Source: Saccharothrix longispora
GTDB lineage: Bacteria > Actinomycetota > Actinomycetes > Mycobacteriales > Pseudonocardiaceae
Assembly: GCF_030852425.1 (NCBI RefSeq)
Contig: NZ_NSDM01000003.1
Coordinates: 434,001-498,000 of the forward strand
Reading direction: 5' to 3'
Length of the DNA: 64,000 nucleotides
The notes below the pieces were generated by a model. The model saw nothing but the letters and a program-made list of their open reading frames with translations, ran no database searches and was not told the DNA's origin. Positions 1 through 64,000 of this stretch are shown here, one piece after another. Positions within the stretch are counted from its first letter, which is position 1, and every line of letters begins with the position of its first letter. The position numbers were made by a program, and so were the translations under genes.

Positions 1-778
1 GCGCCCCGTCCGGCGAGATCGCCACGCCGTGCGGGATGAAGCTCACCGGGATCGTCCCCAGCACGGCGTTCGACGCGGTGTCGACGACGGCCACGTCGTT
101 GGAGAGCTTGTTGACCACGAGCAGCCTCGCGCCGTCCGGCGTCACGGCCACCGCGGTCGGCGTGCTGCCGGTGGCGATCTCCGCGACCTCGGTGTTGGTC
201 GCGGTGTCCACGACGGACACCGTGCCGGGGCCGGCGACGTCGTGCGCCACGTACAGCCGCGACCCGTCCGGCGTGATCGCGACGCCGTCCGCGTTCGGGC
301 CCACCGCGATGGTCTCGGTCGTGGTCAGCGTCGCCGCGTCCACCACGGACACCGTGCCCGCGAAGTAGTTGGACACGTAGACGTGCCCGCCGTCCGGTGA
401 CACCACGACACCGGCCGGGCCGTCGCCGACCGGCACGGCCGCGTCCACGGTGTTCGTCGGCGTGTCGATGACGGTCAGCGTGTCGTCGCGCACGTTGGTC
501 ACGTACCCGCGCGCGCCGTCGAACGCGACGCCGACGCCGTAGGGCGAGTCACCTCCGCCGTCGCCCAGCGTGCTGGTGACCGCGTCGGTGGCGGTGTCCA
601 GGACGGACACGCCGCCACCGTTGTTGGCGACGTACCCGAGCACGCGGTTCGGGGCGGCCGAAGCCGGCGCGGACGGCACCAGCAGCAGGGCGGCGACCAG
701 CGCGGACGTGCCACCGGTCGCCGCCGTTCTGCGGATGCCCGCGTGGACGCGTTCGTGGAGCAGGGTTCTGGGCAGCAC
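1..778 (-). CDS. Secreted YVTN-type beta-propeller protein (C-terminus off the window edge)
   Basis: The reverse-strand reading frame starts at a GTG preceded by GGAGG seven bases upstream and stays open to the left edge, so only the first 259 residues are visible. An N-terminal stretch of about 45 residues ends in a hydrophobic run and an Ala-rich cleavage-like site (about residues 26-43), suggesting a Sec signal. The rest repeats a unit of about 42 residues with the signatures GYVANN, VSVLDTATD, VSPDG and YVSNY, typical of surface YVTN/NHL seven-bladed propellers. Such propellers usually bind ligands or proteins; no catalytic residues are evident. It lies downstream of two other minus-strand genes in a likely operon. 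The exact role is unknown. Confidence 0.85.
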   Translation of the reverse strand, partial: MLPRTLLHERVHAGIRRTAATGGTSALVAALLLVPSAPASAAPNRVLGYVANNGGGVSVLDTATDAVTSTLGDGGGDSPYGVGVAFDGARGYVTNVRDDTLTVIDTPTNTVDAAVPVGDGPAGVVVSPDGGHVYVSNYFAGTVSVVDAATLTTTETIAVGPNADGVAITPDGSRLYVAHDVAGPGTVSVVDTATNTEVAEIATGSTPTAVAVTPDGARLLVVNKLSNDVAVVDTASNAVLGTIPVSFIPHGVAISPDGA

Positions 779-848
779 TGTCGGCCTCCGAGCCTCGACG
801 GGGTCCCGCACTGACCCGATCGCTGCGCGCGGATGAGCCGTTAGCCGG

Positions 849-2108
849 TCAGAAGCGGTAGACGTGGACGGAGTACGGGCCGAAGTCGTCGACGATCCTG
901 CCGTCCACGATGGGCACGGTCCGGTTCTCGCCCTCCACGGTCGCCGTGCCCGACGCCACCGGCACGGTCAGCTCCACCTTCGCCGCGCGGCTCTTGGGGT
1001 TGTCCTTGTTCCCGTCGGTCTGCGCGAGCACCCACCGCTGCCCGTCGACCTGCTTGTGCAGGACGGCCACCGGGATGCCGTTGTCGCTCGTGGCCGTCAC
1101 GCCGGGCAGGTTGGGCGCGTTGAGCACGGGCGCGAGCGCCTTGAGCCGGGCGTTGACGGCCGCGACGCGGGCGGTGATCCCGGGGCGGGTCAGGATGCTG
1201 GTGTACTCGCCCCTGCCCTCGGTGTAGAAGCTGTGCGCGAAGTAGTTGATCCCGGTCGCGCCGTGCAGGACGGTGTTCCACACCGCCGACTCCAACTGGT
1301 CGGCGTCGATGATCTCGCCGTGCGTGTGCGGGTGGCCGGTCTCGACGAACCCGTACAGCGGCTTGTCCGGTCCGCACCACTTGCGCATGGTGTCGATGAC
1401 CTCGCCGTAGGCGTACGCGCCGACGGTGTGGTTGCGGTCCGGGTGCGTCCAGGCGTAGTAGTCGGCCGAGGCGATGTCCGCGGCCGAGCAGTAGGTGCGC
1501 ATGTCCTCCTCGTACGACTCCTCGATGTAGCCGTAGCCGATCTCGCCGGTGGGCGTGCCCATCCACGGGCTGAAGTTGATGTACGTCGGGCGCGTCGGGT
1601 CCTTCGCGCGCACGGCGTCGGCGGCCTTGAGGATCGCCGACGGCTGCATCTCCGGGTTGAACACGTCGCCGTAGACCTTGTTCATGTCCGGTTCGTCGGC
1701 CACCAGGTAGCCGACGTAGTTGCGCGCGTGCGCGGTGTCGGCCAGCACCGTGTCCACGCGCGTCGGGTCCACGTACACCCGCCAGTCGGTCTGGTGGAGG
1801 CCTTCCTGGCGCAGCCACCACCACTCGTCCTCCCACAGCCCGATGCCGACGTCGACGCCGATCTTCGGGAGGGCGTAGCCGAGCTTCTCGCCGTTCTCCA
1901 CGCCGGAGGGGTCCTGCATCCAGACGTTGATCGGGAACGTGCCCGGGTCGCCCGTCGGGTTGGGCCCGTTGGCCCACCTCTCGTAGTAGTCGACCGACGG
2001 GACGACGACGGGCGGCGCCGCGGTGGGGGCGTCCGGGACCTGCGCCCGGGCGGTGCACGCCGCCGTCAGCAGGAGGAGGACCGCCGCGAGGGCGCGTGGA
2101 AGGGCCAT
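849..2108 (-). CDS. Secreted lipoprotein, glycoside-hydrolase-like TIM barrel
   Basis: This 419-residue protein starts with a short signal and an LTAAC lipobox-like site (Cys18), so it is probably an exported lipoprotein. The body resembles clan GH-A hydrolases: ADEP near residue 139 could supply the acid/base Glu, and FVETG near residue 256 the nucleophile. Aromatic-rich strands such as EDEWWW suit a carbohydrate cleft. The family assignment is inferred from these motifs only. It lies between a rhamnosyltransferase-like gene and a YVTN propeller gene on the same strand, so trimming or modification of the surface glycan is a reasonable guess. The ATG start follows an AGGAC sequence ten bases upstream. 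Confidence 0.75.
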   Translation of the reverse strand: MALPRALAAVLLLLTAACTARAQVPDAPTAAPPVVVPSVDYYERWANGPNPTGDPGTFPINVWMQDPSGVENGEKLGYALPKIGVDVGIGLWEDEWWWLRQEGLHQTDWRVYVDPTRVDTVLADTAHARNYVGYLVADEPDMNKVYGDVFNPEMQPSAILKAADAVRAKDPTRPTYINFSPWMGTPTGEIGYGYIEESYEEDMRTYCSAADIASADYYAWTHPDRNHTVGAYAYGEVIDTMRKWCGPDKPLYGFVETGHPHTHGEIIDADQLESAVWNTVLHGATGINYFAHSFYTEGRGEYTSILTRPGITARVAAVNARLKALAPVLNAPNLPGVTATSDNGIPVAVLHKQVDGQRWVLAQTDGNKDNPKSRAAKVELTVPVASGTATVEGENRTVPIVDGRIVDDFGPYSVHVYRF

Positions 2109-2143
2109 GGTTCGGAGGTCCTGTTCGGGTCGGGGTGCGGGTC

Positions 2144-3004
2144 TCAGCCGGGGGTGCGGGCGCGTCCGCGCGCGGCCAGCACCTGCTTGGCCTTCTCGAA
2201 ACCGCCGGGACCGAGGAGCCGCTGCGCGGCCGTCTTGGCCACGAATCTGGCCCCGTCGCGCGCCACCCGCAAGGGATGTCCCACGAACCGGTCACGCGCC
2301 ACCACCCGACCGGCGGGTTCCGGAACGTCGTCCAGCGCCGACCCGAACAGCGGCCGGTACGGCGCGGGCGACACCAGCCGGCCGCGCGTGCGGTTGCTCA
2401 CGTTGCCGCCGTGCACGACCTGGAGCCAGCCGGGCGGGCCGCCGAGCGACACCACCTCGGCGTGCCGGTGCAGCCGGTTGTGCCAGTCCGCCCAGCACGT
2501 CACCGGGTCGGCCCAGCTCTCCCGCATCGAGGCGAACGCGTTGTCCCGGTCGTGGTGGGAGAACAACCCGCTCGGGCTCTTGACCAGCCCGTTCGCCAGG
2601 TAGAGCGCGGTGCGGCGGCCGGTCGACGGCGCCGCCTGGAGGCGTTCGACGAAGTCGGCGGCCAGGCCGTCGTCGTTGTCCAGGTTCGTGGTGATCAGCT
2701 CGTCGCCCCTGGTCGGGAACAGCGCGGCGACGTCCTCCAGCAGCTCCTCCCGGCTGACCCGGGTGCGGAACACCGGCGTGTAGGCGTCGCCGTGCGCGGC
2801 GATCCGGTCCTTGAGCCACCGCGGGCTCTCCGGGTCGAAGTAGATGAGCCACCGGAAGTCCGACGAGGTCTGCGCCGCCACCGAGGGCAGGCAGTACCGC
2901 TCGAACAGCCCGACGCGCTTGGTCAGCCAGCCCTCCTGCGCCCGCACGACGCTCTCGGCGCCCACGGACGGCAGGTTGAAGCGCGTCAGAACGACGTGGT
3001 CCAT
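2144..3004 (-). CDS. Putative rhamnosyltransferase family protein (PF11316-like)
   Basis: The protein has 286 residues when started at the ATG at 3004, which has a GAAGGGG ribosome site. A longer open frame reaches the divergent gene at 3088 and is rejected. The start VVLTRFNLP, then LFERYCLPSVAAQ (34-46), WLIYFDP (52-58) and LDNDDG (108-113) reproduce the conserved layout of the putative rhamnosyltransferase family, a GT-A type group whose DxD-like motif binds a metal-nucleotide sugar. It would transfer a sugar to a surface glycan on the cytoplasmic side. It is first in a minus-strand operon, divergent from the GT2/flippase operon. Sugar and linkage cannot be read from sequence. Confidence 0.8.
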   Translation of the reverse strand: MDHVVLTRFNLPSVGAESVVRAQEGWLTKRVGLFERYCLPSVAAQTSSDFRWLIYFDPESPRWLKDRIAAHGDAYTPVFRTRVSREELLEDVAALFPTRGDELITTNLDNDDGLAADFVERLQAAPSTGRRTALYLANGLVKSPSGLFSHHDRDNAFASMRESWADPVTCWADWHNRLHRHAEVVSLGGPPGWLQVVHGGNVSNRTRGRLVSPAPYRPLFGSALDDVPEPAGRVVARDRFVGHPLRVARDGARFVAKTAAQRLLGPGGFEKAKQVLAARGRARTPG

Positions 3005-3087
3005 CGAGAACCCCTTCCCGTATGCCCGGTACATCGGGATACGGGGTCGGGCGTTAACGATCCGCGACCGCGCACGATGAGTAGGAC
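3005..3087. promoter_or_regulatory. Divergent intergenic region between two glycan operons
   Basis: These 83 bases separate the start codons of the minus-strand rhamnosyltransferase-like gene and the plus-strand GT2 gene and must hold both promoters. The part nearest the minus-strand gene is relatively AT-rich for this genome and includes GGGCGTTAACGATCC. No convincing -35/-10 pair was identified. Confidence 0.4.
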
Positions 3088-4137
3088 GTGACTGATCCCT
3101 CGACACGACCCGCGGTCGACGTCGTCATCCCCTGCTACAACTACGCGAGGTTCCTCAGGTCCTGCGTGCGGAGCGTCCTCGACCAGCCCGGCGTCGACGT
3201 CCGGGTGCTGATCATCGACGACACGTCCACCGACGACACGCCCGAGGTGGTGGCGGAGCTCACGCGGGACCCGCGGGTCGAAGGTCGCAGGCACCAGGTC
3301 AACAAGGGGCACATCGCCACCTACAACGAGGGCCTGCTGGAGTGGGCCAAGGCCGACTACACCGTTCTCCTGTCCGCGGACGACCTGCTGGCGCCGGGCT
3401 CCCTGGCCCGCGCGGCCGCGGTCTTCGAGGCCAACCCGAACGTCGGCATGGTGTACGGGCGCGTCGTGTACTACCGGGACCAGGACCGCCTGCCGAAGGT
3501 CGTCACCCCGCCGGCGGGCACGACGGTGTGGTCCGGTGTGGACTGGATCGAGGCGCGCTGCCGGACCGGCCAGAACGTGCTGTCCTCCCCGGAGGCGGTC
3601 GTGCGCACCTCCGTGCAGCAGCGGGTCGGCGGCTACCGGGCCGACCTGCCGCACGCCGGTGACCTGGAGATGTGGATGCGCATCGCGGCCGTCTCCGACA
3701 TCGGCTACGTGCGCGGCAAGCCCGCCGCGTACTACCGGGTGCACCAGCAGTCGATGATGCGCACGCGGTTCTCGTCGCTGTTCGCGGACCTGGAGCAGCG
3801 GCAGGCCGTGTTCGACCTGTTCTTCCGCGAGCACCCCGACCTGCCGCCGAGGCTGAAGTCGCTGGCGAACCGGTCCATCGCCAAGGACGCCCTGTGGCGG
3901 GCCGTCCGGGCCTACGACCGCGACCGGCTGGCCGACATCCCGGTGGACGAGCTGGTGGAGTTCGCCCGTCGCGTCGACCCCGGCGCCGAGCGGCTGGGCG
4001 AGTACCGGGCGTTGCGGCGCAGGCGCGCGCTCGGGCCGCGCGCGTGCAGCCGCACGCAGCTGTTCGTCGGCAGCCACCTGGTCAAGCGGGGACGGGGCCT
4101 GGTGTCCAAGCAGGTCTGGAAGTGGCGCGGGCAGTGA
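3088..4137 (+). CDS. Family 2 glycosyltransferase
   Basis: This 349-residue protein opens with VDVVIPCYNYARFL (9-22), followed by IIDDTSTDDT (42-51) and LSADD (95-99). These are the nucleotide-binding and DxD-type motifs of inverting GT-A family 2 enzymes. The acceptor half contains the usual basic loops and lacks membrane segments, so it probably works at the inner membrane face on a lipid-linked sugar. GTG is the start. The stop overlaps the start of the flippase gene (GTGA), making a coupled operon GT2-flippase-WsaF-like GT. The donor sugar is unknown. Confidence 0.9.
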   Translation: MTDPSTRPAVDVVIPCYNYARFLRSCVRSVLDQPGVDVRVLIIDDTSTDDTPEVVAELTRDPRVEGRRHQVNKGHIATYNEGLLEWAKADYTVLLSADDLLAPGSLARAAAVFEANPNVGMVYGRVVYYRDQDRLPKVVTPPAGTTVWSGVDWIEARCRTGQNVLSSPEAVVRTSVQQRVGGYRADLPHAGDLEMWMRIAAVSDIGYVRGKPAAYYRVHQQSMMRTRFSSLFADLEQRQAVFDLFFREHPDLPPRLKSLANRSIAKDALWRAVRAYDRDRLADIPVDELVEFARRVDPGAERLGEYRALRRRRALGPRACSRTQLFVGSHLVKRGRGLVSKQVWKWRGQ

Positions 4138-5564
4138 CCGCCGGCCTGGAGCGGAAGGTCACCTCGGCGATCCGCTGGAGCGCGGTCAACAGCCTGGTGC
4201 AGCGGCTGGGGCAGGTGGGCGTCGGCGTCCTCGTCGCCCGGCTGGTGGCCCCCGAGCAGTTCGGCGTGTTCGCCGTGGCGCTCGTGGTGATGAACATCGT
4301 GATGAGCATCAGCGAGATGGGCGTCAGCGTCGCCCTGGTGCGCACCGAGCGGCCGGTGGAGGAGCTGGCGCCCACCGTCACCACGCTGTCCATCGCCTCC
4401 GGCGCGCTGCTGTGCCTGGTGTGCGTGCTCGGCGCGCCGTGGTTCGCGGGCGCGATGGGCACGCCGCAGGCCACCGGCGTGATCCAGCTCATGTCGCTGT
4501 CACTGGTGGTGGCGGGCGTGTCGGCGGTGCCCGGCGCGCTGCTCCAGCGCGAGTTCCGGCAGGACCACAAGTTCGTCGCCGACACCTCGGCGTTCGTCGT
4601 GGGCACCACCGTGACGGTGGTGCTCGCGCTGCTCGGGTTCGGCGCGTGGAGCCTGGCCTGGGCGCGGATCGCCACGAACCTGGTGTCGACCGGCGTCATG
4701 TTCGCCTACACCGAGCGCTGGTACCGGCCCGGGTTCGACCCCCGGCAGGCGCGGGAGCTGCTGTCCTTCGGCCTGCCGCTGGCCGGGGCGAGCCTGCTCG
4801 TGTTCGGCGTGCTCAACGTCGACCAGATCGTGGTCGGCGGCGTGCTCGGGACCGTGCAGCTCGGCTACTACCTGCTCGCGTTCAACCTGGCGAACTGGCC
4901 GGTCGCGGCGTTCTCGCAGCCGGTGCGCAGCGTGTCACTGGCGGCGTTCTCACAGGTCAGGGATGATCCGGCGTTGTTCGCGCGGACGTTCGCCCGCGCC
5001 CTGCGGCTGCTCGCGCTGGCCACCGTGCCCGCGTGCGTGCTGCTGGCCGTGCTGGCCGACCCGCTGGTCCGGGTCGTCTACGGCGAGCGGTGGGCGCCCG
5101 CCGCGCAGGCGCTGGCGCTGCTGGTGGTGCTCGGCGCGCTGCGCGTGGCGCTGGAACTGGGCTACGACTACCTGGCCAGCGCGGGCCGGTCGCGCGCCAT
5201 CTTCGTCATCCACCTCGTCTGGCTCGCGGCGCTGGTGCCGCTGCTGGCGCTGGGTGCGCACGTCGGCGGCCTGCGCGGCGTGGCGGCGGCGCAGAGCGTG
5301 GTGGTGCTCGTGGTCGTCGTGCCCGCGTACCTGGTGGCGTTCCGGCCCTACGGGCTGCGGGCGCGCGTCCTCGGCGCGGCGGTGGCGCGCCCCCTGCTCG
5401 GCGGTCTCGTGATGGTCGCGGTCGCGCTCGGCGTGGAGCAGCTGGTCGAGGCCCCCCTGTGGCGGCTCCTGGTGAGCGGCGCGCTCGCGTCCCTGGCCTA
5501 CGCCGCCGTCGTCTTCCCCCTGCGCCACGAGGTGCTGGGGCTGCTGAGGAGGAGCAACGCGTGA
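4134..5564 (+). CDS. Polysaccharide flippase (Wzx/MVF-like exporter)
   Basis: The 476-residue protein consists of about 12-14 hydrophobic helices and begins with a basic N-terminus followed by QRLGQVGVGVLVARLVAPEQFG, a signature region of lipopolysaccharide/O-unit exporters of the MOP superfamily (here residues 23-44, with AFSQ-type loops later). It would translocate the undecaprenyl-linked repeat unit across the membrane. Its GTG start overlaps the stop of the upstream GT2 gene and its stop overlaps the next GTG, so all three genes are translationally coupled. A Wzy-like polymerase and Wzz-like protein follow downstream, supporting a Wzx/Wzy pathway. Confidence 0.88.
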   Translation: MTAGLERKVTSAIRWSAVNSLVQRLGQVGVGVLVARLVAPEQFGVFAVALVVMNIVMSISEMGVSVALVRTERPVEELAPTVTTLSIASGALLCLVCVLGAPWFAGAMGTPQATGVIQLMSLSLVVAGVSAVPGALLQREFRQDHKFVADTSAFVVGTTVTVVLALLGFGAWSLAWARIATNLVSTGVMFAYTERWYRPGFDPRQARELLSFGLPLAGASLLVFGVLNVDQIVVGGVLGTVQLGYYLLAFNLANWPVAAFSQPVRSVSLAAFSQVRDDPALFARTFARALRLLALATVPACVLLAVLADPLVRVVYGERWAPAAQALALLVVLGALRVALELGYDYLASAGRSRAIFVIHLVWLAALVPLLALGAHVGGLRGVAAAQSVVVLVVVVPAYLVAFRPYGLRARVLGAAVARPLLGGLVMVAVALGVEQLVEAPLWRLLVSGALASLAYAAVVFPLRHEVLGLLRRSNA

Positions 5565-6778
5565 GGGTCGTCCAGCAGTTGCAGCGCCGCGCGCACCAGG
5601 TCTCGCACATCGTGCGCGACGGCGGTGTGCGGCAGCTCGGTGCTCGTGCCCTGGCGCGCGCGGCGCGGCGGTTCGGCGCGGACACCGAGGTGTTCCCGGT
5701 GCGCCTGGAGGACGTGCGCGCGGCCGACATCTCCGCGCGCCGCCCCGTCGAGGTGCCGTCGGTGCCCGCGGACGGCGCGTTGACGGTCAACTGGGTGAGC
5801 ACGCCGCCGTCGCCGGGGTCGGGCGGGCACACCACGATGTTCCGGCTGGTCGAGCACCTCCAGTCGCTGGGCCACACCAACCGGCTGTACCTGTACGACG
5901 TGTACGGCAGCCGTGCGGCGGACCACGAGCCGGTGATCAGGGCGGCGTTCCCGGGGTTCCGGGGGACGGTGCACGACGTGACCGGGGGGATGGACGACGC
6001 GCACGCCGTGTTCGCGACGGCGTGGATGACGGCCTACCCGGTGTTCAACGACCCGTGCGCGGGCAAGCGGTTCTACCTGGTGCAGGACTACGAGCCGTGG
6101 TTCTTCCCGGTCGGCGGGCTGTCCGCGCTGGCCGAGAACACCTACCGGATGGGGTTCCACGGGTTCACCGCTGGGCGGTACCTGGCGGACAAGCTGCGCA
6201 CCGAGGTCGGCATGCCCGCCGACTCCTTCGAGTTCGGCTGCGACGCCGACCGGTACCACCTGCGGGAGGGCGTGACGCGGGACGGCGTGGTGTTCTACGC
6301 GCGCCGGCTGGCGCCCCGGCGTGCCATCGAGATCGGGTTGCTGGCGCTGGAGATCTTCGCGGAGCGGCACCCGGATGTCCGGATTCACACCTACGGGGAG
6401 AAGATCGGCTCGCTCGGCCCGAACCACGTCGACCACGGCCTGGTGTCCCCGGACGCGTTGAACGACATCTACAACCGGTGCTACGCCGGTCTCACGCTGT
6501 CGATGACGAACGTGTCGCTGGTGCCGCACGAGATGCTGGCGGCGGGTTGCGTGCCGGTGGTGAACGACGCCGCGCACAACCGCGTGGTGCTGGACAACGA
6601 CCACGTCCGCTACGCGCCCGCGACCCCGCACGACCTGGCCCGCGCACTGTCCGAAGTGGTCTCGCTACCGGATTTCGCGACCGTCGCCCGCACCGCGTCG
6701 TCCAGCGTGTCGAGCCGTTCCTGGGACGCGGCCGGCCACGACCTGGACAAGGTCCTCCGCCGGGAGCTCCTCGTCTGA
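5561..6778 (+). CDS. WsaF-like GT-B glycosyltransferase
   Basis: The 405-residue protein starts at a GTG with a very strong GAGGAGGAG site inside the end of the flippase gene. The segment WVSTPPSPGSGGHTTMFRL (78-96), with the glycine-rich turn at 87-92, and later FYLVQDYEPWFFP (171-183) and FYARRLAPRRA match the N- and C-terminal domains of WsaF-type rhamnosyltransferases known from S-layer glycan synthesis. It probably adds rhamnose or a related deoxysugar to the growing unit in the cytoplasm. Donor specificity is inferred only from family resemblance. Confidence 0.85.
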   Translation: MRVVQQLQRRAHQVSHIVRDGGVRQLGARALARAARRFGADTEVFPVRLEDVRAADISARRPVEVPSVPADGALTVNWVSTPPSPGSGGHTTMFRLVEHLQSLGHTNRLYLYDVYGSRAADHEPVIRAAFPGFRGTVHDVTGGMDDAHAVFATAWMTAYPVFNDPCAGKRFYLVQDYEPWFFPVGGLSALAENTYRMGFHGFTAGRYLADKLRTEVGMPADSFEFGCDADRYHLREGVTRDGVVFYARRLAPRRAIEIGLLALEIFAERHPDVRIHTYGEKIGSLGPNHVDHGLVSPDALNDIYNRCYAGLTLSMTNVSLVPHEMLAAGCVPVVNDAAHNRVVLDNDHVRYAPATPHDLARALSEVVSLPDFATVARTASSSVSSRSWDAAGHDLDKVLRRELLV

Positions 6779-6780
6779 CC

Positions 6781-6802
6781 CGGGAGTCCAACGCCCAGGT
6801 CA
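6781..6802. repeat. Solo 22-nt intergenic repeat unit between convergent stop codons
   Basis: One unit with the core CGGGAGTCCAACGCCCAGG lies immediately after the stop of the WsaF-like gene and runs into the stop codon of the opposing gene, filling the 21-base gap. Its sequence matches units of the large inverted element at 57011-57132 (cores CGGGAGTCCAACC and CGAGAGTCCGACGCCCAGG). The position suggests a role at transcript 3' ends or a tolerated insertion site. Confidence 0.7.
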
Positions 6803-7765
6803 GGCGGGGGAGGGGGAGGTCGCGTCGGGGACGAGGACGGTGGCCGGGGCCGAGCCGTCGGCGGGCACCAGGTGGACGGCGGCCTGCTTCGCGTCCTTCG
6901 GGACCGCGGCGAAGGCCAGGCGGTCCGCGTCCAGCCAGGTGGCCTGGTCGTCGACGCCGGCCGTGCCCGGGAGGCGGAGTTCGGTGCCGGTGGCCAGGTC
7001 GAGGACGGCCAGGTCCCAGGGCCCCAGGCGGCCGATGCGCTTCTTGTAGGCGACCCTGGTGCCGTCCGGGGACAGCGACGGGCACTCCGCGTCGCGGCGC
7101 AACGACCGCGCGCTGCGGTCCACCAGGTCGCCCTTCACCAGCCAGGTCAGGCCGCCGGACGCGAGGGTGGCGTAGAACGTGCGGTCGTCGGCGCCGACCG
7201 TCAGGCCCCAGTAGTTGACGTCCTGCGCCGTGTGGGCCTGTCCCTCCACGTCGGCCGCGAAGCCCTCCAGGGACTCCACGACCTCACCGCTGCGCAGGTC
7301 GAAGAACCCGGTGCGGGTGGAGAAGCCGCCCGGCACCGAGTACGAGTCCCCCGTCACGAACGACGTCCAGGACACCACCTGACCGGACCCGGACACTCTG
7401 GCGCGGCTCGGGATGCCGGGCAGCGGCACGGTCCGCACCACCTCCCCCGCGCGGCTGATCTCGGCCGCGTAGGTGGGGCCGGGACCCGCGAGCTTCAGGC
7501 ACACCGTCGTGCCGGCGGCGCGGTAGAACCGCTGGCAGGCCTGGTCGGTCGTGGAGCGCGCGGACGGGTCGGCCAGGCTCAGCTGCTCGACCCGCGACCG
7601 CCCGTCGGCCAGCTCCACGTAGAGGAGGTCGCCGCTCCGCGCGGCCGTCGCCGCGGCCACCGGCCGGTCCTCGCGGGCGACCGCCGTCAGGTAGACCGCA
7701 CCGGCGACGGCGACCAGTACGATGGCGCTCACGGCGAGCACGGTGCGGCGCGAGCCCAAATCCAT
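6800..7765 (-). CDS. Membrane-anchored TolB/PD40-like beta-propeller protein
   Basis: The protein has 321 residues from the ATG at 7765, which follows AGGTGG closely; GTG codons at 7768 and 7771 and a TTG at 7783 are alternatives. One N-terminal helix (8-29) places the rest outside the membrane. The exported part has repeated strands ending in motifs such as LSPDGTRVAYKK, typical of WD40-like/PD40 propellers. Two Cys residues near 75-90 could pair. It sits between a glycosyltransferase operon and the Wzz/Wzy pair, so a structural or sensing role at the cell surface is possible. No enzymatic motif is visible. Confidence 0.75.
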   Translation of the reverse strand: MDLGSRRTVLAVSAIVLVAVAGAVYLTAVAREDRPVAAATAARSGDLLYVELADGRSRVEQLSLADPSARSTTDQACQRFYRAAGTTVCLKLAGPGPTYAAEISRAGEVVRTVPLPGIPSRARVSGSGQVVSWTSFVTGDSYSVPGGFSTRTGFFDLRSGEVVESLEGFAADVEGQAHTAQDVNYWGLTVGADDRTFYATLASGGLTWLVKGDLVDRSARSLRRDAECPSLSPDGTRVAYKKRIGRLGPWDLAVLDLATGTELRLPGTAGVDDQATWLDADRLAFAAVPKDAKQAAVHLVPADGSAPATVLVPDATSPSPA

Positions 7766-7858
7766 CACCACCTGTAACGACAAGCCGCGAGTCGGCCGAT
7801 TTCAGGGTAACAACACCTTGCGGACCTCTACGCGGGGTAAATGCGGATCGGGGAACGG

Positions 7859-8968
7859 ATGGACTTCTGGGGCGCGCTGCGTGTGCTGCGGCGGCGGTGG
7901 TACATCGCCCTGCCGTCGGCGCTCCTGGCCGTGGGTCTGGCGGCGGGCGTGTTCGTGTCGATCCCGACCCGCTACGAGTCGACCGGTGTGATGGTGTTCA
8001 CCTCGCCGGCGGCGGGTGGCACGTTCAACCAGAACGTCTCCCCCGAGGAAGCGGTGAAGATCAACCCGCTGCTGGCGTTCGACGGCAGCCTCTCGACCAC
8101 GTCGCAGATCATCGCGCAGATCCTGGCCGACCCGAAGACGCGCGAGAACCTGGGCATCACCGAGGGCTCGACGGCGAACTTCACCGCCGCGGGCGGTGGG
8201 GTGAACGGCCCGTTCATGTTCGTGGTGACCGACGCGGAGTCCCCGGACGAGGCGGAGAAGCTCGTCACCACGGTGCTGACCTTCGCGCAGAAGGAGCTGG
8301 AGGACCAGCAGCGCAAGCTCAGCGCGCCGGAGTCGACGTTCATCACCTCGCAGGTGATCGTGAACCCGACGACGGCCGAGGCGCAGATCGGCGGCAAGGT
8401 CCGGTACGCGGGCGCGGCGTTCGTGCTGCTGATGCTGTTCACGTTGGCGGCGACGTTCGCCTCGGACAGCGTGATGGGCAAGCTCAAGCGTCGCCGCGAG
8501 GCCGAAGCGGAGGTCGACGACGAGGACGAGGGGTCGGAGGAGGCGTCCGCCGAACCGGGCGAACCGCGGTCGACCGGCGCGAAGCCGGCGGACTTCCGCC
8601 CCGACAACCCCCGCCCCCACGACGATCCCCCGCACGGCACCCCCAGGCCGCCGCTGAACGGCCGGCCGCGCCGCCCCGAACCGCCGCCGCAGCAGGGACC
8701 GGGGCACGGGCCCCAGACGGGCCAGCAGGGACCACCCCAGCAGGGACCGCAGCAGGGCCCGCCGCCGCGTCCGCCCGTGCGCAGGCCCCCCACGGCCAGC
8801 GAGCAGACGGTCAAGGTGCAGCCGCCGAAGCCCCAGCCCCCGAAGCCCCAGCCGACCGCGAGCGAGCGGACCGTGAAGATCGCCGCCGTGGGCACCCCGG
8901 ACAACCCGAAGCCGCCGGGTGGCGCACCGGGCGTGCCCGGTTGGCCGACGCGCGAAGACTCACCGTGA
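7859..8968 (+). CDS. Wzz-like chain-length determinant with long Pro/Gln-rich tail
   Basis: Started at ATG 7859 (GGGGA five bases upstream; an in-frame ATG at 7841 is possible) the product has 369 residues. Two helices (about 17-35 and 183-201) bracket a loop of about 145 residues, the topology of Wzz/polysaccharide co-polymerases. The remaining 170 residues are cytoplasmic, first acidic, then extremely rich in Pro, Gln and Gly. The tail contains two copies of a TASE(Q/R)TVK motif, which could be Ser/Thr kinase or FHA-domain targets; that is inference. There is no tyrosine kinase domain. The next gene encodes an O-antigen ligase/polymerase. Confidence 0.8.
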   Translation: MDFWGALRVLRRRWYIALPSALLAVGLAAGVFVSIPTRYESTGVMVFTSPAAGGTFNQNVSPEEAVKINPLLAFDGSLSTTSQIIAQILADPKTRENLGITEGSTANFTAAGGGVNGPFMFVVTDAESPDEAEKLVTTVLTFAQKELEDQQRKLSAPESTFITSQVIVNPTTAEAQIGGKVRYAGAAFVLLMLFTLAATFASDSVMGKLKRRREAEAEVDDEDEGSEEASAEPGEPRSTGAKPADFRPDNPRPHDDPPHGTPRPPLNGRPRRPEPPPQQGPGHGPQTGQQGPPQQGPQQGPPPRPPVRRPPTASEQTVKVQPPKPQPPKPQPTASERTVKIAAVGTPDNPKPPGGAPGVPGWPTREDSP

Positions 8969-8969
8969 G

Positions 8970-10307
8970 ATGACCGCCCTCACCCGCGTGCGCCAACGCG
9001 CGGACGGCGCCACGCTCGTCTGCCTCTACCTGCTCGCCCTGCTGGTGGTGCCGGCCCGGCTGGTCCTGTCGTTCGTGCCGATGACGCTGCCGCCCGCCCT
9101 GGTGGTGGCGCTGCTGCTGGGCGTGCTGTGGTTGTCCGCGCAGATGGTCGACACGCTCGGCATCGGCAAGGGCCGCAACGCCCTGCGCACCGCCGTCGCG
9201 ATCTACCTGGCCATGCACCTGGCCACGTACGCCGTCGCCACGCGCCGCTGGCTGCCCACCGACGAGCTGACCGTCGCGGACAGCAGCATGGTGCGGATCG
9301 TGGCGACCATCAGCGTGGCCATCTTCGCCTGCGACGCCGTCCGCACCCGTGAACGCCTGGACCGGGTGCTCAAGCTGGTGCTGGCCTGCTCGGGCATGAT
9401 CGCGTTCGTCGGCCTGGTGCAGTTCGGCGCGGGCGTGGACCTCGCGTCGTACGTGAGCCTGCCCGGCCTGCGGGTGCAGGAGAACGCGTACTCGGCGATG
9501 GAGAGCCGGTCGATCTTCCGCCGGCCCACCGGCACCACGAACCACCCCATCGAGTTCGGCCTGGTGTGCGCGATGGCGGTGCCGCTGGGCGCGCACTACG
9601 TGTTCCACGCGCGCGACCACGGTGAGCCGCAGCTGCGCTGGTGGCTGTGCCTGGCGCTGGTGGGCCTGGGCGCGCTGACCGCCCTGTCGCGCACCGCGAT
9701 CCTGGGCATGGCGGTGTCGGGCATCGTGCTGGTGGCCACGCTGCCGCGCAGGCGCAAGCTCACCGTGTCGGTGCTCGGCCTGGGCTTCTTCCTCGGCGCG
9801 AGCCTCGTCGTGCCGGGCCTGTTCGGCACGATCCGCGGGATGTTCGCCAACATCGAGGACGACCCGAGCGTGAAGGCCCGCACCGCCGACTACGAGGCGG
9901 CGGCGGACCAGATCGACCTGAACCCGCTGCTGGGCCGCGGGTTCGGCACGTTCCTGCCGACGAAGTACACGATCCTGGACAACCAGTTCCTGCTGACCCT
10001 GATCGAGAACGGCTACCTGGGGCTGTTCGCGCTGATCGGCATGTTCCTGGCGGCCTGCTACGCGACGTTCCGGACCCGTTTCCTGACCCGGGACGAAGGC
10101 CTGCGCGGCCTGGCGAGCTGCCTGCTGGCCGCGGTGCTGGTGGGCGGGATCGCGTCGGCGACGTTCGACCTGCTGAGCTTCGGCGTGGCGACCGGCATGG
10201 TGTTCACCATGATCGGCCTGTCCGGCGCGGCCCTGCGCATCGCCCAGGCGGAGCGGGCCGGGGACGACCCCGTCGGCGGCGCGGACGGCAGGCCGTTCCT
10301 CGCGTGA
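8970..10307 (+). CDS. O-antigen ligase/polymerase family membrane protein (Wzy/WaaL-like)
   Basis: The 445-residue polytopic protein has about 11-12 helices and a large outer loop containing RRPTGTTNHPIEFG (184-197) and GRGFGTF followed by LDNQFLLTLIENG, the conserved features of the Wzy_C/WaaL family. It should polymerise or ligate lipid-linked glycan units at the outer membrane face. The ATG at 8970 lies two bases after the stop of the Wzz-like gene, so the two are co-translated. A perfect 13-bp hairpin follows the stop codon. Confidence 0.88.
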   Translation: MTALTRVRQRADGATLVCLYLLALLVVPARLVLSFVPMTLPPALVVALLLGVLWLSAQMVDTLGIGKGRNALRTAVAIYLAMHLATYAVATRRWLPTDELTVADSSMVRIVATISVAIFACDAVRTRERLDRVLKLVLACSGMIAFVGLVQFGAGVDLASYVSLPGLRVQENAYSAMESRSIFRRPTGTTNHPIEFGLVCAMAVPLGAHYVFHARDHGEPQLRWWLCLALVGLGALTALSRTAILGMAVSGIVLVATLPRRRKLTVSVLGLGFFLGASLVVPGLFGTIRGMFANIEDDPSVKARTADYEAAADQIDLNPLLGRGFGTFLPTKYTILDNQFLLTLIENGYLGLFALIGMFLAACYATFRTRFLTRDEGLRGLASCLLAAVLVGGIASATFDLLSFGVATGMVFTMIGLSGAALRIAQAERAGDDPVGGADGRPFLA

Positions 10308-10318
10308 ACCGGGGCAAG

Positions 10319-10355
10319 GGCCGGTGCCCGGGCGCACCGCGACCGGGCACCGGCC
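10319..10355. terminator. Bidirectional hairpin terminator
   Basis: Arms GGCCGGTGCCCGG (10319-10331) and CCGGGCACCGGCC (10343-10355) pair perfectly over 13 bp with an 11-base loop. It lies between the convergent O-antigen ligase and acetyltransferase genes. No U-tract follows, as is common in actinomycetes. Confidence 0.75.
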
Positions 10356-10435
10356 ACCCCCGGTCGGCAGGTGCACGCCGAGTGGGCCGCCCACCACCCC
10401 GGGTGCGGCGCGGTCTTCGCGCCGACCCGGCGCGT

Positions 10436-10996
10436 TCAGGGGGCGGTGACGAGCCCCTTGGCGCCCTCGACGTGCCGGGTGCCGCAGTCCGGGCACGCGA
10501 GCGAGGCGTCCAGGCGTCGACCGCAGGCGCACACCCACCCCTTGTGGCGGGCCGGGTTGCCCGCGACGAACGCGTGCGCCGGCACGTCCTTCGTCACCAC
10601 GGACCCTGCGGCGGCGAAGGCGTGCTCGCCGACCTCCACGCCGCACACCACGACGGTGCCCGCGCCGAGCGTCGCGCCGCGGCGCACCAGCGTGGTCAGC
10701 AGCTCGTCACCGCCGCGCTTGATCGCCGCACGGGGGCGCAGGTCGTTGGTGAACAGAACGTTGGGTCCGAGGAACACCTCGTCCTCGCACGTCACGCCGT
10801 CGAACACCAGCGTCCCGTTCTTCACCGTCACCCGGTCGCCCAGCACCGCTCGGCCCTCCACGAAAGCGCCGTCGCAGATGTTGCAGTCGCGGCCGACGCG
10901 GGCGCCCGGCAGCACGTGCGCGAACGCCCACACGCGCGTGCCGTCGCCCACGTCGTCGCTCTCGCACAACCCCTTCGGGTGAACGAAGACGCTCAC
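10436..10996 (-). CDS. WbpD-like hexapeptide N-acetyltransferase with C-terminal zinc ribbon
   Basis: The 186-residue protein begins VFVHPKGLCESDDVGDGTRV and continues as a left-handed beta-helix with hexad repeats through AAAGSVVTKDVPAHAFVAGNPA (about 129-149), as in WbpD/WlbB enzymes that acetylate UDP-2-acetamido-3-amino-glucuronate. The C-terminus carries a treble-clef-like CxC...CPDC arrangement (Cys156, 158, 168, 171) that can bind zinc. The GTG start overlaps the stop of the WbpE-like aminotransferase gene, so product handover is likely. The assignment to the 3-amino sugar pathway rests on pairing with WbpE- and WbpB-like genes. Confidence 0.85.
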   Translation of the reverse strand: MSVFVHPKGLCESDDVGDGTRVWAFAHVLPGARVGRDCNICDGAFVEGRAVLGDRVTVKNGTLVFDGVTCEDEVFLGPNVLFTNDLRPRAAIKRGGDELLTTLVRRGATLGAGTVVVCGVEVGEHAFAAAGSVVTKDVPAHAFVAGNPARHKGWVCACGRRLDASLACPDCGTRHVEGAKGLVTAP

Positions 10997-12087
10997 TTCA
11001 CGGCCTCCGCCAACGCCTCGACGACCCGCTCCTGCTGGGCGGCCGTGATCTCCGGGAACAGCGGCAGCGACAGGATCTCCCCCGCCACGGCCTCGGCCAC
11101 CGGGAAGTCGCCGGACGCGTGGCCCAGGCCGGCGAACGCGCCGGTCAGGTGGACCGGGGTCGGGTAGTGGATGCCCGCGCCGACGCCGGCCGCGTGCAGG
11201 GCCTTGAGGACGCGGTCCCGCTCGGCGACGCGCACCACGTACAGGTGCCACACGGGCAGGTTGCCCTCCAGCACGACCGGCGGCGTGACACCGTCCACAC
11301 CGGACAGCAGCGCGGCGTACCGGTCGGCGGCGGCGCGGCGGGCGTCGTTCCAGCCCTCCAGGCGGCGCAGCTTCGCGGAGAGCACCACGGCCTGGAGCGT
11401 GTCCAGGCGGCTGTTGAAGCCCAGCACGGGGTGCTCGTACTTGCGCGGCGACCCGTGCCGGCCGAGCAGCCGCACGGCGGTCGCGAGCTCCTCGGAGGAG
11501 GTGAGCACCGCGCCGCCGTCGCCGTACGCGCCGAGGTTCTTGCCCGGGTAGAAGCTGGTCGCCGCCAGGTCGCCCAGACCGCCCACGGGCACGTCGTGCC
11601 GCCGCGCGCCCTGCGCCTGCGCCGCGTCCTCGACGATCGGCACGCCGAACCGCTTCAGCTCCTCGACCGCGGCGGCCTGCCCGTAGAGGTGCACCGGCAG
11701 CAGTGCCCTGGTGCGCGGCGACAGGGCGGCGGCCACCAGCGAGGTGTCGATGAGGCCGGTGTCGGCCACGCAGTCCACCGGCACCGGCGTCGCGCCGGTC
11801 CGGGCCACCGCCTCGGCGGTGGCGATGAACGTGTTGGCGGGCACCACGCACTCGTCCCCCGGTCCCACGCCGAGGGCGCGCAGCGCGAACTCCAGGGCGT
11901 CGGTGCCGTTGCCGACGCCGACGCAGTGCTCGACGCCCTGGTAGGCGGCGAATTCCGCCTCGAACTCCGCGACCTGGCGACCGTCGACGAACGCGGTGGT
12001 CTCGAGGACCTCCGCCCAGCCCTCGGCGACCTCGTCGGCGACCTGCTCGTGCTGGGCACGCAGGTCCACCAGCGGGATGTCGATCAC
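10993..12087 (-). CDS. WbpE-like DegT/DnrJ/EryC1 sugar aminotransferase
   Basis: This 364-residue PLP enzyme shows the DegT fold: GVGNGTDAL (57-65), VVPANTFIAT (81-90), VEDAAQAQG (152-160) and the Schiff-base lysine in SFYPGKNLG (Lys183). Its start IPLVDLRAQ and overall sequence fit WbpE/WlbC-type 3-aminotransferases making UDP-2-acetamido-3-amino-2,3-dideoxy-glucuronate from the 3-oxo sugar. It is flanked by two acyltransferase genes with overlapping start/stop codons on both sides. The substrate is inferred; a 4-aminotransferase role is possible. Confidence 0.85.
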   Translation of the reverse strand: MIDIPLVDLRAQHEQVADEVAEGWAEVLETTAFVDGRQVAEFEAEFAAYQGVEHCVGVGNGTDALEFALRALGVGPGDECVVPANTFIATAEAVARTGATPVPVDCVADTGLIDTSLVAAALSPRTRALLPVHLYGQAAAVEELKRFGVPIVEDAAQAQGARRHDVPVGGLGDLAATSFYPGKNLGAYGDGGAVLTSSEELATAVRLLGRHGSPRKYEHPVLGFNSRLDTLQAVVLSAKLRRLEGWNDARRAAADRYAALLSGVDGVTPPVVLEGNLPVWHLYVVRVAERDRVLKALHAAGVGAGIHYPTPVHLTGAFAGLGHASGDFPVAEAVAGEILSLPLFPEITAAQQERVVEALAEAVK

Positions 12088-12743
12088 GAACCGTTCCCCT
12101 CTCGCAGCCGCCGGGCGGGGTTCCCCGCCCAGACCTCACCCGCGGGCACGTCCGTGAGCACCACCGAGCCCATGCCCACCACCGCGCCCGCACCGATCGA
12201 CACGCCTTCCCGGACCGCCGAGCCCTGTCCGAGGTAGGCGCACTCCCCCACCCGCACCGACCCGCCCAGCGACGCGCGGCCGGCGAACGTGACGCCGTCG
12301 CCCACCTCGTCGTCGTGCGTGACCAGCACGTGCGGCATGGCGACGACGTGCGCCCCCAGGCGCAGCGGCGTCGTCACCACCGCTCCGGCCAGCAGGACCG
12401 TCCCCGGTCCCACCACCGCGCCGGCGGCCACGGAGGCCGCCGGGTGCACCACGGACGCGTACCGGTCCTCCGGCAGGCCGAGCCGGGCCACCACGCCCAG
12501 CCGGCCGCGGGGCCGGTGCGCGTTGGCCACGCACACCAGCACCGCCGCGTCGGTCCTCTCGTGCACCAGGTCCGTCCCGCCGAGCACCGGCAGGCCGTCC
12601 AGGTCCGCGCCGTGGCGCGCCGGGTCGTCGTCCAGCGCGCCGACGGGGCGCCACCGCTCGGGGAGGAGGCGGACGGCCGCGAGCACCTCGCGGGCCAGTC
12701 CGCCCCCGCCCACCAGCAGCAGTGGCCGGGGTACCGCGCTCAT
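12084..12743 (-). CDS. PglD/NeuD-like sugar acyltransferase
   Basis: The 219-residue protein starts with LLLVGGGGLAREVLAAV (8-24), a Rossmann-like substrate-binding domain typical of PglD/NeuD, followed by a left-handed beta-helix ending in GSVVLTDVPAGEVWAGNPA. PglD acetylates the 4-amino group of UDP-4-amino sugars in bacillosamine synthesis; NeuD acetylates sialic acid. The ATG overlaps the stop of the large DUF4082 gene and its own stop overlaps the aminotransferase start. No 4,6-dehydratase partner is in the window, so the true substrate is open. Confidence 0.83.
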   Translation of the reverse strand: MSAVPRPLLLVGGGGLAREVLAAVRLLPERWRPVGALDDDPARHGADLDGLPVLGGTDLVHERTDAAVLVCVANAHRPRGRLGVVARLGLPEDRYASVVHPAASVAAGAVVGPGTVLLAGAVVTTPLRLGAHVVAMPHVLVTHDDEVGDGVTFAGRASLGGSVRVGECAYLGQGSAVREGVSIGAGAVVGMGSVVLTDVPAGEVWAGNPARRLREGNGS

Positions 12744-15700
12744 CCGGTGGTGAACACGACGTCGACCCAGTAGTTGGCGCCCGCGTAGGACTGCTCCGGG
12801 AAGCCCGAGCCGGCCTTGAAGAGCCCGTTCGGGACGCCTTCCGCGGTCGCGGGCGCGCTCAGCGGCGGCGCCGTCACCGAGTGGCCCATGAAGTACCCGG
12901 TGTCGACCGAGTAGTGGCCGTTCGGCGCGGTGTAGGACGCCACGTAGCTCGTGCCCGCGTTGACCAGGACCGGTTGGGCGAACACCAGCGTCTGCCAGCC
13001 GGTGGCGGTCTCGTCGACGAACGTCCCGGTCGCCATCACCTGGCCGGTGGCCGACCACAGCGTGCCGGTGTGGGTGCCGGTGTTGCCCGCGCCCTTGTAG
13101 AACCGGATGCCGGTGACCTGGCCGTTGGCCGAGGGCACGAACCGCACGCCCAGCTCGTAGGCGTCGCCCTCGTCGGCCGACTGGACCGTCGGCACGGTGG
13201 CCGCGCTGAACAGCGAGCACGGGCAGTCGCCCGCGGTCGTCGTGGTGAACGACCAGGTGGCCGGCACGGTCATGGCGTTCCCGTAGACGTCCGCGACGCG
13301 CAGGCTCGCCGTGTACGTCGTGCCGCCGCCCAGGGGCGCGGCCGGGGTCCACGTGACCTGCTGCTGGTTCGCCGACAGGGTCAGCGCGCCCGCGAGCTTC
13401 GCGCCGCCGGAGTCGACCAGGGTGAACTGCGCCGAGCCGAGGTCGACCGGTTCGTCGAACGTGGCGGTCAGCGGCGCGGTGCGGGACACGCCGGTGGCGC
13501 CGTCGAGCGGCGTGCGCCCGTTGACGACCGGCGGCGTGTTGTCGGCGTTGGGCAGGTAGACCACGTCGACCCAGTAGTTGCCGCCCGCGTAGGAGTTCGT
13601 CGGGTGGCCGGTGCCCGCGCGGAAGACGCCGTTGCCGCCGTCGCCCGAGGCCGGGGCGCTCAGCGGCCCGGAGGCCACCGAGTACCCGCTGAAGTACCCG
13701 GCGTCGACCGAGTACCTGCCGGTGGTCGTGGTGTACGACGCGGTGTAGGTGACGCCGGCCGACACGTGGACCGGTGCGGCGAAGACCAGCGTCTGCCAGC
13801 CGCCCGCCGTCTCGTTCTGGAACGTGCCGGTCGCCAGCACCTGGCCGGTGGCCGACCACAGCGTGCCGGTGTGGGTGCCGGTGTTGCCCGCGCCCTTGTA
13901 GAACTTCACGCCGGTGATCTGGCCGCCCGCGGTCGGCGTGAACCGGACGCCCAGCTCGTAGGTGCCGCTGTCGGCCGCCGCCGGGATGGTCGGCGTGGTC
14001 GCCCCGCTGAACAGCGAGCACGGGCAGATCACGGTCGGCGACGTGGTGAACGACCACGTCACCGGGTCCGGCAGCGGGTTGCCGTTGGCGTCGGCGATCA
14101 GCACGCTCGCCGTGTAGCGGGTGTTCGGGACGAGCTTCGCCGACGGCGTCCAGGTGACGGTCCTCTGGTCGCCCGACAGCGACAGCGAGCCGGTGAGCTT
14201 CGCGCCGCGCGGGTCGGTCAGGAAGATCTGGGCGGACGCCGGGTCGAGGGCCTCGTTGAACGACGCGGTGAGCGGGGTCGTCGCGGCCACGCCCGTGGCG
14301 TCGACGGCAGGGGAGCGGTCGGTCATCACCGGCGGGGTGGTGTCGCCGTTGAGGCCGTTGCGGTAGACGACGTCGACCCAGTAGTTCGTCGCGTTGTAGG
14401 TCGACTCCGGGAACCCGCCGCCCGCGCCGTAGCGGTAGACGCCGTTGGGGCCGTCCACGCCGTCGGCGAGCGCGCGCAGGCCCGCGTGGCCCGCGCCTGC
14501 GCCGGCGAACCCGCCGGGCGTGACCGAGTAGCGGCCGTTGGGCGCGTAGTACGACACGACGTAGGTGGTGTTCGCCTGCACCTGGACCGGCGAGGCGAAG
14601 GTCAGCTTCTGCCAGCCGGCGGCCGTCTCGTCCTGGAACGTGCCGGTGGCCATGATCAGACCGGTGGACGACCACAGGGTGCCGGTGTGCGTGCCGGTGT
14701 TGCCCGCGCCCTTGAAGAAGCGGATGCCCAGCACCTCGCCCTTGCCGTTGAAGCGGACCTTGGTGCCCACCTCGATGGGCGTGGTGTCGTCGGCCGTGTA
14801 GGTGGTGGGCCGGGCGAAGTCGTCCCACACCGTGCACGGGCACGTGGTCGGCCGCGGCGAGCCGGTGGTGAACGTCCAGGTCGTCTGCACGGTCTGGTTG
14901 CCCGCCGCGTCCCGGACGCGCAGCGCCGCGGTGTAGGCGGTGTTCGGGGCCAGCGCCTGGGCGGGCGTGAACGTGACCGTCTTGCCCTCGCCCGACAGCG
15001 CGGTCGAACCGGACACCGCGCCGCCCGGGCCGGTGACCGTGAACTGCGCGGAACCGGGTGCGACGACCTCGTCGTAGGTGCCGGAGACGGCCGGGGTGAG
15101 CGACACCGTGCCCTCGCCGTTCAGCGGGGCGTTCGACACCAGCAGCGGTGCGCGCAGGTCGGGGCCGGGGTCCGGCGCCCACACCACGTCGACCCAGTAG
15201 TTGCTGCCCCAGTGGGACTGCGTCGGGAAGCCCGTCGAGCCGAACCGGAACAGGCCGTTGACGCCGTCGACGCCGTTCCGGAGGCCGGTCAGCGGCTCCA
15301 GGTAGCGCTGCTCCTGGAGGAAGTACTCCAGGTCGTAGGAGTAGTGCCCCTTGGGCGCGAAGTAGGACACGACGTAGGTGGTGCCGCCGGTCACCGCGAC
15401 GGGTTGCGCGAAGACCAGCGTCTGCCAGCCGGTGGCGGTCTCGTCGACGAACGTCCCGGTCGCCATCACCTGGCCGGTGGCCGACCACAGCGTGCCGGTG
15501 TGGGTGCCGGTGTTGCCGGGTCCCTTGTAGAACTTCACGCCGCGCACGTAGCCGTCGCTGTTCGCGCGCCACTTCACGCCCAGTTCCAGCGGTGACGGGT
15601 CGCCGCTGTCGACGGTGTCCGGCACGTCGTCGTTCGTGAACAACCCGCACGGGCAGGTGCGCGCGTTGACGCCCGGCGTGGCCACGACGGGGTTCGACAG

Positions 15701-17587
15701 GTTCGCCGAGTCGTCCACCGCGCGGACCCGCAGGCTCGCCGGACCGGACCGGCTCGGCACGTAGGTGTAGCTCCACGAGGTCTGCCCGGCCTGCCACACC
15801 GCCGGGTGCCAGCGGGTGCCGCCGTCGGTGGACACCTCGACGCCGCCGACCTGGCCGCCGCCGTTGTCGGTGACCGTGCCGGAGAACGTGTACGCCGTGC
15901 CGACCGACGACACCGGCGGGACGGAGGTGAACGACACCGCGGGCGCGGCGGTGTCACCGCTGGCGGTCGCCTGCACCAGGCCCGACTGGAGGGTGGTCGC
16001 CCGCACGCCCATGTCGGCCAGGAAGTTGACCGTGGCCTGCTTCATCCGGATGTCGGACGTCGGCGTGTTGGTGAGGAACGCGTGCTCGTCGTCCACGCCC
16101 CACGCCCACTGCACCGTGCCCGCGCCGAACACGAGCGCGCCGCTGGGGTGCCTGTAGTAGGTGATGGCGTGGGTCTTGGTGTCCGGGGTGTAGAGGTCGC
16201 CGTGGTTCTGGAGCACGTACGGGCCGTCGTCCATGGTGACCGTGGTGCGCGAGAGCTGCGCGACGCCGGGCGGCTGGAAGCCGTTGTCCTCCACCGAGTT
16301 CCACTCGTAGCCGAGGGTGCCCGGCTGGAAGGTGTAGGTGGAGCCCGCGCTCATGCTCTGCAGGGACGTGTGCCGCCACAGCCGCATCTTGCCGTACGCG
16401 GCCGGCACCTGGAGGGAGTCCTCGCGGCGGCCGTTGACCGTGAAGATGTTGCCGAGCAGGGCGTTCTCGGGCCGTCCGCCGTCCTGCGGCGGGCTGTAGC
16501 GCGGGTCGCGCCAGGTGCCGGTCCAGTCGGCCAGGTTGTCGTTCTGGGTGCCCTTGGTCTCCTTGTAGCAGGCCATGGTGCGCCAGTCGGTCTGCGAGGA
16601 GTCGATGGACTTCTCCCACCGGTGCTTCCAGAAGATCTCGTTGCCGGTGAGGAACGCCATGTGCACGCCGGCGTCGCGGGCCGCCTCGACGTTGGCGCGC
16701 TGCTCGTTGGACCAGTACTCGTCGTGGCCGACGGCCATGAACACCTCGTGGTTCTTGATGAGGTGCCCGCGGCGCGCCGAGTCGACGTCGGTGGTGTAGC
16801 TGACGTCGTACCCGTTGGCCTCCATGAAGCGCAGCATCGGGTACTCGGCGTTGAAGATGAAGTTGTCGTCGCCGTCGCCGCCGGTGTACGGGCGGTTGTA
16901 GCTCACCTTGTACGCCTGGCCGCCCTGACCGGGGCCGTCGCCGAAGTACAGGCTGTTGCCGCCGTAGCGGTTGTAGGCCACCCAGGTGGAGTCCGAGGTC
17001 TGGAACAGGACCTCGGAGGTGCTGGAGTCGTCGCGGACGACGAACACGATCTCGTTCTCCGCGCCGGTGTCCCCGCGGTGCGCCCGCGCGTAGTACAGGC
17101 CGGAGACGGCGTCGGCCGGCACGTTCCAGCTCAGCGACGTCTGCCAGTTGCCGCAGTCGATCAGCGCGCTGCCGTCCGTGCCGCGCAGGCACGGGTCCTG
17201 GTTCTGCGGGGTGTTCCGGGTGATGCGCTCCTTGAAGTGCGCGCCGACGCCCTGGTACCAGCCGAGCCGGTAGATGTCGATGTAGTAGGACGACGCGCTC
17301 GTCAGCATCTTGAAGTCGACCCTGCCGCCGGGGTTGACGCTGATGTCCGTGGTGAACCCGAGGATGCCGTCGTCGCGGTAGTTCACCTGCCAGTCCGGGG
17401 TGCCCGTCCTGGTGTTCTCGCAAGCCACCTTGTTCACGACCGGCGCGTCGCACGGCGCGGCGGCGGCCTCGGGCGCGCGCAGCACCGAGACGACGACCAC
17501 CGTCGACACCACGAGGGCGGTCACCACCAGTAGTCGCAGCAGGTGCACCGCAAGCGCGGGTCTCGCCCGCGTCGCATCGGCGGTCAT
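12740..17587 (-). CDS. Giant secreted dimethylformamidase-like protein with four DUF4082 and Ig-like repeats
   Basis: This 1615-residue protein has an N-terminal hydrophobic segment (16-37) ending in an Ala-rich cleavage-like site. Residues of about 45-540 resemble the large subunit of N,N-dimethylformamidase (WYQGVG, VGHDEYWS, GNEIFWK, and a Trp/His-rich core). An Ig-like domain follows, then four DUF4082 modules (starting near residues 645, 916, 1186 and 1456, each opening with CPC and ending in NYWVDVV) separated by three Big_5-like domains opening with APL or PPV and ending in TWTFTT. DUF4082 domains are found in secreted actinobacterial proteins and may bind glycan; the catalytic activity here is unproven. 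The ATG has AAGGTG seven bases upstream. The position inside the glycan cluster suggests an extracellular amidase or matrix protein. Confidence 0.85.
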   Translation of the reverse strand: MTADATRARPALAVHLLRLLVVTALVVSTVVVVSVLRAPEAAAAPCDAPVVNKVACENTRTGTPDWQVNYRDDGILGFTTDISVNPGGRVDFKMLTSASSYYIDIYRLGWYQGVGAHFKERITRNTPQNQDPCLRGTDGSALIDCGNWQTSLSWNVPADAVSGLYYARAHRGDTGAENEIVFVVRDDSSTSEVLFQTSDSTWVAYNRYGGNSLYFGDGPGQGGQAYKVSYNRPYTGGDGDDNFIFNAEYPMLRFMEANGYDVSYTTDVDSARRGHLIKNHEVFMAVGHDEYWSNEQRANVEAARDAGVHMAFLTGNEIFWKHRWEKSIDSSQTDWRTMACYKETKGTQNDNLADWTGTWRDPRYSPPQDGGRPENALLGNIFTVNGRREDSLQVPAAYGKMRLWRHTSLQSMSAGSTYTFQPGTLGYEWNSVEDNGFQPPGVAQLSRTTVTMDDGPYVLQNHGDLYTPDTKTHAITYYRHPSGALVFGAGTVQWAWGVDDEHAFLTNTPTSDIRMKQATVNFLADMGVRATTLQSGLVQATASGDTAAPAVSFTSVPPVSSVGTAYTFSGTVTDNGGGQVGGVEVSTDGGTRWHPAVWQAGQTSWSYTYVPSRSGPASLRVRAVDDSANLSNPVVATPGVNARTCPCGLFTNDDVPDTVDSGDPSPLELGVKWRANSDGYVRGVKFYKGPGNTGTHTGTLWSATGQVMATGTFVDETATGWQTLVFAQPVAVTGGTTYVVSYFAPKGHYSYDLEYFLQEQRYLEPLTGLRNGVDGVNGLFRFGSTGFPTQSHWGSNYWVDVVWAPDPGPDLRAPLLVSNAPLNGEGTVSLTPAVSGTYDEVVAPGSAQFTVTGPGGAVSGSTALSGEGKTVTFTPAQALAPNTAYTAALRVRDAAGNQTVQTTWTFTTGSPRPTTCPCTVWDDFARPTTYTADDTTPIEVGTKVRFNGKGEVLGIRFFKGAGNTGTHTGTLWSSTGLIMATGTFQDETAAGWQKLTFASPVQVQANTTYVVSYYAPNGRYSVTPGGFAGAGAGHAGLRALADGVDGPNGVYRYGAGGGFPESTYNATNYWVDVVYRNGLNGDTTPPVMTDRSPAVDATGVAATTPLTASFNEALDPASAQIFLTDPRGAKLTGSLSLSGDQRTVTWTPSAKLVPNTRYTASVLIADANGNPLPDPVTWSFTTSPTVICPCSLFSGATTPTIPAAADSGTYELGVRFTPTAGGQITGVKFYKGAGNTGTHTGTLWSATGQVLATGTFQNETAGGWQTLVFAAPVHVSAGVTYTASYTTTTGRYSVDAGYFSGYSVASGPLSAPASGDGGNGVFRAGTGHPTNSYAGGNYWVDVVYLPNADNTPPVVNGRTPLDGATGVSRTAPLTATFDEPVDLGSAQFTLVDSGGAKLAGALTLSANQQQVTWTPAAPLGGGTTYTASLRVADVYGNAMTVPATWSFTTTTAGDCPCSLFSAATVPTVQSADEGDAYELGVRFVPSANGQVTGIRFYKGAGNTGTHTGTLWSATGQVMATGTFVDETATGWQTLVFAQPVLVNAGTSYVASYTAPNGHYSVDTGYFMGHSVTAPPLSAPATAEGVPNGLFKAGSGFPEQSYAGANYWVDVVFTTG
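12984..13087. repeat. Exact 104-bp intragenic repeat, copy 1 (DUF4082 module 4)
   Basis: These 104 bases, from ACCAGCGTCTGCC to GTGCCGGTGTTGCC, are identical to 15414-15517, while the flanks and the two middle modules differ. They encode the central part of a DUF4082 domain. Confidence 0.9.
15414..15517. repeat. Exact 104-bp intragenic repeat, copy 2 (DUF4082 module 1)
   Basis: This is the second copy of the repeat at 12984-13087, offset by 2430 bases in the same orientation and reading frame. Perfect identity between the first and last modules suggests recent conversion or duplication. Confidence 0.9.
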
Positions 17588-17615
17588 GGGGGTTCACCTT
17601 TCGAACAAAGCGGCC

Positions 17616-17634
17616 CGATCACCGGGGGTGATCG
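17616..17634. promoter_or_regulatory. Inverted repeat upstream of the dimethylformamidase-like gene
   Basis: CGATCACC and GGTGATCG form perfect 8-bp arms around GGG, 29 bases upstream of the ATG. The position suits an operator or a leader hairpin. The regulator is unknown. Confidence 0.45.
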
Positions 17635-17783
17635 CATCGGCACTACATCGACCAGCGGAGCGCTGTTGCTCCGATCGTCGCGGGAGTCGCGGTACGCGTT
17701 ACACCACAAGGGAAGTGGACGCACCACCGCTCACCCGACCGCCACGGCGAGCGGTGACCGGGAGTAGCCACTGTGCGACACAA

Positions 17784-17809
17784 CCCGTCCGCGGGCGCCC
17801 GCGGACGGG
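17784..17809. terminator. Perfect 26-bp palindromic terminator after the aminotransferase gene
   Basis: CCCGTCCGCGGGC followed directly by GCCCGCGGACGGG gives a 13-bp-per-arm palindrome 18 bases after the stop of the minus-strand DegT gene. It should end the upper glycan operon before the promoter region of the dimethylformamidase-like gene. Confidence 0.75.
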
Positions 17810-17826
17810 GATGTCGTCGGATCCTG

Positions 17827-18984
17827 CTAGCGCGACACCGGCGACAGGGACAGCGCCGCGTGGAGCTCCTCGACCACGGTGTCCTGCTGGGCGGCCGTCA
17901 GGTCGTGGTAGAGCGGGAGGATCAGCGACCTGCCGGTGAACACCTCCGTCACCGGCAGGTCGACGTGCGGGTGTCCCGCGTACGCGGGTTCCAGGTGGGC
18001 GGCCATGATCCCGCGGCGTGCCGACACCCCCCGTGCGGCGAGCCTGGCCAGGACCTCGTTGCGCTGCTCCGGTGTCGTCCCCTCGGGCAGCATCACCCAG
18101 AACGACTGGTAGTTGGTGGTCCCGTGCTCCGGGTCGCGCACCGCGCGCAGGCCCGACTGCTCGCCGAACACCTCGGCGAGCAGCTCGTGGTAGCGCGCCG
18201 CCAGCTCCCGCCGCCGCCGCACGATCGCGTCCAGCTTGGTCAGCTGCACCAGGCCGACGGCGGCCTGGATGTCCGTCATGCGGTAGTTGAACGCGGTCTC
18301 CAGGTAGCTCTCGACGACCGCCTTGCCCCCGGAGTGCCGCTCCGCCGCGCTCACGCTCATGCCGTGCTCGCGCAACCGCCTGCCCCGCACCGCCCAGTCC
18401 TCGCGGTTCGTGGTGAGCATGCCGCCCTCGCCGGTGGTGATCAGCTTGCGCGGGTGGAACGACCAGGCGGCCAACGCCGCGTCCGCGCCGACCGGCACGC
18501 CGCGGTAGGTGGACCCGGCCGCGCAGGCCGCGTCCTCGACCACGGTGATGCCACGCGGGTCGCACAGGGCGCGCAGCGCCTCCACGTCCGCGGGCACTCC
18601 CGCCTGGTGCACCAGGATCACGGCCTTGGTGCGCTCGGTGAGCACCGGCCCGACGGTGGCCGCCGACAGGTTGCCGGTCTCCTCCTCCACGTCGGCGAAC
18701 ACCGGCGTGCCGCCGCAGTAGCGGACCGCGTTCGCGGTGGCGATGAACGACAGCGACGGCACGACGACCTCGTCGCCGGGACCGACGTCGAGCAGGTGCA
18801 GCGCCACGTGCAGCCCGGTGGTGCACGAGGACAGCGCGACGGCGTGCAGCACGGCTACCCGGCGGGCGAACGCGTCCTCGAACGCGGCCACCTTCGGGCC
18901 CTGCGCGACCCAGCCGGAGAGCACGGCCGCCGCCGCGGCGTCCGCCTCCTCCTGGCCGAGCCAGGGCTTCATGACGGGGATCAC
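17827..18984 (-). CDS. DegT/DnrJ/EryC1 nucleotide-sugar aminotransferase
   Basis: The 385-residue PLP enzyme has SSCTTGLHVAL (52-62), VVPSLSFIATANAV (74-87), VVEDAACAAGS (148-158) and the lysine in SFHPRKLITTGEGG (Lys180). This variant resembles PglE/perosamine-type 4-aminotransferases more than the WbpE-like paralogue at 10993; that comparison is by motif only. It overlaps the upstream epimerase gene by four bases, implying sequential use of the epimerase product. It may feed the PglD-like acyltransferase at 12084. Confidence 0.87.
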   Translation of the reverse strand: MIPVMKPWLGQEEADAAAAAVLSGWVAQGPKVAAFEDAFARRVAVLHAVALSSCTTGLHVALHLLDVGPGDEVVVPSLSFIATANAVRYCGGTPVFADVEEETGNLSAATVGPVLTERTKAVILVHQAGVPADVEALRALCDPRGITVVEDAACAAGSTYRGVPVGADAALAAWSFHPRKLITTGEGGMLTTNREDWAVRGRRLREHGMSVSAAERHSGGKAVVESYLETAFNYRMTDIQAAVGLVQLTKLDAIVRRRRELAARYHELLAEVFGEQSGLRAVRDPEHGTTNYQSFWVMLPEGTTPEQRNEVLARLAARGVSARRGIMAAHLEPAYAGHPHVDLPVTEVFTGRSLILPLYHDLTAAQQDTVVEELHAALSLSPVSR

Positions 18985-19982
18985 CGGACCGCCTCGGCGG
19001 CCTCGTCACCGAGGCCGACCCACCAGCGGACCAGCCCGCGCAGGCCGTCGACGAGGCCGATCTCCGGCTTCCAGCCCAGGTCGCGGGCTGCGGCGGAGAT
19101 GTCGGCCAGGCGGCGCGTGACGCCGTTGACCGCGCGCTCCGGGCCGTGCTCCAGGGGCAGGTCGGAGTCCATCGCGGCCAGCAGCGCCCGCGCCAACTCC
19201 TTGAGGCTGGTCTCCTGGGCACTCGCGATGTTGTAGACGGTGTCGGTGACGGGCGCCTTGGCGGCGAGCACGTTCGCGCGGGCGATGTCGTGCACGTGGA
19301 CGAAATCCATGGTCTGCGCGCCGTCGCCGAAGATCAGCGGCGGCTCGCCGCCGGCGATGCGCTCCATCCAGCGGATCAGCACCTCGGTGTACTTGCCGTG
19401 GGCGTCCATGCGCGGGCCGTAGACGTTGAAGTAGCGCAGCGCCACGTAGTCCAGGTCGTACATGGCCTTGAAGCTGCGCAGCATGCCCTCGTTGAACGCC
19501 TTGGCCGCGCCGTAGAACGTGTCGTTGTTGTACGGGTGGTGCCGCTCGGTGGTCGGGAACTGCTCGGCCAGGCCGTAGACCGACGCGGACGAGGAGGCGA
19601 TCACCTTCTTCACGCCCGCCGCGGCCGCGGCCTCGATCACCGTGAACGTGCCGTCGACCAGTGCCTCCAGCGCCAGCCGGGGCTCCTCCGCGCACTGCGT
19701 GATGCGGATGGCGGCGAGGTGGAACACCAGGTCGGTGCCCTGGCTCAGCCGGCCGACCAGGTCTCGGTCGTTGATGTCGCCGTCGACGACGGTGAGCCGG
19801 TCGCCCGCGGCGGCGGTGGCGTCGGACAGGTTCTCCCGGCGACCGCGGACGAAGTTGTCGAGAACGACCACCTCGGCGGCCCCGGCGGCGAGCAACTGGT
19901 CGACCACCGCGGAGCCGATGGTGCCCGCCCCTCCGGTGACGAGGGCCCGCTGCCCGCTGATCGGCTGAGCCGCTTCCGACAT
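18981..19982 (-). CDS. NAD-dependent nucleotide-sugar epimerase/dehydratase (extended SDR)
   Basis: The 333-residue protein has the Rossmann motif TGGAGTIG (16-23), a conserved SSSASVYG (131-138), and the catalytic YGAAK (Tyr158-Lys162). GalE-like 4-epimerases and UDP-sugar dehydratases share this layout; RYFNVYGPRMD supports a UDP-sugar. It is cytoplasmic and soluble. The gene lies between the WbpB-like dehydrogenase gene and an aminotransferase gene whose start it overlaps. 4-epimerase is the conservative call, with 4,6-dehydratase not excluded. Confidence 0.87.
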   Translation of the reverse strand: MSEAAQPISGQRALVTGGAGTIGSAVVDQLLAAGAAEVVVLDNFVRGRRENLSDATAAAGDRLTVVDGDINDRDLVGRLSQGTDLVFHLAAIRITQCAEEPRLALEALVDGTFTVIEAAAAAGVKKVIASSSASVYGLAEQFPTTERHHPYNNDTFYGAAKAFNEGMLRSFKAMYDLDYVALRYFNVYGPRMDAHGKYTEVLIRWMERIAGGEPPLIFGDGAQTMDFVHVHDIARANVLAAKAPVTDTVYNIASAQETSLKELARALLAAMDSDLPLEHGPERAVNGVTRRLADISAAARDLGWKPEIGLVDGLRGLVRWWVGLGDEAAEAVR

Positions 19983-20016
19983 GGTGCTTGTTCCTTCCGG
20001 GTTCTGTGACGGGTGG

Positions 20017-21111
20017 TCAGACGGCCGCGAGGCGGCCGGTGGTCCGGTCGACGGCGACGAACTCGCCGCCGGCGGCGAGGCTGGCGGAGGCCGCTTCGAG
20101 GGTGGCCAGCACCCGCAGGCCGGACCAGCCGTCGGTGAGCGGTGCGCGCTTCTCCGCGATCGAGGCCGCGAACTCGGCCATGACGCCGCGCAGCGCCTCC
20201 TTCTCCGGCAGCGCGGGCGCGACGGTGTCGCCCCGGCGGTAGGAGATGATCGCCTGGCGGCGGTCCTCGTCGCTCTCGATGCGGTCCGCGCCCCGGTCGT
20301 GCACGGAGACGCGCTGCACGGCGTTGAGGTCGTCCCAGACGATGGTGCGGCGGGAGCCGCCGACGATCATGGTGCGGATCTTGGTGGGCGACAGCCAGTT
20401 CACGTGCACGTGGGCCAGCACGCCGTCGGACAGCTCGAGCGTGAGGTGGCCGACGCACGCGCGGCCGGCGCCGATCGGGTCCGAGCCGTGCGCCGAGACG
20501 CGGGTGACGCGCACGTCCTCCGGCAGGATCGCGTCGAAGATCGACAGGTCGTGCGGCGCGAGGTCCCAGAACACGTCCACGTCGGGCTGCACGAGGCCGA
20601 GGTTGATGCGCACCGAGTCGAGGTACTGCACGGTGCCGATCTCGCCGCTGCGCACCAGTTGCCGCAGGTGCCGGACGGCCGGCGTGTAGACGAAGGTGTG
20701 GTCGAGCATCAGGGTCAGGCCCCGGTCCTCGGCCTCGCGGACCAGTTCCAGGCCCTCGGCGTAGCTCGCCGCCAGCGGCTTCTCCACCAGCACGTGCTTG
20801 CCGGCGCGCAGCGCGGCCAGGGCGACGGGCAGGTGGGTGGCCGCGGGGGTGGCGATGGCCACCGCGTCGACCGCCGGGTCGGCCAGCACGTCGTCGAGCG
20901 AACCCGATACCCGGACCGTCGAGTAGTCGCCCAGCACTCGGCGGGCGCGTTCGGTGTCCAGGTCGCACAGGTAGCGCAGCGTGAAGCCCGCGGTGGCCTG
21001 GGCGTTGCGCACCAGGTTCGGGCCCCAGTAGCCGGCGCCGATGACGGCGATGCCGATCGGCTGGTCCATCTCGTTCCCCATTCCCTCGGCCACCATTCCC
21101 TCGGCCACCAT
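20017..21111 (-). CDS. Gfo/Idh/MocA family oxidoreductase (WbpB-like)
   Basis: The 364-residue frame contains IGIAVIGAGYWGPNLVRN (19-36), a GxGxxG dinucleotide site, and VLVEKPLA, the conserved Lys-Pro catalytic loop. WbpB/WlbA enzymes oxidise C3 of UDP-GlcNAcA, which would supply the substrate for the WbpE- and WbpD-like enzymes encoded at 10.4-12.1 kb. Four in-frame ATGs occur (21111, 21096, 21081, 21069). Homology begins at the last, MDQPIG, which has GGGGA five bases upstream; the first lies one base after the stop of the sugar transferase gene. Either start is plausible. Confidence 0.87.
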   Translation of the reverse strand: MVAEGMVAEGMGNEMDQPIGIAVIGAGYWGPNLVRNAQATAGFTLRYLCDLDTERARRVLGDYSTVRVSGSLDDVLADPAVDAVAIATPAATHLPVALAALRAGKHVLVEKPLAASYAEGLELVREAEDRGLTLMLDHTFVYTPAVRHLRQLVRSGEIGTVQYLDSVRINLGLVQPDVDVFWDLAPHDLSIFDAILPEDVRVTRVSAHGSDPIGAGRACVGHLTLELSDGVLAHVHVNWLSPTKIRTMIVGGSRRTIVWDDLNAVQRVSVHDRGADRIESDEDRRQAIISYRRGDTVAPALPEKEALRGVMAEFAASIAEKRAPLTDGWSGLRVLATLEAASASLAAGGEFVAVDRTTGRLAAV

Positions 21112-21112
21112 C

Positions 21113-22597
21113 TCAGTAGGCTCCCTGACCGCCGAAGACGGCGCGGAAGGTCTTCCACAGGATCAACGCGTCCAGGGCGAGCGACCAGTCCTCCACGTAG
21201 CGCAGGTCGAGCCGCACCGACTCCTCCCACGACAGGTCACTGCGGCCGGAGACCTGCCACAGACCCGTCAGGCCCGGCTTGACCAGCAGCCGGCGGCGCA
21301 TGTCGGGGCCGTACCTGGCGCTCTCCTCGGGCAGCGGTGGACGGGGGCCGACCAGGGACATCGAGCCGGTGAGCACGTTGAACAGCTGCGGCAGCTCGTC
21401 CACCGAGTACCGCCGCAGGACGCGGCCGACCGCGGTGACGCGGGGGTCGCGCCTCATCTTGAACAGCACGCCCGCGCCCTCGTTGACCGAACGGAGCTCG
21501 GCGCGCAGGGCGTCGGCGTCGGTGATCATCGTGCGGAACTTCAGGATCGTGAAGTGCTCGCCGTCCTTGCCGACGCGGCGCTGCTTGTAGAGCACCGGGC
21601 CGCGGGTGTCGACCATGATCGCCACGGCGGTGGCCAGCAGCACCGGCGCGAGCAGCGCCAGCAGGAGGAACGCGCCGATCTTGTCCACGGTGGCCTTGAC
21701 CATCCGGCGGGCGCCGGTGAACGACGGCTCGGAGACCCGCAGCAGCGGCATGCCGAGCACGCCGGTGACGTGCAGGCGCGGGCCGGCGAAGTCCATCAGG
21801 GCCGGTGCGACGACCATCTCGGTGCCGGTGCCCTCCAGGTCCCAGGCCAACTGCTGGAGCCGGCGGGGCGTCCAGTAGGCGTCCGGGGTGACCGCGACGA
21901 CGCGGTAGCCGCCGCGGCGGACCTGCTCGGCCAGTTCGGAGAACCGGCCGACGACGGGGGTGCCCTCCAACTCGACGCCGATCTCGGCGCGGCCGTCCAC
22001 TGTGCACACGGCGTCCACGCGCCAGCCCAGGTGGGGCGCGCGGCGGGTGCGCGAGATCAGGTCCTTGACGGTGTCGACGTTGCCCGCGGCGAGCACCGGC
22101 AGCAGGCAGCGGCCCTCGCCGCGGGCGCGGTGCAGCGGGCGGCGCAGGGCGTAGCGGACCGGGAACGCCACCAGCGCGATCGCCGGTCCGACGAGGAACA
22201 CCCACAGGCGGGCGCCGGGCAGCCCGGCCGCGAGCGCACCCAGCCCCAGCGCGACGACGGAGCCGAACAGGCCGCGGCCCAGGCGGCGGAACTCCTCCGC
22301 GCCCTGGCCCAGCACGGTGGTGTTCCAGACCCGGTTGAGGAACAGCGAGCCGACGACGACCGCGATCGTGACCGCCTCCAGGGCGATCAGCGGGAGCGGG
22401 GCGAAGGTGGCGTGGTAGTGGGACAGCACGGCGCCCGCCAGCACGACGACCAGCACGGTGCACAGGACGTCGGCGGCGATCACGCCGTAGCGGTAGGCGG
22501 GCTCCCAACCGCTGACGGTGGGATGGGTGGTGCGGTTCGTGGTGGTGCCGACCCGCACGACCGGTCTCGGTCGCGTGGGCTGGACCTGCTCGCTCAT
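21113..22597 (-). CDS. Polyprenyl-phosphate sugar-1-phosphate transferase (WbaP/WcaJ-type)
   Basis: The 494-residue protein from ATG 22597 (GGGAG seven bases upstream) has four to five N-terminal helices, a cytoplasmic CoA-binding-like domain, a further helix near 290-315 and the catalytic phosphoglycosyltransferase domain: LYKQRRVGKDG, KFRTM, VDELPQLFNVLTGSMS and LVGPRPPLP. It transfers a sugar-1-phosphate to undecaprenyl phosphate and so starts assembly of the glycan unit. It heads the minus-strand operon that continues with the WbpB-like gene. Longer upstream frames lack family sequence and are not used. Confidence 0.92.
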   Translation of the reverse strand: MSEQVQPTRPRPVVRVGTTTNRTTHPTVSGWEPAYRYGVIAADVLCTVLVVVLAGAVLSHYHATFAPLPLIALEAVTIAVVVGSLFLNRVWNTTVLGQGAEEFRRLGRGLFGSVVALGLGALAAGLPGARLWVFLVGPAIALVAFPVRYALRRPLHRARGEGRCLLPVLAAGNVDTVKDLISRTRRAPHLGWRVDAVCTVDGRAEIGVELEGTPVVGRFSELAEQVRRGGYRVVAVTPDAYWTPRRLQQLAWDLEGTGTEMVVAPALMDFAGPRLHVTGVLGMPLLRVSEPSFTGARRMVKATVDKIGAFLLLALLAPVLLATAVAIMVDTRGPVLYKQRRVGKDGEHFTILKFRTMITDADALRAELRSVNEGAGVLFKMRRDPRVTAVGRVLRRYSVDELPQLFNVLTGSMSLVGPRPPLPEESARYGPDMRRRLLVKPGLTGLWQVSGRSDLSWEESVRLDLRYVEDWSLALDALILWKTFRAVFGGQGAY

Positions 22598-23251
22598 CGT
22601 GGTACTCCCCCGGTTGGGCCGGTTCGGACGTGCACGCTCGCAGGGCATCCCCGACGGACCCGCGTGTGGTGTACGGCAAATGTGCGCTCGGCGATTTTTC
22701 GCCTCGGCAAACCGTGATTCGTCTTGGCCCCGGCGTGCGTTACACACACGGTGAGCATGGGCCGACTGCTCATTCCACAGTGCGACACACGGCGCACACT
22801 CAGCAGTGTCACGGCGTGACTTCGAGTTACTGTCCGCCGTTCGGGAAAAGGCTTCCCGGAACGAGGTGCCGCCGCGGTCCACAGTGGCCGACGCCGCGCC
22901 TGACGCGAGCGGCCACCATCATCGACAGACGGCCCCGTTCCGTTACAGGGGCTCCTCGGCGACCTCCGCACAGCGACCGGAATGTGTTCGAAAGGGGCCT
23001 TCCGACCACGTGTCGGGACCGCATCGTGGCGGTTGGCGATCACCCATTCACAGAGCGGAAGCAGCTATTCGGCGCAACGGCTTCCCCACTTCTGGTGACG
23101 ACCGGAAGTAATTCCCACCCGGGCGGACGCTCAAGGTGACGGACGCCACTTCGCGCGCCACAGGATCATGCGATCACCCGCGTGAGGGATGTGCGCACGC
23201 CATTCCCCGATCGGGCACCCCCGCCGCGGGACGCGAGTGAGCGTCGGTCCA
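22598..23251. other. Long intergenic region upstream of the glycan operon
   Basis: About 650 bases separate the sugar transferase start from the S4 gene terminator. Open frames here have no family resemblance and poor codon use. The region is less GC-rich than its surroundings and contains a perfect 6-bp-arm hairpin CGGGAA/TTCCCG at 22842-22858, and GCGTTACACACAC at 22737-22749, similar to a sequence upstream of the dimethylformamidase-like gene. It probably holds the main promoter and regulatory sites of the glycan operon. Confidence 0.5.
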
Positions 23252-23281
23252 CCCCGTCCGGGAACCTCCGCCGGGACGGGG
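23252..23281. terminator. Possible terminator of the S4-domain gene
   Basis: CCCCGTCC (23252-23259) and GGACGGGG (23274-23281) pair perfectly over 8 bp with a 14-base loop, 32 bases after the stop of the minus-strand S4 gene. Confidence 0.4.
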
Positions 23282-23313
23282 CGGAACGGCACGACCGCGG
23301 CGGTCGCTCCGAC

Positions 23314-23535
23314 CTACCGGTTGGCCACGAGGCGGACCTTCTCGCCGCCCACGGCCACCACGTCGCCGTCCCCGAGCTGCGCGCCGCGGCGGTTCTCGAC
23401 CCTGCCGTTCACCGTGACCTCACCGGATTCGACCAGGTCACGGGCGTGCGCACCGTTGTCCGCCAGGTCCGCCAGCTTGAGGAACTGCCCCAACCTGATC
23501 ATGTCGTCGGAGATCTCGACCTCGCGGATGCGCAT
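23314..23535 (-). CDS. Small S4-like RNA-binding protein (YbcJ/RlbA type)
   Basis: This 73-residue protein starts at the ATG giving MRIREVEISDDMIRLGQFLK. The rest, LADLADNGAHARDLVESG and VTVNGRVENRRGAQLGDGDVV, is a complete S4 fold, the small RNA-binding domain found alone in the YbcJ family and in pseudouridine synthases and ribosomal protein S4. A longer upstream frame has no similarity. It is monocistronic and divergent from the DUF742 gene. Confidence 0.85.
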   Translation of the reverse strand: MRIREVEISDDMIRLGQFLKLADLADNGAHARDLVESGEVTVNGRVENRRGAQLGDGDVVAVGGEKVRLVANR

Positions 23536-23654
23536 GGTCCCATCATCCCCCAGGGCGCACGTGCGCCCGCACGTGCACCGGTTAACGAGGATTGCACGGA
23601 CTCGCAACACGATCGACACGCGCCGGCCGCCTGGAGGGCTACCGTTCCCGCGAT

Positions 23655-24377
23655 GTGAGCACACCCAGCTCGGACCCGGAGCCTACCGGCGGCGGGGAGC
23701 GCAAGCGCCGCCGGTCCCCACGCGGCGAGGTCGGCACCACCGGTGCCAGGTTCGGTTCACCCGCGCTGCGGCGCGGCACGGACGGGCAGGACGTCGACGT
23801 GCCCAGGCAGCCGAGGCGGCGGCGGTCGCTGCGCGGCGAAGTGGGGACCACCGGGGCGCGGTTCGGCTCGGCGGCCCTGCGGCGCTCCCTCGACGGATCG
23901 GACGAGCCGGACAGGCCGGACGAGCCGGACAGGCCGGACGACCGCGCGCGGCCGTCGATCCCCCTGGCCCGCAACACGCCCACCCCGACGGCACCCCGGC
24001 CCTCGCCGCGCGAGCCGGAACCGGTCGAGGAGTTCTCCGGACCGCTGGTCCGCCCCTACGCGTGGACGGGCGGGCGCACGTCGTCCCACCACGACCTGCG
24101 GCTGGAGACGCTGGTGTCGCTGGAGCAGGACGGCGTCGCCATCGCCATGCGCGAGTCCACCGCGGAGCAGCGGTCCATCGTGGAGGTGTGCGCGACCCGG
24201 CCGCGCTCGGTGGCAGAGGTGTCGGCGCTGCTGACCGTGCCGCTCGGCGTGGCGCGGGTGGTGCTCGGCGACCTGATCTCGATGGGCGTGGTGGCGGTGC
24301 ACGACGACGCGGTCGCGCCCGGCGGCCCGGACCTGGCGCTGCTGGAACGCGTGCTAGCCGGCCTGCGCCACCTCTGA
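23655..24377 (+). CDS. DUF742 protein with duplicated TGARFG repeat
   Basis: The 240-residue protein starts at GTG 23655 (ribosome site weak; a TTG at 23592 is an alternative). The C-terminal 110 residues are a DUF742 domain: LVRPYAWTGGRT, then IVEVCATRPRSVAEVSALL and LGVARVVLGDLISMGVV, a winged-helix-like module of the CvnC component in actinobacterial conservons. The basic N-terminus contains two near-identical 24-residue units (21-44 and 58-81) centred on GEVGTTGARFGS, then a DEPDRP duplication. The usual conservon partners (histidine kinase, roadblock protein, GTPase) are absent. It overlaps the convergent uracil-DNA glycosylase gene by 24 bases. Confidence 0.82.
   Translation: MSTPSSDPEPTGGGERKRRRSPRGEVGTTGARFGSPALRRGTDGQDVDVPRQPRRRRSLRGEVGTTGARFGSAALRRSLDGSDEPDRPDEPDRPDDRARPSIPLARNTPTPTAPRPSPREPEPVEEFSGPLVRPYAWTGGRTSSHHDLRLETLVSLEQDGVAIAMRESTAEQRSIVEVCATRPRSVAEVSALLTVPLGVARVVLGDLISMGVVAVHDDAVAPGGPDLALLERVLAGLRHL
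23715..23897. repeat. Two copies of a 72-bp coding repeat in the DUF742 gene
   Basis: Copies lie at 23715-23786 and 23826-23897 and encode the GEVGTTGARFGS units. They are followed by two direct copies of an 18-base unit GACGAGCCGGACAGGCCG at 23901-23936. Confidence 0.75.
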
Positions 24378-24869
24378 GCGCAGCCGCCCGAACACCTCGA
24401 CCAGGTCGGCCAGCCGGTAGTGCGCGTTGAGCCCGCTCGGGTTCGGCAGCACCCACAGCCGCGCCGGCCCGATCGGCTCGTCCTGCGGGCCGACGACCGC
24501 CTTCCTGCGGTCGAACGCGGCCCGGTAGGCCGTCACGCCCACGACCGCCACCACCTTCGGCGCGTACCGCTCGGCCAGCGCCGTCAACGCCACCCCGCCG
24601 GCGCGCAGCTCCTCGGGTGACAGCTCGTCGGCCTTCGCCGTGGGCCGGTCGACCAGGTTGGTGATGCCCAGGCCGTGCTCGACCAGCTCGTGCTGCTCGG
24701 ACGGCGCGAACCGGCGCGGCGTGAAGCCCGACAGGTGAAGGGCGGGCCAGAACCGGTTGCCCGGTCGCGCGAAGTGCTGTCCCTTGGCCCCCGACATCAG
24801 GCCGGGGTTGATGCCGCAGAACAGCACGTCCAGCCCTGGCGCGATGACGTCCGGCAACGGTTTCGTCAC
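24354..24869 (-). CDS. mug: Mismatch-specific uracil/thymine-DNA glycosylase (Mug family)
   Basis: The 171-residue protein has VLFCGINPGLMSGAKG (15-30), the GINPG active-site motif of Mug/TDG glycosylases, HFARPGNRFWPALHLSGF next, and NPSGLNAHY near the C-terminus for DNA intercalation. It removes uracil or ethenocytosine opposite guanine. The usual catalytic Asn of GINPG is present. The GTG start overlaps the stop of the 5'-nucleotidase gene, and the 3' end overlaps the convergent DUF742 gene. Confidence 0.9.
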   Translation of the reverse strand: MTKPLPDVIAPGLDVLFCGINPGLMSGAKGQHFARPGNRFWPALHLSGFTPRRFAPSEQHELVEHGLGITNLVDRPTAKADELSPEELRAGGVALTALAERYAPKVVAVVGVTAYRAAFDRRKAVVGPQDEPIGPARLWVLPNPSGLNAHYRLADLVEVFGRLRSEVAQAG

Positions 24870-26677
24870 GCGATGACCTCCACGGGGACGCCGTCCACGA
24901 CGAGCCGCCAGTCCACGCGGGCGAACTCCGCCGGGTCGATCTCGCCGCGCTCCCGCACCCACTCGATCAGCAGCTGCCGGATCTCCAGCTGCCGGTCGTG
25001 CAGCACGGGCGCGGTGGCGATGTGCGGGAAGTTGCCGCCGCCGGACCGCCGGTAGTCGCTCACCGCGACGGCGAACACCTGGTCGGCCGCCACGGGCGTG
25101 CCGTCGTGGGCGAGGCCGGTGACCCGCCGCCCGACCGGCCGCGCCAGGTCGACGTCGTAGGTCAGCGGCGCGTCGAGGCCGGCGGCCACGTCGTAGAGGT
25201 AGTCCGGCGTGCCGTCCGCGTTGGTCACCGCGTCGGGCGCGTGCGGGCCGGGGTCGGCCAGCGGCGTGAAGTAGCTCACCGAGCGCTCCAGGTAGTCCTT
25301 GAGCTGTGCACCCGTGAGCCTTACCCCGAACAGGGTGTTGTCGAACGCGTAGAGGCCGGCCACGTCGCGCACCGACACGTCGCCCGCCGGGATCGCCGCC
25401 GCCTCGTTGAACGGCGAGGCGAGCGACAGCACGGGCAGCGCCTCGGCGGGGGTCCCGGCCAGGGACGCCTTCAGCGCCTGGCCCTGCACGCGGTTGACGA
25501 AGCCCAGCGCGGCGGTGTCCTCGTAGCGCGCGGTGGCGGCGGACATGGCCGACTTCGACACGCCGATCCGGGAGTTCACGTACGCGACGACCGCGTCGTG
25601 GTCGTCGCGCAGCTTGCGGGTGATCACCGCGTCCTCGGGGACCGCGCCGGTGCGGAGCACCCGGGAGCGGGACGCCGTGTTCCGCCACCCGCCGCGCGGC
25701 GTCCACTCCAGGTCGAACTCCATCAGGCTCAGCCGCTTGCCCCAGAACAAGGGCTCGGTGAGCAGCACCCGGCGGCCGGTGGCCCTGTTGGTGACGAAGC
25801 GCTGGGCGATCTCGGTGTGCGCGTGGCCGACCAGGATCGCGTCGATGTCGGGCACCTCCTCGGCGACCAGGGCCGAGCAGTTCTCCGGGAACGGCAGCAG
25901 GTCGCCCAACGAGGACGACAGGTCGGCGCCCGAGTGGGCGGCGACCACGACCAGGTCCGCCCCGGCCCGCTTCAGCCTCGGCACCCACTCGCGGGCCTGC
26001 TCCAGCACGCCGGGGAAGGTCATCCTCCCCTCGACGTGCGCCTTGCCCCAGATGGCGATGCCCGGGTTGGTCAGGCCGAGGATGCCGACCCGCAGCGGGG
26101 CGGTGCCCGTGCGCCACACGGTCTTGACCACGTACGGGCGGAACGCGGGACGGCCGGTGGCGGCGTCCAGGGCGTTCGCGGCGAGCAGCGGGAAGTCGAG
26201 CTGCTTCTCGAAGGCCCGCAGCAGGGGGATGCCGTAGTCGAACTCGTGGTTGCCGAGCGCGGCGGCGTCGTAGCCCAGCTCGTTCATGGCCGCGGCCATC
26301 GGGTGGACCTTGCGGCGGCCGATCGTCTCGACCTTCGCGTAGTAGTAGGCCAGCGGCGTGCCCTGGATGGTGTCGCCGGCGTCGACGAGGAGGGTCCGGT
26401 GCGCGCCCCGTGCTTCGCGCACCGCCTTGACCAGCGTGGACAACTTCGCCAGGCCGATGTCGTCGTGGGTGCCGTCGTCGAACTCGCGGTCGGCGAAGTA
26501 GTCCCAGTTGAACACGTTGCCGTGCAGGTCGGTCGTGCCCAGGACGGTGAGCGTGAACCGCCGCCCGCCGGGCCGCTCCCCCGGGGTGGCGTGCGCCGCG
26601 CCGGGGCCGGCGGCGGCGAGGACGCCCCCCGCACCGCCGGTGAGCAGGGCGCGGCGGTGCAGGGGAGATCCGGTCAT
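24866..26677 (-). CDS. Secreted 5'-nucleotidase/2',3'-cyclic phosphodiesterase-like metallophosphatase
   Basis: The 603-residue protein starts HRRALLTGG, a twin-arginine-like signal with cleavage near residue 30. The metallophosphatase core shows TTDLHGNV (Asp50, His52), DAGDTIQGT, LGNHEFDYG, VVAAHSGAD and VGHAHTE, all metal ligands of the UshA/CpdB family. A C-terminal 5'-nucleotidase substrate domain follows (FNEAAAIPAGD, RSVSYF, VAVSDYRRSGGGNFP). It would dephosphorylate extracellular nucleotides for phosphate or nucleoside salvage. It is co-translated with mug. Confidence 0.9.
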   Translation of the reverse strand: MTGSPLHRRALLTGGAGGVLAAAGPGAAHATPGERPGGRRFTLTVLGTTDLHGNVFNWDYFADREFDDGTHDDIGLAKLSTLVKAVREARGAHRTLLVDAGDTIQGTPLAYYYAKVETIGRRKVHPMAAAMNELGYDAAALGNHEFDYGIPLLRAFEKQLDFPLLAANALDAATGRPAFRPYVVKTVWRTGTAPLRVGILGLTNPGIAIWGKAHVEGRMTFPGVLEQAREWVPRLKRAGADLVVVAAHSGADLSSSLGDLLPFPENCSALVAEEVPDIDAILVGHAHTEIAQRFVTNRATGRRVLLTEPLFWGKRLSLMEFDLEWTPRGGWRNTASRSRVLRTGAVPEDAVITRKLRDDHDAVVAYVNSRIGVSKSAMSAATARYEDTAALGFVNRVQGQALKASLAGTPAEALPVLSLASPFNEAAAIPAGDVSVRDVAGLYAFDNTLFGVRLTGAQLKDYLERSVSYFTPLADPGPHAPDAVTNADGTPDYLYDVAAGLDAPLTYDVDLARPVGRRVTGLAHDGTPVAADQVFAVAVSDYRRSGGGNFPHIATAPVLHDRQLEIRQLLIEWVRERGEIDPAEFARVDWRLVVDGVPVEVIA

Positions 26678-26741
26678 GGGCCGACCGTAGCCAGTGGCGG
26701 TGGGCGTGCGCGCCGCCGTTCGGCGGCACCACGCCCGGTGC

Positions 26742-27671
26742 TCACGGCTTGCCGGTCGCGTTGCCCGTCGGTCCGGGGCGGTCGTCGGGCGCCTCGCCCG
26801 TCAGCCGCTGGGTGGGTCGGTCCGGATTCTGGGCAGGATCGGGATTCTGGGCGGGATCGGGATTCTGGGCGGGCAACTGCTCGGTGGGCGCGGTCGGGTC
26901 CACGAGCTGCTCGGTGGGCGTCCCGGCGGCGGGGAGCACCTGCGTCGGGGCCGGCCCCGCGGCACCCGCACCCGCCGGACCGGCGGGCGGCGCGGGGTCC
27001 CCGGCGCCGCGAGCCCCCTCCCCGCCCTTCCGGCGGCCGGCGGCGATGGCGATGCCCAGGCCGACCAGGATCACGGCCAGCGCGATCCACACCCACACCG
27101 GGACGCCGCCGCCGTCACCGTCGTCCCCGGCCACCGGGACGGCCGACCGCGTCGCGCCGGTCGGCCCACCGGTCTCCCCGGCCGTGGTCGGCGTGACCTG
27201 GCCGGTGGTCGAGGCGGGCGGGGCGGTGGTGGTCTCCGCCGGGGCGGAGGGCGCGGTCGTGCCGGGCACCCCGCTCGCGGTGCTCGTGGCGGCCGGCGGC
27301 TGCGCCGGCGCCGGGAGGGTGAAGGCGAACGTGCCGTCCACGAAGTCGCCGTCCAGCGACTGCACCAGCCAGCTCACCGCGTACTGCCCGGCGGGCGAGC
27401 CGGAGTCCTTCAGCGGAACGGTCAGCGTCGAACCCTGGGCCGCCACCTCCCCCATCGGCCAGGCGCTGCCGTCCGGGCCGGTGATGGTGATGGTGGCGCT
27501 CTCGGCGGGCACCGGTTCGGTGAACGTCAGCGTGAGCTGCGTGGGCCGCTGAGCCGGTGCCGAGCCGTTCGCCGGGTCGCTGGACACCAGCTCGGTGTGC
27601 GCCCACGCCGGGGGCGCGACGCCGAACAGGGCCAGGGCCGCCAGCAACGCGGAGAGCGCCAATCGCGTCAT
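26742..27671 (-). CDS. CopC-domain membrane-anchored copper-binding-like protein
   Basis: The 309-residue protein has a signal peptide ending ...PAWA, leaving His25 at the mature N-terminus as in CopC. HTELVSSDPANG and QSLDGDFVDGTFAFTL match the CopC/YcnJ beta-sandwich. A Thr/Pro/Ala-rich linker, one helix (about 189-212) and a cytoplasmic tail follow. The tail has a triplicated QNPDPA unit and TEQL repeats. Periplasmic copper handling is the family role; no CopD-like partner is adjacent. Confidence 0.85.
   Translation of the reverse strand: MTRLALSALLAALALFGVAPPAWAHTELVSSDPANGSAPAQRPTQLTLTFTEPVPAESATITITGPDGSAWPMGEVAAQGSTLTVPLKDSGSPAGQYAVSWLVQSLDGDFVDGTFAFTLPAPAQPPAATSTASGVPGTTAPSAPAETTTAPPASTTGQVTPTTAGETGGPTGATRSAVPVAGDDGDGGGVPVWVWIALAVILVGLGIAIAAGRRKGGEGARGAGDPAPPAGPAGAGAAGPAPTQVLPAAGTPTEQLVDPTAPTEQLPAQNPDPAQNPDPAQNPDRPTQRLTGEAPDDRPGPTGNATGKP
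26824..26877. repeat. Three tandem 18-bp coding repeats in the CopC-like gene tail
   Basis: Units of GGATTCTGGGCRGGATCG at 26824, 26842 and 26860 encode the QNPDPA repeats on the reverse strand; the last unit diverges at its end. Confidence 0.85.
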
Positions 27672-27682
27672 ACCCGTAGTTT

Positions 27683-28264
27683 CTACCGGGTCGGCGGGGT
27701 GTCCCGCCCGTCGGCCGGCGGCCGATCCTGTTCCGGCCTGTCCTGGCCCGACCGGTCCTGCCCTGATCGGCCCTGCCGACCGTCGCCACCGCGCACCACG
27801 TCGCCCTCGATGATCGTGTCGACCGTCGAGTCCGCGGCCACCAGGGTGACCTCGTCGCCGGCCGCGATGTCGGCCAGGTCGCCCTGGCCGCCGTTGACCC
27901 GGGTGTCGTCGTCGACCCGGTAGGTCCTGGTGAACCCGTCGGCGCTCGTGACCGTGACGGACGAGGCGGAGACCCCGGTGACCTCGCCGGTCTGGAACTC
28001 GCCGTGCTGGGCGTCCCCGAACGGGCCGCCCGCGGTCGTGAAGCCGGGACCGCCGCGCATCCCGTACGCGCCGCGCGGGCCACCCATCCCCTGCTGGGCG
28101 GCCTCCGAGTTGCCCGCCGCGTAGATGACCCCGCCGCCCGCGGCGGCGATGCCCACGGCGACGGCGACCGCGACGAGCGTCTTGCGGCCGTTCCGGCTCG
28201 CTCCGGGAGCGGCGGCCCGCGGCGGCTCGTCACCCCAGGTCGTGTTCTCGGTTTCGGTAGTCAT
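27683..28264 (-). CDS. Membrane-anchored DUF5666-like protein, divergent from two-component system
   Basis: The 193-residue protein from ATG 28264 has one helix (about 25-48) and an outer Gly/Met-rich stretch. A small barrel-like domain follows, FQTGEVTGVSASSVTVTSADGF, with YRVDDDTRVNGG and AGDEVTLVA, resembling DUF5666. The hydrophilic C-terminus repeats SGQDR and PEQDRP. It is transcribed divergently from a response-regulator/kinase pair, so it may be a target or accessory of that system; that is inference. The upstream frame extension to 28411 runs through tandem repeats and is not used. Confidence 0.7.
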   Translation of the reverse strand: MTTETENTTWGDEPPRAAAPGASRNGRKTLVAVAVAVGIAAAGGGVIYAAGNSEAAQQGMGGPRGAYGMRGGPGFTTAGGPFGDAQHGEFQTGEVTGVSASSVTVTSADGFTRTYRVDDDTRVNGGQGDLADIAAGDEVTLVAADSTVDTIIEGDVVRGGDGRQGRSGQDRSGQDRPEQDRPPADGRDTPPTR

Positions 28265-28314
28265 GGGGCCACGGTGCCGGTCGAGCCTGTGCGCGGGCTG
28301 TGCGGCCGTTGGGC

Positions 28315-28359
28315 GGTGCCTGTGGGTGCGGTGCCCGTGGGTGCGGTGCCCGTGGGTGC
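28315..28359. repeat. Three tandem 15-bp repeats in divergent promoter region
   Basis: Units GGTGCCYGTGGGTGC start at 28315, 28330 and 28345 between the DUF5666-like gene and the response regulator gene. The spacing and place suggest regulator binding sites, possibly for the response regulator itself, but slippage expansion is equally possible. Confidence 0.6.
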
Positions 28360-28446
28360 GACACCGGCGGGCGGGCCGGGGGCGTTCACAGCTGGTACAC
28401 AGGATCGGCACAGCGAGGGCTCAAGGGCCTGACCGACGATCGGAGC

Positions 28447-29175
28447 ATGCGTGCGGTGACCTCCCCCGAACTCCGCCGCCCGGACGGGAGTCCGGTGCGG
28501 GTCCTGGTGGTGGACGACGAGTCCACCCTGGCCGAACTCATGTCCATGGCCCTGCGGATGGAGAGGTGGGAGGTGCGCACCGCGCTGGACGGCACGTCCG
28601 CCGTGCGCGTCGCGCGCGAGTTCCGACCGGACGCGGTCGTGCTGGACGTGATGCTGCCCGACTTCGACGGCCTGGAGGTGCTGCGCAGGCTGCGCGCGGA
28701 CCTCCCGGCCCTGCCGGTGCTGTTCCTCACCGCGAAGGACGCGGTGGAGGACCGCATCGCCGGGCTCACGGCGGGCGGCGACGACTACGTCACCAAGCCG
28801 TTCAGCCTGGAGGAGGTCGTGCTGCGGCTGCGCGGCCTGCTGCGCCGCACCGGCGTCACCGGGGCGACCGCGGGCAGCGAACTGGTCGTCGGCGACCTGG
28901 TGCTGGACGAGGACACCCGCGAGGTGCGCCGCGACGGCACGTCGATCGAGCTGACCGCCACCGAGTTCGAGCTGCTGCGGTTCCTGATGCGCAACCCCAG
29001 GCGGGTGCTGTCCAAGGCGCAGATCCTGGACCGGGTGTGGAACTACGACTTCGGCGGCCAGGCGAACATCGTCGAGCTCTACATCTCCTACCTGCGCAAG
29101 AAGATCGACGTCGGCAGGGCGCCGATGATCCACACCATGCGGGGCGCCGGGTATGTCCTCAAACCTGCGCCCTAG
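28447..29175 (+). CDS. OmpR-family response regulator (TcrX/MprA-like)
   Basis: The 242-residue protein has VLVVDDE (19-25), the phospho-acceptor VLDVMLPDFDG (Asp67), Lys117 in YVTKPFS, and a C-terminal winged helix with ELTATEFELLRFLMRNP and YLRKKID. It should bind direct repeats when phosphorylated by the overlapping sensor kinase. The chosen ATG removes a repeat-derived N-terminal extension present in the longer frame. The gene overlaps the kinase gene by 23 bases. Confidence 0.93.
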   Translation: MRAVTSPELRRPDGSPVRVLVVDDESTLAELMSMALRMERWEVRTALDGTSAVRVAREFRPDAVVLDVMLPDFDGLEVLRRLRADLPALPVLFLTAKDAVEDRIAGLTAGGDDYVTKPFSLEEVVLRLRGLLRRTGVTGATAGSELVVGDLVLDEDTREVRRDGTSIELTATEFELLRFLMRNPRRVLSKAQILDRVWNYDFGGQANIVELYISYLRKKIDVGRAPMIHTMRGAGYVLKPAP

Positions 29176-30589
29176 GACGTGGTCGCTGCGCACGCGGCTC
29201 GTGGCGGGACAGCTGGTCCTGCTGACCTGCGTGTGCGCGGTGATCGGCGTGGTCAGCGGGTTCGCGTTGCGCGACTTCCAGCTCGACAAGCTCGACGAGC
29301 AGCTGTACGGCACCGCCGACCGCGTGGTCCGGACGCTGGGGCCGCCGGGGCCGGGTCGCCACCCCGACGGCCCGCTGGAGGGCCCGGGCTTCGGCGTCGG
29401 GACCATCGTGATCATCAAGGGCACGGGCGACGTCCTCCAGGGCACGCTGGTCGACCCGTCCGGCCAACCCGTGGCGCTGACGGGCGACCGGGCCACGCCC
29501 GTCGAGTCGGTGGCCGCGGGCGAGTCGCCGCGGACCGTGTCGCTGGAGGACGGCGACTTCCGGGTGGTCGCGGTCGCCCTGCCCGGTGGGCAGACCGTCT
29601 ACACCGGACTGCCGACGGACGCCGTGGACAGCACCGTGCTGCGGCTGGGGATCATCCTCGGCGGGGTGTCGCTGGCCGGGTTGCTGGCGGCGAGCCTGGC
29701 CGGGACGTTCGTGGTGCGGCGGGCGTTGCGGCCGCTGGACCGGGTCGCCGACACGGCCACGCGCGTCGCCGGGCTGCCGCTGCACCAGGGCGAGGTGGCG
29801 CTGGCCGAACGCGTGCCCGAGGAGGACACGAACCCGGACACCGAGGTCGGCAAGGTCGGCCTGGCGCTGAACAGGCTGCTCGGGCACGTCGGCAGCGCGC
29901 TGGAGTCGCGGCACGCCAGCGAGACGCGCGTGCGGCAGTTCGTCGCGGACGCGAGCCACGAGCTGCGCACGCCGCTGGCGGCGATCCGGGGGTACGCGGA
30001 GCTGACCCGCCGCACGAAGGACGCCGTGCCGCCGGAGATCGGGCACGCCATGCGCCGCGTGGAGTCCGAGGCGGTGCGGATGACGTCGCTGGTGGAGGAC
30101 CTGCTGCTGCTGGCCCGGCTGGACGCGGGCCGGCCGCTCGGGCACGACCCGGTGGACCTGTCGCGGATCGTCGTGGACTCGGTGAGCGACGCCCGGATCG
30201 CCGGGCCGGAGCACGAGTGGAGGTTGCAGGTGCCGTCCGAGGCGTTGACGGTGACCGGAGACGAGCACAAGCTGCGCCAAGTGCTGGCGAACCTGCTGTC
30301 CAACGCCCGCACGCACACCCCGCCGGGCACGACCGTCGTGACGCGGCTGTCCGCGGTGGGCGAGCACGTCGAGGTGGCGGTGACCGACGACGGCCCCGGC
30401 ATCCCGTACGACCTCCAACCCGAGATCTTCGAGCGCTTCACCCGCGGTGACACCTCGCGCTCCCGTGCGGCGGGCAGCACCGGCCTGGGCCTGTCCATCG
30501 TGGCCGCCGTGGTGGCCGCCCACGGCGGCGCCGTCCGCGTGGACAGCCGCCCCGGCCGCACCACCTTCACGGCCCGCCTCCCCCGCTGA
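29153..30589 (+). CDS. Sensor histidine kinase (TcrY-like)
   Basis: The 478-residue kinase has helix 1 (15-38), an external sensor of about 120 residues, helix 2 (163-187), a HAMP linker, the HisKA motif DASHELRTPLAAIRG (His269) and HATPase_c boxes (LSNARTHT, DDGPGIP, GSTGLGLSIV). The membrane topology implies sensing of an envelope signal. Its ATG lies inside the regulator gene. Membrane glycosyltransferases encoded downstream may be its targets, with a repeat-rich gap between them. Confidence 0.93.
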   Translation: MSSNLRPRTWSLRTRLVAGQLVLLTCVCAVIGVVSGFALRDFQLDKLDEQLYGTADRVVRTLGPPGPGRHPDGPLEGPGFGVGTIVIIKGTGDVLQGTLVDPSGQPVALTGDRATPVESVAAGESPRTVSLEDGDFRVVAVALPGGQTVYTGLPTDAVDSTVLRLGIILGGVSLAGLLAASLAGTFVVRRALRPLDRVADTATRVAGLPLHQGEVALAERVPEEDTNPDTEVGKVGLALNRLLGHVGSALESRHASETRVRQFVADASHELRTPLAAIRGYAELTRRTKDAVPPEIGHAMRRVESEAVRMTSLVEDLLLLARLDAGRPLGHDPVDLSRIVVDSVSDARIAGPEHEWRLQVPSEALTVTGDEHKLRQVLANLLSNARTHTPPGTTVVTRLSAVGEHVEVAVTDDGPGIPYDLQPEIFERFTRGDTSRSRAAGSTGLGLSIVAAVVAAHGGAVRVDSRPGRTTFTARLPR

Positions 30590-30591
30590 CC

Positions 30592-30777
30592 CGCGAGTCG
30601 TAAACCCAGCCCGCGCGAGTCGTGCGCTCACCCCGCGCGAGTCGTAAGTTCGGCCCCGGCGAGTCGTAGATTCAGGTCCGGGGCGTTCTCCGTTCGAGTC
30701 GACCCGTTGGTATGCCCGAATGTGGAACTCGAGGGTCCCGAACGTACGACTCGCGCGGGGTGAACGCACGACTCGCG
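30592..30777. repeat. Inverted intergenic element of 22-nt units (4 forward, 3 reverse)
   Basis: Four units with the core CGCGAGTCGT start at 30592, 30614, 30636 and 30658, exactly 22 bases apart. On the other strand three units start at 30777, 30755 and 30733, again 22 bases apart, the last degenerate. Forward unit 2 and reverse unit 1 differ at one of 22 positions, so the arms can form a long hairpin around a centre near 30680-30711. The first unit begins two bases after the kinase stop codon. No spacers, transposase or tRNA are present. Confidence 0.9.
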
Positions 30778-30839
30778 GGCACAGGGGGTTCACAGGGTGG
30801 GTACAGGGGCGGCCCAGGGTTCGGGGTCAGGGTCGGGGC

Positions 30840-32642
30840 ATGCGTGCGCGACTACCCCTGTTGCTGTTGCTGGCCGGGACCGCGGTGCTGTACCTGTGGC
30901 GCCTGGGCGACTCCGGTTGGGCCAACGCCTACTACTCGGCCGCCGCCCAGGCCGGGGCGGCGAGCTGGAAGGCCTGGTTCTTCGGGGCCACCGACCCGAG
31001 CGGGTCCGTCACCGTCGACAAGGCGCCCGCCGCCACCTGGGTGATGGGGTTGTCCGCGCGGCTGTTCGGCGTGAACGCGTGGAGCATCCTCGTGCCGCAG
31101 GCCCTCATGGGCGTGGCGAGCGTCGGGCTCCTGCACGCCGCGGTGAAACGCACGGCGGGTGAGGCTGCCGGGCTGGTCGCGGGCGCGGTGCTGGCGCTGA
31201 CACCGGTCGCGGTGCTGATGTTCCGCTTCAACAACCCGGACGCCCTGCTGGTGCTGCTGCTCGTGGCCGGGGCCTACTGCGCGGTGCGCGCCACCGAGGG
31301 GGCGCGGCCGGGGTGGCCGGCGCTCGCGGGGGCGGCGGTCGGGTTCGCGTTCCTGGCCAAGATGCTCCAGGCGTTCCTGGTGCTGCCCGCGTTCGGCCTG
31401 GTGTACCTGGCGTTCGCACCGACGTCGCTGCCGCGCAGGGCGTGGCACCTGGTCGTCGCGCTCGGGGCGGTGGTCGCGGCGGGCGGCTGGTGGGTGCTCG
31501 TGGTGGAGCTGGTGCCCGCGTCGGCACGGCCCTACGTCGGCGGTTCGCAGCGGAACAGCGTGCTGGAGCTGGCGCTCGGCTACAACGGCCTGGGCCGGCT
31601 CACCGGTGACGAGGTGGGCAGCGTCGGCGGCGGTGGCGGCTGGGGCTCGACCGGGTGGAGCAGGTTGCTGGGCGCGGAGATGGGCGGTCAGATCGCGTGG
31701 CTGCTGCCGACCGCGGTGGTGCTGCTGATCGCCGGGTGGTGGGCCGGGCGGAGGGCCGAACGCGTCGGGCTCGTCCTGTGGGGCGGGTGGCTGGTGGTCA
31801 CCGCCGTCGTGTTCAGCTTCATGAACGGCATCATCCACTCCTACTACACGGTGGCGCTGGCGCCGGCGATCGGCGCGGTCACCGGCATCGGCGCGGTGGC
31901 GCTGTGGCGCCGGCGGCGGGACCCGGTGGCCGCGGCGGCGCTGTCCGGCGCGCTCGCGGTGGCGGCGCTCCAGGGCCACCTGCTGCTGCTCGACTGGTCG
32001 GCGGCGTTCGCCGCGGTGGTCCTGGTGCTGGGCCTGCTGGGAGCCGTCGGCCTGTTCCTGGCGGCGGTCGTGCCCGCCGCCGTGGTGGTGCCGGTCGCGC
32101 TGGTCGCCGCGCTGCTCGGACCCGGCGCCTACTCCGCGGCCACGGCGGCCACGCCGCACTCCGGGGCGATCCCGAGCGCGGGTCCGGCGCGGGCCGGTCC
32201 CGGTGGCGGCGGCCAGGTCCTGTTCAGCGGCGGGCGCGGCACGTCGGCGGGCCGCGCGGGCGGCCTGCTGAACGCATCCGAGCCCGGCGAGGAGCTGGTG
32301 GCGCTGCTGCGCGACGGCGGCGAGGGCTTCACGTGGGCCGCCGCGGCCGTCGGGTCGAACAGCGCGGCCGGGTACCAGCTGGGCAGCGGCATGCCGGTGA
32401 TGGCGGTCGGCGGGTTCAACGGCACCGACCCCTCCCCCACGCCGGAGCGGTTCCGGCAGCTCGTCGCGGAGGGGCGGGTGCGCTACTTCCTCGGCGGCGC
32501 GGGCATGCCCGCGCAGAGCGGCAGCGACGCGTCCCGGCGGATCGCCGAGTGGGTCGAGGAGACCTTCGAGGCGACCGAGGTGGACGGCGTGACCGTCTAC
32601 GACCTCACCGGTCCGGCGCTCACAGGCGGGGCACAGGGATGA
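30840..32642 (+). CDS. GT39/ArnT-like membrane glycosyltransferase
   Basis: The 600-residue polytopic protein resembles YkcB/ArnT-type GT-C enzymes: YYSAAAQAG and TVDKAPAATWVMGLSARLFG early, then helices with MFRFNNPDALLVLLL and FLAKMLQAFLVLPAF. The first outer loop carries the acidic sugar-transfer site of PMT-like enzymes. An exported C-terminal domain follows (GGFNGTDPSPTPERFRQLV). It uses polyprenyl-phosphate sugars to glycosylate an outer acceptor. The ATG start overlaps no gene; its stop overlaps the GT2-GtrA gene. A paralogue lies at 33949. Confidence 0.88.
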   Translation: MRARLPLLLLLAGTAVLYLWRLGDSGWANAYYSAAAQAGAASWKAWFFGATDPSGSVTVDKAPAATWVMGLSARLFGVNAWSILVPQALMGVASVGLLHAAVKRTAGEAAGLVAGAVLALTPVAVLMFRFNNPDALLVLLLVAGAYCAVRATEGARPGWPALAGAAVGFAFLAKMLQAFLVLPAFGLVYLAFAPTSLPRRAWHLVVALGAVVAAGGWWVLVVELVPASARPYVGGSQRNSVLELALGYNGLGRLTGDEVGSVGGGGGWGSTGWSRLLGAEMGGQIAWLLPTAVVLLIAGWWAGRRAERVGLVLWGGWLVVTAVVFSFMNGIIHSYYTVALAPAIGAVTGIGAVALWRRRRDPVAAAALSGALAVAALQGHLLLLDWSAAFAAVVLVLGLLGAVGLFLAAVVPAAVVVPVALVAALLGPGAYSAATAATPHSGAIPSAGPARAGPGGGGQVLFSGGRGTSAGRAGGLLNASEPGEELVALLRDGGEGFTWAAAAVGSNSAAGYQLGSGMPVMAVGGFNGTDPSPTPERFRQLVAEGRVRYFLGGAGMPAQSGSDASRRIAEWVEETFEATEVDGVTVYDLTGPALTGGAQG

Positions 32643-33952
32643 CACACGGAGCGCCCAGCCAGGCGCACGACGGTGACGCCATGACCTTCGCGACGCTCAC
32701 GACCACCACGGTGCTCGACGTGGTCGTCCCCGTCCACAACGAGGAACGCGACCTCGCGCCGTGCGTGCGCGAGCTGCACGCCGACCTCGTCCGGACCTTC
32801 CCCTACTCCTTCCGGATCACGATCGCCGACAACGCGAGCACGGACGGCACCGCGGACGTCGCCGACGGGCTGGCCCGCGAACTGCCCGGGGTCACCGCCG
32901 TGCACCTGGCCGAGAAGGGCCGCGGTCGGGCGCTCAAGGCGGTGTGGTCGGCGTCGGACGCCGCCGTGCTGGCCTACATGGACGTGGACCTGTCCACGGA
33001 CCTGGCCGCGCTGGCGCCGCTCACGGCGTCGCTGATCTCCGGCCACTCCGACCTCGCCATCGGCAGCCGCCTGGCGCGCGGCGCGCGGGTCGTGCGCGGC
33101 CCGAAGCGCGAGTTCGTCTCCCGCTGCTACAACCTGATCCTGCGCGGCGCGCTCGCCACCCGGTTCACCGACGCGCAGTGCGGGTTCAAGGCGATCCGCG
33201 CCGACGTGGCCCGGCGGCTCCTGCCGCACGTGGAGGACACCGGCTGGTTCTTCGACACCGAACTGCTGGTGCTCGCCGAACAGGCGGGCGCCCGCATCCA
33301 CGAGGTGCCGGTCGACTGGGTGGACGACCCCGACAGCCGGGTCGACATCGTCTCGACGGCGATCGCCGACCTCCGGGGCGTGGCCCGCGTCGGCCGGGGC
33401 CTGGTCACCGGCCGCATCCCGATCGGCGAGCTGAGCGCGCAGCTGGGGAGGCGACCGCTGGAGCCGCACGCGCCGGGCGTGCCCGCCGGGCTGGTGAGGC
33501 AGCTCGTGCGGTTCGCCGCCGTCGGCGTGGTCAGCACGCTCGCCTACCTGCTGCTGTTCGTGCTGCTGCGCGGCGGGTTGGGCGCGCAGGGCGCGAACCT
33601 GGTGGCACTGCTGGTCACCGCCGTCGCCAACACCGCCGCCAACCGCCGGTTCACGTTCGGCGTGCGCGGCGGCCGCGGCGCGGGCAGGCACCAGTTCGAG
33701 GGGCTGGTCGTCTTCGGCCTGGGCCTCGTGCCGACCAGCGGCGCGCTCGCCGTGCTGCACCGGTTCACGCCGCCCGGCGGGGCGGCCGACCTGGCCGCCG
33801 TCGTCGGGGCGAACCTGCTCGCCACCGTGCTGCGGTTCCTGCTGCTGCGCAACTGGGTGTTCCGCGCCCACCGCGGCAGCGACACCCCGGCAGGCACCAC
33901 GGCCGCCGACCGGCCGACCACCGCCGCCCCGACCCTGGAGAGCACCCGATGA
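32639..33952 (+). CDS. GT2-GtrA fusion, polyprenyl-phosphate sugar synthase
   Basis: The 437-residue protein joins a GT2 domain (VVVPVHNEERDL, ADNASTDGT, MDVDLSTDL) to a C-terminal GtrA domain of four helices beginning VRQLVRFAAVGVVSTLAYL. GT2 members of this type (DPM1/YkcC-like) make polyprenyl-phosphate-hexose; GtrA assists its movement across the membrane. It is coupled by ATGA overlaps to GT39-like genes on both sides, so it probably makes their lipid-linked donor. A second in-frame ATG lies at residue 15. Confidence 0.9.
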   Translation: MTHGAPSQAHDGDAMTFATLTTTTVLDVVVPVHNEERDLAPCVRELHADLVRTFPYSFRITIADNASTDGTADVADGLARELPGVTAVHLAEKGRGRALKAVWSASDAAVLAYMDVDLSTDLAALAPLTASLISGHSDLAIGSRLARGARVVRGPKREFVSRCYNLILRGALATRFTDAQCGFKAIRADVARRLLPHVEDTGWFFDTELLVLAEQAGARIHEVPVDWVDDPDSRVDIVSTAIADLRGVARVGRGLVTGRIPIGELSAQLGRRPLEPHAPGVPAGLVRQLVRFAAVGVVSTLAYLLLFVLLRGGLGAQGANLVALLVTAVANTAANRRFTFGVRGGRGAGRHQFEGLVVFGLGLVPTSGALAVLHRFTPPGGAADLAAVVGANLLATVLRFLLLRNWVFRAHRGSDTPAGTTAADRPTTAAPTLESTR

Positions 33953-35736
33953 CCGCCACCCTGTCCGCGCCCGCGACGGCCCGCCCGGCGCCCGCGCCGA
34001 AGCGCGACCGGACCCGGCCCGCGCTGGTCGTGCTGCTCGTCGGCACGGCGGTGCTCTACCTGTGGAACCTCGCCGACACCGGCTGGGGCAACGGCTACTA
34101 CGCCGCCGCCACCCAGGCCGGGGCGCAGAGCTGGACCGCGTGGCTGTTCGGCGGGCTCGACGCCGGCGGCGTGATCACGGTGGACAAGCCGCCCGCCGCG
34201 CTGTGGGTCAGCGGCTTGGCCGCCAGGTTGTTCGGCTTCTCCAGTTGGACCGTCCTCGCACCGCAGGCGGTCGAGGGCGTGCTGGCCGTGTGGTTGCTGC
34301 ACGCCGCGGTGAAGCGCACCAACGGCCCGGTGGCCGGGCTGCTGGCGGGCGCGGCGCTCGCCGTGACACCGGTGGCCGTGCTCATGTTCCGCTTCAACCT
34401 GCCGGACGCGCTGCTGGTGCTGCTGATGGTGGCGGGCGCGTACTGCACGGTGCGGGCGCTGGAGAAGGCGTCGGGCTGGTGGCTGGCGCTGGCGGGCGTC
34501 GCGGTCGGCTTCGCGTTCCTGGCGAAGATGGGCCAGGCGTTCCTGGTGCTGCCCGCGTTCACCGCCGCCTACCTGCTGGCCGCGCCGACGTCGCTGCCCA
34601 AGCGGTTCCTGCACCTGCTCGGCGCGGGCGCCGCGGTCGCGGTGTCGGCCGGCTGGTTCGTCCTGCTGGTGGAGCTGTGGCCGGCCGACGCCCGCCCGTA
34701 CGTCGGCGGTTCGACCAACGACTCGCTGTGGGAGCTGGCCGTGGGCTACAACGGCCTGGGCCGCATCTTCGGCGGCGTCGGTGGTGGCGGCATGGGCGGC
34801 GGCAACGTCGGGTTCGGCGGGGCCACCGGGATCGACCGGCTGTTCGGCGCCTCCATGGGCGGGGAGATCTCGTGGCTGCTGCCGGCGGCGGTCGTCGGCC
34901 TGGTCGCCGGCCTGTGGTTCACCCGCCGCGCACCGCGCACCGACCGCACCCGCGCCGCGCTCGTCCTGTGGGGCTTGTGGGTCCTGGTCAATGGCGTCGT
35001 GTTCAGCTTCATGAGCGGCATCACGCACCCGTACTACACGGTGGCCGTCGCGCCGGGCATCGCCGCGATCGTCGCCATCGCCGGCCGCGAGCTGTGGCGG
35101 GGCCGGGCGCACCCGCCCGTGCGGGCCTCCCTCGCCCTGGTGGTCGCCGCGTGCGGTTTCTGGGGTTTCGCGCTGCTCGACCGCTACCCGGACTGGGTGC
35201 CGGCCCTGCGCTGGGTGGTGGCGGCGCTGACCGTGCTGGTGTCCACCGCGATCGTGATGGGCGTGCGCCGACTCGCCGCGCTCGCGGTGGCCGCGTCGGT
35301 GCCGGCCACCGCGTCGTTCGGCGTCGCCACGGCCGCCACGCCGCACTCCGGCTCGATCCCGGTGTCCGGTCCCGCCGAGTACGCCGGTGGCGGCATGGGC
35401 GGCGGCGTGGACGTGGGGGGCGGGGACGACGCGGAGCTGGCCGAGCTGCTCAGGGCCACCACCGGCACGTGGGCCGCGGCGACGGTGGGCGCGCAGGCCG
35501 CGGCGAGCCTGTCCCTGGCCTCCGGCAAGGCCGTCATCGGCATCGGCGGCTGGAGCGGGGGCGATCCCGCGCCGACGTTGGAGGAGTTCCGGCGGTACGT
35601 CGAGGAAGGCCGGATCGGCTACTTCGTCCCCGGTGGTCGCGGCGGCGCGGGCGGCGGGGGCGACATCGCCTCGTGGGTCGCGGACAACTACGAGGCGACC
35701 ACCGCGGGCGGCTCGACGGTCTACCGGTTGAGCTGA
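33949..35736 (+). CDS. GT39/ArnT-like membrane glycosyltransferase, paralogue
   Basis: The 595-residue paralogue of the protein at 30840 shares YYAAATQAG, TVDKPPAALWVSGLAARLFG, MFRFNLPDALLVLLM and FLAKMGQAFLVLPAF. It also shares the exported C-terminal domain, here with GGWSGGDPAPTLEEFRRYV. A Pro/Ala/Arg-rich cytoplasmic N-terminus is added. Gly-rich loops (GGVGGGGMGGG) replace part of the equivalent outer loop. The two paralogues may act on different acceptors with the donor from the GT2-GtrA enzyme. Its 3' end overlaps the convergent hydrolase gene by 16 bases. Confidence 0.88.
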   Translation: MTATLSAPATARPAPAPKRDRTRPALVVLLVGTAVLYLWNLADTGWGNGYYAAATQAGAQSWTAWLFGGLDAGGVITVDKPPAALWVSGLAARLFGFSSWTVLAPQAVEGVLAVWLLHAAVKRTNGPVAGLLAGAALAVTPVAVLMFRFNLPDALLVLLMVAGAYCTVRALEKASGWWLALAGVAVGFAFLAKMGQAFLVLPAFTAAYLLAAPTSLPKRFLHLLGAGAAVAVSAGWFVLLVELWPADARPYVGGSTNDSLWELAVGYNGLGRIFGGVGGGGMGGGNVGFGGATGIDRLFGASMGGEISWLLPAAVVGLVAGLWFTRRAPRTDRTRAALVLWGLWVLVNGVVFSFMSGITHPYYTVAVAPGIAAIVAIAGRELWRGRAHPPVRASLALVVAACGFWGFALLDRYPDWVPALRWVVAALTVLVSTAIVMGVRRLAALAVAASVPATASFGVATAATPHSGSIPVSGPAEYAGGGMGGGVDVGGGDDAELAELLRATTGTWAAATVGAQAAASLSLASGKAVIGIGGWSGGDPAPTLEEFRRYVEEGRIGYFVPGGRGGAGGGGDIASWVADNYEATTAGGSTVYRLS

Positions 35737-36542
35737 CCCTCGGCGGTCAGGGGCGGTGGCAGCGCACCGGGGGGCGCGGCCACCGCCTCCCTGCCGGTCC
35801 ACGAGCGGTACAGGATCGCCGCCGCGTGCGGCACGAGGTCGCGGCCCCGCCGCCACAGCCACGGCACGCCCTTGAACACCAGCCACCCCGCGTGGTGCAG
35901 CGGCGTCACGGTGATGCCGCCCGTGCACACCGGCGACACCGCACCCGGCACCTCGCAGCCCGCTTCGGCCAGCCGCGCCGCGAACGCCGCCGCCAGCCGC
36001 CGGTGCCCCGGCTCGGAGGGGTGCAGGCGGTCCACGGCCCACGTCCCCGGCTCGTACGCGCCCTCCAGCCGGTCCAGGTCGACGCACCCCGCGCCGTGCC
36101 GCCGCACCACGGCGTCCAGCACCGCGTTCAGCTCGCCGATCCGCGCCCGCAGCGCCCGCCGCAGCGGGCCGGGCAGCCGGAACACGCGGCCGTGGTCGTG
36201 GAACCGCACCGTCACCACCGCCGCGCCCGCCGCGACGAGCGCGCCCACCACCGCGTCCAGGTCGGCGTGCAGCTCCACCGGGTCGAAGTCGGACCGCAGG
36301 ACGTCGTTCATGCCCACCACCAGCACGGCGGCGTCCGGTCGCGCCGCCAGTGCCCGCCCCAGCTGCTCGCGCCGGACCGTGCCCGCCCGCGCGCCGGTCA
36401 CCGACGTGTTCAGGTACCGCGCGTCCGGGAAGGCCGCCGCGAGCAGCGGGCCCACGCCGCGCCACCCACCGGGCACGGGGTCACCCACGCCCACCGTCGT
36501 CGAGTCGCCCAGGACCACCAGGCCACGCACCGTTCCGCCCAC
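35721..36542 (-). CDS. SGNH/GDSL hydrolase
   Basis: The 273-residue protein has LVVLGDSTTVGVG (8-20; nucleophile Ser14), LVVGMNDVL as the GxND block, and DRLHPSEPGHRRLA with the catalytic Asp-His pair. It is a soluble SGNH esterase or acetylhydrolase with a C-terminal extension of about 70 residues containing Trp-rich sequence. No signal peptide is visible, so it probably acts in the cytoplasm. The substrate is unknown. Confidence 0.88.
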   Translation of the reverse strand: MGGTVRGLVVLGDSTTVGVGDPVPGGWRGVGPLLAAAFPDARYLNTSVTGARAGTVRREQLGRALAARPDAAVLVVGMNDVLRSDFDPVELHADLDAVVGALVAAGAAVVTVRFHDHGRVFRLPGPLRRALRARIGELNAVLDAVVRRHGAGCVDLDRLEGAYEPGTWAVDRLHPSEPGHRRLAAAFAARLAEAGCEVPGAVSPVCTGGITVTPLHHAGWLVFKGVPWLWRRGRDLVPHAAAILYRSWTGREAVAAPPGALPPPLTAEGQLNR

Positions 36543-36593
36543 GCGACGACGATCCCGCGACGACGTGACGCCCGGGGTACGGGCGGCGGAACG

Positions 36594-37793
36594 CTACCGG
36601 AACGCGGGGTACAGCGGCAGTTCCGCGGCCTGCGCCCCGTAGCGGGAGACGAGCGCGGACACCACCTCGTCGGCGTGCGCGGCGACGTGCGCGGCGCCCA
36701 GCGCGAGCGCGTCGGCACGCAGCCGCGCCCAGCGCGTGGTCAGCACCGCGGTGCGCGGCGGCGAGTCCAGCGGCCGGTGCCCGGACGGCAGCGCCGAGTC
36801 GAGCCCCGGCAGGCCGCGCCACGTGCCCAGCCACACCCAGAGCAGCTGCGCCTCCAGCAGCCTCGGCAGGAACACCGCGTCGTCGTCCAGGTCGGGCCAC
36901 ACCGAGGACACCTCGGCCCGCCACGCCGCGAGCATCGCCTCCGACATGCCGGGGGGCAGCCCGTAGGCGCACCAGCACGACGGGAACGGCACCCGCAGGC
37001 ACGCCGCGTCGAACACGATGTCGCGCACGCAGCCGCCCTCGAAGTCGAGGAACCGCACGCCCTTGCTGGTCACCAGGTGGTTGTCCGGGCACGACGTGGA
37101 CGGGCTGAACGCGCGGCGGCGGGACGTGGTGAACCCGCGCACCGCGGCCTGCGCGAACCCCCGCACGGACCCGGGCGTGTCGACCCCCAGCGCGCGGGAC
37201 AACAGGGCCGGCAGGCCGTCGAGGGCGGTGTGCACGTCGACCGCGATGGGGTCGGCGCAGCACTGGCTGCCCTGGCGGCGCATCAGCGCGTCGAAGTCGG
37301 CGTCGCGGCCCGCGGTGGTGGCGTGCAGCCTGCCCATGGCGTGTGCCCACGACAGGAGCCCGCGCTCGGCGGCCCGCGCGTCGGGGCCGAGCAGCTTCTC
37401 CGCCAGGCGCGGCGCCTTGCCCAGGTCCTCCAGCACGACGAGCCGCTTGGCGTTGTCCTGGGCGACCAGCTCGGGCGTCAACCGCTCCTCGGACGGCAGG
37501 GCGGTGAGCAGCTTGTGGCTCACGACCTCGTGCGCGAACGGGTCGCGGTCGGCCACCTGTTGCGGGTAGCGCTTGAGCACCAGCGTGCGGGGCAGCGAGA
37601 ACGGCGTGTGGGCCACGCGGACGCGCGCCACCACGGACCGGCCCGCTCCCCCGAGGTCCTCGGGATCGGCCAGCCGGACCGGCGCTCCGAACCGCCCGCT
37701 CAACACGGACTCCGCCGCCGCCACCGCGTCGTCCAGCTCGGAAGGGGCGGCGTCGTCGACGTCCTGCGGGCCGGCGGTGATGTCCACGCTCAT
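36594..37793 (-). CDS. APH/ChoK-like phosphotransferase with altered catalytic loop
   Basis: The 399-residue protein from ATG 37793 (GGAGG just upstream) has a kinase-like N-lobe (RTLVLKRYP, Lys74), LVVLEDLGKAPRLAEKLLG and the C-lobe SPSTSCPDNHL...RFLDFEGG. In the family the loop normally reads HGDxxPxN or SPSDxxPDN, with the Asp as catalytic base; here that place is Thr233, while Asn238 and metal-binding Asp250 remain. Activity may be lost or altered. Aminoglycoside resistance should not be assumed. Confidence 0.8.
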   Translation of the reverse strand: MSVDITAGPQDVDDAAPSELDDAVAAAESVLSGRFGAPVRLADPEDLGGAGRSVVARVRVAHTPFSLPRTLVLKRYPQQVADRDPFAHEVVSHKLLTALPSEERLTPELVAQDNAKRLVVLEDLGKAPRLAEKLLGPDARAAERGLLSWAHAMGRLHATTAGRDADFDALMRRQGSQCCADPIAVDVHTALDGLPALLSRALGVDTPGSVRGFAQAAVRGFTTSRRRAFSPSTSCPDNHLVTSKGVRFLDFEGGCVRDIVFDAACLRVPFPSCWCAYGLPPGMSEAMLAAWRAEVSSVWPDLDDDAVFLPRLLEAQLLWVWLGTWRGLPGLDSALPSGHRPLDSPPRTAVLTTRWARLRADALALGAAHVAAHADEVVSALVSRYGAQAAELPLYPAFR

Positions 37794-37904
37794 TGCCTCC
37801 GACCCTACTCCCGGTGGCACCCGGGCTGACAGAACCCGTCCGGGCACCGTGACGGTAATGGGCGCCGCCCACCGGGCGCCACGGTACGGCGAAACGTGAC
37901 CGGA

Positions 37905-38846
37905 TCAGCCCCGCGCCAGTGGTCTGCCCAGGTCACGGACGTGCCCGCGCCGGTGGCGCACGGTCAGGACGAGCGCCGCGGCCACGACCACGCCGACCAG
38001 GTTGACCGCCAACTGTGCAACCGATCGGAGGCATATGTCCCACTCACCGAGAACCGCGGCGACCGCGGCGAACCCGGCCGCGGGCACGGTGGTGACCGAG
38101 ATGAACACGCCGACGAGCGCCGCCGACTTGGCGGACGTCATGGACAGCATGCCCGCCGCGCCCGCCAGGAGCGCGACGATCAGGGAGAACGGGCCTACCT
38201 CGAACACGAAGTCCACCTGGTGGCCGGCCAGGGCCAGGTCGCGGTCGAACAGCTCGGTGAACGACCCGAGCCACGCACCGAACGCGGTGACCAGCATGGC
38301 GAGGGGGAAACCGACGGCCAGCGCCAGTCCGGCGCGCCGCACCAGGTCCCAGCGCCGCAGCACCAGGCCGACCGCGATGGCCGCCAGCGGGCCGAACTCC
38401 GGTCCCACGACCATCGCGCCGACCAGGGTGACCGGCGAGTCGGTGACCACGGCGACCGCCGTGAGCAGGCACGCGATGGTCAGGAACGCCTGGAATGTGG
38501 CGTTGAGCTTGGACTCCTCGCCGGTGCGGGAGAGCAGCTCCTCCCACACCACGGCGTCCGCGCCGTCACCCGGCACGGACTCCTCGGCCCGGTCGGCCGA
38601 GTCCGACAGCGCGGTGTCGATGACCTCCAGCGTCACCCCGCCGTCGCGGTCGACGCCGAGCGAGCACAGGGAGGCCACCACCTCGTCGGTGGCCTCCCGT
38701 GCGACGTCGGCCTCGACCACGTCGCCCGCGGGCTGGACGGCCGCGCCCCTGAGCAGCACCACGTGCGTGACGCCGGGGTGCCGCGTCAGGGTGTCGAGCA
38801 CGTCGTCGGTGCGCTCGACCGGGCTGACCGCCCGCAGGTGCAGCAC
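37905..38846 (-). CDS. DUF389 family membrane protein
   Basis: The 313-residue protein starts at a GTG six bases beyond the aspS stop codon. A cytoplasmic domain (1-110, TDDVLDTLTRHPGVTHVVLLRG) precedes six or so helices with the family features TLVGAMVVGPEFGPLAAIAVGLV and SMTSAKSAALVGVFISVTTVPAAG. DUF389/TIGR00341 proteins have no established function. The tight spacing suggests co-transcription with aspS. Confidence 0.85.
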   Translation of the reverse strand: MLHLRAVSPVERTDDVLDTLTRHPGVTHVVLLRGAAVQPAGDVVEADVAREATDEVVASLCSLGVDRDGGVTLEVIDTALSDSADRAEESVPGDGADAVVWEELLSRTGEESKLNATFQAFLTIACLLTAVAVVTDSPVTLVGAMVVGPEFGPLAAIAVGLVLRRWDLVRRAGLALAVGFPLAMLVTAFGAWLGSFTELFDRDLALAGHQVDFVFEVGPFSLIVALLAGAAGMLSMTSAKSAALVGVFISVTTVPAAGFAAVAAVLGEWDICLRSVAQLAVNLVGVVVAAALVLTVRHRRGHVRDLGRPLARG

Positions 38847-38852
38847 CTCGGG

Positions 38853-40661
38853 CTACGCGTTCTTCTCGGTCTTGTCGACGGCGTTCTTCCCGGCGCCCTT
38901 CTCGGCGGGCTTGGCGTCCACGCCCGCCTCCTTGCGCTGCTGCGCGGTGATGGGCGCGGGGGCCGCGGTCAGCGGGTCGTAGCCGCCGCCGCTCTTGGGG
39001 AAGGCGATGACCTCCCGGATCGAGTCGTAGCCGCCGAGCAGCATGGCGATCCGGTCCCAGCCGAACGCGATGCCGCCGTGCGGCGGGGCGCCGTACTTGA
39101 ACGCGTCGAGCAGGAAGCCGAACTTCTCCTGCGCCTCCTCCGGGGTGATGCCCATGACCTGGAACGCCCGCTGCTGCACGTCGGCGCGGTGGATACGGAT
39201 GGACCCGCCGCCGATCTCGTTGCCGTTGCAGACGATGTCGTAGGCGTAGGCCAGCGCGTTGCCCGGGTCCTCCTCGAAGCGGTCGACCCACTCCGGGGTG
39301 GGCGAGGTGAACGCGTGGTGCAGGGCGGTCCACTTGCCGCTGCCGACCGCGACGTCGTCGCCGATCTTGTCGACGGCCTCGAACATCGGGAAGTCCACGA
39401 CCCACACGAAGGACCAGGAGCCCTCCTCGATCAGGCCGACCCGGTTCGCGATCTCCACGCGGGCCGCGCCGAGCAGGGCGCGCGCGCCGTCCGGGTCGCC
39501 CGCGCCGAAGAACACGCAGTCGCCGGGGTTCGCGCCGACGGCCTTGGCGAGGCCGTCGCGCTCCGCGTCGGACAGGTTCTTGGCGACCGGGCCGCCGAGC
39601 GTGCCGTCCTCGTTGACCAGCACGTACGCCAGGCCGCGGGCGCCGCGCTGCTTGGCCCACTCCTGCCACGCGTCGAGCGTGCGGCGGGGCTGCGACGCGC
39701 CGCCGGGCATGACGACCGCGCCCACGTAGGCGGCCTGGAACACCCGGAACGGGGTGTCCTTGAAGTAGTCGGTCAGCTCGGTCAGCTCCAGGCCGAAGCG
39801 CAGGTCCGGCTTGTCCGTGCCGTACTTGGCCATCGCCTCGGCGTAGGAGATGCGGCGGAACGGCTGCGCGATCTCGTGGCCGGCCAGGCCCTTCCACAGC
39901 GCGGAGACGACCTTCTCGCCCAGCGCGATCACGTCGTCCTGCTCGACGAAGCTCATCTCGATGTCGAGCTGCGTGAACTCCGGCTGCCGGTCGGCGCGGA
40001 AGTCCTCGTCCCGGTAGCAGCGGGCGATCTGGTAGTACCGCTCCAGGCCGCCGACCATCAGCAGCTGCTTGAACAGCTGCGGGGACTGCGGCAGCGCGTA
40101 CCAGGAGCCGGGGCGCAGGCGCGCGGGCACCAGGAAGTCGCGGGCGCCCTCGGGCGTGGAACGCGTCAGGGTCGGCGTCTCGACCTCGACGAAGTGCTCC
40201 TCGTGCAGCACCTCGCGGGCGATCCGGTTGGCCTCGCTGCGCAGCCGCATCGCCTTGGCCGGGCCGCTGCGGCGCAGGTCCAGGTAGCGGTGGCGGAGGC
40301 GGGCCTCCTCGCCGACCTCCAGGTGGTCGTCGAGCTGGAACGGCAGCGGCGCGGCCTCGTTCAGCACCTCCAGCGAGGAGGCGTAGACCTCGACGTCGCC
40401 GGTGGGCAGGTCGGGGTTCTCGCTGCCCTCGGGGCGGCGGGAGACCTCGCCGACGACCTTGACGACGAACTCGGAGCGCAGCCGGTGGGCGCGCTCGGCC
40501 ATCTCGCCCTCGCGGAACACGACCTGGGCCACGCCGGAGGCGTCCCGGAGGTCGATGAAGATCACTCCGCCGTGATCGCGCCTGCGGGCCACCCACCCGG
40601 TCAGGGTGACGGACTGCCCGGCGTGCTCGGCGCGGAGCGTCCCGGCCTCGTGCGTGCGCAT
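38853..40661 (-). CDS. aspS: Aspartyl-tRNA synthetase
   Basis: The 602-residue class II synthetase has the anticodon-binding OB domain ([21 protein letters not shown]) and motif 2 [19 protein letters not shown]. It also has the bacterial insertion domain and motif 3 [15 protein letters not shown]. It charges tRNA-Asp (possibly also tRNA-Asn in organisms without AsnRS). A GTG codon directly precedes the ATG at 40661. The last 30 residues are a Lys/Ala-rich tail after the conserved SPEP-like region. In Mycobacterium tuberculosis aspS lies near Rv2578c and hisS, also present here. Confidence 0.97.
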
Positions 40662-40776
40662 CACGGGTGCTGCTCTCCTCGGGGTAGCTCGACCGACTGC
40701 TGGTCGTCAAGGCTAGCCAACGACCCGGGGGCCGCCGCCGGCAGGTTTCCCCGTGTCACGCCCGCGACGGCGGGGG

Positions 40777-40797
40777 CCACCCCGGTGAGCGGGGTGG
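40777..40797. repeat. Hairpin between aspS and the cyclophilin pseudogene
   Basis: CCACCCCG and CGGGGTGG form perfect 8-bp arms around GTGAG. It lies upstream of both divergent genes, so it is in a leader or promoter rather than a clear terminator. Confidence 0.4.
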
Positions 40798-40865
40798 ACC
40801 GGGGTGGTGGACGGATGTCGAGCGGAGCCGCGATCCGCGGGTGGCAGGGGTTCTACGATCCCACG

Positions 40866-41552
40866 GTGCCCCGCCGCCGGATCGTCCTCGCCCTGCTCGC
40901 CGCGCCCCTCCTGGTGACCTCGTGCACCGCGTCGGTGGCCGGTCGCCCGGTGGCCGGACCCGTGCCCGACACCCCCGCCACGCCCACCGTGGCCTGCTAG
41001 TACGTCGTGCGCGGCCAGCCCCCCGCCGGGAAGGCGACGCCGCCGTCGCCCGACGCGGAGGCCACCGGCGCGGTGCGGCTCACCGTGGGCACCGACGGCG
41101 GCGAACTGGAGCTGGAGCTCGACGCGGCGAGCGCCCCGTGCCCCGTGCACAGCTTCCGCTCCCTCGCGGACCAGGGGTTCTTCGACGGCACCTCGTGCCA
41201 CCGGCTCACCACGGTCGGGCTGTTCGTGCTCCAGTGCGGTGACGCCACCGGCACCGGGCAGGGCACGCCCGGCTACGCGTTCGACGACCCGGCCGCCGTG
41301 CCGGGCGAGTACCGGCGGGGCGTGGTGGCGATGGCGAACGCGAGCGCGCCGGGCACCAACGGCAGCCAGTTCTTCATCGTCCACCGGACAGCGAACTCGC
41401 CCCGGAGTACCCGATCGTGGGCCGGGTGGCGAAGGGCATGGACGTGGTGGACGTCGTGGCCTCGGCGGGTGTCGTGCCGGGCAGCGGGTTGGGCGAGGGG
41501 GGCGGCAGGCCCGTGCGGCCGCTGACCATCACCTCGACCGAGGAGGGCTTAG
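40866..41552 (+). pseudogene. Broken cyclophilin-type peptidyl-prolyl isomerase lipoprotein
   Basis: A GTG start gives MPRRRIVLALLAAPLLVTSC, a lipoprotein signal. After TPTVAC an in-frame TAG (40998-41000) interrupts the gene; the same frame continues YVVRGQPP and the cyclophilin core (LADQGFFDGTSCHRL, MANASAPGTNGSQFFIVH). Near 41386 the frame shifts: moving one base restores DSELAPEYPIVGRVAKGMDVVD, consistent with loss of one base. Two lesions make a functional product unlikely. Homologues are secreted PpiB-like proteins (Rv2582 type). Sequencing error is possible. The 3' boundary is approximate. Confidence 0.85.
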
Positions 41553-41569
41553 AGGTCGCCGGACGCGGC

Positions 41570-41604
41570 CAGGGCCGCCTCCCCGCGGTGGGGAGGCGGC
41601 CCTG
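41570..41604. terminator. Strong bidirectional hairpin terminator
   Basis: CAGGGCCGCCTCCCC (41570-41584) and GGGGAGGCGGCCCTG (41590-41604) pair perfectly over 15 bp with a 5-base loop, between the convergent cyclophilin pseudogene and the S8 protease gene. Confidence 0.85.
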
Positions 41605-41622
41605 GTCGGGTGACTGCCGGGA

Positions 41623-42807
41623 TCAGGCGCTGGGCGCCAGGTAGAGCAGGCGGTTCGGGGAACCGGTGCCCGGGCTGGTGACGACGCCCGTGGTGGCCTG
41701 GCCGACCAGGTAGCCGGCGACCTGGGCCGGGGTGGCCGAGCGGTTGCCCTGGAGGTAGCGCGCCGCGGCGCCCGCGACGTGCGGGGTGGCCATCGACGTG
41801 CCGGAGATGGTGTTGGTGGCGGTGTTGCCGGTGTGCCACGCCGAGGTGATCGACGAGCCCGGCGCGAAGATGTCCACGACCGAGCCGTAGTTCGAGTAGC
41901 TGGCGCGGGCGTCGGTGTTGGTGGTCGCGCCGACGGTGATGGCGGCGGCCACGCGGGCCGGGGAGAAGGACGACGCGTTGGCGTTGCTGTTGCCCGCCGC
42001 GACGGCGTAGGTGACGCCCGCCGAGATCGAGCGGCTCACGGCCGTGTCGATCGCGGAGGAGACGCCGCCGCCGAGCGACATGTTCGCGACGGCCGGCTTG
42101 ACGTGGTTGTTGGTCACCCAGTCGATGCCCTCGACCACGTCGGCGGTGGTGCCGGAGCCCTGGTTGTTGAGCACGCGGACGGCGTAGATCGTCGCGCCCT
42201 TGGCCACGCCGTAGGTGTTGCCGGCGATGGTGCCCGCGACGTGCGTGCCGTGGCCGTTGCCGTCCTGGGCGACGCTGTCGTTCTCCACCGCGTCGTAGCC
42301 GTTGCGGGCCCGACCGCCGAAGTCGCTGTGCGAGATGCGCACGCCGGTGTCGATGACGTAGGCGTTCACGCCCGAGCCGGTGGAGGTGTAGTTGTAGGTG
42401 GTGCTCAGCGGCCGGTTGCGCTGGTCGATGCGGTCCAGGCCCCACGGCGCGTTGGACTGCGTCGCCTGGGTGGTGAAGACCTGGTCCTGCTCGACGTACT
42501 CGACGGCCGGGTCGGCCGCGAGCCGCTTGGCCGCCTTCTCCGGCAGGGAGACGGTGAAGCCGTTGAGCGACTTGCTGAAGACGGTGTCGACCTGGCCGCC
42601 GTACTGCTTCGCCAGGCTGTCCGCGGACGCGGCGGAGCCGTCCTTCAGCTTGACGATGAAGTGGTCCTGCACCTTGACGGCGGCGTCCGCCGCACGGATC
42701 TCGCCCTCGGCGGCCTGGGCCGGGGCGGCCAACAGGGAGGTCGCGGTGACGGCGAGCGCCGTCGCCCCGACACCGGCCAGGAACCGGGCCTGTCGTGACT
42801 GTCGCAT
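41623..42807 (-). CDS. Secreted S8 subtilisin-like serine protease
   Basis: The 394-residue preproprotein has a signal (1-32) and an I9 inhibitor propeptide ending near residue 112 ([10 protein letters not shown] to [10 protein letters not shown]). The catalytic domain carries Asp153 (VIDTG), His186 (NGHGTHVAG), oxyanion Asn273 (AAGNSN) and Ser338 ([12 protein letters not shown]). This is the proteinase K/aqualysin-type layout. It degrades proteins outside the cell. A paralogue with an altered oxyanion hole lies at 43505 beyond a GNAT gene. Confidence 0.93.
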
Positions 42808-42944
42808 GCGTTGTCCGTTCTTCGGTGGTGGCTCCGCGTCGCCCCGGTTCTTGCAGGGACCAGGGACGATGACGGTGGGCCACCTCGCCCTCGCTGACCG
42901 TCACAACGTAAGCAACTGAACCGTTAACCCGGAAGTGTGAACAA

Positions 42945-42972
42945 TTGACGGTTTCGCGGGAGCGTCAACAAT
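42945..42972 (+). promoter_or_regulatory. Possible sigma70-type promoter for the GNAT gene
   Basis: TTGACG (42945-42950) and AACAAT (42967-42972) are spaced 16 bases apart, about 67 bases upstream of the GNAT start, in an AT-richer stretch. The -10 match is only 4 of 6. Confidence 0.3.
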
Positions 42973-43039
42973 CCGTCCCACCTGCGTCTTCCCATAATTC
43001 GAACGACTCTTGCGCAGCTCGGCGCTACGGTCCCCGGCC

Positions 43040-43489
43040 ATGCGCCTGGAAGCGGTGAACGAGCGGAACTACCCGTCGGTGATCGGCCTGGAGCTGCACG
43101 AGGACCAGCGCGCGTTCGTCGCGAGCAACGTCAGGTCCATCGCGGACGCGTGGGTCCACCGCCCGAAGCTCGAACCGCTGGCGCTGTTCAGCGGCGACGA
43201 CCTGGTCGGCTTCACGCTGCTCGAACGCGACGAGCCCGAGGTGCTGCACATCGTCCGCTTCATGATCGACCGCCGCGCGCAGGGACGCGGGCTGGGCCGC
43301 AAGGGGCTGGCCGCGATCGCCGATGTGGCGCGCGCCGAGGGCCGCACCCGGCTGGTGCTCAGCGTGGTGCCCGGCAACGCGGTCGCGACGGGCCTCTACC
43401 GGGCGTTCGGCTTCACCGAGACCGGCAAGGTGGACGGGGGCGAGATCGTGATGCGCCACGACCTCGCCCCCGCCGACCTGCCCGGCTGA
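43040..43489 (+). CDS. GNAT N-acetyltransferase, BltD/SpeG-like
   Basis: The 149-residue protein begins MRLEAVNERNYPSVIGL and has EDQRAFVASNVRSIADAW, HIVRFMIDRRAQGRGLGRKGL with the acetyl-CoA Q/RxxGxG/A loop, and a final GLYRAFGFTETG strand. The N-terminal part resembles diamine/spermidine acetyltransferases of the BltD type, which would point to polyamine or other amine substrates. It lies alone between the two subtilisin genes. The ATG at 43040 is preferred to an upstream alternative codon at 43010. Confidence 0.85.
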   Translation: MRLEAVNERNYPSVIGLELHEDQRAFVASNVRSIADAWVHRPKLEPLALFSGDDLVGFTLLERDEPEVLHIVRFMIDRRAQGRGLGRKGLAAIADVARAEGRTRLVLSVVPGNAVATGLYRAFGFTETGKVDGGEIVMRHDLAPADLPG

Positions 43490-43504
43490 CCCCGTCCGGG
43501 GCGG

Positions 43505-44638
43505 TCAGCGCGCGGGCGACCAGTGCAGCAGGCGCCCGCCCCACGGCAGCGGCGTGGCCTCGCGCACGATCTCCGCGTGCACCTGGGCGGGTGTCGCGGT
43601 CGGCGTGCCCTGGAGGTGGCGGACGGCGACGCCGCTGACGAAGCCGGTCGCCATCGACGTGCCGCTCAGCGTGTTCACGGCGGTGTCGCCGGTGTGCCAC
43701 GCCGAGGTGATGCCGACGCCCGGCGCGTACAGGTCGACGCCGGCGCCGTGGTTGGAGAACGGCGCCCGCGCGTCGGCCTGGTTGGTGGCGCCGGAGGTGA
43801 GGGCCTCGACGACGCGGGCGGGCGAGGTGTTGGCGACGGTGGTGTTGCTGCCGCCGGCGGTGACCGAGGCGGTGATGCCGGCCGCGATCATGCGGCGCAC
43901 CGCGTCGTCCAGGGCGGTGGACGCCCCGCCGCCGAGGCTGAAGTTCGCCACGGCGGGGCGCACGGCGTTCTGCGTCACCCAGTTCACGCCCGCGATGACG
44001 CCCGCGATGGTGCCGCTGCCGTTGGCGCCCAGGACCCGGACGCCGCACACCCGGGCGCCCTTGGCCACGCCGTACGTGCTGCCGGCGATGACGCCCGCGA
44101 CGTGCGTGCCGTGGCCGTTGTCGTCCTGGGCGACGGAGTCGTTGTCGACGGCGTCGTAGCAGTGGGACGCGCGGCCCGCGAACTCGCGGTGCGTGGTGCG
44201 GATGCCGGTGTCGACCACGTAGGCGGTGACGCCCGCGCCGACCGAGGTCCAGCTGTAGGTGGTGCTCGGCGGCAGGGGGCGCTGGTCGATGCGGTCCAGG
44301 CCCCACGGGGCGTTGGTCTGGGTCGCGTTGGCGTGCACGACCTGGTCCTGCTCGACGTACTCGACGGCCGGGTCGGCGGCGAGCCGGCGGGCCTGGCGCG
44401 GGGTGAGGGTGGCGGTGAAGCCGCCGAACGCGTCGAGCGAGCGCGTGACGCGGTCGCCGAGGCGGGTCGCGACGTCGGCTCGGCCGCTCTCGGTCTTCAC
44501 GATGTAGCTGCCGGGCACGGCGGTCGGCGAGCCCGCGTGCAGGACGGCGGCCTCGGCCTGGGCGGGCGCGGTGAGGACGGCGGTGGTCAGGACGGCGGTC
44601 AGGGCGGTGGTGGCGAGACCCGGTAGGAGCGTGCGCAT
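43505..44638 (-). CDS. Secreted S8 subtilisin-like protein with Asn-to-Gly oxyanion change
   Basis: The 377-residue paralogue of the 41623 protease has a signal (1-28), I9 propeptide and Asp143 (VVDTG), His176 (NGHGTHVAG), Ser328 (SGTSMATGF). The oxyanion AAGN of the paralogue is TAGG here, so Gly263 replaces the transition-state Asn, and the Pro after the Ser motif is Gly. Reduced activity or a noncatalytic role is possible. The ATG follows AGGGGA six bases away. A wide noncoding region lies upstream. Confidence 0.9.
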   Translation of the reverse strand: MRTLLPGLATTALTAVLTTAVLTAPAQAEAAVLHAGSPTAVPGSYIVKTESGRADVATRLGDRVTRSLDAFGGFTATLTPRQARRLAADPAVEYVEQDQVVHANATQTNAPWGLDRIDQRPLPPSTTYSWTSVGAGVTAYVVDTGIRTTHREFAGRASHCYDAVDNDSVAQDDNGHGTHVAGVIAGSTYGVAKGARVCGVRVLGANGSGTIAGVIAGVNWVTQNAVRPAVANFSLGGGASTALDDAVRRMIAAGITASVTAGGSNTTVANTSPARVVEALTSGATNQADARAPFSNHGAGVDLYAPGVGITSAWHTGDTAVNTLSGTSMATGFVSGVAVRHLQGTPTATPAQVHAEIVREATPLPWGGRLLHWSPAR

Positions 44639-45382
44639 GGAGGTTCCCCTGCAGGGTGAGGAGGGACCGGCGCGGATCGCGCGCCGGGTGGTCGAGTCTG
44701 CCGAACGCGGGTCCGCCGCGGGAGCCCGCCGACGCCGGCGGTTCGGTGCCGGCGGTTCGGCGCCGGTCGCCGCGCGGTCCACCGCCCGTCCACCGCGTGT
44801 CCCACATCGTGGGCGCCGGGCGACTCCCGGACGTGATTGAGAAGCCATTCAACGCTGTGGAGAAAATATCGTCGCGGTTGTCGCGGAAAGGCGTGTGGAG
44901 GGCCCGCGCGGCGGTCGGGAGGAAGTCCTTCTCCGCAACCGCGCGGTCCCCGGGAACCTGTTTCCGCGACGCCGAACGGACCGGACCGCGCTCCCGGAAC
45001 GTTCCAGAAGCCCTTGACCTGCGTCGACGACCGATTCTGCGCAACCCGGACCGGAACTTGCGACAACCGGCCGCCGTCCCGGTTCGCGACGACCGCCGCG
45101 AACCCGCCGCGGACGGCGGTGTGCTCCACATCACCCCATGTCCCCAGGGCTGTGCGCCGTCGGGCCGCCCGGACGGGACCAGACGTCCCAGCGCGGTGCG
45201 ACGATCGCCCGACCAGCACCTTCACACCACTGCTGTTAATGAGAATTCAAACATTCCACCGCCGATCGGATTTCGCCGTCCGATTCGGTTAAATTCACTC
45301 CGGGAAACCCGATCGGCTGTACCGCACCGGCTATTTCCCGCGATAACGTCGCTCGCCTTGTCCACAGGAGAACGGAGCGAAG
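44639..45382. other. Long noncoding region upstream of a protease and a regulator gene
   Basis: No open frame here has recognisable family sequence. The right third is AT-rich for this genome (GTTAATGAGAATTCAAAC near 45235; GGTTAAATTCAC near 45290). A 10-bp palindrome GGAACGTTCC occurs at 44996-45005. It probably contains divergent promoters for the S8 gene and the HTH regulator. Confidence 0.5.
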
Positions 45383-46345
45383 ATGCCTACGCCAGTCGTC
45401 GGACAGGAATCGCGGGTGCGCGATCCCCGACGGGACGACGCGGGGGACGACCCCTTCGCGGACGCTTTGCGAGCGGCGATCCGGGCGAAAGGGCTCAGCC
45501 TGGAACGCCTCCAGCACAAGCTGCGGGGTCGCGGCGTGGCGGTCAGCATCGCCGCGCTGAGCTACTGGCAGTCGGGCCGGAGACGGCCGGAGCGACCGGA
45601 CTCGCTCACCGCGGTCGGCCACCTGGAGGAGATCCTGGAGGTCGGCGAGGGCGGCCTGAGCACCCTGCTCGGCCCGCCGCGCCCGCGCGGCAAGGCGCGA
45701 CCGCGGACCCGGGTCGCGGGTCCCGAGGGCTGGGTCGGCGAGCACGACCACGCCTCGATCGCCGAACTGCTCGCCGACGTCGACACGAGCACCGACCAGG
45801 ACCTGACGCGGCTCAGCCTGCGCGACCAGGTGGAGCTCGCGATGGACGGCAGCACCCGCCGGGTGCGGTCGCGCCAGGTGCTGCGCGCCGAGCGCGCGGG
45901 CGTCGACCGGGTGCTGCTCGGCTACGACACCCGGCTGCCCGGCGACCCCCTGCCGGTGATCGGCACGCTGAGGTCGTGCCGGCTGGGACGGGTGTCCGCG
46001 GACCCCCGCAACGGCCTGATGGTCGCCGAACTGCTGTTCGACCGCCCGCTGCGCCGGGGTGAGCGGACCGCCGTGGAGTACGAGCTGATCCACGTCGCCC
46101 CGCACCACCCGACCTACGACAACACCCACTCCCGCCGGTTCCGCCTGCCGGTGCGCGAGTACGTCCTGGAGGTCCGCTACGACTCGCGCTGCCGACCCGC
46201 GCGCTGTGAACAGTTCACCACCGGTTTGACCGGTGGAGAACCAACCGACGTACGCGAAACCCCGGTGGACACCTGGGGCTACGCGTACGCGGTCGCGCTG
46301 GACTTCGGTCCCGGCGTCGTCGGCCTGCGCTGGGAATGGGCCTGA
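45383..46345 (+). CDS. HTH regulator-like protein with large C-terminal domain
   Basis: The 320-residue protein has an N-terminal Xre-like helix-turn-helix (FADALRAAIRAKGLSLERLQ, then VAVSIAALSYWQSGRRRPER). A Pro/Arg linker and a C-terminal beta-rich domain of about 200 residues (IAELLADVDTSTDQDLTRLS, then VEYELIHVAPHHPTYDNTHSRRF) follow. The latter has no function I recognise; the arrangement recurs in Pseudonocardiales to my knowledge. ATG 45383 has GGAG five bases upstream. Its DNA target could be the long upstream region. Confidence 0.7.
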   Translation: MPTPVVGQESRVRDPRRDDAGDDPFADALRAAIRAKGLSLERLQHKLRGRGVAVSIAALSYWQSGRRRPERPDSLTAVGHLEEILEVGEGGLSTLLGPPRPRGKARPRTRVAGPEGWVGEHDHASIAELLADVDTSTDQDLTRLSLRDQVELAMDGSTRRVRSRQVLRAERAGVDRVLLGYDTRLPGDPLPVIGTLRSCRLGRVSADPRNGLMVAELLFDRPLRRGERTAVEYELIHVAPHHPTYDNTHSRRFRLPVREYVLEVRYDSRCRPARCEQFTTGLTGGEPTDVRETPVDTWGYAYAVALDFGPGVVGLRWEWA

Positions 46346-46346
46346 C

Positions 46347-47510
46347 CTAATAGGAGCGCGGCAGTCGCAGCGTGTGCTGCGCCACGAAGTTCAGGATCAT
46401 TTCCCGGCTGACCGGGGCGATGCGGGACAACCGGGACGCGGCGAGCAGGGCACCCAGTCCGTACTCGGACGACAGCCCGTTGCCGCCGTGCACCTGGATG
46501 GCCTGGTCCACCGCCCCCGCCACCGCCTCCCCCGCCGCGTACTTGGCCATGTTGGCCGCTTCGCCCGCGGCCCGGTCCTCCCCGGCGTCGTAGAGCGCCG
46601 CGGCCTTCTGGGTCATCAACCTCGCCAGCTCGACCTGGATCGCGCACTGCGCCAGCGGGTGCGCGATGCCCTGGTGCGCGCCGATCGGCGTGTCCCACAC
46701 GGTCCTGGTGCGGGCGTAGTCGGCCGCCTGGTCCAGTGCGCGGCGGGCCATGCCGGTGGCGAACGACGCCGCCATGATCCGCTCGGGGTTCAGGCCGGCG
46801 AACAGCTGCGCCAGCCCCGCGTCCTCGGTGCCCACCAGCGCGTCGAGGGGCAACCGGACGTCGTCGAAGAAGCACGTGAACTGCTTCTCCGGTGACACGA
46901 CCTCCATCGGGATGTGCCGGTAGGTGAAGCCGGGCGCGTCCGTCGGCACGATCACCAGGGAGGGGAGCAGGCGGTTGCCGGTCGCGTCGACGTGGCGTGC
47001 CACGACGAGCACGTGGCCCACCTCGTCGACGCCGGAGATGTAGTACTTGCCGCCACCGAGGACCCACTCGTCGCCGTCGCGGCGGATCGAGGTGGTGAGC
47101 CGGTGCGAGTTGGAGCCCGCGTCCGGCTCGGTGATGGCGAACGCCATCTTGGTGGTGCCGTCGGCGAACCCGGGCAGCCAGCGCCGCTTCTGCGCGTCGG
47201 TGCCGAAGCGGGCGATGACCGTGGCGCAGATGGCCGGCGAGACCACGGTCAGCAGCAGCGGGCACCCGGCGGCGGCCAGCTCCTCGCACACCGCGGCCAG
47301 GTCGCCGATGCCGCCACCGCCACCGCCGTACTCCTCGGGCACGGCGACGCCGAGGTAGCCGAGCCGGCCCGCCTCGGCCCACAGCTCGTCGGTCTTCTCC
47401 CCCGCCCTCGCCTTGGCGGTGAAGTACTCGTGGCCGTACTTCCCGGCCAGGTCGGCGACCGCCGCGCGCAGCGCGCGCCGCTCCGCGCTCTCGGTGAAGT
47501 TCATCGTCAT
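46347..47510 (-). CDS. Acyl-CoA dehydrogenase (last gene of AtuA/carboxylase operon)
   Basis: The 387-residue flavoprotein shows the ACAD fold: VPEEYGGGGGG, FAITEPDAGSNSHRL (FAD/substrate loop), GGGKYYISG and QVHGGNGLSSEYGLG near the C-terminus. It oxidises an acyl-CoA at the alpha,beta bond. Its ATG overlaps the stop of the carboxylase alpha gene. The usual catalytic Glu region is less canonical than in the paralogue at 51023. It probably works with that paralogue and the carboxylase on a branched or terpenoid-derived acyl-CoA; substrate is inference. Confidence 0.9.
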   Translation of the reverse strand: MTMNFTESAERRALRAAVADLAGKYGHEYFTAKARAGEKTDELWAEAGRLGYLGVAVPEEYGGGGGGIGDLAAVCEELAAAGCPLLLTVVSPAICATVIARFGTDAQKRRWLPGFADGTTKMAFAITEPDAGSNSHRLTTSIRRDGDEWVLGGGKYYISGVDEVGHVLVVARHVDATGNRLLPSLVIVPTDAPGFTYRHIPMEVVSPEKQFTCFFDDVRLPLDALVGTEDAGLAQLFAGLNPERIMAASFATGMARRALDQAADYARTRTVWDTPIGAHQGIAHPLAQCAIQVELARLMTQKAAALYDAGEDRAAGEAANMAKYAAGEAVAGAVDQAIQVHGGNGLSSEYGLGALLAASRLSRIAPVSREMILNFVAQHTLRLPRSY

Positions 47511-49423
47511 CGCCCGGAACCTCCACTCGACCCCGCAAGCGGGTCTTCGACCACGACGGCGAGCACGTCGCCCGCGTCGACCTGCCGGCCCGCCTCGGTC
47601 AGGACCTCGGTGACCGTGCCCCCGGACGCGGCGAGCACCCGGTGCTCCATCTTCATGGCCTCCAGCACGAACAGCTCCGCGCCGGCCTCGACCCGCTGCC
47701 CCGCCTCGACGGCGACCCGGACGACCGTGCCGGGCATGGGCGCGACGGTCGCGCCCTCGGCCACCACCGCCTCCGGTTCGGGGAAGCGGGGGCGCGTCCG
47801 CAGCGACACCGGGCCCACCTCCACCCGGTCGTCGTAGACGGCGACCGGGTACGCCGTGCGCACGCCGCCGCGCTCGATCACCACCGCGTCGCGTGCCGCC
47901 GACACCACGGTCAGGCCCTCGACCCCGGTCTCCACGCCCGCGCGGGTGTGCCGGTAGTCGACCTCGACCACCTCGTCGCCGTGCTCGAACACCGCCCGCT
48001 GCGGCTGGGAGGCGAGGTTGCGCCACCCCAGGGGGGCGCCGGTCAGCGGCAGGGCGTCCCGCCGGCGCTCGGCCAGCGCGAGGGCGGCGGCCAGCGCGGC
48101 GGGCCGCACGTCGGTCCCCGGAGGTTCGGTGAGGCGGTGCTGGTCGAGGAACCCGGTGTGCGTCGCGCCCGCCTCGAACTCCGGGTGCCGCAGCACCCGG
48201 ACGAGCAGGTCGCGGTTGGTGACCAGCCCGTGCAGCTCGGCCCGCTCCAGCGCGGCGGCCAGCTTGCGCACCGCGGCGTGCCGGGTCGGGGCCCACGCGA
48301 CGACCTTGGCCAGCATCGGGTCGTAGTGCACGCCGACCTCGCTGCCGTCCTCGACGCCGCTGTCCACCCGGACCCCGCCGGGCACGGCGAAGCGGTGCAG
48401 CACGCCGCTCGCGGGCCGCCAGTCGTGCGCCGGGTCCTCGGCGTAGAGGCGGACCTCGACCGCGTGGCCGTCCGGGGACGGCGGTTCGGCGGGCAGCCGG
48501 GCACCCTCGGCGATGGCGAGCTGCCAGGCCACCAGGTCGACGCCGAACACCTCCTCGGTGACCGGGTGCTCCACCTGGAGGCGGGTGTTGACCTCCAGGA
48601 AGTGGAAGTCGCCGTCGTCGGTGTAGAGGAACTCGACGGTGCCCGCGCCGACGTAGCCGATGGCCTCGGCGGCCCGGGTGGCGGCGGCGAACAGCCGCTC
48701 GCGCGCCTCGGCGGTGACGGCCGGGCTCGGCGTCTCCTCGACGATCTTCTGGTGCCGCCGCTGGATGGAGCACTCCCGTTCCCCCAGCGCCCACACCGTG
48801 CCGTGCGCGTCGGCGAGCACCTGCACCTCGACGTGCCGCGCGTGCTCCAGCAGGGGTTCGCAGAACACCGTGCCGTCGCCGAACGCCGACTCCGCCTCGC
48901 GCCGGGCGGCGGCCACCGCCCCGGCCAGCCGGTCGTGCGACCGCACCACCCGCATCCCGCGACCGCCGCCGCCGGCGGACGCCTTGACCAGGAGCGGGAA
49001 CCCGGTGGCGGTCTCCGGGTCCAGCTCGGGCAGCACCGGGACGCCGACGGCGGCCATCCGCTCCTTCGCGGCGACCTTCGAGCCCATCGCCTCGATCACG
49101 CCGGGGTCGGGGCCGACCCAGGTGAGCCCGGCGTCCAGCACGGCGCGGGCGAACGACGCGTTCTCGGACAGGAACCCGTAGCCCGGGTGCACCGCGTCCG
49201 CGCCCGACGCGAGCGCGGCGGCCACCAGCAGGTCGGCGCGCAGGTAGGTCTCGGTCGGCGACGCGCCGGGCAGGCGCACGGACGCGTCGGCCTCGCGCAC
49301 GTGGGGGGCGCGGGCGTCGGGGTCGGAGAACACGGCGACGGGCGAGACGCCCAGCTCGCGGCACGTCCGGATGACGCGGCGCGCGATCTCGCCCCGGTTC
49401 GCGATCAACAGCCTGCGGATCAT
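47507..49423 (-). CDS. Biotin-dependent acyl-CoA carboxylase alpha subunit
   Basis: The 638-residue protein contains biotin carboxylase (IRRLLIANRGEIARRVIRT, ATP-grasp KASAGGGGRGMRVV, EVNTRLQVEHPVTEE). A linker domain and a C-terminal biotinyl domain with LEAMKMEH (biotinylated Lys) follow. It carboxylates biotin with bicarbonate and ATP for the adjacent carboxyltransferase. ATG 49423 has GAGG five bases upstream and lies seven bases after the stop of the beta gene. Methylcrotonyl-, geranyl- or propionyl-CoA are candidate substrates. Confidence 0.95.
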   Translation of the reverse strand: MIRRLLIANRGEIARRVIRTCRELGVSPVAVFSDPDARAPHVREADASVRLPGASPTETYLRADLLVAAALASGADAVHPGYGFLSENASFARAVLDAGLTWVGPDPGVIEAMGSKVAAKERMAAVGVPVLPELDPETATGFPLLVKASAGGGGRGMRVVRSHDRLAGAVAAARREAESAFGDGTVFCEPLLEHARHVEVQVLADAHGTVWALGERECSIQRRHQKIVEETPSPAVTAEARERLFAAATRAAEAIGYVGAGTVEFLYTDDGDFHFLEVNTRLQVEHPVTEEVFGVDLVAWQLAIAEGARLPAEPPSPDGHAVEVRLYAEDPAHDWRPASGVLHRFAVPGGVRVDSGVEDGSEVGVHYDPMLAKVVAWAPTRHAAVRKLAAALERAELHGLVTNRDLLVRVLRHPEFEAGATHTGFLDQHRLTEPPGTDVRPAALAAALALAERRRDALPLTGAPLGWRNLASQPQRAVFEHGDEVVEVDYRHTRAGVETGVEGLTVVSAARDAVVIERGGVRTAYPVAVYDDRVEVGPVSLRTRPRFPEPEAVVAEGATVAPMPGTVVRVAVEAGQRVEAGAELFVLEAMKMEHRVLAASGGTVTEVLTEAGRQVDAGDVLAVVVEDPLAGSSGGSGR

Positions 49424-49430
49424 CCCGTCC

Positions 49431-51026
49431 TCACATCCGGAAGACGCCGTAGCCCTCGGCGCCCCTGATCGGTCCACTGTGGATCGCCGACAGGCACAGC
49501 CCGAGCACCGTGCGGGTGTCGCGCGGGTCGATCACGCCGTCGTCGTAGAGCCGGCCGGACAGGAACGCCGCCAGGGACTGCTGCTCGATCTGCCCCTCGA
49601 CCATCCGCCGCATGGCCTCGTCGTGCTCCTCGGCGTACTCCTGCCCCTTCGCCGCCGCCGCCTGCCGCGCCACGATCGACAGCACGCCCGCGAGCTGCGC
49701 GGGCCCCATCACGGCCGACTTGGCGTTGGGCCAGGTGAACAGGAACCTCGGGTCGTAGGCCCGGCCGCACATGCCGTAGTTGCCCGCGCCGTAGGACGCG
49801 CCCATCACCACGGTCAGGTGCGGCACGCGGCTGTTCGACACGGCGTTGATCATCATCGCGCCGTGCTTGATGATGCCGCCCTGCTCGTACCGGGCGCCGA
49901 CCATGTAACCGGTGGTGTTCTGGAGGAACAGCAGCGGTGTGTCGCCGCTGTTGGCGAGCTGGATGAACTGCGCCGCCTTCTGCGCCTCCTCGCTGAACAG
50001 CACGCCGCGCGCGTTGGCCAGCACCCCGATCGGGTAGCCGTGCAGGTCCGCCCACCCCGTCACGAGGGCGGCGCCGTAGTCGGGCTTGAACTCGTCGAAC
50101 CTCGAGCCGTCCACCAGCCGGGCGATCACCTCGCGCGGGTCGAACGGCACGCGCAGGTCCGTCGGCACGAGCCCGAGCAGCTCCTCCTCGTCGAACAGCG
50201 GCGGCTCGGCGGGCTTCGGCGCGGGCCCGAGCTTGCGGCGGTTCAACCGGGCCACCACGCGCCGGGTCAGCCGGATCGCGTCGACCTCGTCGGTGGCCAC
50301 GAAGTCCGCCAGCCCGGACGTGGTGCCGTGCATCCGCGCGCCGCCCAGCGACTCGTCGTCGGACTCCTCGCCGGTGGCCATCTTCACCAGCGGCGGCCCG
50401 CCGAGGAACACCTTCGAGCGGTCCTTGACCATGATCACGTAGTCGGACGTGCCCGGCACGTACGCGCCGCCCGCCGTGGCGTTGCCGAACACCGCGCTGA
50501 TCGTCGGGATGCCCGCCGCCGACAGCCGGGTCAGGTCGCGGAACGCCCGCCCGCCGGGGATGAAGATCTCGCTCTGGCTGGGCAGGTCCGCCCCGCCGGA
50601 CTCGACCAGCCCGATCAGCGGCAGGCGGTTCTGCAGCGCGATGTCGTTGGCGCGGAACGTCTTGCGCAGCGTCCACGGGTTGCTCGCGCCGCCGCGCACG
50701 GTGGGGTCGTTGGCCACGATCACGCACTCGACGCCCTCGACCACGCCGATGCCCGTCACCACGCTCGCGCCGACCGGGTAGTCGGTGCCCCAGGCGGCCA
50801 GCGGCGACAGCTCCAGGAACGGGCTGTCGGGGTCGACGAGCAGCTCGACGCGCTCGCGCGCCAGCAGCTTGCCGCGCCGGTGGTGCCGCTCGGTGTACTT
50901 CGGCCCGCCGCCCGCGAGGGCCTTGGCCTGCTCGGCGTCCAGCTCGGCCAGCTTGGCCAGCAACGCCTCCCTGTTCTCGGCGTAGCCCGGCGACCGGGTG
51001 TCCACCGCCGTGCGCAGCGTCGTCAT
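49431..51026 (-). CDS. Acyl-CoA carboxylase beta (carboxyltransferase) subunit
   Basis: The 531-residue crotonase-fold protein resembles methylcrotonyl-CoA carboxylase beta: RGGASNPWTLRKTFRAN, VESGGADLPSQSEIF, GNATAGGAYVPG, then LQNTTGYMVGARYEQGGIIKHGA and MGASYGAGNYGMCGRAYDPRF. It transfers CO2 from biotin to acyl-CoA. MccB/AtuC-type features plus the neighbouring AtuA gene suggest a methylcrotonyl- or geranyl-like substrate. It overlaps the upstream ACAD gene by ATGA. Confidence 0.94.
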   Translation of the reverse strand: MTTLRTAVDTRSPGYAENREALLAKLAELDAEQAKALAGGGPKYTERHHRRGKLLARERVELLVDPDSPFLELSPLAAWGTDYPVGASVVTGIGVVEGVECVIVANDPTVRGGASNPWTLRKTFRANDIALQNRLPLIGLVESGGADLPSQSEIFIPGGRAFRDLTRLSAAGIPTISAVFGNATAGGAYVPGTSDYVIMVKDRSKVFLGGPPLVKMATGEESDDESLGGARMHGTTSGLADFVATDEVDAIRLTRRVVARLNRRKLGPAPKPAEPPLFDEEELLGLVPTDLRVPFDPREVIARLVDGSRFDEFKPDYGAALVTGWADLHGYPIGVLANARGVLFSEEAQKAAQFIQLANSGDTPLLFLQNTTGYMVGARYEQGGIIKHGAMMINAVSNSRVPHLTVVMGASYGAGNYGMCGRAYDPRFLFTWPNAKSAVMGPAQLAGVLSIVARQAAAAKGQEYAEEHDEAMRRMVEGQIEQQSLAAFLSGRLYDDGVIDPRDTRTVLGLCLSAIHSGPIRGAEGYGVFRM

Positions 51027-52174
51027 GCCGTGTACCCCAATCGCCTGGCCGCCAGCTCGGTCATCACCTCGGTCGCGCCGCCCCCGATGCCGAGGACGCG
51101 CGCGTCCCGGTAGTGCCGCTCCACCTCCGCGTCGCGCAGGTAGCCGACGCCGCCGTGCAGCTGGACGGCGGCGTCCACCACGAACGAGCAAGCCTCGACG
51201 GCCGCGTTCTTCGCGAAGCACACCTGCGCCACGACCTCCTCGCCCCGCGCCGCCCGCACCGCCACCTCGCGGGTGTAGGTGCGGGCGAGGTCGACGCGCT
51301 GCGCCATCTCCACGAGCCGGTGCGACACGACCTGCCGCGCGATCAGCGGCTTGCCGAAGGTCTCCCGCTGCCGGACGTGCGCCACCGCGAGGTCCAGCGC
51401 GCGCTGGGCCGTCGCGTACGCCTGCACGGCCAGCGAGATCCGCTCCGCCTGGAACTGGCGCATGACCAGCCCGAACCCGGCGTTCTCCCCGCCCACGAGG
51501 TTCGCCACCGGCACGCGGGCGTCCACGAAGGACAGGTCGGCGGTGTCGGAGCAGTGCCAGCCCATCTTCTCCAGCCGCCGGTCCACGCCGAAACCCGGCG
51601 TGCCGCGCTCCACCACGAGCAGGCTGATGCCCCGGGAGCCCGGCCCGCCGGTGCGCACCGCCGTGGTCACGAAGTCCGCCCGCGTCCCGGAGGTGATGAA
51701 CGCCTTCGCGCCGTTGACGACGTAGTGGTCGCCGTCACGGCGCGCGGTGGTGCGCAGCGCGGCCACGTCCGACCCGCCACCGGGTTCGGTGATGGCCAGC
51801 GACCCGATCAGCTCGCCCGCCAGGGCCGGCCGCGCGAACCGGTCGACCTGCGCCGGGTCGCCGGCGTCCACGATGTGCGGCACCGCGATGCCGTGCGTGA
51901 GCAGCCCGGCGACCAGGCCGGACGAGCCGCCCGCCTGGATCAGCTCCTCGGTGACCACGACGGTGTCGAGCAGGTCGCCCGCGCCGCCGACGGACTCGGG
52001 GAAGCCGACGCCCAGCAACCCGATGGACGCCGCCGCCCGGTGCAGCGAACGCGGCAGCCCGCCCGCGCGCTCCCACTCGTCCAGGTGCGGCACGACCTCC
52101 CGCTCGGTGAACCGCCGCACGGTCGCGCGCAGGTCCCGCCGCTCCGGCGTGTCGAACAGCTCTCCCGTGCTCAC
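51023..52174 (-). CDS. Acyl-CoA dehydrogenase
   Basis: The 383-residue enzyme has LAITEPGGGSDVAALRTTA, VNGAKAFITSGTRADFV, ERISLAVQAYATAQRAL and QLHGGVGYLRDAEVERHYRDARVLGIGGGATEVM-type C-terminal sequence (split motifs), which places the FAD and catalytic Glu as in isovaleryl/citronellyl-type dehydrogenases. GTG start overlaps the stop of the AtuA C-domain gene. It likely produces the unsaturated acyl-CoA that the carboxylase then uses. Confidence 0.93.
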   Translation of the reverse strand: MSTGELFDTPERRDLRATVRRFTEREVVPHLDEWERAGGLPRSLHRAAASIGLLGVGFPESVGGAGDLLDTVVVTEELIQAGGSSGLVAGLLTHGIAVPHIVDAGDPAQVDRFARPALAGELIGSLAITEPGGGSDVAALRTTARRDGDHYVVNGAKAFITSGTRADFVTTAVRTGGPGSRGISLLVVERGTPGFGVDRRLEKMGWHCSDTADLSFVDARVPVANLVGGENAGFGLVMRQFQAERISLAVQAYATAQRALDLAVAHVRQRETFGKPLIARQVVSHRLVEMAQRVDLARTYTREVAVRAARGEEVVAQVCFAKNAAVEACSFVVDAAVQLHGGVGYLRDAEVERHYRDARVLGIGGGATEVMTELAARRLGYTA

Positions 52175-52506
52175 AGCAGCTCCTCGGGGACGTCCACGTG
52201 CCGGGAGCGCAGCCACTCGCCCAGCGCCTTGGCCTGCGGGTCGAACCGGGTGGAGGAGGCGACGCCGTCGCCGAGCAGGCCGCGCAGCACGAAGTTCAGC
52301 GCGCGCAGGTTCGGCAGCTCGTACCGGACGACCTCGCCCGCCTCGGGCAGCAGCTCCTTGAGCCGGGCCACCGTCAGCTCGGCGCGCAGCCACTCGTACC
52401 GCGCGTCGGTGCGCGCCCACACGCCGAGGTTGGCGTCACCGCCCTTGTCGCCCGACCGCGCGCCGGCGATCGAGCCCAGGGGGACCCTCCTGCGGGGGGC
52501 GCTCAT
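52171..52506 (-). CDS. AtuA C-terminal-domain-like small protein
   Basis: This 111-residue protein has VPLGSIAGARSGDKGGDANLGVWARTD, a segment matching the C-terminal domain that is fused to AtuA/DUF1446 proteins in many bacteria and separate in others. Here it is a separate gene directly after the AtuA gene with overlapping start and stop codons. It presumably associates with AtuA. The biochemical function of either part is not established. Confidence 0.85.
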   Translation of the reverse strand: MSAPRRRVPLGSIAGARSGDKGGDANLGVWARTDARYEWLRAELTVARLKELLPEAGEVVRYELPNLRALNFVLRGLLGDGVASSTRFDPQAKALGEWLRSRHVDVPEELL

Positions 52507-53744
52507 ACCTCGACCACCTCCCCGCCGGGCAGCACGACCCGGTGCGGCACGGCGTCGCGCGGCACGTACGCGGCCCGGTACACGCCGAACGGCGTGCCGT
52601 CGCCGGGCGGCGCGGTGACGTGGAACCCGGGGTAGGACGCCAGGGCCAGCTCGACGCCCGCGCGGGAGAACGCCTTGGCCCGCTTGGCGTCCGCGGTCTT
52701 GACCGTGACGTGCAGCAGCGCGCTCGCGGCCTCCTCGGTGTCGGCGTCGACGTGCTCGGTGCGCGCCAGCGCCCACGTCAGGCCGTCCGCGCCGATCGCG
52801 TCCTCCAGCTGCCGCCGCACCAGGTCCGCCTTGGCCTCGACGTCCAGGCCGGTCAGCACGAACGTGGTGGAGTTGCGGAACCCGCCGAGGGTGTTGAGGC
52901 ACACCTTGAGCGTGTCCGGCGGCGGCGAGCCCCGGACGCCCGAGATCCGCACGCCCCGCTCGTGCGGGTCGAGCCGGATCGTGTCGAAGTGGCTGACCAC
53001 GTCCGGGCCGGGGTAGGCGGGGTCGCCGATCTCGTAGAGCAGCTGGGCGGTGACCGTGTCGACGGTGACCGCGCCGCCCGTGCCGTCGTGCTTGGTGATC
53101 AGCGCCGACCCGTCGGCCTCGACCTCCGCGATGGGGAACCCGGGCCGGGTGGCGTCGATCTCGGTGAAGAACGGGTAGTTGCCGCCGGTGGCCTGGGCGC
53201 CGCACTCCAGGACGTGCCCGGCGACGGTGGCGCCGGCCAGCCGGTCCCAGTCGTCGCGGTCCCAGCCGAAGTGCGCGGCGGCGGGGCCGACGACCAGCGA
53301 GGCGTCGGTGACGCGCCCGGTGACGACGACGTCCGCACCCGCCTTCAGCGCCTCGGCGATGCCCCACGCGCCGAGGTAGGCGTTGGCGGTCAGCGCGTCG
53401 GGGAAGTCGGACCGCACGTCGTCCCCGGTCACGTACGCGACCTTCGCGCCGGTCCCGAGCCCGTCGATCGCCGCCGCCAGGCCCTCCGGGTTCAGCCCGC
53501 CGGCGTTGGAGACGATCTTCACGCCGCGCTCCAGCGCCTCGCCGAGGTTGTCCTCCAACTGGCGCAGGAACGTGCGGGCGTAGCCCAGCGCGGGGTCCTT
53601 CGCGCGGTCGCGGCCGAGGATCAGCATGGTCAGCTCGGCCAGGTAGTCACCGGTCAGCACGTCGAGCCGGCCGCCGCGCAGCATCTCGCGCACGGCGGAG
53701 AACCGGTCTCCGTAGAAGCCGGAGGCGTTGCCGACGCGGATCAC
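52503..53744 (-). CDS. AtuA-like acyclic terpene utilisation protein (DUF1446)
   Basis: The 413-residue protein begins [18 protein letters not shown] and has [63 protein letters not shown] and [12 protein letters not shown]. These are strongly conserved in the DUF1446/AtuA family, first named from the Pseudomonas atuABCDEFGH terpene operon. No reaction has been proven. Association with a carboxylase and two dehydrogenases resembles that operon. GTG start overlaps the previous stop. Confidence 0.92.
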
Positions 53745-54481
53745 GACCGCTCCCGGCCCGGTCCGGGCGGACCGGCGAACGCCTGCGCGATGGGCAGCCA
53801 CGCGCTCGCCGTCGGACCGGTGGCGGTGACCGCGAGGTCGTCGCGGTGGCGGCGCTGCGTGGCGAGCAGGCAGAAGTCCAGCGCGGGACCGGTGATCCGG
53901 TCCGCGGCCTCCTCGGGGCCCCACGCCCACTGCTCGCCGCCCGGTCCGGTCAGCTCGACGCGCACCGGCTCGTCCGGCACGGGCAGGCCGTTGACCAGGA
54001 AGGCGTAGCCGAACGCCCGGACCGCGATGTGCGCGACGTGCCGGAGCCGCCGGGTGGGTTCGCGGACCACGCCGAGCGCGTCGGCCACGTCCTGGCCGTG
54101 CGCCCACGTCTCCATCAGCCGGGCGGTGGCCATGGACGTCGGGCTCATCGGCGGCCCGAACCACGGCACCTTGGCGCCCGGCGGCACGGCGAGCAGCGCG
54201 GCGGCCAGCTCCTCGCGGCTCGCCCGCCACTCGTCGAGCGTCACGGGTTCCCGCGCGCCCTCGTCGACCAGGTCGCCCGTGGCCGACTCCAGCGCCTCGG
54301 CGAACGCGCCCGGGTCGCGCGCGGCGAGCGCGGCGATCCGGTCCGTCCAGCGCAGGTGGCTGATCTGGTGGGCGATCGTCCAGCCGGCGGCGGGCGTGGG
54401 CAGCGACCAGTCGGCGTCCGCGACCAGGTCGTCCAGCACCCCGCTCTCCGCGCGCAGGTCGTCCAGCACTCCGGTGATCAC
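53741..54481 (-). CDS. TIGR03084-type DinB-like metal-binding protein
   Basis: The 246-residue protein has [32 protein letters not shown] with a DinB-like metal His (split motif), a second histidine region [15 protein letters not shown], and [20 protein letters not shown]03084 proteins resemble mycothiol-dependent maleylpyruvate isomerase N-domains. Such proteins often accompany AtuA genes in actinobacteria. The GTG start overlaps the TetR stop. Its function is unknown, though a mycothiol-linked step is possible. Confidence 0.88.
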
Positions 54482-55080
54482 AGCCCGTCCCCTTCCAACG
54501 CCGCCTCCAGCATCCGCGCCCAGTGCCGGACGATCCGCCGGCGCCGGTTCCCGTCGTCGGTGAGCTGGTTCGCGAGCGCCAGGCCGCGCACCAGGTCCAG
54601 GGTGATCTGCACGGCCTCGCGCACGCCGGGCTTCGCCTCGTCGGCGTCCAGCAGCCCGACGGCCAGCCGGTGCGTCTCGCGCCCGATGCGGGCCTCCAGC
54701 GGCACGACCACCGTCCTGAGGTCGGGGTCGGTGCGGGCGGCGACCCACAGTTCGAGGGCGGCGGTGAACAGGTCGCTCGCGTAGAAGTCGGCGATCAGCT
54801 CGACCACCGCGACGACGCTGCCGTGCACGGTGCGCGCGCGGTCCTTGAGGTGCAGGACGCTCTCCGCGCCCAGGTGCTCGACCGCGGCGGCGACCAGCTC
54901 GCCGCGGGTGCGGAAGTGGTGCAGCTGGGCGCCGCGGGAGACGCCCGCGCGCTCGGCCACCACCGTCGTCGTCGTGCCCGACCAGCCCAGCTCGACGAGG
55001 CAGGCGACCGTCGCCTCCATGAGCTTGCGCCGGGTCTCCCGGCTGCGGTCGGCCTGCCGCTGCCTGGTCTCGGGGGCCAT
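54478..55080 (-). CDS. TetR-family regulator of the AtuA/carboxylase operon
   Basis: The 200-residue protein has an N-terminal HTH ([20 protein letters not shown], then [23 protein letters not shown], written as two parts) and an all-helical ligand domain. It is first of eight coupled genes and lies just below a 48-bp near-perfect palindrome, so it probably represses its own operon until a pathway acyl-CoA binds. The mechanism is inferred from position. Confidence 0.92.
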
Positions 55081-55091
55081 GCGGCAGAGTG

Positions 55092-55139
55092 TTCCGCGCC
55101 ACTAACAAACAGTCAAGACTGATTGTTAGTGGCGCGGAA
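55092..55139. promoter_or_regulatory. 48-bp palindromic operator upstream of the TetR operon
   Basis: Arms of 23 bp (55092-55114 and 55117-55139) match at 22 of 23 positions around a two-base AA spacer; the inner part is ACTAACAAACAGTC against GACTGATTGTTAGT. It begins 12 bases above the TetR ATG and follows the end of the SnoaL-like gene. It fits a double TetR operator; it could also end transcripts from the SnoaL side. Confidence 0.8.
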
Positions 55140-55151
55140 GCCCCTCCGGGA

Positions 55152-55553
55152 CTACCAGCCACCCTGGACCATCGTCTGGAACAGCCACCTCCCGTCGACC
55201 TTGACCAGCAGGTCGCCGTACCGCACGACCTGCGAGAACTCCCCCGCCGTGATGGTCGCGTCGGTGATGACGAACACGAGGTCGGCGTTGACGAAGTGGG
55301 GCGTGCGCACCGACTCCATCCGCACGTCCCCCTCCCCCAGCGAGGCGGCCATGTCGGTCAGGAACCGCGCGCGGTCCCACGACCGCGCCGATCCGTCGGT
55401 CACCGCGTTGACCGGGAACAGCGCCTTGTCCGCCATGCCCTCCACGTCCTTGGCCACCGCCAGGGCGTCCCACTCCTCGAACCACGCGAGCACACCCGCG
55501 ACGTCCTCGTCGCTCGGCGCGAAACCCGCTCCACTGCTCGGCACGGCACTCAT
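55152..55553 (-). CDS. SnoaL/NTF2-like small protein
   Basis: The 133-residue protein from ATG 55553 has an NTF2-like cone fold: [28 protein letters not shown] is one helical segment (two motifs), then [30 protein letters not shown]. Similar proteins are polyketide cyclases or nuclear-transport-factor-2 type isomerases; no catalytic residue can be assigned. It is divergent from the flavin oxidase gene across an inverted repeat and may share its regulation. Confidence 0.8.
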
Positions 55554-55554
55554 G

Positions 55555-55581
55555 TCGTACAACGTACCGTACGTCGTACGA
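55555..55581. promoter_or_regulatory. 27-bp inverted repeat between divergent SnoaL-like and flavin oxidase genes
   Basis: TCGTACAACGTA and TACGTCGTACGA pair at 11 of 12 positions around CCG. It lies one base from the SnoaL-like ATG and 12 bases before the oxidase ATG, so one regulator could control both. No regulator gene is adjacent other than the TetR gene at 54478, whose palindrome differs in sequence. Confidence 0.6.
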
Positions 55582-55593
55582 TGGCAGGATGCG

Positions 55594-56994
55594 ATGGTGG
55601 TCACCTCACGACGGGCAGTGCTGCGGTGGGCGGGGACGGGTGCGATCGGGGCGGTGGCGGGCGGCACCGGCGGGCCGCCGCCGCGGTGGGCGCGATTACG
55701 GGCCCGGCTCGCCGGCGGGCTGCTGCTGCCCGGCGACGCCGGCTACGACACGGCCCGCCTGCCGTTCAACAGCCTGTTCGACCACCACCGGCCCGCCGCG
55801 ATCGCCCGCTGCGCGCGCCCGGACGACGTGCGGCACTGCCTGGACGAGGCCCGGCGGTCCCACCTCCGGGTGGCCGCGCGCGGCGGTGGTCACGGCTACG
55901 CCGCGTACTCCACGCCCGACGAAGGGCTCGTGGTGGACCTCGCGCCGATGTCCGGGGTCGAGGTGCGCCCGGACGGCACGGCCGTCGTCGGCGCGGGCGC
56001 CCGGCTGCGCGACGTCTACGCCGCCCTCGGCGCGGCCGGCCGGTGCCTGCCGCTGGGCAACTGCCCGTCGGTCGGCATCGCGGGCCTCACCCTGGGCGGC
56101 GGCCTCGGCTGGCTCGACCGCGCGTACGGGTTGACGTGCGACCGGCTGCGGTCGGCGCGGGTCGTCACCCCGGACGGCCGCCTGCTCACCGCGTCCGGGG
56201 CGAGCGAGCCCGACCTGTTCTGGGCGCTGCGCGGCGGTGGCGGCGGGAACTTCGGCGTCGTCACGTCGTTCGAGTTCGACACCGTCCCCGCCCCGCCGGC
56301 GCTGACGGTGTTCCGCGTGCGCTTCCCCGCCGGGTCCGCCACCGACGTGCTCGGCGCGTGGCAGCCGTGGAGCACCGCCGTGCCGGACGAGCTGTCGAGC
56401 ACCTGCGTGGTGCTGCCGGACGGCTCGGTCGACCTCACCGGGTGCCGGGTCGGCCCCGTGCCGGCGCTGCGGGCCGAGGTCGCCCGCCTCCTCGACGCGG
56501 TCGGCGCCAGGCCGCCGCTGGAGGACGCCGAGGTCGACCTCCCCACCGCGATCGGGATCATGACCGGCGGCCACCCGCCCCGCAACGCCTTCCGGGCGTC
56601 CTCGCGGATCGCGGACCGGCCGTGGGCCGACCCGGCCGCCGTCGCGGGCACCCTGGACGGCAAGGGCGGCACGCTGCTCATCGTCGCCGCGCTCGGCGGC
56701 GCGATCGACCGGGTGGGGCCGCGCGGCACGGCCTACCCGCACCGGGGCTCGGTCACGTCGATCGAGGTGTTCGGCACCGTGGGCGACCGCCCGCCCGCCG
56801 AGGTCACCCGCGAGGTCGACGACGTGCAACGCGCCCTCGCACCGCTCGTCGGCACCGGCACGTACGTCAACTACCTCGACCCGCTCCAGCGGGACTGGGC
56901 GCGGACCGCGTACCGGCACAACCTGCCCCGGCTGCGCGCGGTGGCGCGGCGCTACGACCCGGACCGCGTGCTGCGCTTCCCCCGCTCCCTCTGA
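55594..56994 (+). CDS. Secreted FAD-linked oxidase (BBE-like, bicovalent flavin)
   Basis: The 466-residue protein starts MVVTSRRAVLRWAG, a twin-arginine-like signal. The PCMH FAD domain has AARGGGHGYAAYS (His100) and LGNCPSVGIAGLTLGGGLG (Cys157). These are the positions that bind FAD covalently in berberine-bridge-type oxidases. The C-terminus ends YVNYLDP and PRLRAVARRYDPDRVLRFPRSL (split), a BBE domain. It oxidises sugars, lactones or aromatic alcohols outside the cell. AGGA lies five bases before ATG 55594. Confidence 0.9.
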   Translation: MVVTSRRAVLRWAGTGAIGAVAGGTGGPPPRWARLRARLAGGLLLPGDAGYDTARLPFNSLFDHHRPAAIARCARPDDVRHCLDEARRSHLRVAARGGGHGYAAYSTPDEGLVVDLAPMSGVEVRPDGTAVVGAGARLRDVYAALGAAGRCLPLGNCPSVGIAGLTLGGGLGWLDRAYGLTCDRLRSARVVTPDGRLLTASGASEPDLFWALRGGGGGNFGVVTSFEFDTVPAPPALTVFRVRFPAGSATDVLGAWQPWSTAVPDELSSTCVVLPDGSVDLTGCRVGPVPALRAEVARLLDAVGARPPLEDAEVDLPTAIGIMTGGHPPRNAFRASSRIADRPWADPAAVAGTLDGKGGTLLIVAALGGAIDRVGPRGTAYPHRGSVTSIEVFGTVGDRPPAEVTREVDDVQRALAPLVGTGTYVNYLDPLQRDWARTAYRHNLPRLRAVARRYDPDRVLRFPRSL

Positions 56995-57010
56995 CCCCAC
57001 CCGCCCAGCC

Positions 57011-57132
57011 CGGGAGTCCAACCTCCAGGCCGCGAGAGTCCGACGCCCAGGAGCCGGGAGTTGTTTACTCGCGAGTGAAGAACTCAGAGGTCCTGGGCGT
57101 CGGACTCTCGCGACCCGAGGGTTGGACTCTCG
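57011..57132. repeat. Inverted intergenic element of 22-nt units (3 forward, 3 reverse)
   Basis: Forward units start at 57011, 57033 and 57055; reverse units at 57132, 57110 and 57088, all exactly 22 bases apart. Cores are CGGGAGTCCAACC, CGAGAGTCCGACGCCCAGG and CGGGAGTTG. The arms meet at the perfect palindrome ACTCGCGAGT (57067-57076). The middle pair differ at one of 22 positions. The unit at 6781 is the same subfamily. The right arm encodes the last residues of the intein-containing remnant. Confidence 0.92.
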
Positions 57133-58168
57133 CCGGGGACGCCGGGGACGCCGGTGGGGTCGCGGGCGGGGCAGGGCAGTTGTGGCTGACCAGGCCGTTG
57201 GCCACGAAGTCGCCGGTGCCGGTGGTGATGTCGTACAGCGTCCGCGTCACGCCCAGCGACTCCACCGCCACCACGGCCAGCTGCGACGTCACGGGCACCG
57301 CCATGCCCTCCACGGCGTTGCCGCGCCTGATGGCCGGTTCGACCAGGTGCAGGAACCGCAGCCGCCCGGCCAGCCCTCCGACGACGCGCAGCCCGCGCAC
57401 CTCGACCGCGTGCGGCACCGCCAGCCGGGTCAGCGCGAGCGCGGCCGCCTCGAACACGGCGCTGTCCGAACTGGACACCACCAGCTCGCCGCCGGTCGAG
57501 CTGCCCCGCGAGTCGAACAGCCCGGCCAGGAAGCCCTTCGACCACCCGTCGCCGGGCGCGGTGGGCCACTCGACCAGGTCGCGGTCGCGCGGCACGTCGC
57601 CCGCCGAGAACTCGCGGGCCCGCGCCAGCACGTCCGGGTCGCCGGGCAGGCCGCCGCGCACCACTCCCCACAGGTAGCCGTCGCGGTAGTCCCGCACGTG
57701 CGCGGGCGGCGCGGCGAACCGGCCCGTGCCGACCAGGCGGGCGCCCTTCACCAGGAAGGGGCGCTCGTCGGCGTCGTCGCTCCGACCGGGCGTGACGTGC
57801 CTCCAGCCCTCGTCGGTGAGGAACCGGTGGTCCCCGCCGGCCACGACCTGCGTGCCGTCGCCCAGCGTCACCCGGTACGCGGGCCTGCTGGTCTTCCAGT
57901 GCGCGCGCACCCGCGTGACGACGAACCGGCCGTCCCGCGTGCCGAACACCTCCTCGCCCGCGGACAGCTCGCCGATCGGCGCGGTGCGCCCGTCGGCCAG
58001 CAGCACGGGCGTGTCGCCCGCCAGGCAGTGGGCGCGGGCGGGTCCGGCGCCCACCTCGTGGGACGCGACGTCGTCGGGGTGGGGGGTTCGTACGCTGCGG
58101 ACCAGTCCCGGCGACCCCGGTGGAGCCTGCTGCCGGTCCGCCCCGTCCTCCTGCCCGTCACATCGCAT
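57065..58168 (-). pseudogene. Rv2578c-type gene remnant: intein with lost radical SAM domain
   Basis: The 367-residue frame begins MRCDGQEDGAD and PGLVRSVRTPHPDDVASHEV, the start of intein-containing Rv2578c-family radical SAM proteins. Residues 48-330 are an intein: Cys48 in CLAGDTPVLLADGRTAPIGE, block B GGDHRF (111-116), a LAGLIDADG-like FLAGLFDSRG (213-222), and the C-end YDITTGTGDFVANGLVSHN (312-330) followed by Cys331. After Cys331 come only about 36 low-complexity residues (PAPPATPPASPASPA, then sequence from the 22-nt repeat). The radical SAM CxxxCxxC core is absent, and N-extein sequence before the intein is also shortened. The host gene is decayed while splicing residues persist. Confidence 0.85.
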
Positions 58169-58174
58169 AACCCC

Positions 58175-58194
58175 ATTCGAACACGCGTTCGAAT
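58175..58194. promoter_or_regulatory. LexA-type SOS box
   Basis: ATTCGAACACGCGTTCGAAT is palindromic except for its 4-base centre and contains TCGAAC-N4-GTTCGA, the actinobacterial LexA site. It lies seven bases above the ATG of the Rv2578c-type remnant and 20 bases before the pnuC start. Rv2578c is reported, from memory, as a LexA-controlled gene in M. tuberculosis, which fits. Confidence 0.85.
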
Positions 58195-58214
58195 CATGGT
58201 CAAATGGAGCCGCC

Positions 58215-58856
58215 TTGTCCCCGCTGGACCTGATCCTGTGGCCGTTCACCACCCCGGCCGTCACCTTCGCGGGCGTCACCACGAGCTGGGGCGAGGTGGC
58301 GGGCTTCGTCACGGGCGCGCTGTGCGTGTGGCTGGTCGCCCGCCAGAACCCGCTCAACTGGCCGATCGGCATCCTCAACAACCTGGCCTTCCTGGTGCTG
58401 TTCGCGACCAGCGGCCTGTACGCGGACTCCGGTCTCCAGGTCGTCTACATCGCACTCGCGCTCTACGGCTGGTGGGCGTGGTTGCGCGGTGGCGCGGAGC
58501 GCACCGCCCTGCCGGTCGGCCGGACCACGCGCGCCCAGTGGTGGTGGCTCGCGGCGGCGGGCGCGGCGGGAACCCTGCTGCTGGTGTGGGTGCTCACCTC
58601 GTTCACCCCCTCGACCGTGCCGTGGGCGGACTCGGTCACCACCGTGCTCTCCCTGCTCGCCACCTGGGGACAGACCCGCAAGAAGGTCGAGTGCTGGTGG
58701 CTGTGGATCGCGGCGGACGTCGTCTACGTCCCGTTGTACGCCTACAAGGACCTGTGGCTGACCGCGATCCTCTACGTCGGCTTCATGGCCCTGTGCGTGC
58801 TGGGCCTGCGCAACTGGACGAAGGCGCTGCGCGAGGACGAGCGGGTCGCGGCGTGA
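58215..58856 (+). CDS. pnuC: PnuC-type nicotinamide (riboside) transporter
   Basis: The 213-residue membrane protein has seven or so helices and PnuC signatures: WGEVAGFVTGALCVWLVARQN (two parts), NWPIGILNNLAFLVLF, GWWAW, WGQTRKKVECWWLWIAADVVYVPLYAYKDLWLTAILY-type C-half (split motifs: ATWGQTRKKVE, YVPLYAYKDLWLT). The start is TTG 58215 with GGAG five bases upstream; no ATG or GTG fits. Its stop overlaps the nadR start. It imports a pyridine nucleoside for NAD salvage. Confidence 0.92.
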   Translation: MSPLDLILWPFTTPAVTFAGVTTSWGEVAGFVTGALCVWLVARQNPLNWPIGILNNLAFLVLFATSGLYADSGLQVVYIALALYGWWAWLRGGAERTALPVGRTTRAQWWWLAAAGAAGTLLLVWVLTSFTPSTVPWADSVTTVLSLLATWGQTRKKVECWWLWIAADVVYVPLYAYKDLWLTAILYVGFMALCVLGLRNWTKALREDERVAA

Positions 58857-59929
58857 CGGACTTCGACCACGCGCTGGTGCTGGGCAAGTTCTACCCCCCG
58901 CACGCGGGGCACCACCACCTCGTCCGCACCGCCGCCGCGCGCAGCGCGCGCACGACGGTGACCGTGCTGGCGTCGCGCGTCGAGTCGATCCCGGTCGCCG
59001 ACCGGGTGGCGTGGCTGCGCGCCGAGCACGCCGGGACACCCGGCCTGGTCGTCCTCGGCGACGTCGACGACCACGAGATGGACTTCGACAGCGACGAGGT
59101 GTGGGAGCTGCACATGGGCGTCGCGCGGGCGGTGCTCGCGCGCCGGGCGATCCTGGACGGCGACCCGGCGTCGGCCGCCGTGGACGCGGTGTTCTCCAGC
59201 GAGCGCTACGGCGGGGAGATGGCCGAGCGGCTCGGCGCCCGGCACGTGCCGGTCGACCCGGACCGGGGTGCGCACCCGGTGTCCGGCACCGCGATCCGGG
59301 CGGACCCGCGGGCGAACTGGGCGCACCTGGCGCCCGCCACCCGAGCGGGCCTGTGCGCCCGGATCGTGGTGCTCGGAGCCGAGAGCACCGGCACGACGAC
59401 GCTGTCGCGACAACTCGCGGCGCACCTCGACGCGCCCTGGGTACCCGAGTACGGCCGACTCCACACCGAGCACAAGCTGGCCGCCGCGCGGGCGTTCGAC
59501 CCGGCCGCGTCCGCCGATCGTCTGGTGTGGACGGTCGGTGACTTCCAGGACGTGGCCGAGAGGCAGGAGGAGCTGGTCCGCGCCGCCTCCACCGGGCCGG
59601 TCGTGGTGTGCGACAACGACGCGTGGGCGGCCACGGTCTGGGGTCACCGCTACCTCGGCGCGGCCCGCGACGACATCGCGCCGGACGCCCGCCGCCCCGC
59701 CCTGTACCTGCTGACCGACCACGTCGGCGTGCCGTTCGAGCAGGACGGGTGGCGGGACGGCGAGCACCTGCGCGCGTGGATGACCGGGCTGTTCCGGGAG
59801 GGCCTGGCGGCGCGGGGCGTGCCGTGGCGGTTGGTCACGGGAACACCGGACCAGCGGCTGCGGCAGGCCCTCGGGGCCTGCGAGGAGGCGGTCGCCCGGC
59901 ACTTCCGGTTCACCGACCCGCTGGGGTGA
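58853..59929 (+). CDS. nadR: NadR-like NMN adenylyltransferase/ribosylnicotinamide kinase
   Basis: The 358-residue protein joins a nucleotidyltransferase domain (GKFYPPHAGHHH, 11-22; VSGTAIRADP, 143-152) with a P-loop kinase domain (VLGAESTGTTTLSRQL, 173-188; VPEYGRLHTEH; VVCDNDAWAATVWGHRYLG). It phosphorylates nicotinamide riboside from PnuC and adenylates NMN to NAD. Thr181 occupies the usual Walker A Lys position. There is no N-terminal HTH repressor domain as in Salmonella NadR. GTG start overlaps pnuC. Confidence 0.92.
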   Translation: MTDFDHALVLGKFYPPHAGHHHLVRTAAARSARTTVTVLASRVESIPVADRVAWLRAEHAGTPGLVVLGDVDDHEMDFDSDEVWELHMGVARAVLARRAILDGDPASAAVDAVFSSERYGGEMAERLGARHVPVDPDRGAHPVSGTAIRADPRANWAHLAPATRAGLCARIVVLGAESTGTTTLSRQLAAHLDAPWVPEYGRLHTEHKLAAARAFDPAASADRLVWTVGDFQDVAERQEELVRAASTGPVVVCDNDAWAATVWGHRYLGAARDDIAPDARRPALYLLTDHVGVPFEQDGWRDGEHLRAWMTGLFREGLAARGVPWRLVTGTPDQRLRQALGACEEAVARHFRFTDPLG

Positions 59930-60036
59930 CCCCGCCTCCGGGCTCGGGGGTCGCCGGTGGGCGCCGCTCGACCCGGAACGCGCACCGGACTGTCCGCATG
60001 ACGGACACCGCGGGGCGATCGGGCAGTATGTGAGCC

Positions 60037-61482
60037 GTGCAAGCCAAGGACCTGATCGCCGCGCACGGCCACGGCCACGGGCGGCCCACCGGCCCCGCGT
60101 CCCACCAGGTGCGGCGGTTGCTGCTGGTCCTGCTGCTGCCGCTGGTGCTGGCGACCGTCGTGGGCACGTTCCTGCTCTACCCGTTCGGGCACGACCAGCG
60201 CACCGGCGCGGAGGCCGGCATCACGCAGGTGCCGGTGCTCGGCGAGGTCACCGCGGTGGTCGGCGGCGGGTGCGGACCGGACACCGGTCAGGCCGGCGCG
60301 ACCGGGTGCGTGCTGGTGTCCGTGCGGATGACCGACGGCGCGGCGGCCGGCCGCGACGTCCGGGTGCCCGTGCCCGACCAGCCGACGACGCCGGAGTTCG
60401 CGGTCGGCGACCGGGTGGTGCTGTCGTTCGGCGGCGGTGATCCCGACGACAGCGCGTCCTACCAGCTCGTCGACTTCCAGCGGGGCACGCCGTTGCTGCT
60501 GCTGGCCGTGCTGTTCGTGGCGGCCGTGCTGCTGCTGGGGCGCTGGCGCGGGCTGGCCGCGCTGGGCGCGCTGGCGTTGAGCTTCGTGGTGCTGGTGGTG
60601 TTCGTGCTGCCCGCGATCCTGGCCGGCGAGAACCCGCTGACCGTGGCCGTGGTCGGCGCGGGGCTGATCATGTTCGTGGTGCTGTACCTGACGCACGGGG
60701 TGTCCGCGCGCACGTCCACCGCCGTGCTGGGCACGCTGGTGAGCCTCGCGCTGATCTGCCTGCTCGGCGTGGCGTTCTCCGCGTTCGGCAAGCTCACCGG
60801 CATCGACCAGGAGACCGGGAACCTGGTGGCCGTGCTGGGGCACGGCATCGACACCCGCGGCCTGCTGCTGGCCGGGACGGTCATCGGCGCGCTGGGCGTG
60901 CTGGACGACGTCACCGTAACGCAGACCAGCGCGGTGTGGGAGCTGCGCCGGGCCAACCCGTCGCTGGGGTTCCGCGACCTGTACGCGGCGGGGTCGCGGA
61001 TCGGCCGCGACCACCTGTCGTCCGTGGTGAACACCCTGGTCATGGCGTACGCGGGCGCGGCGCTGCCGCTGCTGCTGGCGTTCTCGCTGTCGGGCCGCAC
61101 CCTGGGCGAGATCCTGACCGCGCAGGAGGTGGCGCAGGAGGTCGTGCGGACCCTGGTGGGCAGCATCGGGCTGGTGGCGGCCGTCCCGATCACCACGGCC
61201 CTGGCCGCGTGGGTGGCGGGCCGCGAGGAGGTGCCCGCCACCGCCGCGACGCCCGACCCCGGGGACGGACCCGAGGACGAGCCGCAGGACGCCCCGGAGG
61301 ACGACGGGCCCACCGGGACCGCGGCCTGGAGCGCGCGGGTGACGGGCGACCTGCGCACCGGCTACGACCCCGCGAAGGGCCCCTGGCGACGGCCGGCCCG
61401 GGTGACCGCTAGCGAGCGAGCAGCACGACCAGCAGAGCGACCGCGGCGGGCACGGACTGCACGAACAGGATTCGACGACTGA
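60037..61482 (+). CDS. YibE/F family membrane protein
   Basis: The 481-residue protein has an N-terminal helix (about 27-48), an outer domain of about 110 residues and eight or so helices with YibE/F features: MFVVLYLTHGVSARTSTAVLGTLVSLAL (split), GHGIDTRGLLLAGTVIGALGVLDDVTVTQ and GRDHLSSVVNTLVMAYAGAALPLLL. The function is not established. The GTG start has a weak ribosome site. The last 24 codons overlap the opposing DUF1304 gene by 74 bases and have no family similarity, so the conserved protein ends earlier. Confidence 0.88.
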   Translation: MQAKDLIAAHGHGHGRPTGPASHQVRRLLLVLLLPLVLATVVGTFLLYPFGHDQRTGAEAGITQVPVLGEVTAVVGGGCGPDTGQAGATGCVLVSVRMTDGAAAGRDVRVPVPDQPTTPEFAVGDRVVLSFGGGDPDDSASYQLVDFQRGTPLLLLAVLFVAAVLLLGRWRGLAALGALALSFVVLVVFVLPAILAGENPLTVAVVGAGLIMFVVLYLTHGVSARTSTAVLGTLVSLALICLLGVAFSAFGKLTGIDQETGNLVAVLGHGIDTRGLLLAGTVIGALGVLDDVTVTQTSAVWELRRANPSLGFRDLYAAGSRIGRDHLSSVVNTLVMAYAGAALPLLLAFSLSGRTLGEILTAQEVAQEVVRTLVGSIGLVAAVPITTALAAWVAGREEVPATAATPDPGDGPEDEPQDAPEDDGPTGTAAWSARVTGDLRTGYDPAKGPWRRPARVTASERAARPAERPRRARTARTGFDD

Positions 61483-61771
61483 CCGTCGCCGCGCCGTACA
61501 CCCCGGCGACGATGACGCACACCAGGAAGAACACGGCGAACGCGAAGCCGACCGACCCGCCGGCCACGATCGCGAAGACCAGGCCGGCGGCGAGGAACCC
61601 GTTGTAGAGGCCCTGGTTGGCCGCCAGCACCTTCGAGGCGGCGGCGAACTCCTCCGTGGTCCCGAACGCCGCGCGGCCGCGCGGGGTGTTCCACAGGAAC
61701 ATCTCCAGCACCACGATGTAGAGGTGGATTGCCGCGACGAGCGCGGTCAGGACGTCAGCGGCGATCTGCAC
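61409..61771 (-). CDS. DUF1304 family small membrane protein
   Basis: The 120-residue protein has four helices and IAADVLTALVAAIHLYIVVLEMFLW, NQGLYNGFLAAGLVF and YGAATVSRRILFVQSVPAAVALL, the features of DUF1304 (YqjF-like) proteins. GTG 61771 has AGGG eight bases upstream; GTG 61780 is an alternative. It is convergent with and overlaps the YibE/F gene by 74 bases. The function is unknown. Confidence 0.87.
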   Translation of the reverse strand: MQIAADVLTALVAAIHLYIVVLEMFLWNTPRGRAAFGTTEEFAAASKVLAANQGLYNGFLAAGLVFAIVAGGSVGFAFAVFFLVCVIVAGVYGAATVSRRILFVQSVPAAVALLVVLLAR

Positions 61772-61813
61772 GGGCGTCACCCTAACCGGACGGCGGCGAC
61801 TAGGTTGTCCGGT

Positions 61814-62677
61814 GTGGGACGACTGCGGAAGACCGATGCGACCATCACGAGGGAGGTGGACTCGGGCATCGCGGAACTCGTCCCCGACCAGGACGTCCCC
61901 CGCGCCTGGGTGCTGCGCCTCAACGGCACCCCGCAGTCGCACGTCGACCTGGACGACCCGACGCACCTGGAGTTCGAGTACCTGCGCCGCCTCGGCCACG
62001 TCGCCGACCTGGTGGCCCCCGAGGGCGACCCGATCCGGGCCGTGCACCTGGGCGGCGGGGCCCTCACCCTCCCCCGCTACATCGCCGCGACCCGCCCCCG
62101 CTCCACCCAGCAGGTCGTGGAGATCGACGCGGCGCTGGTCGACCTGGTGCGCGGCGTCCTCCCGCTGGACCGGAACTGGCGCATCCGCATCCGCACCGGC
62201 GACGCGCGGGCCGTGCTGGTCCGGGCGCCCGAGGACACCTTCGACCTGATCGTCACCGACGTCTTCGCCGGCGCGCGCACCCCGGCGCACCTCACGTCGG
62301 TCGAGTTCGTGCGCCAGGCGTCGCGGGCGCTGCGCGCGGGCGGCGTCTACGCGGCCAACATCGGCGACGGCGGCCCGCTCGCCTTCGCCCGCGCCCAGGC
62401 GGCCACCGTGCGCGCCGTGTTCCCGCACGTGTGCGTCCTGGCCGAACCGACCGTGTTCCGCGGCAGGCGCTTCGGCAACTTCGTCCTGGTGGCCTCGCAC
62501 ACCGAGCTGCCGGTCGCCGCCCTGACCCGCCGCACGGCCGGCGACCCGTTCCCGGGTCGGGTCGAGCACGACGCCTCGCTGACCCGCTTCATCGGCGGCC
62601 TGCCGCCGACGACGGACGCCACGGCCACCCAGTCCCCGTCCCCGCCCAAGGGCACGTGGGGCCTGCCGGACGACTGA
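61814..62677 (+). CDS. Spermidine-synthase-like methyltransferase-fold protein
   Basis: The 287-residue protein has VHLGGGALTLPRYIAATRP (SAM/dcSAM-binding loop), VVEIDAALVDLVRGVLPL, TGDARAVLVRAPEDTFDLIVTDVFAG (split) and an aminopropyltransferase-like C-half. Spermidine-synthase-like proteins without the full polyamine site are widespread in actinobacteria and have unknown substrates. The start GTG is 61814. A NUDIX gene follows 31 bases downstream. Confidence 0.88.
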   Translation: MGRLRKTDATITREVDSGIAELVPDQDVPRAWVLRLNGTPQSHVDLDDPTHLEFEYLRRLGHVADLVAPEGDPIRAVHLGGGALTLPRYIAATRPRSTQQVVEIDAALVDLVRGVLPLDRNWRIRIRTGDARAVLVRAPEDTFDLIVTDVFAGARTPAHLTSVEFVRQASRALRAGGVYAANIGDGGPLAFARAQAATVRAVFPHVCVLAEPTVFRGRRFGNFVLVASHTELPVAALTRRTAGDPFPGRVEHDASLTRFIGGLPPTTDATATQSPSPPKGTWGLPDD

Positions 62678-62708
62678 GCCGGGCCGCACGACCGGTTACG
62701 GTGCCCGG

Positions 62709-63194
62709 ATGACCCGACCACGCCTGCGCCACTCGGTCCGCGCGATCGTGCTCGACCCGGACGACCGCGTCCTGCTCGGCCGCCACAGGACCGGCGACGG
62801 CGTCGTGTGGGCGGCTCCCGGCGGCGGGGTCGAGCCCGGTGAGACGCCCGCGCGGGCCCTCCGGCGCGAGCTGCGCGAGGAGGTCGGGTTGGCGATCACC
62901 GGCGACCCGCCGCACGTGTGGCGCCAGGAGGCCCGGGGCGCCGGCCGCGCGCCCGGCCACGACGGGGTCGTCAACGACTACTTCCTCGTCCGCGCCTCCG
63001 CGTTCGTCCCGCGCGGCGCGATGAGCGACGCCGAACTGGCCGCCGAGCACCTCGACGGGTGGCGGTGGTGGGCGCTCGCCGACATCGCCGACCACCGCGG
63101 CCCCGACCTGTTCTCGCCCCGCGACCTCGTCACGCCGCTGGCCGCGCTGATCGCGGGCGGTCCGCCGGCGCGACCCGTTGCGCTGGGCGTGTGA
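62709..63194 (+). CDS. NUDIX hydrolase
   Basis: The 161-residue protein carries the complete NUDIX box: PGGGVEPGETPARALRR followed by ELREEVGL (residues about 38-60), with all glutamates of GX5EX7REUXEEXGU. It hydrolyses a nucleoside diphosphate linked to another group. The N-terminus RHSVRAIVLDPDDRVLLGRH is a typical first strand pair. The exact substrate cannot be told. Confidence 0.92.
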   Translation: MTRPRLRHSVRAIVLDPDDRVLLGRHRTGDGVVWAAPGGGVEPGETPARALRRELREEVGLAITGDPPHVWRQEARGAGRAPGHDGVVNDYFLVRASAFVPRGAMSDAELAAEHLDGWRWWALADIADHRGPDLFSPRDLVTPLAALIAGGPPARPVALGV

Positions 63195-63277
63195 GCCGCG
63201 GCGGACGTGCCGATGTGGTGCCGCACGGCCTTGAGCGCGGTCCGGGTGCTCGCGCCGAGGCGAGCGGGAGGGCCTTC

Positions 63278-63904
63278 CTAGTCGCTCAGCGTCGACACGA
63301 ACCGGGAGATGGCGTCCGGGTTGAGCTTCTGCGCCAGCCGGCCGCCCGGGGCGAGCGCGGCGAGCTTGTAGAGCGGCCGGTCCCCGTAGGCGAGGCCGCG
63401 GGCCTCGGCGCGCAGCTGGGCGACCAGCAGCTCGGAGAAGACGAGTCCCGGCGGGTCGCCCCGGCCCGCGAGGACGTTCGCCAGCGTGCGCAGCGGCAGG
63501 ATCTCCTGCTCCTTGCCGCCCGTCCCCGCGTAGATGGCGAGGGCCAGGTTGATGGCCTTGCCGCCGCCGCGCACGAAGAGGCCCACGGTGCGCGCCCCGC
63601 GCACGTCGGTGACCAGCAGGTCGAGCCGGTCCGCGGTGCGCAGGTCCACCGAGCGGGTGCCGAACGCCCGCACCGACAGCACCGTGCCGTCCAGCCGCAC
63701 GTGCCGCCGGGCCTCGGCCACGGCCAGCAGCGCGAGCGGCACGAAGAAGATCGCGGCCGTGACCAGGCCGGCGGTGCGGCCCGCGAGCAGCCCCATCAAC
63801 CCGCCGAACGCGGCGGCGACGACGAGCGCGCCGATCGTGACCGTCCAGGCGCGCTTGCGCACCGCCTTCGGGTCCAGCAGGTCGAGGGGGATGCTCTCGC
63901 TCAC
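63278..63904 (-). CDS. Two-helix membrane protein of unknown function, coupled to hisS
   Basis: The 208-residue protein starts at a GTG overlapping the hisS stop. Two adjacent helices (about 20-43 and 45-63) are followed by a PH-like beta segment (VRLDGTVLSVRAFGTRSVDL) and a soluble C-terminus (GGKEQEILPLRTLANVLAG; ending RFVSTLSD). I recognise no named family. Translational coupling to hisS suggests co-expression only. Confidence 0.75.
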   Translation of the reverse strand: MSESIPLDLLDPKAVRKRAWTVTIGALVVAAAFGGLMGLLAGRTAGLVTAAIFFVPLALLAVAEARRHVRLDGTVLSVRAFGTRSVDLRTADRLDLLVTDVRGARTVGLFVRGGGKAINLALAIYAGTGGKEQEILPLRTLANVLAGRGDPPGLVFSELLVAQLRAEARGLAYGDRPLYKLAALAPGGRLAQKLNPDAISRFVSTLSD

Positions 63905-64000
63905 CGGCCCAACGCCTCCACCACCGAGATCACCGCGTCCGCCAGCGGCACGGAGCGCTGGTCGCCCGTCGCCAACTCCTTGAGCTGCACGACACCGGCC
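63901..64000 (-). CDS. hisS: Histidyl-tRNA synthetase, C-terminal end only
   Basis: The last 33 codons of a minus-strand gene are visible: VVQLKELATGDQRSVPLADA and VISVVEALGR, then TGA. The pattern xVKxLxTGxQxxVxxxxV matches the anticodon-binding C-terminus of bacterial HisRS. In M. tuberculosis hisS (Rv2580c) lies near Rv2578c and aspS, as here. The identity rests on a short segment and this synteny. Confidence 0.7.
   Translation of the reverse strand, partial: AGVVQLKELATGDQRSVPLADAVISVVEALGR

Follow-up and report, generated by a model that had tools for sequence, protein, structure and literature searches.

The window analysed here is a stretch of 64,000 nucleotides from the genome of Saccharothrix longispora. 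Near its end, on the minus strand, lies a gene at positions 57065 to 58168 that encodes 367 amino acids plus stop, as identified from the open reading frame, its translation and a match to the intein part of family NF038136. The gene begins with 47 amino acids of residual N-extein from an Rv2578c protein (58028 to 58168, minus strand), recognised by comparison within the genus. This is followed by an intein of 283 amino acids (residues 48 to 330; 57179 to 58027, minus strand), which was delimited from the sequence, NF038136, the same-genus comparison and the Hint fold of an AlphaFold model. Where a radical SAM domain would be expected, there is only the Cys+1 codon, a 36-residue tail that is Pro/Ala and repeat-derived, and the stop (57065 to 57178, minus strand). 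The tail reads into a palindromic intergenic repeat (57011 to 57132, no strand assigned). At the other end of the gene, a LexA-type SOS box, TCGAAC-N4-GTTCGA, matches at 12 of 12 positions and ends 8 nt before the ATG (58177 to 58192, minus strand).

The splicing residues of the intein can be placed precisely, all of them on the minus strand. The Cys1 codon (residue 48) is at 58025 to 58027, by translation and same-genus comparison; the block B His codon (residue 114, intein His67) is at 57827 to 57829, by motif; and the terminal His-Asn codons (residues 329 and 330) are at 57179 to 57184, by translation and motif. The window copy thus reads Cys48, GGDHRFLT in block B (with His114), VSHN at the C-terminus and then Cys331. 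Both this copy and its counterpart in G099, another genome of the species assembled as a single contig, have all the class 1 intein residues, namely Cys1, the block B His, His-Asn and Cys+1. A LAGLIDADG-derived domain occupies intein residues 117 to 249 (57281 to 57679, minus strand); it was defined from motifs and the codon model, with boundaries of our own choosing. It contains two LAGLIDADG-like blocks found by motif, GYLWGVVRGGL (57647 to 57679) and KGFLAGLFDSRG (57503 to 57538), both on the minus strand.

The window protein matches NF038136, which describes intein-containing Rv2578c radical SAM proteins, at 1.2e-62, with the best stretch covering profile positions 72 to 337 of 574. The score of 212.6 bits is under the 700-bit cut-off, and the protein, having no radical SAM domain, falls outside the family proper. 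In the AlphaFold model, the ten-residue mean pLDDT is 70 to 94 across residues 51 to 330, which adopt a Hint fold, and confidence is below 50 for the exteins. Judged by its sequence, the window protein is a class 1-type intein from an Rv2578c-family radical SAM gene. This agrees with the first-pass annotation, made from the letters alone, which had proposed an intein gene carrying the first part of an Rv2578c-type protein and a 283-residue intein with Cys48, the block B His, His-Asn and Cys+1; the strand is minus.

The usual insertion point of this intein, by comparison within the genus, is directly before the third cysteine of the CxxxCxxC iron-sulphur motif, and this cysteine serves as Cys+1. 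From the upstream box to Cys1 there are 149 nt in the window copy. Of the 20 further genomes of the genus with any host match, 19 have 221 nt at this place and G018 has 203 nt. The N-extein of the window copy is short by 24 codons, which include two of the three cysteines of the motif. The C-extein, 37 residues with Cys331 included, does not visibly resemble the radical SAM C-extein of genome G017, which spans 280 codons. The shortening of the N-extein just before the insertion site and the replacement of the radical SAM domain by a Pro/Ala and repeat-derived tail had both been noticed at first sight, and both stand after these comparisons.

An error of assembly or sequencing, or an intact host elsewhere, has to be considered for any gene of this kind, and the window assembly consists of 54 contigs. 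G099, however, matches 2001 bases of the locus at 96%, and its copy, of 363 residues, has the identical N-extein shortening and splicing residues, with a different tail. The presence of the same locus in a single contig leads to the rejection of an assembly error. A radical SAM domain in frame downstream, which by the first-pass annotation would have spoken against an orphan, is absent from G099. The second intact copy that it proposed to look for is likewise missing: the intein profile found no second good match of this kind in the window genome, and a search of the whole of that genome with NF038135 (Rv2578c) at E 1e-5 gave no match. Since neither genome has an Rv2578c match and conserved neighbours continue the contig, error or a hidden host is improbable in the extreme. 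The other intein matches in the window genome are weak; they fall in a parE-like gene that carries an insertion and in two further frames. The parE-like gene (G000:C54:244358-247813) exceeds its usual length in the genus by approximately 1.4 kb and shows a weak match to the intein N-terminus, and is therefore probably intein-bearing.

The surroundings of the gene are conserved. In the 26 genomes examined, the order is YibE, NadR, PnuC, the intein or host gene, (FAD oxidase), SnoaL and TetR; this order is kept, with gaps in some genomes. Because the neighbours keep their order, the host appears to have been deleted in place, and its loss at this syntenic locus is close to certain. Here and below, the gene names rpoC, dnaA, dnaN, gnd, gyrA, PnuC, NadR, YibE, SnoaL, TetR and FAD oxidase were read from the sequence, while for rpoB and gyrB alone a family-model match stands behind the name.

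To place this case among its relatives, 390 genomes of the family were surveyed with a profile built from ten inteins and with the Rv2578c model NF038135. The intein was found in 247 of the 390 genomes (E 1e-20), and a host match in 346 (320 over the cut-off). When the two lists are compared, 242 of the 247 genomes with an intein also have a host match. The five without are the window genome, G099, G004, G011 and G013, where NF038135 has no match at E 1e-20. All five are in one genus; two belong to the window species and three to another clade. An orphan intein surviving its host, as originally proposed, is thus borne out by synteny, by the second genome of the species and by this family-wide host search. 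Within the genus, the intein is present in 25 of 25 genomes. Of these, 18 have a host that scores over the cut-off, G002 has a shortened one, G021 a split one, and five have none. In G002 (locus L044), the host is shortened, probably by deletion, to profile positions 1 to 171 of 317; in G021 (locus L055), the radical SAM C-extein is split between two frames. The intein is complete in both.

The three-species clade (G004, G011 and G013, hereafter the trio) has an intein gene of 294 amino acids. It begins at the former host start, 8 nt after the box, so that 13 residues precede Cys1, and the protein ends 3 residues past the intein region with no added domain. The gene is placed between YibE and SnoaL-TetR. 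The block B His67 is changed to Asn, the block F Asp is absent, and the terminal His-Asn is replaced by Cys-Ala; the residues of a class 1 intein are therefore incomplete, and the protein should no longer splice in the usual way. The first-pass annotation held that homologues conserving this short architecture as a different protein family would speak against an orphan. Three species do conserve a short architecture in part; but being orphan inteins at the same locus, their genes strengthen the orphan reading. Most genomes of the genus have pnuC and nadR beside the locus. In stretches of 14 to 16 kb (L057, L058, L059), these genes were not found in the trio, G018 and G023, and in G006 and G015 they were found only in part.

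The palindromic repeat at 57011 to 57132 separates the convergent orphan-intein and FAD oxidase genes. It has 57 matches in the window genome, 72 in G099 and 59 in G002; these are counts of matches and not of places, since a single place often contributes one match per strand and scoring was limited to 40 candidates per genome. G004 and G013 have no match to it. The shortened host gene of G002 likewise ends against repeat-like sequence.

The 420 nt upstream of the intein were compared in 29 loci (25 from the genus and 4 from other genera). In every one the top-scoring site matches the box at 11 or 12 of 12 positions, although in G038 the best-scoring box is not the one beside the start codon. 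In all five orphans a LexA-type box has been kept at 8 nt from the start codon, with 11 of 12 positions matching in the trio. The window holds one exact match to the box; at one mismatch, two sites are found against 0.15 expected by chance. The second of these, with one mismatch, is at 46026 to 46041. The LexA motif reported for Streptomyces venezuelae is tCGAAC-N4-GNNCGa, and the regulon table includes a radical SAM gene (PMC9380542). Members of the host family are annotated as SplB-like in some strains, with weak support (PMC12924846). By sequence match, then, the window gene has at its promoter the putative LexA-type box of a LexA regulon member, though in the orphans this box may be an inherited remnant only.

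An active LAGLIDADG homing endonuclease has an acidic residue ending both of its LAGLIDADG blocks. At the positions that we take to be those of the catalytic acids, the first block lacks an acid in 25 of 25 genus genomes, orphan or not, and the second has Arg in 25 of 25; an acid at either block is thus found in 0 of 25. Outside the genus, the second block was readable in 29 of 49 frames, of which 22 have Glu and 1 has Asp at the acid position, and one (G053) of four further family genomes has Asp there. The missing acid in the first block had been remarked upon as a possible sign of dead homing in this gene. The observation is right as stated but is not specific to the orphan, and since intact-host genomes share it, the first block most likely died before the host was lost. 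It might still be argued that the intein survives as a selfish element with active homing, given that the LAGLIDADG domain is present and is modelled with fair to high confidence. This is scarcely credible, because both catalytic acids are missing throughout the genus, and because the loss of the host gene leaves no empty Rv2578c site in the same genome.

It is less straightforward to decide between one loss of the host and two. When the window species and the trio were constrained to form one clade, the AU test did not reject this for rpoB plus rpoC (p 0.081) or for the intein (p 0.244), but rejected it for five gyrase-region genes (p 0.003) and for all seven genes (p 0.0022). Among the five gyrase-region genes, one is missing in 3 genomes. 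In one tree, one of two frames chosen (c19) is probably antisense to rpoB, as it overlaps c46; it was kept, the tree being built on nucleotides. The gyrase-region tree places the window species beside G021 (support 68). In the seven-gene tree, G002 plus ten intact-host genomes form the sister group of the window species (support 93), and G018, where the host is intact, is sister to the trio (support 100). The multi-gene rejections and the seven-gene tree are therefore read as two losses, bearing in mind that the earlier tests had not revealed them. On these phylogenies, separate losses in the window species and the trio are favoured, while rpoBC or the intein alone do not decide. Ala-His precedes Cys1 in both lineages, which could hint at a shared history.

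Selection on the intein was estimated with a codon model in a script of our own (MG94 type, HKY, F3x4, with a separate omega per branch class), fitted on 16 of the 25 genus genomes, both on the intein tree and on a multi-gene tree. Figures are from the multi-gene tree unless stated, with domain splits at intein residues 116/117 and 249/250. When Hint was constrained to 1, the fit came out 0.2 log units higher than the unconstrained one; the optimiser is thus exact only to about this level, and small likelihood differences are inexact. Background omega is 0.142. In the trio, omega is 0.18 on the stem and 0.072 on the tips, the latter differing from 1 with LR 66.8 (p 3e-16); the tips of G002 and G021 have 0.272. 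Between the inteins of G004 and G013 there are 29 synonymous and 9 nonsynonymous differences, distributed 5:2:31 over the codon positions. The corresponding ratio is 0.12 for the intein, 0.50 for SnoaL, 0.46 for YibE and 0.06 for TetR. The substitution pattern shows that the splice-dead intein of the trio is under strong purifying selection, and it is highly probable that the 294-residue gene encodes a selected protein. The openness of the frame was rejected as proof of selection, since in a neutral, substitution-only simulation of the trio gene the frame stayed open in 58 to 76% of runs.

In the window species, the pattern differs along the protein. Omega on the stem is 0.173, near the background value, from which the loss looks recent. 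On the tips, it is 0.308 for the whole intein (p 0.037 against 1 and p 0.15 against background, on few changes). When the domains are separated, the Hint domain has an omega of 1.76, which is above background (p 0.0019) and not different from 1, and the LAGLIDADG domain has 0.082 (p 0.0016 against 1, p 0.34 against background); the intein-tree fit gives 1.44 and 0.084, respectively. Between the two strains there are 15 base differences in the intein, 6 synonymous and 9 nonsynonymous. Nonsynonymous to synonymous counts are 9:2 in the N-extein, 7:1 in the Hint domain and 2:5 in the LAGLIDADG domain; by Fisher's test the last differs from the first two pooled (p 0.014) and from Hint alone (p 0.041). 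The TetR neighbour has 1 synonymous and 3 nonsynonymous differences between the same strains (ratio 1.13), which shows the noise of such counts. The substitutions suggest that the splicing domain drifts in the window species, and the LAGLIDADG domain looks constrained, on few changes.

These data bear on two further explanations of the window copy. The first is that splicing joins the two short exteins into a new functional peptide of 84 residues, for which all the splicing residues, including Cys+1, have been kept. However, the changes in the N-extein look neutral, the C-terminal tail differs between strains in indels and in its end, the exteins are modelled with a confidence below 50, and the trio kept just three residues after the intein region; such a peptide is very hard to believe in. 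The second is decay without function, a serious rival, in which the window copy is a relic soon after host loss and its intact residues have simply not yet mutated. This would account for the excess of nonsynonymous changes in the N-extein and Hint domain, for tails that differ by indels, for a whole-intein Nei-Gojobori omega of 0.59 between the strains and for a stem omega so near background, and it has a precedent in the Arth_1007 intein, described as a pseudogene (PMC3196547). The constraint on the LAGLIDADG domain speaks against it. So does the fact that the intein is free of nonsense and frameshift mutations in both strains, though by the simulation open frames mean little at this GC. We would put a functionless relic at rather less than even odds.

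The best explanation overall is a recently orphaned intein in the window species and a selected new use of the intein in the trio lineage, to which we assign a probability of roughly 0.6. Chance retention, recent decay and a new use had at first been left side by side; recent orphaning is favoured for the gene in the window, and the omega values point to a selected new use in another clade. Under this explanation, the host would have been deleted in place, and what is left of it is the LexA-type box, the start codon and 47 residues of the N-extein. The window protein would be made upon DNA damage, when LexA is inactivated, and its intein would be able to splice or cleave itself out, the relevant product being the free intein. 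The spliced exteins are unlikely to matter because both drift, and homing is out because both catalytic acids are missing. Selection may instead keep the LAGLIDADG-derived domain for a structural role or for binding DNA without cutting it. In the window species, the splicing domain would now be in the process of release, and the trio would represent a later state; the window copy is perhaps on the path toward a selected gene of the trio type. A host-independent function of the window copy has about an even chance. It is tempting to join these elements into one history, in which the host was lost twice, the trio intein was domesticated as a splice-dead and cut-dead protein under the old DNA-damage promoter and purifying selection, and the window species is an intermediate with its splicing domain released and its LAGLIDADG-derived domain held. 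This composite account is tentative, and we rate it a little below even.

Among the titles listed on orphan, free-standing or domesticated inteins, Rv2578c, LexA and integrases with inteins, which lie mostly outside subscription journals, the close precedents are Arth_1007 and the yeast HO/WHO genes. No report of purifying selection on a splice-dead bacterial intein was found among these titles. The Arth_1007 (formerly DnaB) intein of Arthrobacter sp. FB24 is reported to have 66 extein residues and no recognisable host, and to be inactive; to its authors' knowledge, no decayed intein pseudogene retained by a genome had been described before it, and they expected drift to erase an inactive intein in a non-essential gene (PMC3196547). 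Both cases are inteins left without a host, and the trio has the same change of the block B His to Asn. Arth_1007, however, belongs to class 3 and lies in the remnant of a prophage, whereas here the host and the locus are known. If the marks of such a pseudogene are the lack of functional host exteins and the loss of splicing residues, the window copy shows the first and the trio also the second. Unlike the inactive Arth_1007, the window copy keeps all its splicing residues, and the splice-dead form in the trio is under purifying selection.

Yeast HO is a stand-alone intein-like gene described as domesticated, and HO and WHO are intein-like genes without exteins and without motif G (PMC7282813). 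The window copy keeps motif G and short exteins. The trio has lost motif G and kept 13 and 3 flanking residues, and it has no zinc finger. According to the same source, HO and WHO have a zinc finger and cut DNA, whereas the trio protein is without an added domain and without catalytic acids. Another difference from HO and WHO is that the orphan gene described here sits at the old host's own promoter.

Other systems offer partial likenesses. The NF038136 family has the same intein, the same insertion point before the third cluster Cys and the same locus, and differs in possessing the radical SAM host that is absent here. WhiA is a bacterial regulator with a homing-endonuclease-type domain, and could serve as a model for a non-cutting DNA-binding role; it carries an HTH domain, and the likeness is one of description. 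WhiA is not known to have a Hint domain. By analogy, WhiA suggests that a LAGLIDADG-type domain can serve a bacterial regulator. The PhoVMA intein (PDB 7qst) has a degenerated endonuclease, but it is an archaeal VMA intein studied as part of its host protein, and the part of that report consulted describes no host loss (PMC8966425).

Inteins are thought to last only while the host is needed. The 25 genomes of this one genus include 18 hosts over the cut-off, 2 damaged hosts with a complete intein, 2 recent orphans and 3 selected splice-dead forms. What is new compared with the precedents is the known host and locus, the intermediate stages within one genus and the purifying selection on a splice-dead bacterial intein. 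Whether a selfish protein insert can acquire a role of its own thereby becomes a question that can be tested one stage at a time among relatives of soil actinomycetes. If the explanation is true, the trio gene would be a bacterial counterpart of yeast HO, but one without cutting.

Short architectures outside the genus were considered as further orphans and rejected, as a pattern search recovers a C[FYL]A[RK] extein directly after the intein in 60 of 62 loci; in L121, this extein is present though missed by the pattern. The open frames of G140 and G158 are short (380 and 434 amino acids), but both genomes also have host matches, and these frames are therefore read as broken frames or contigs. 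A locus from a Pseudonocardia MAG (L091:3001-5648) was ruled out as the same kind of orphan, because the gene is interrupted by a serine recombinase frame. Its Rv2578c gene is cut just past the intein, and the serine-recombinase-like frame follows directly, as if a mobile element had integrated into the host gene. The attachment site of phage Samy has been reported to be an Rv2578c-family gene (PMC12924846).
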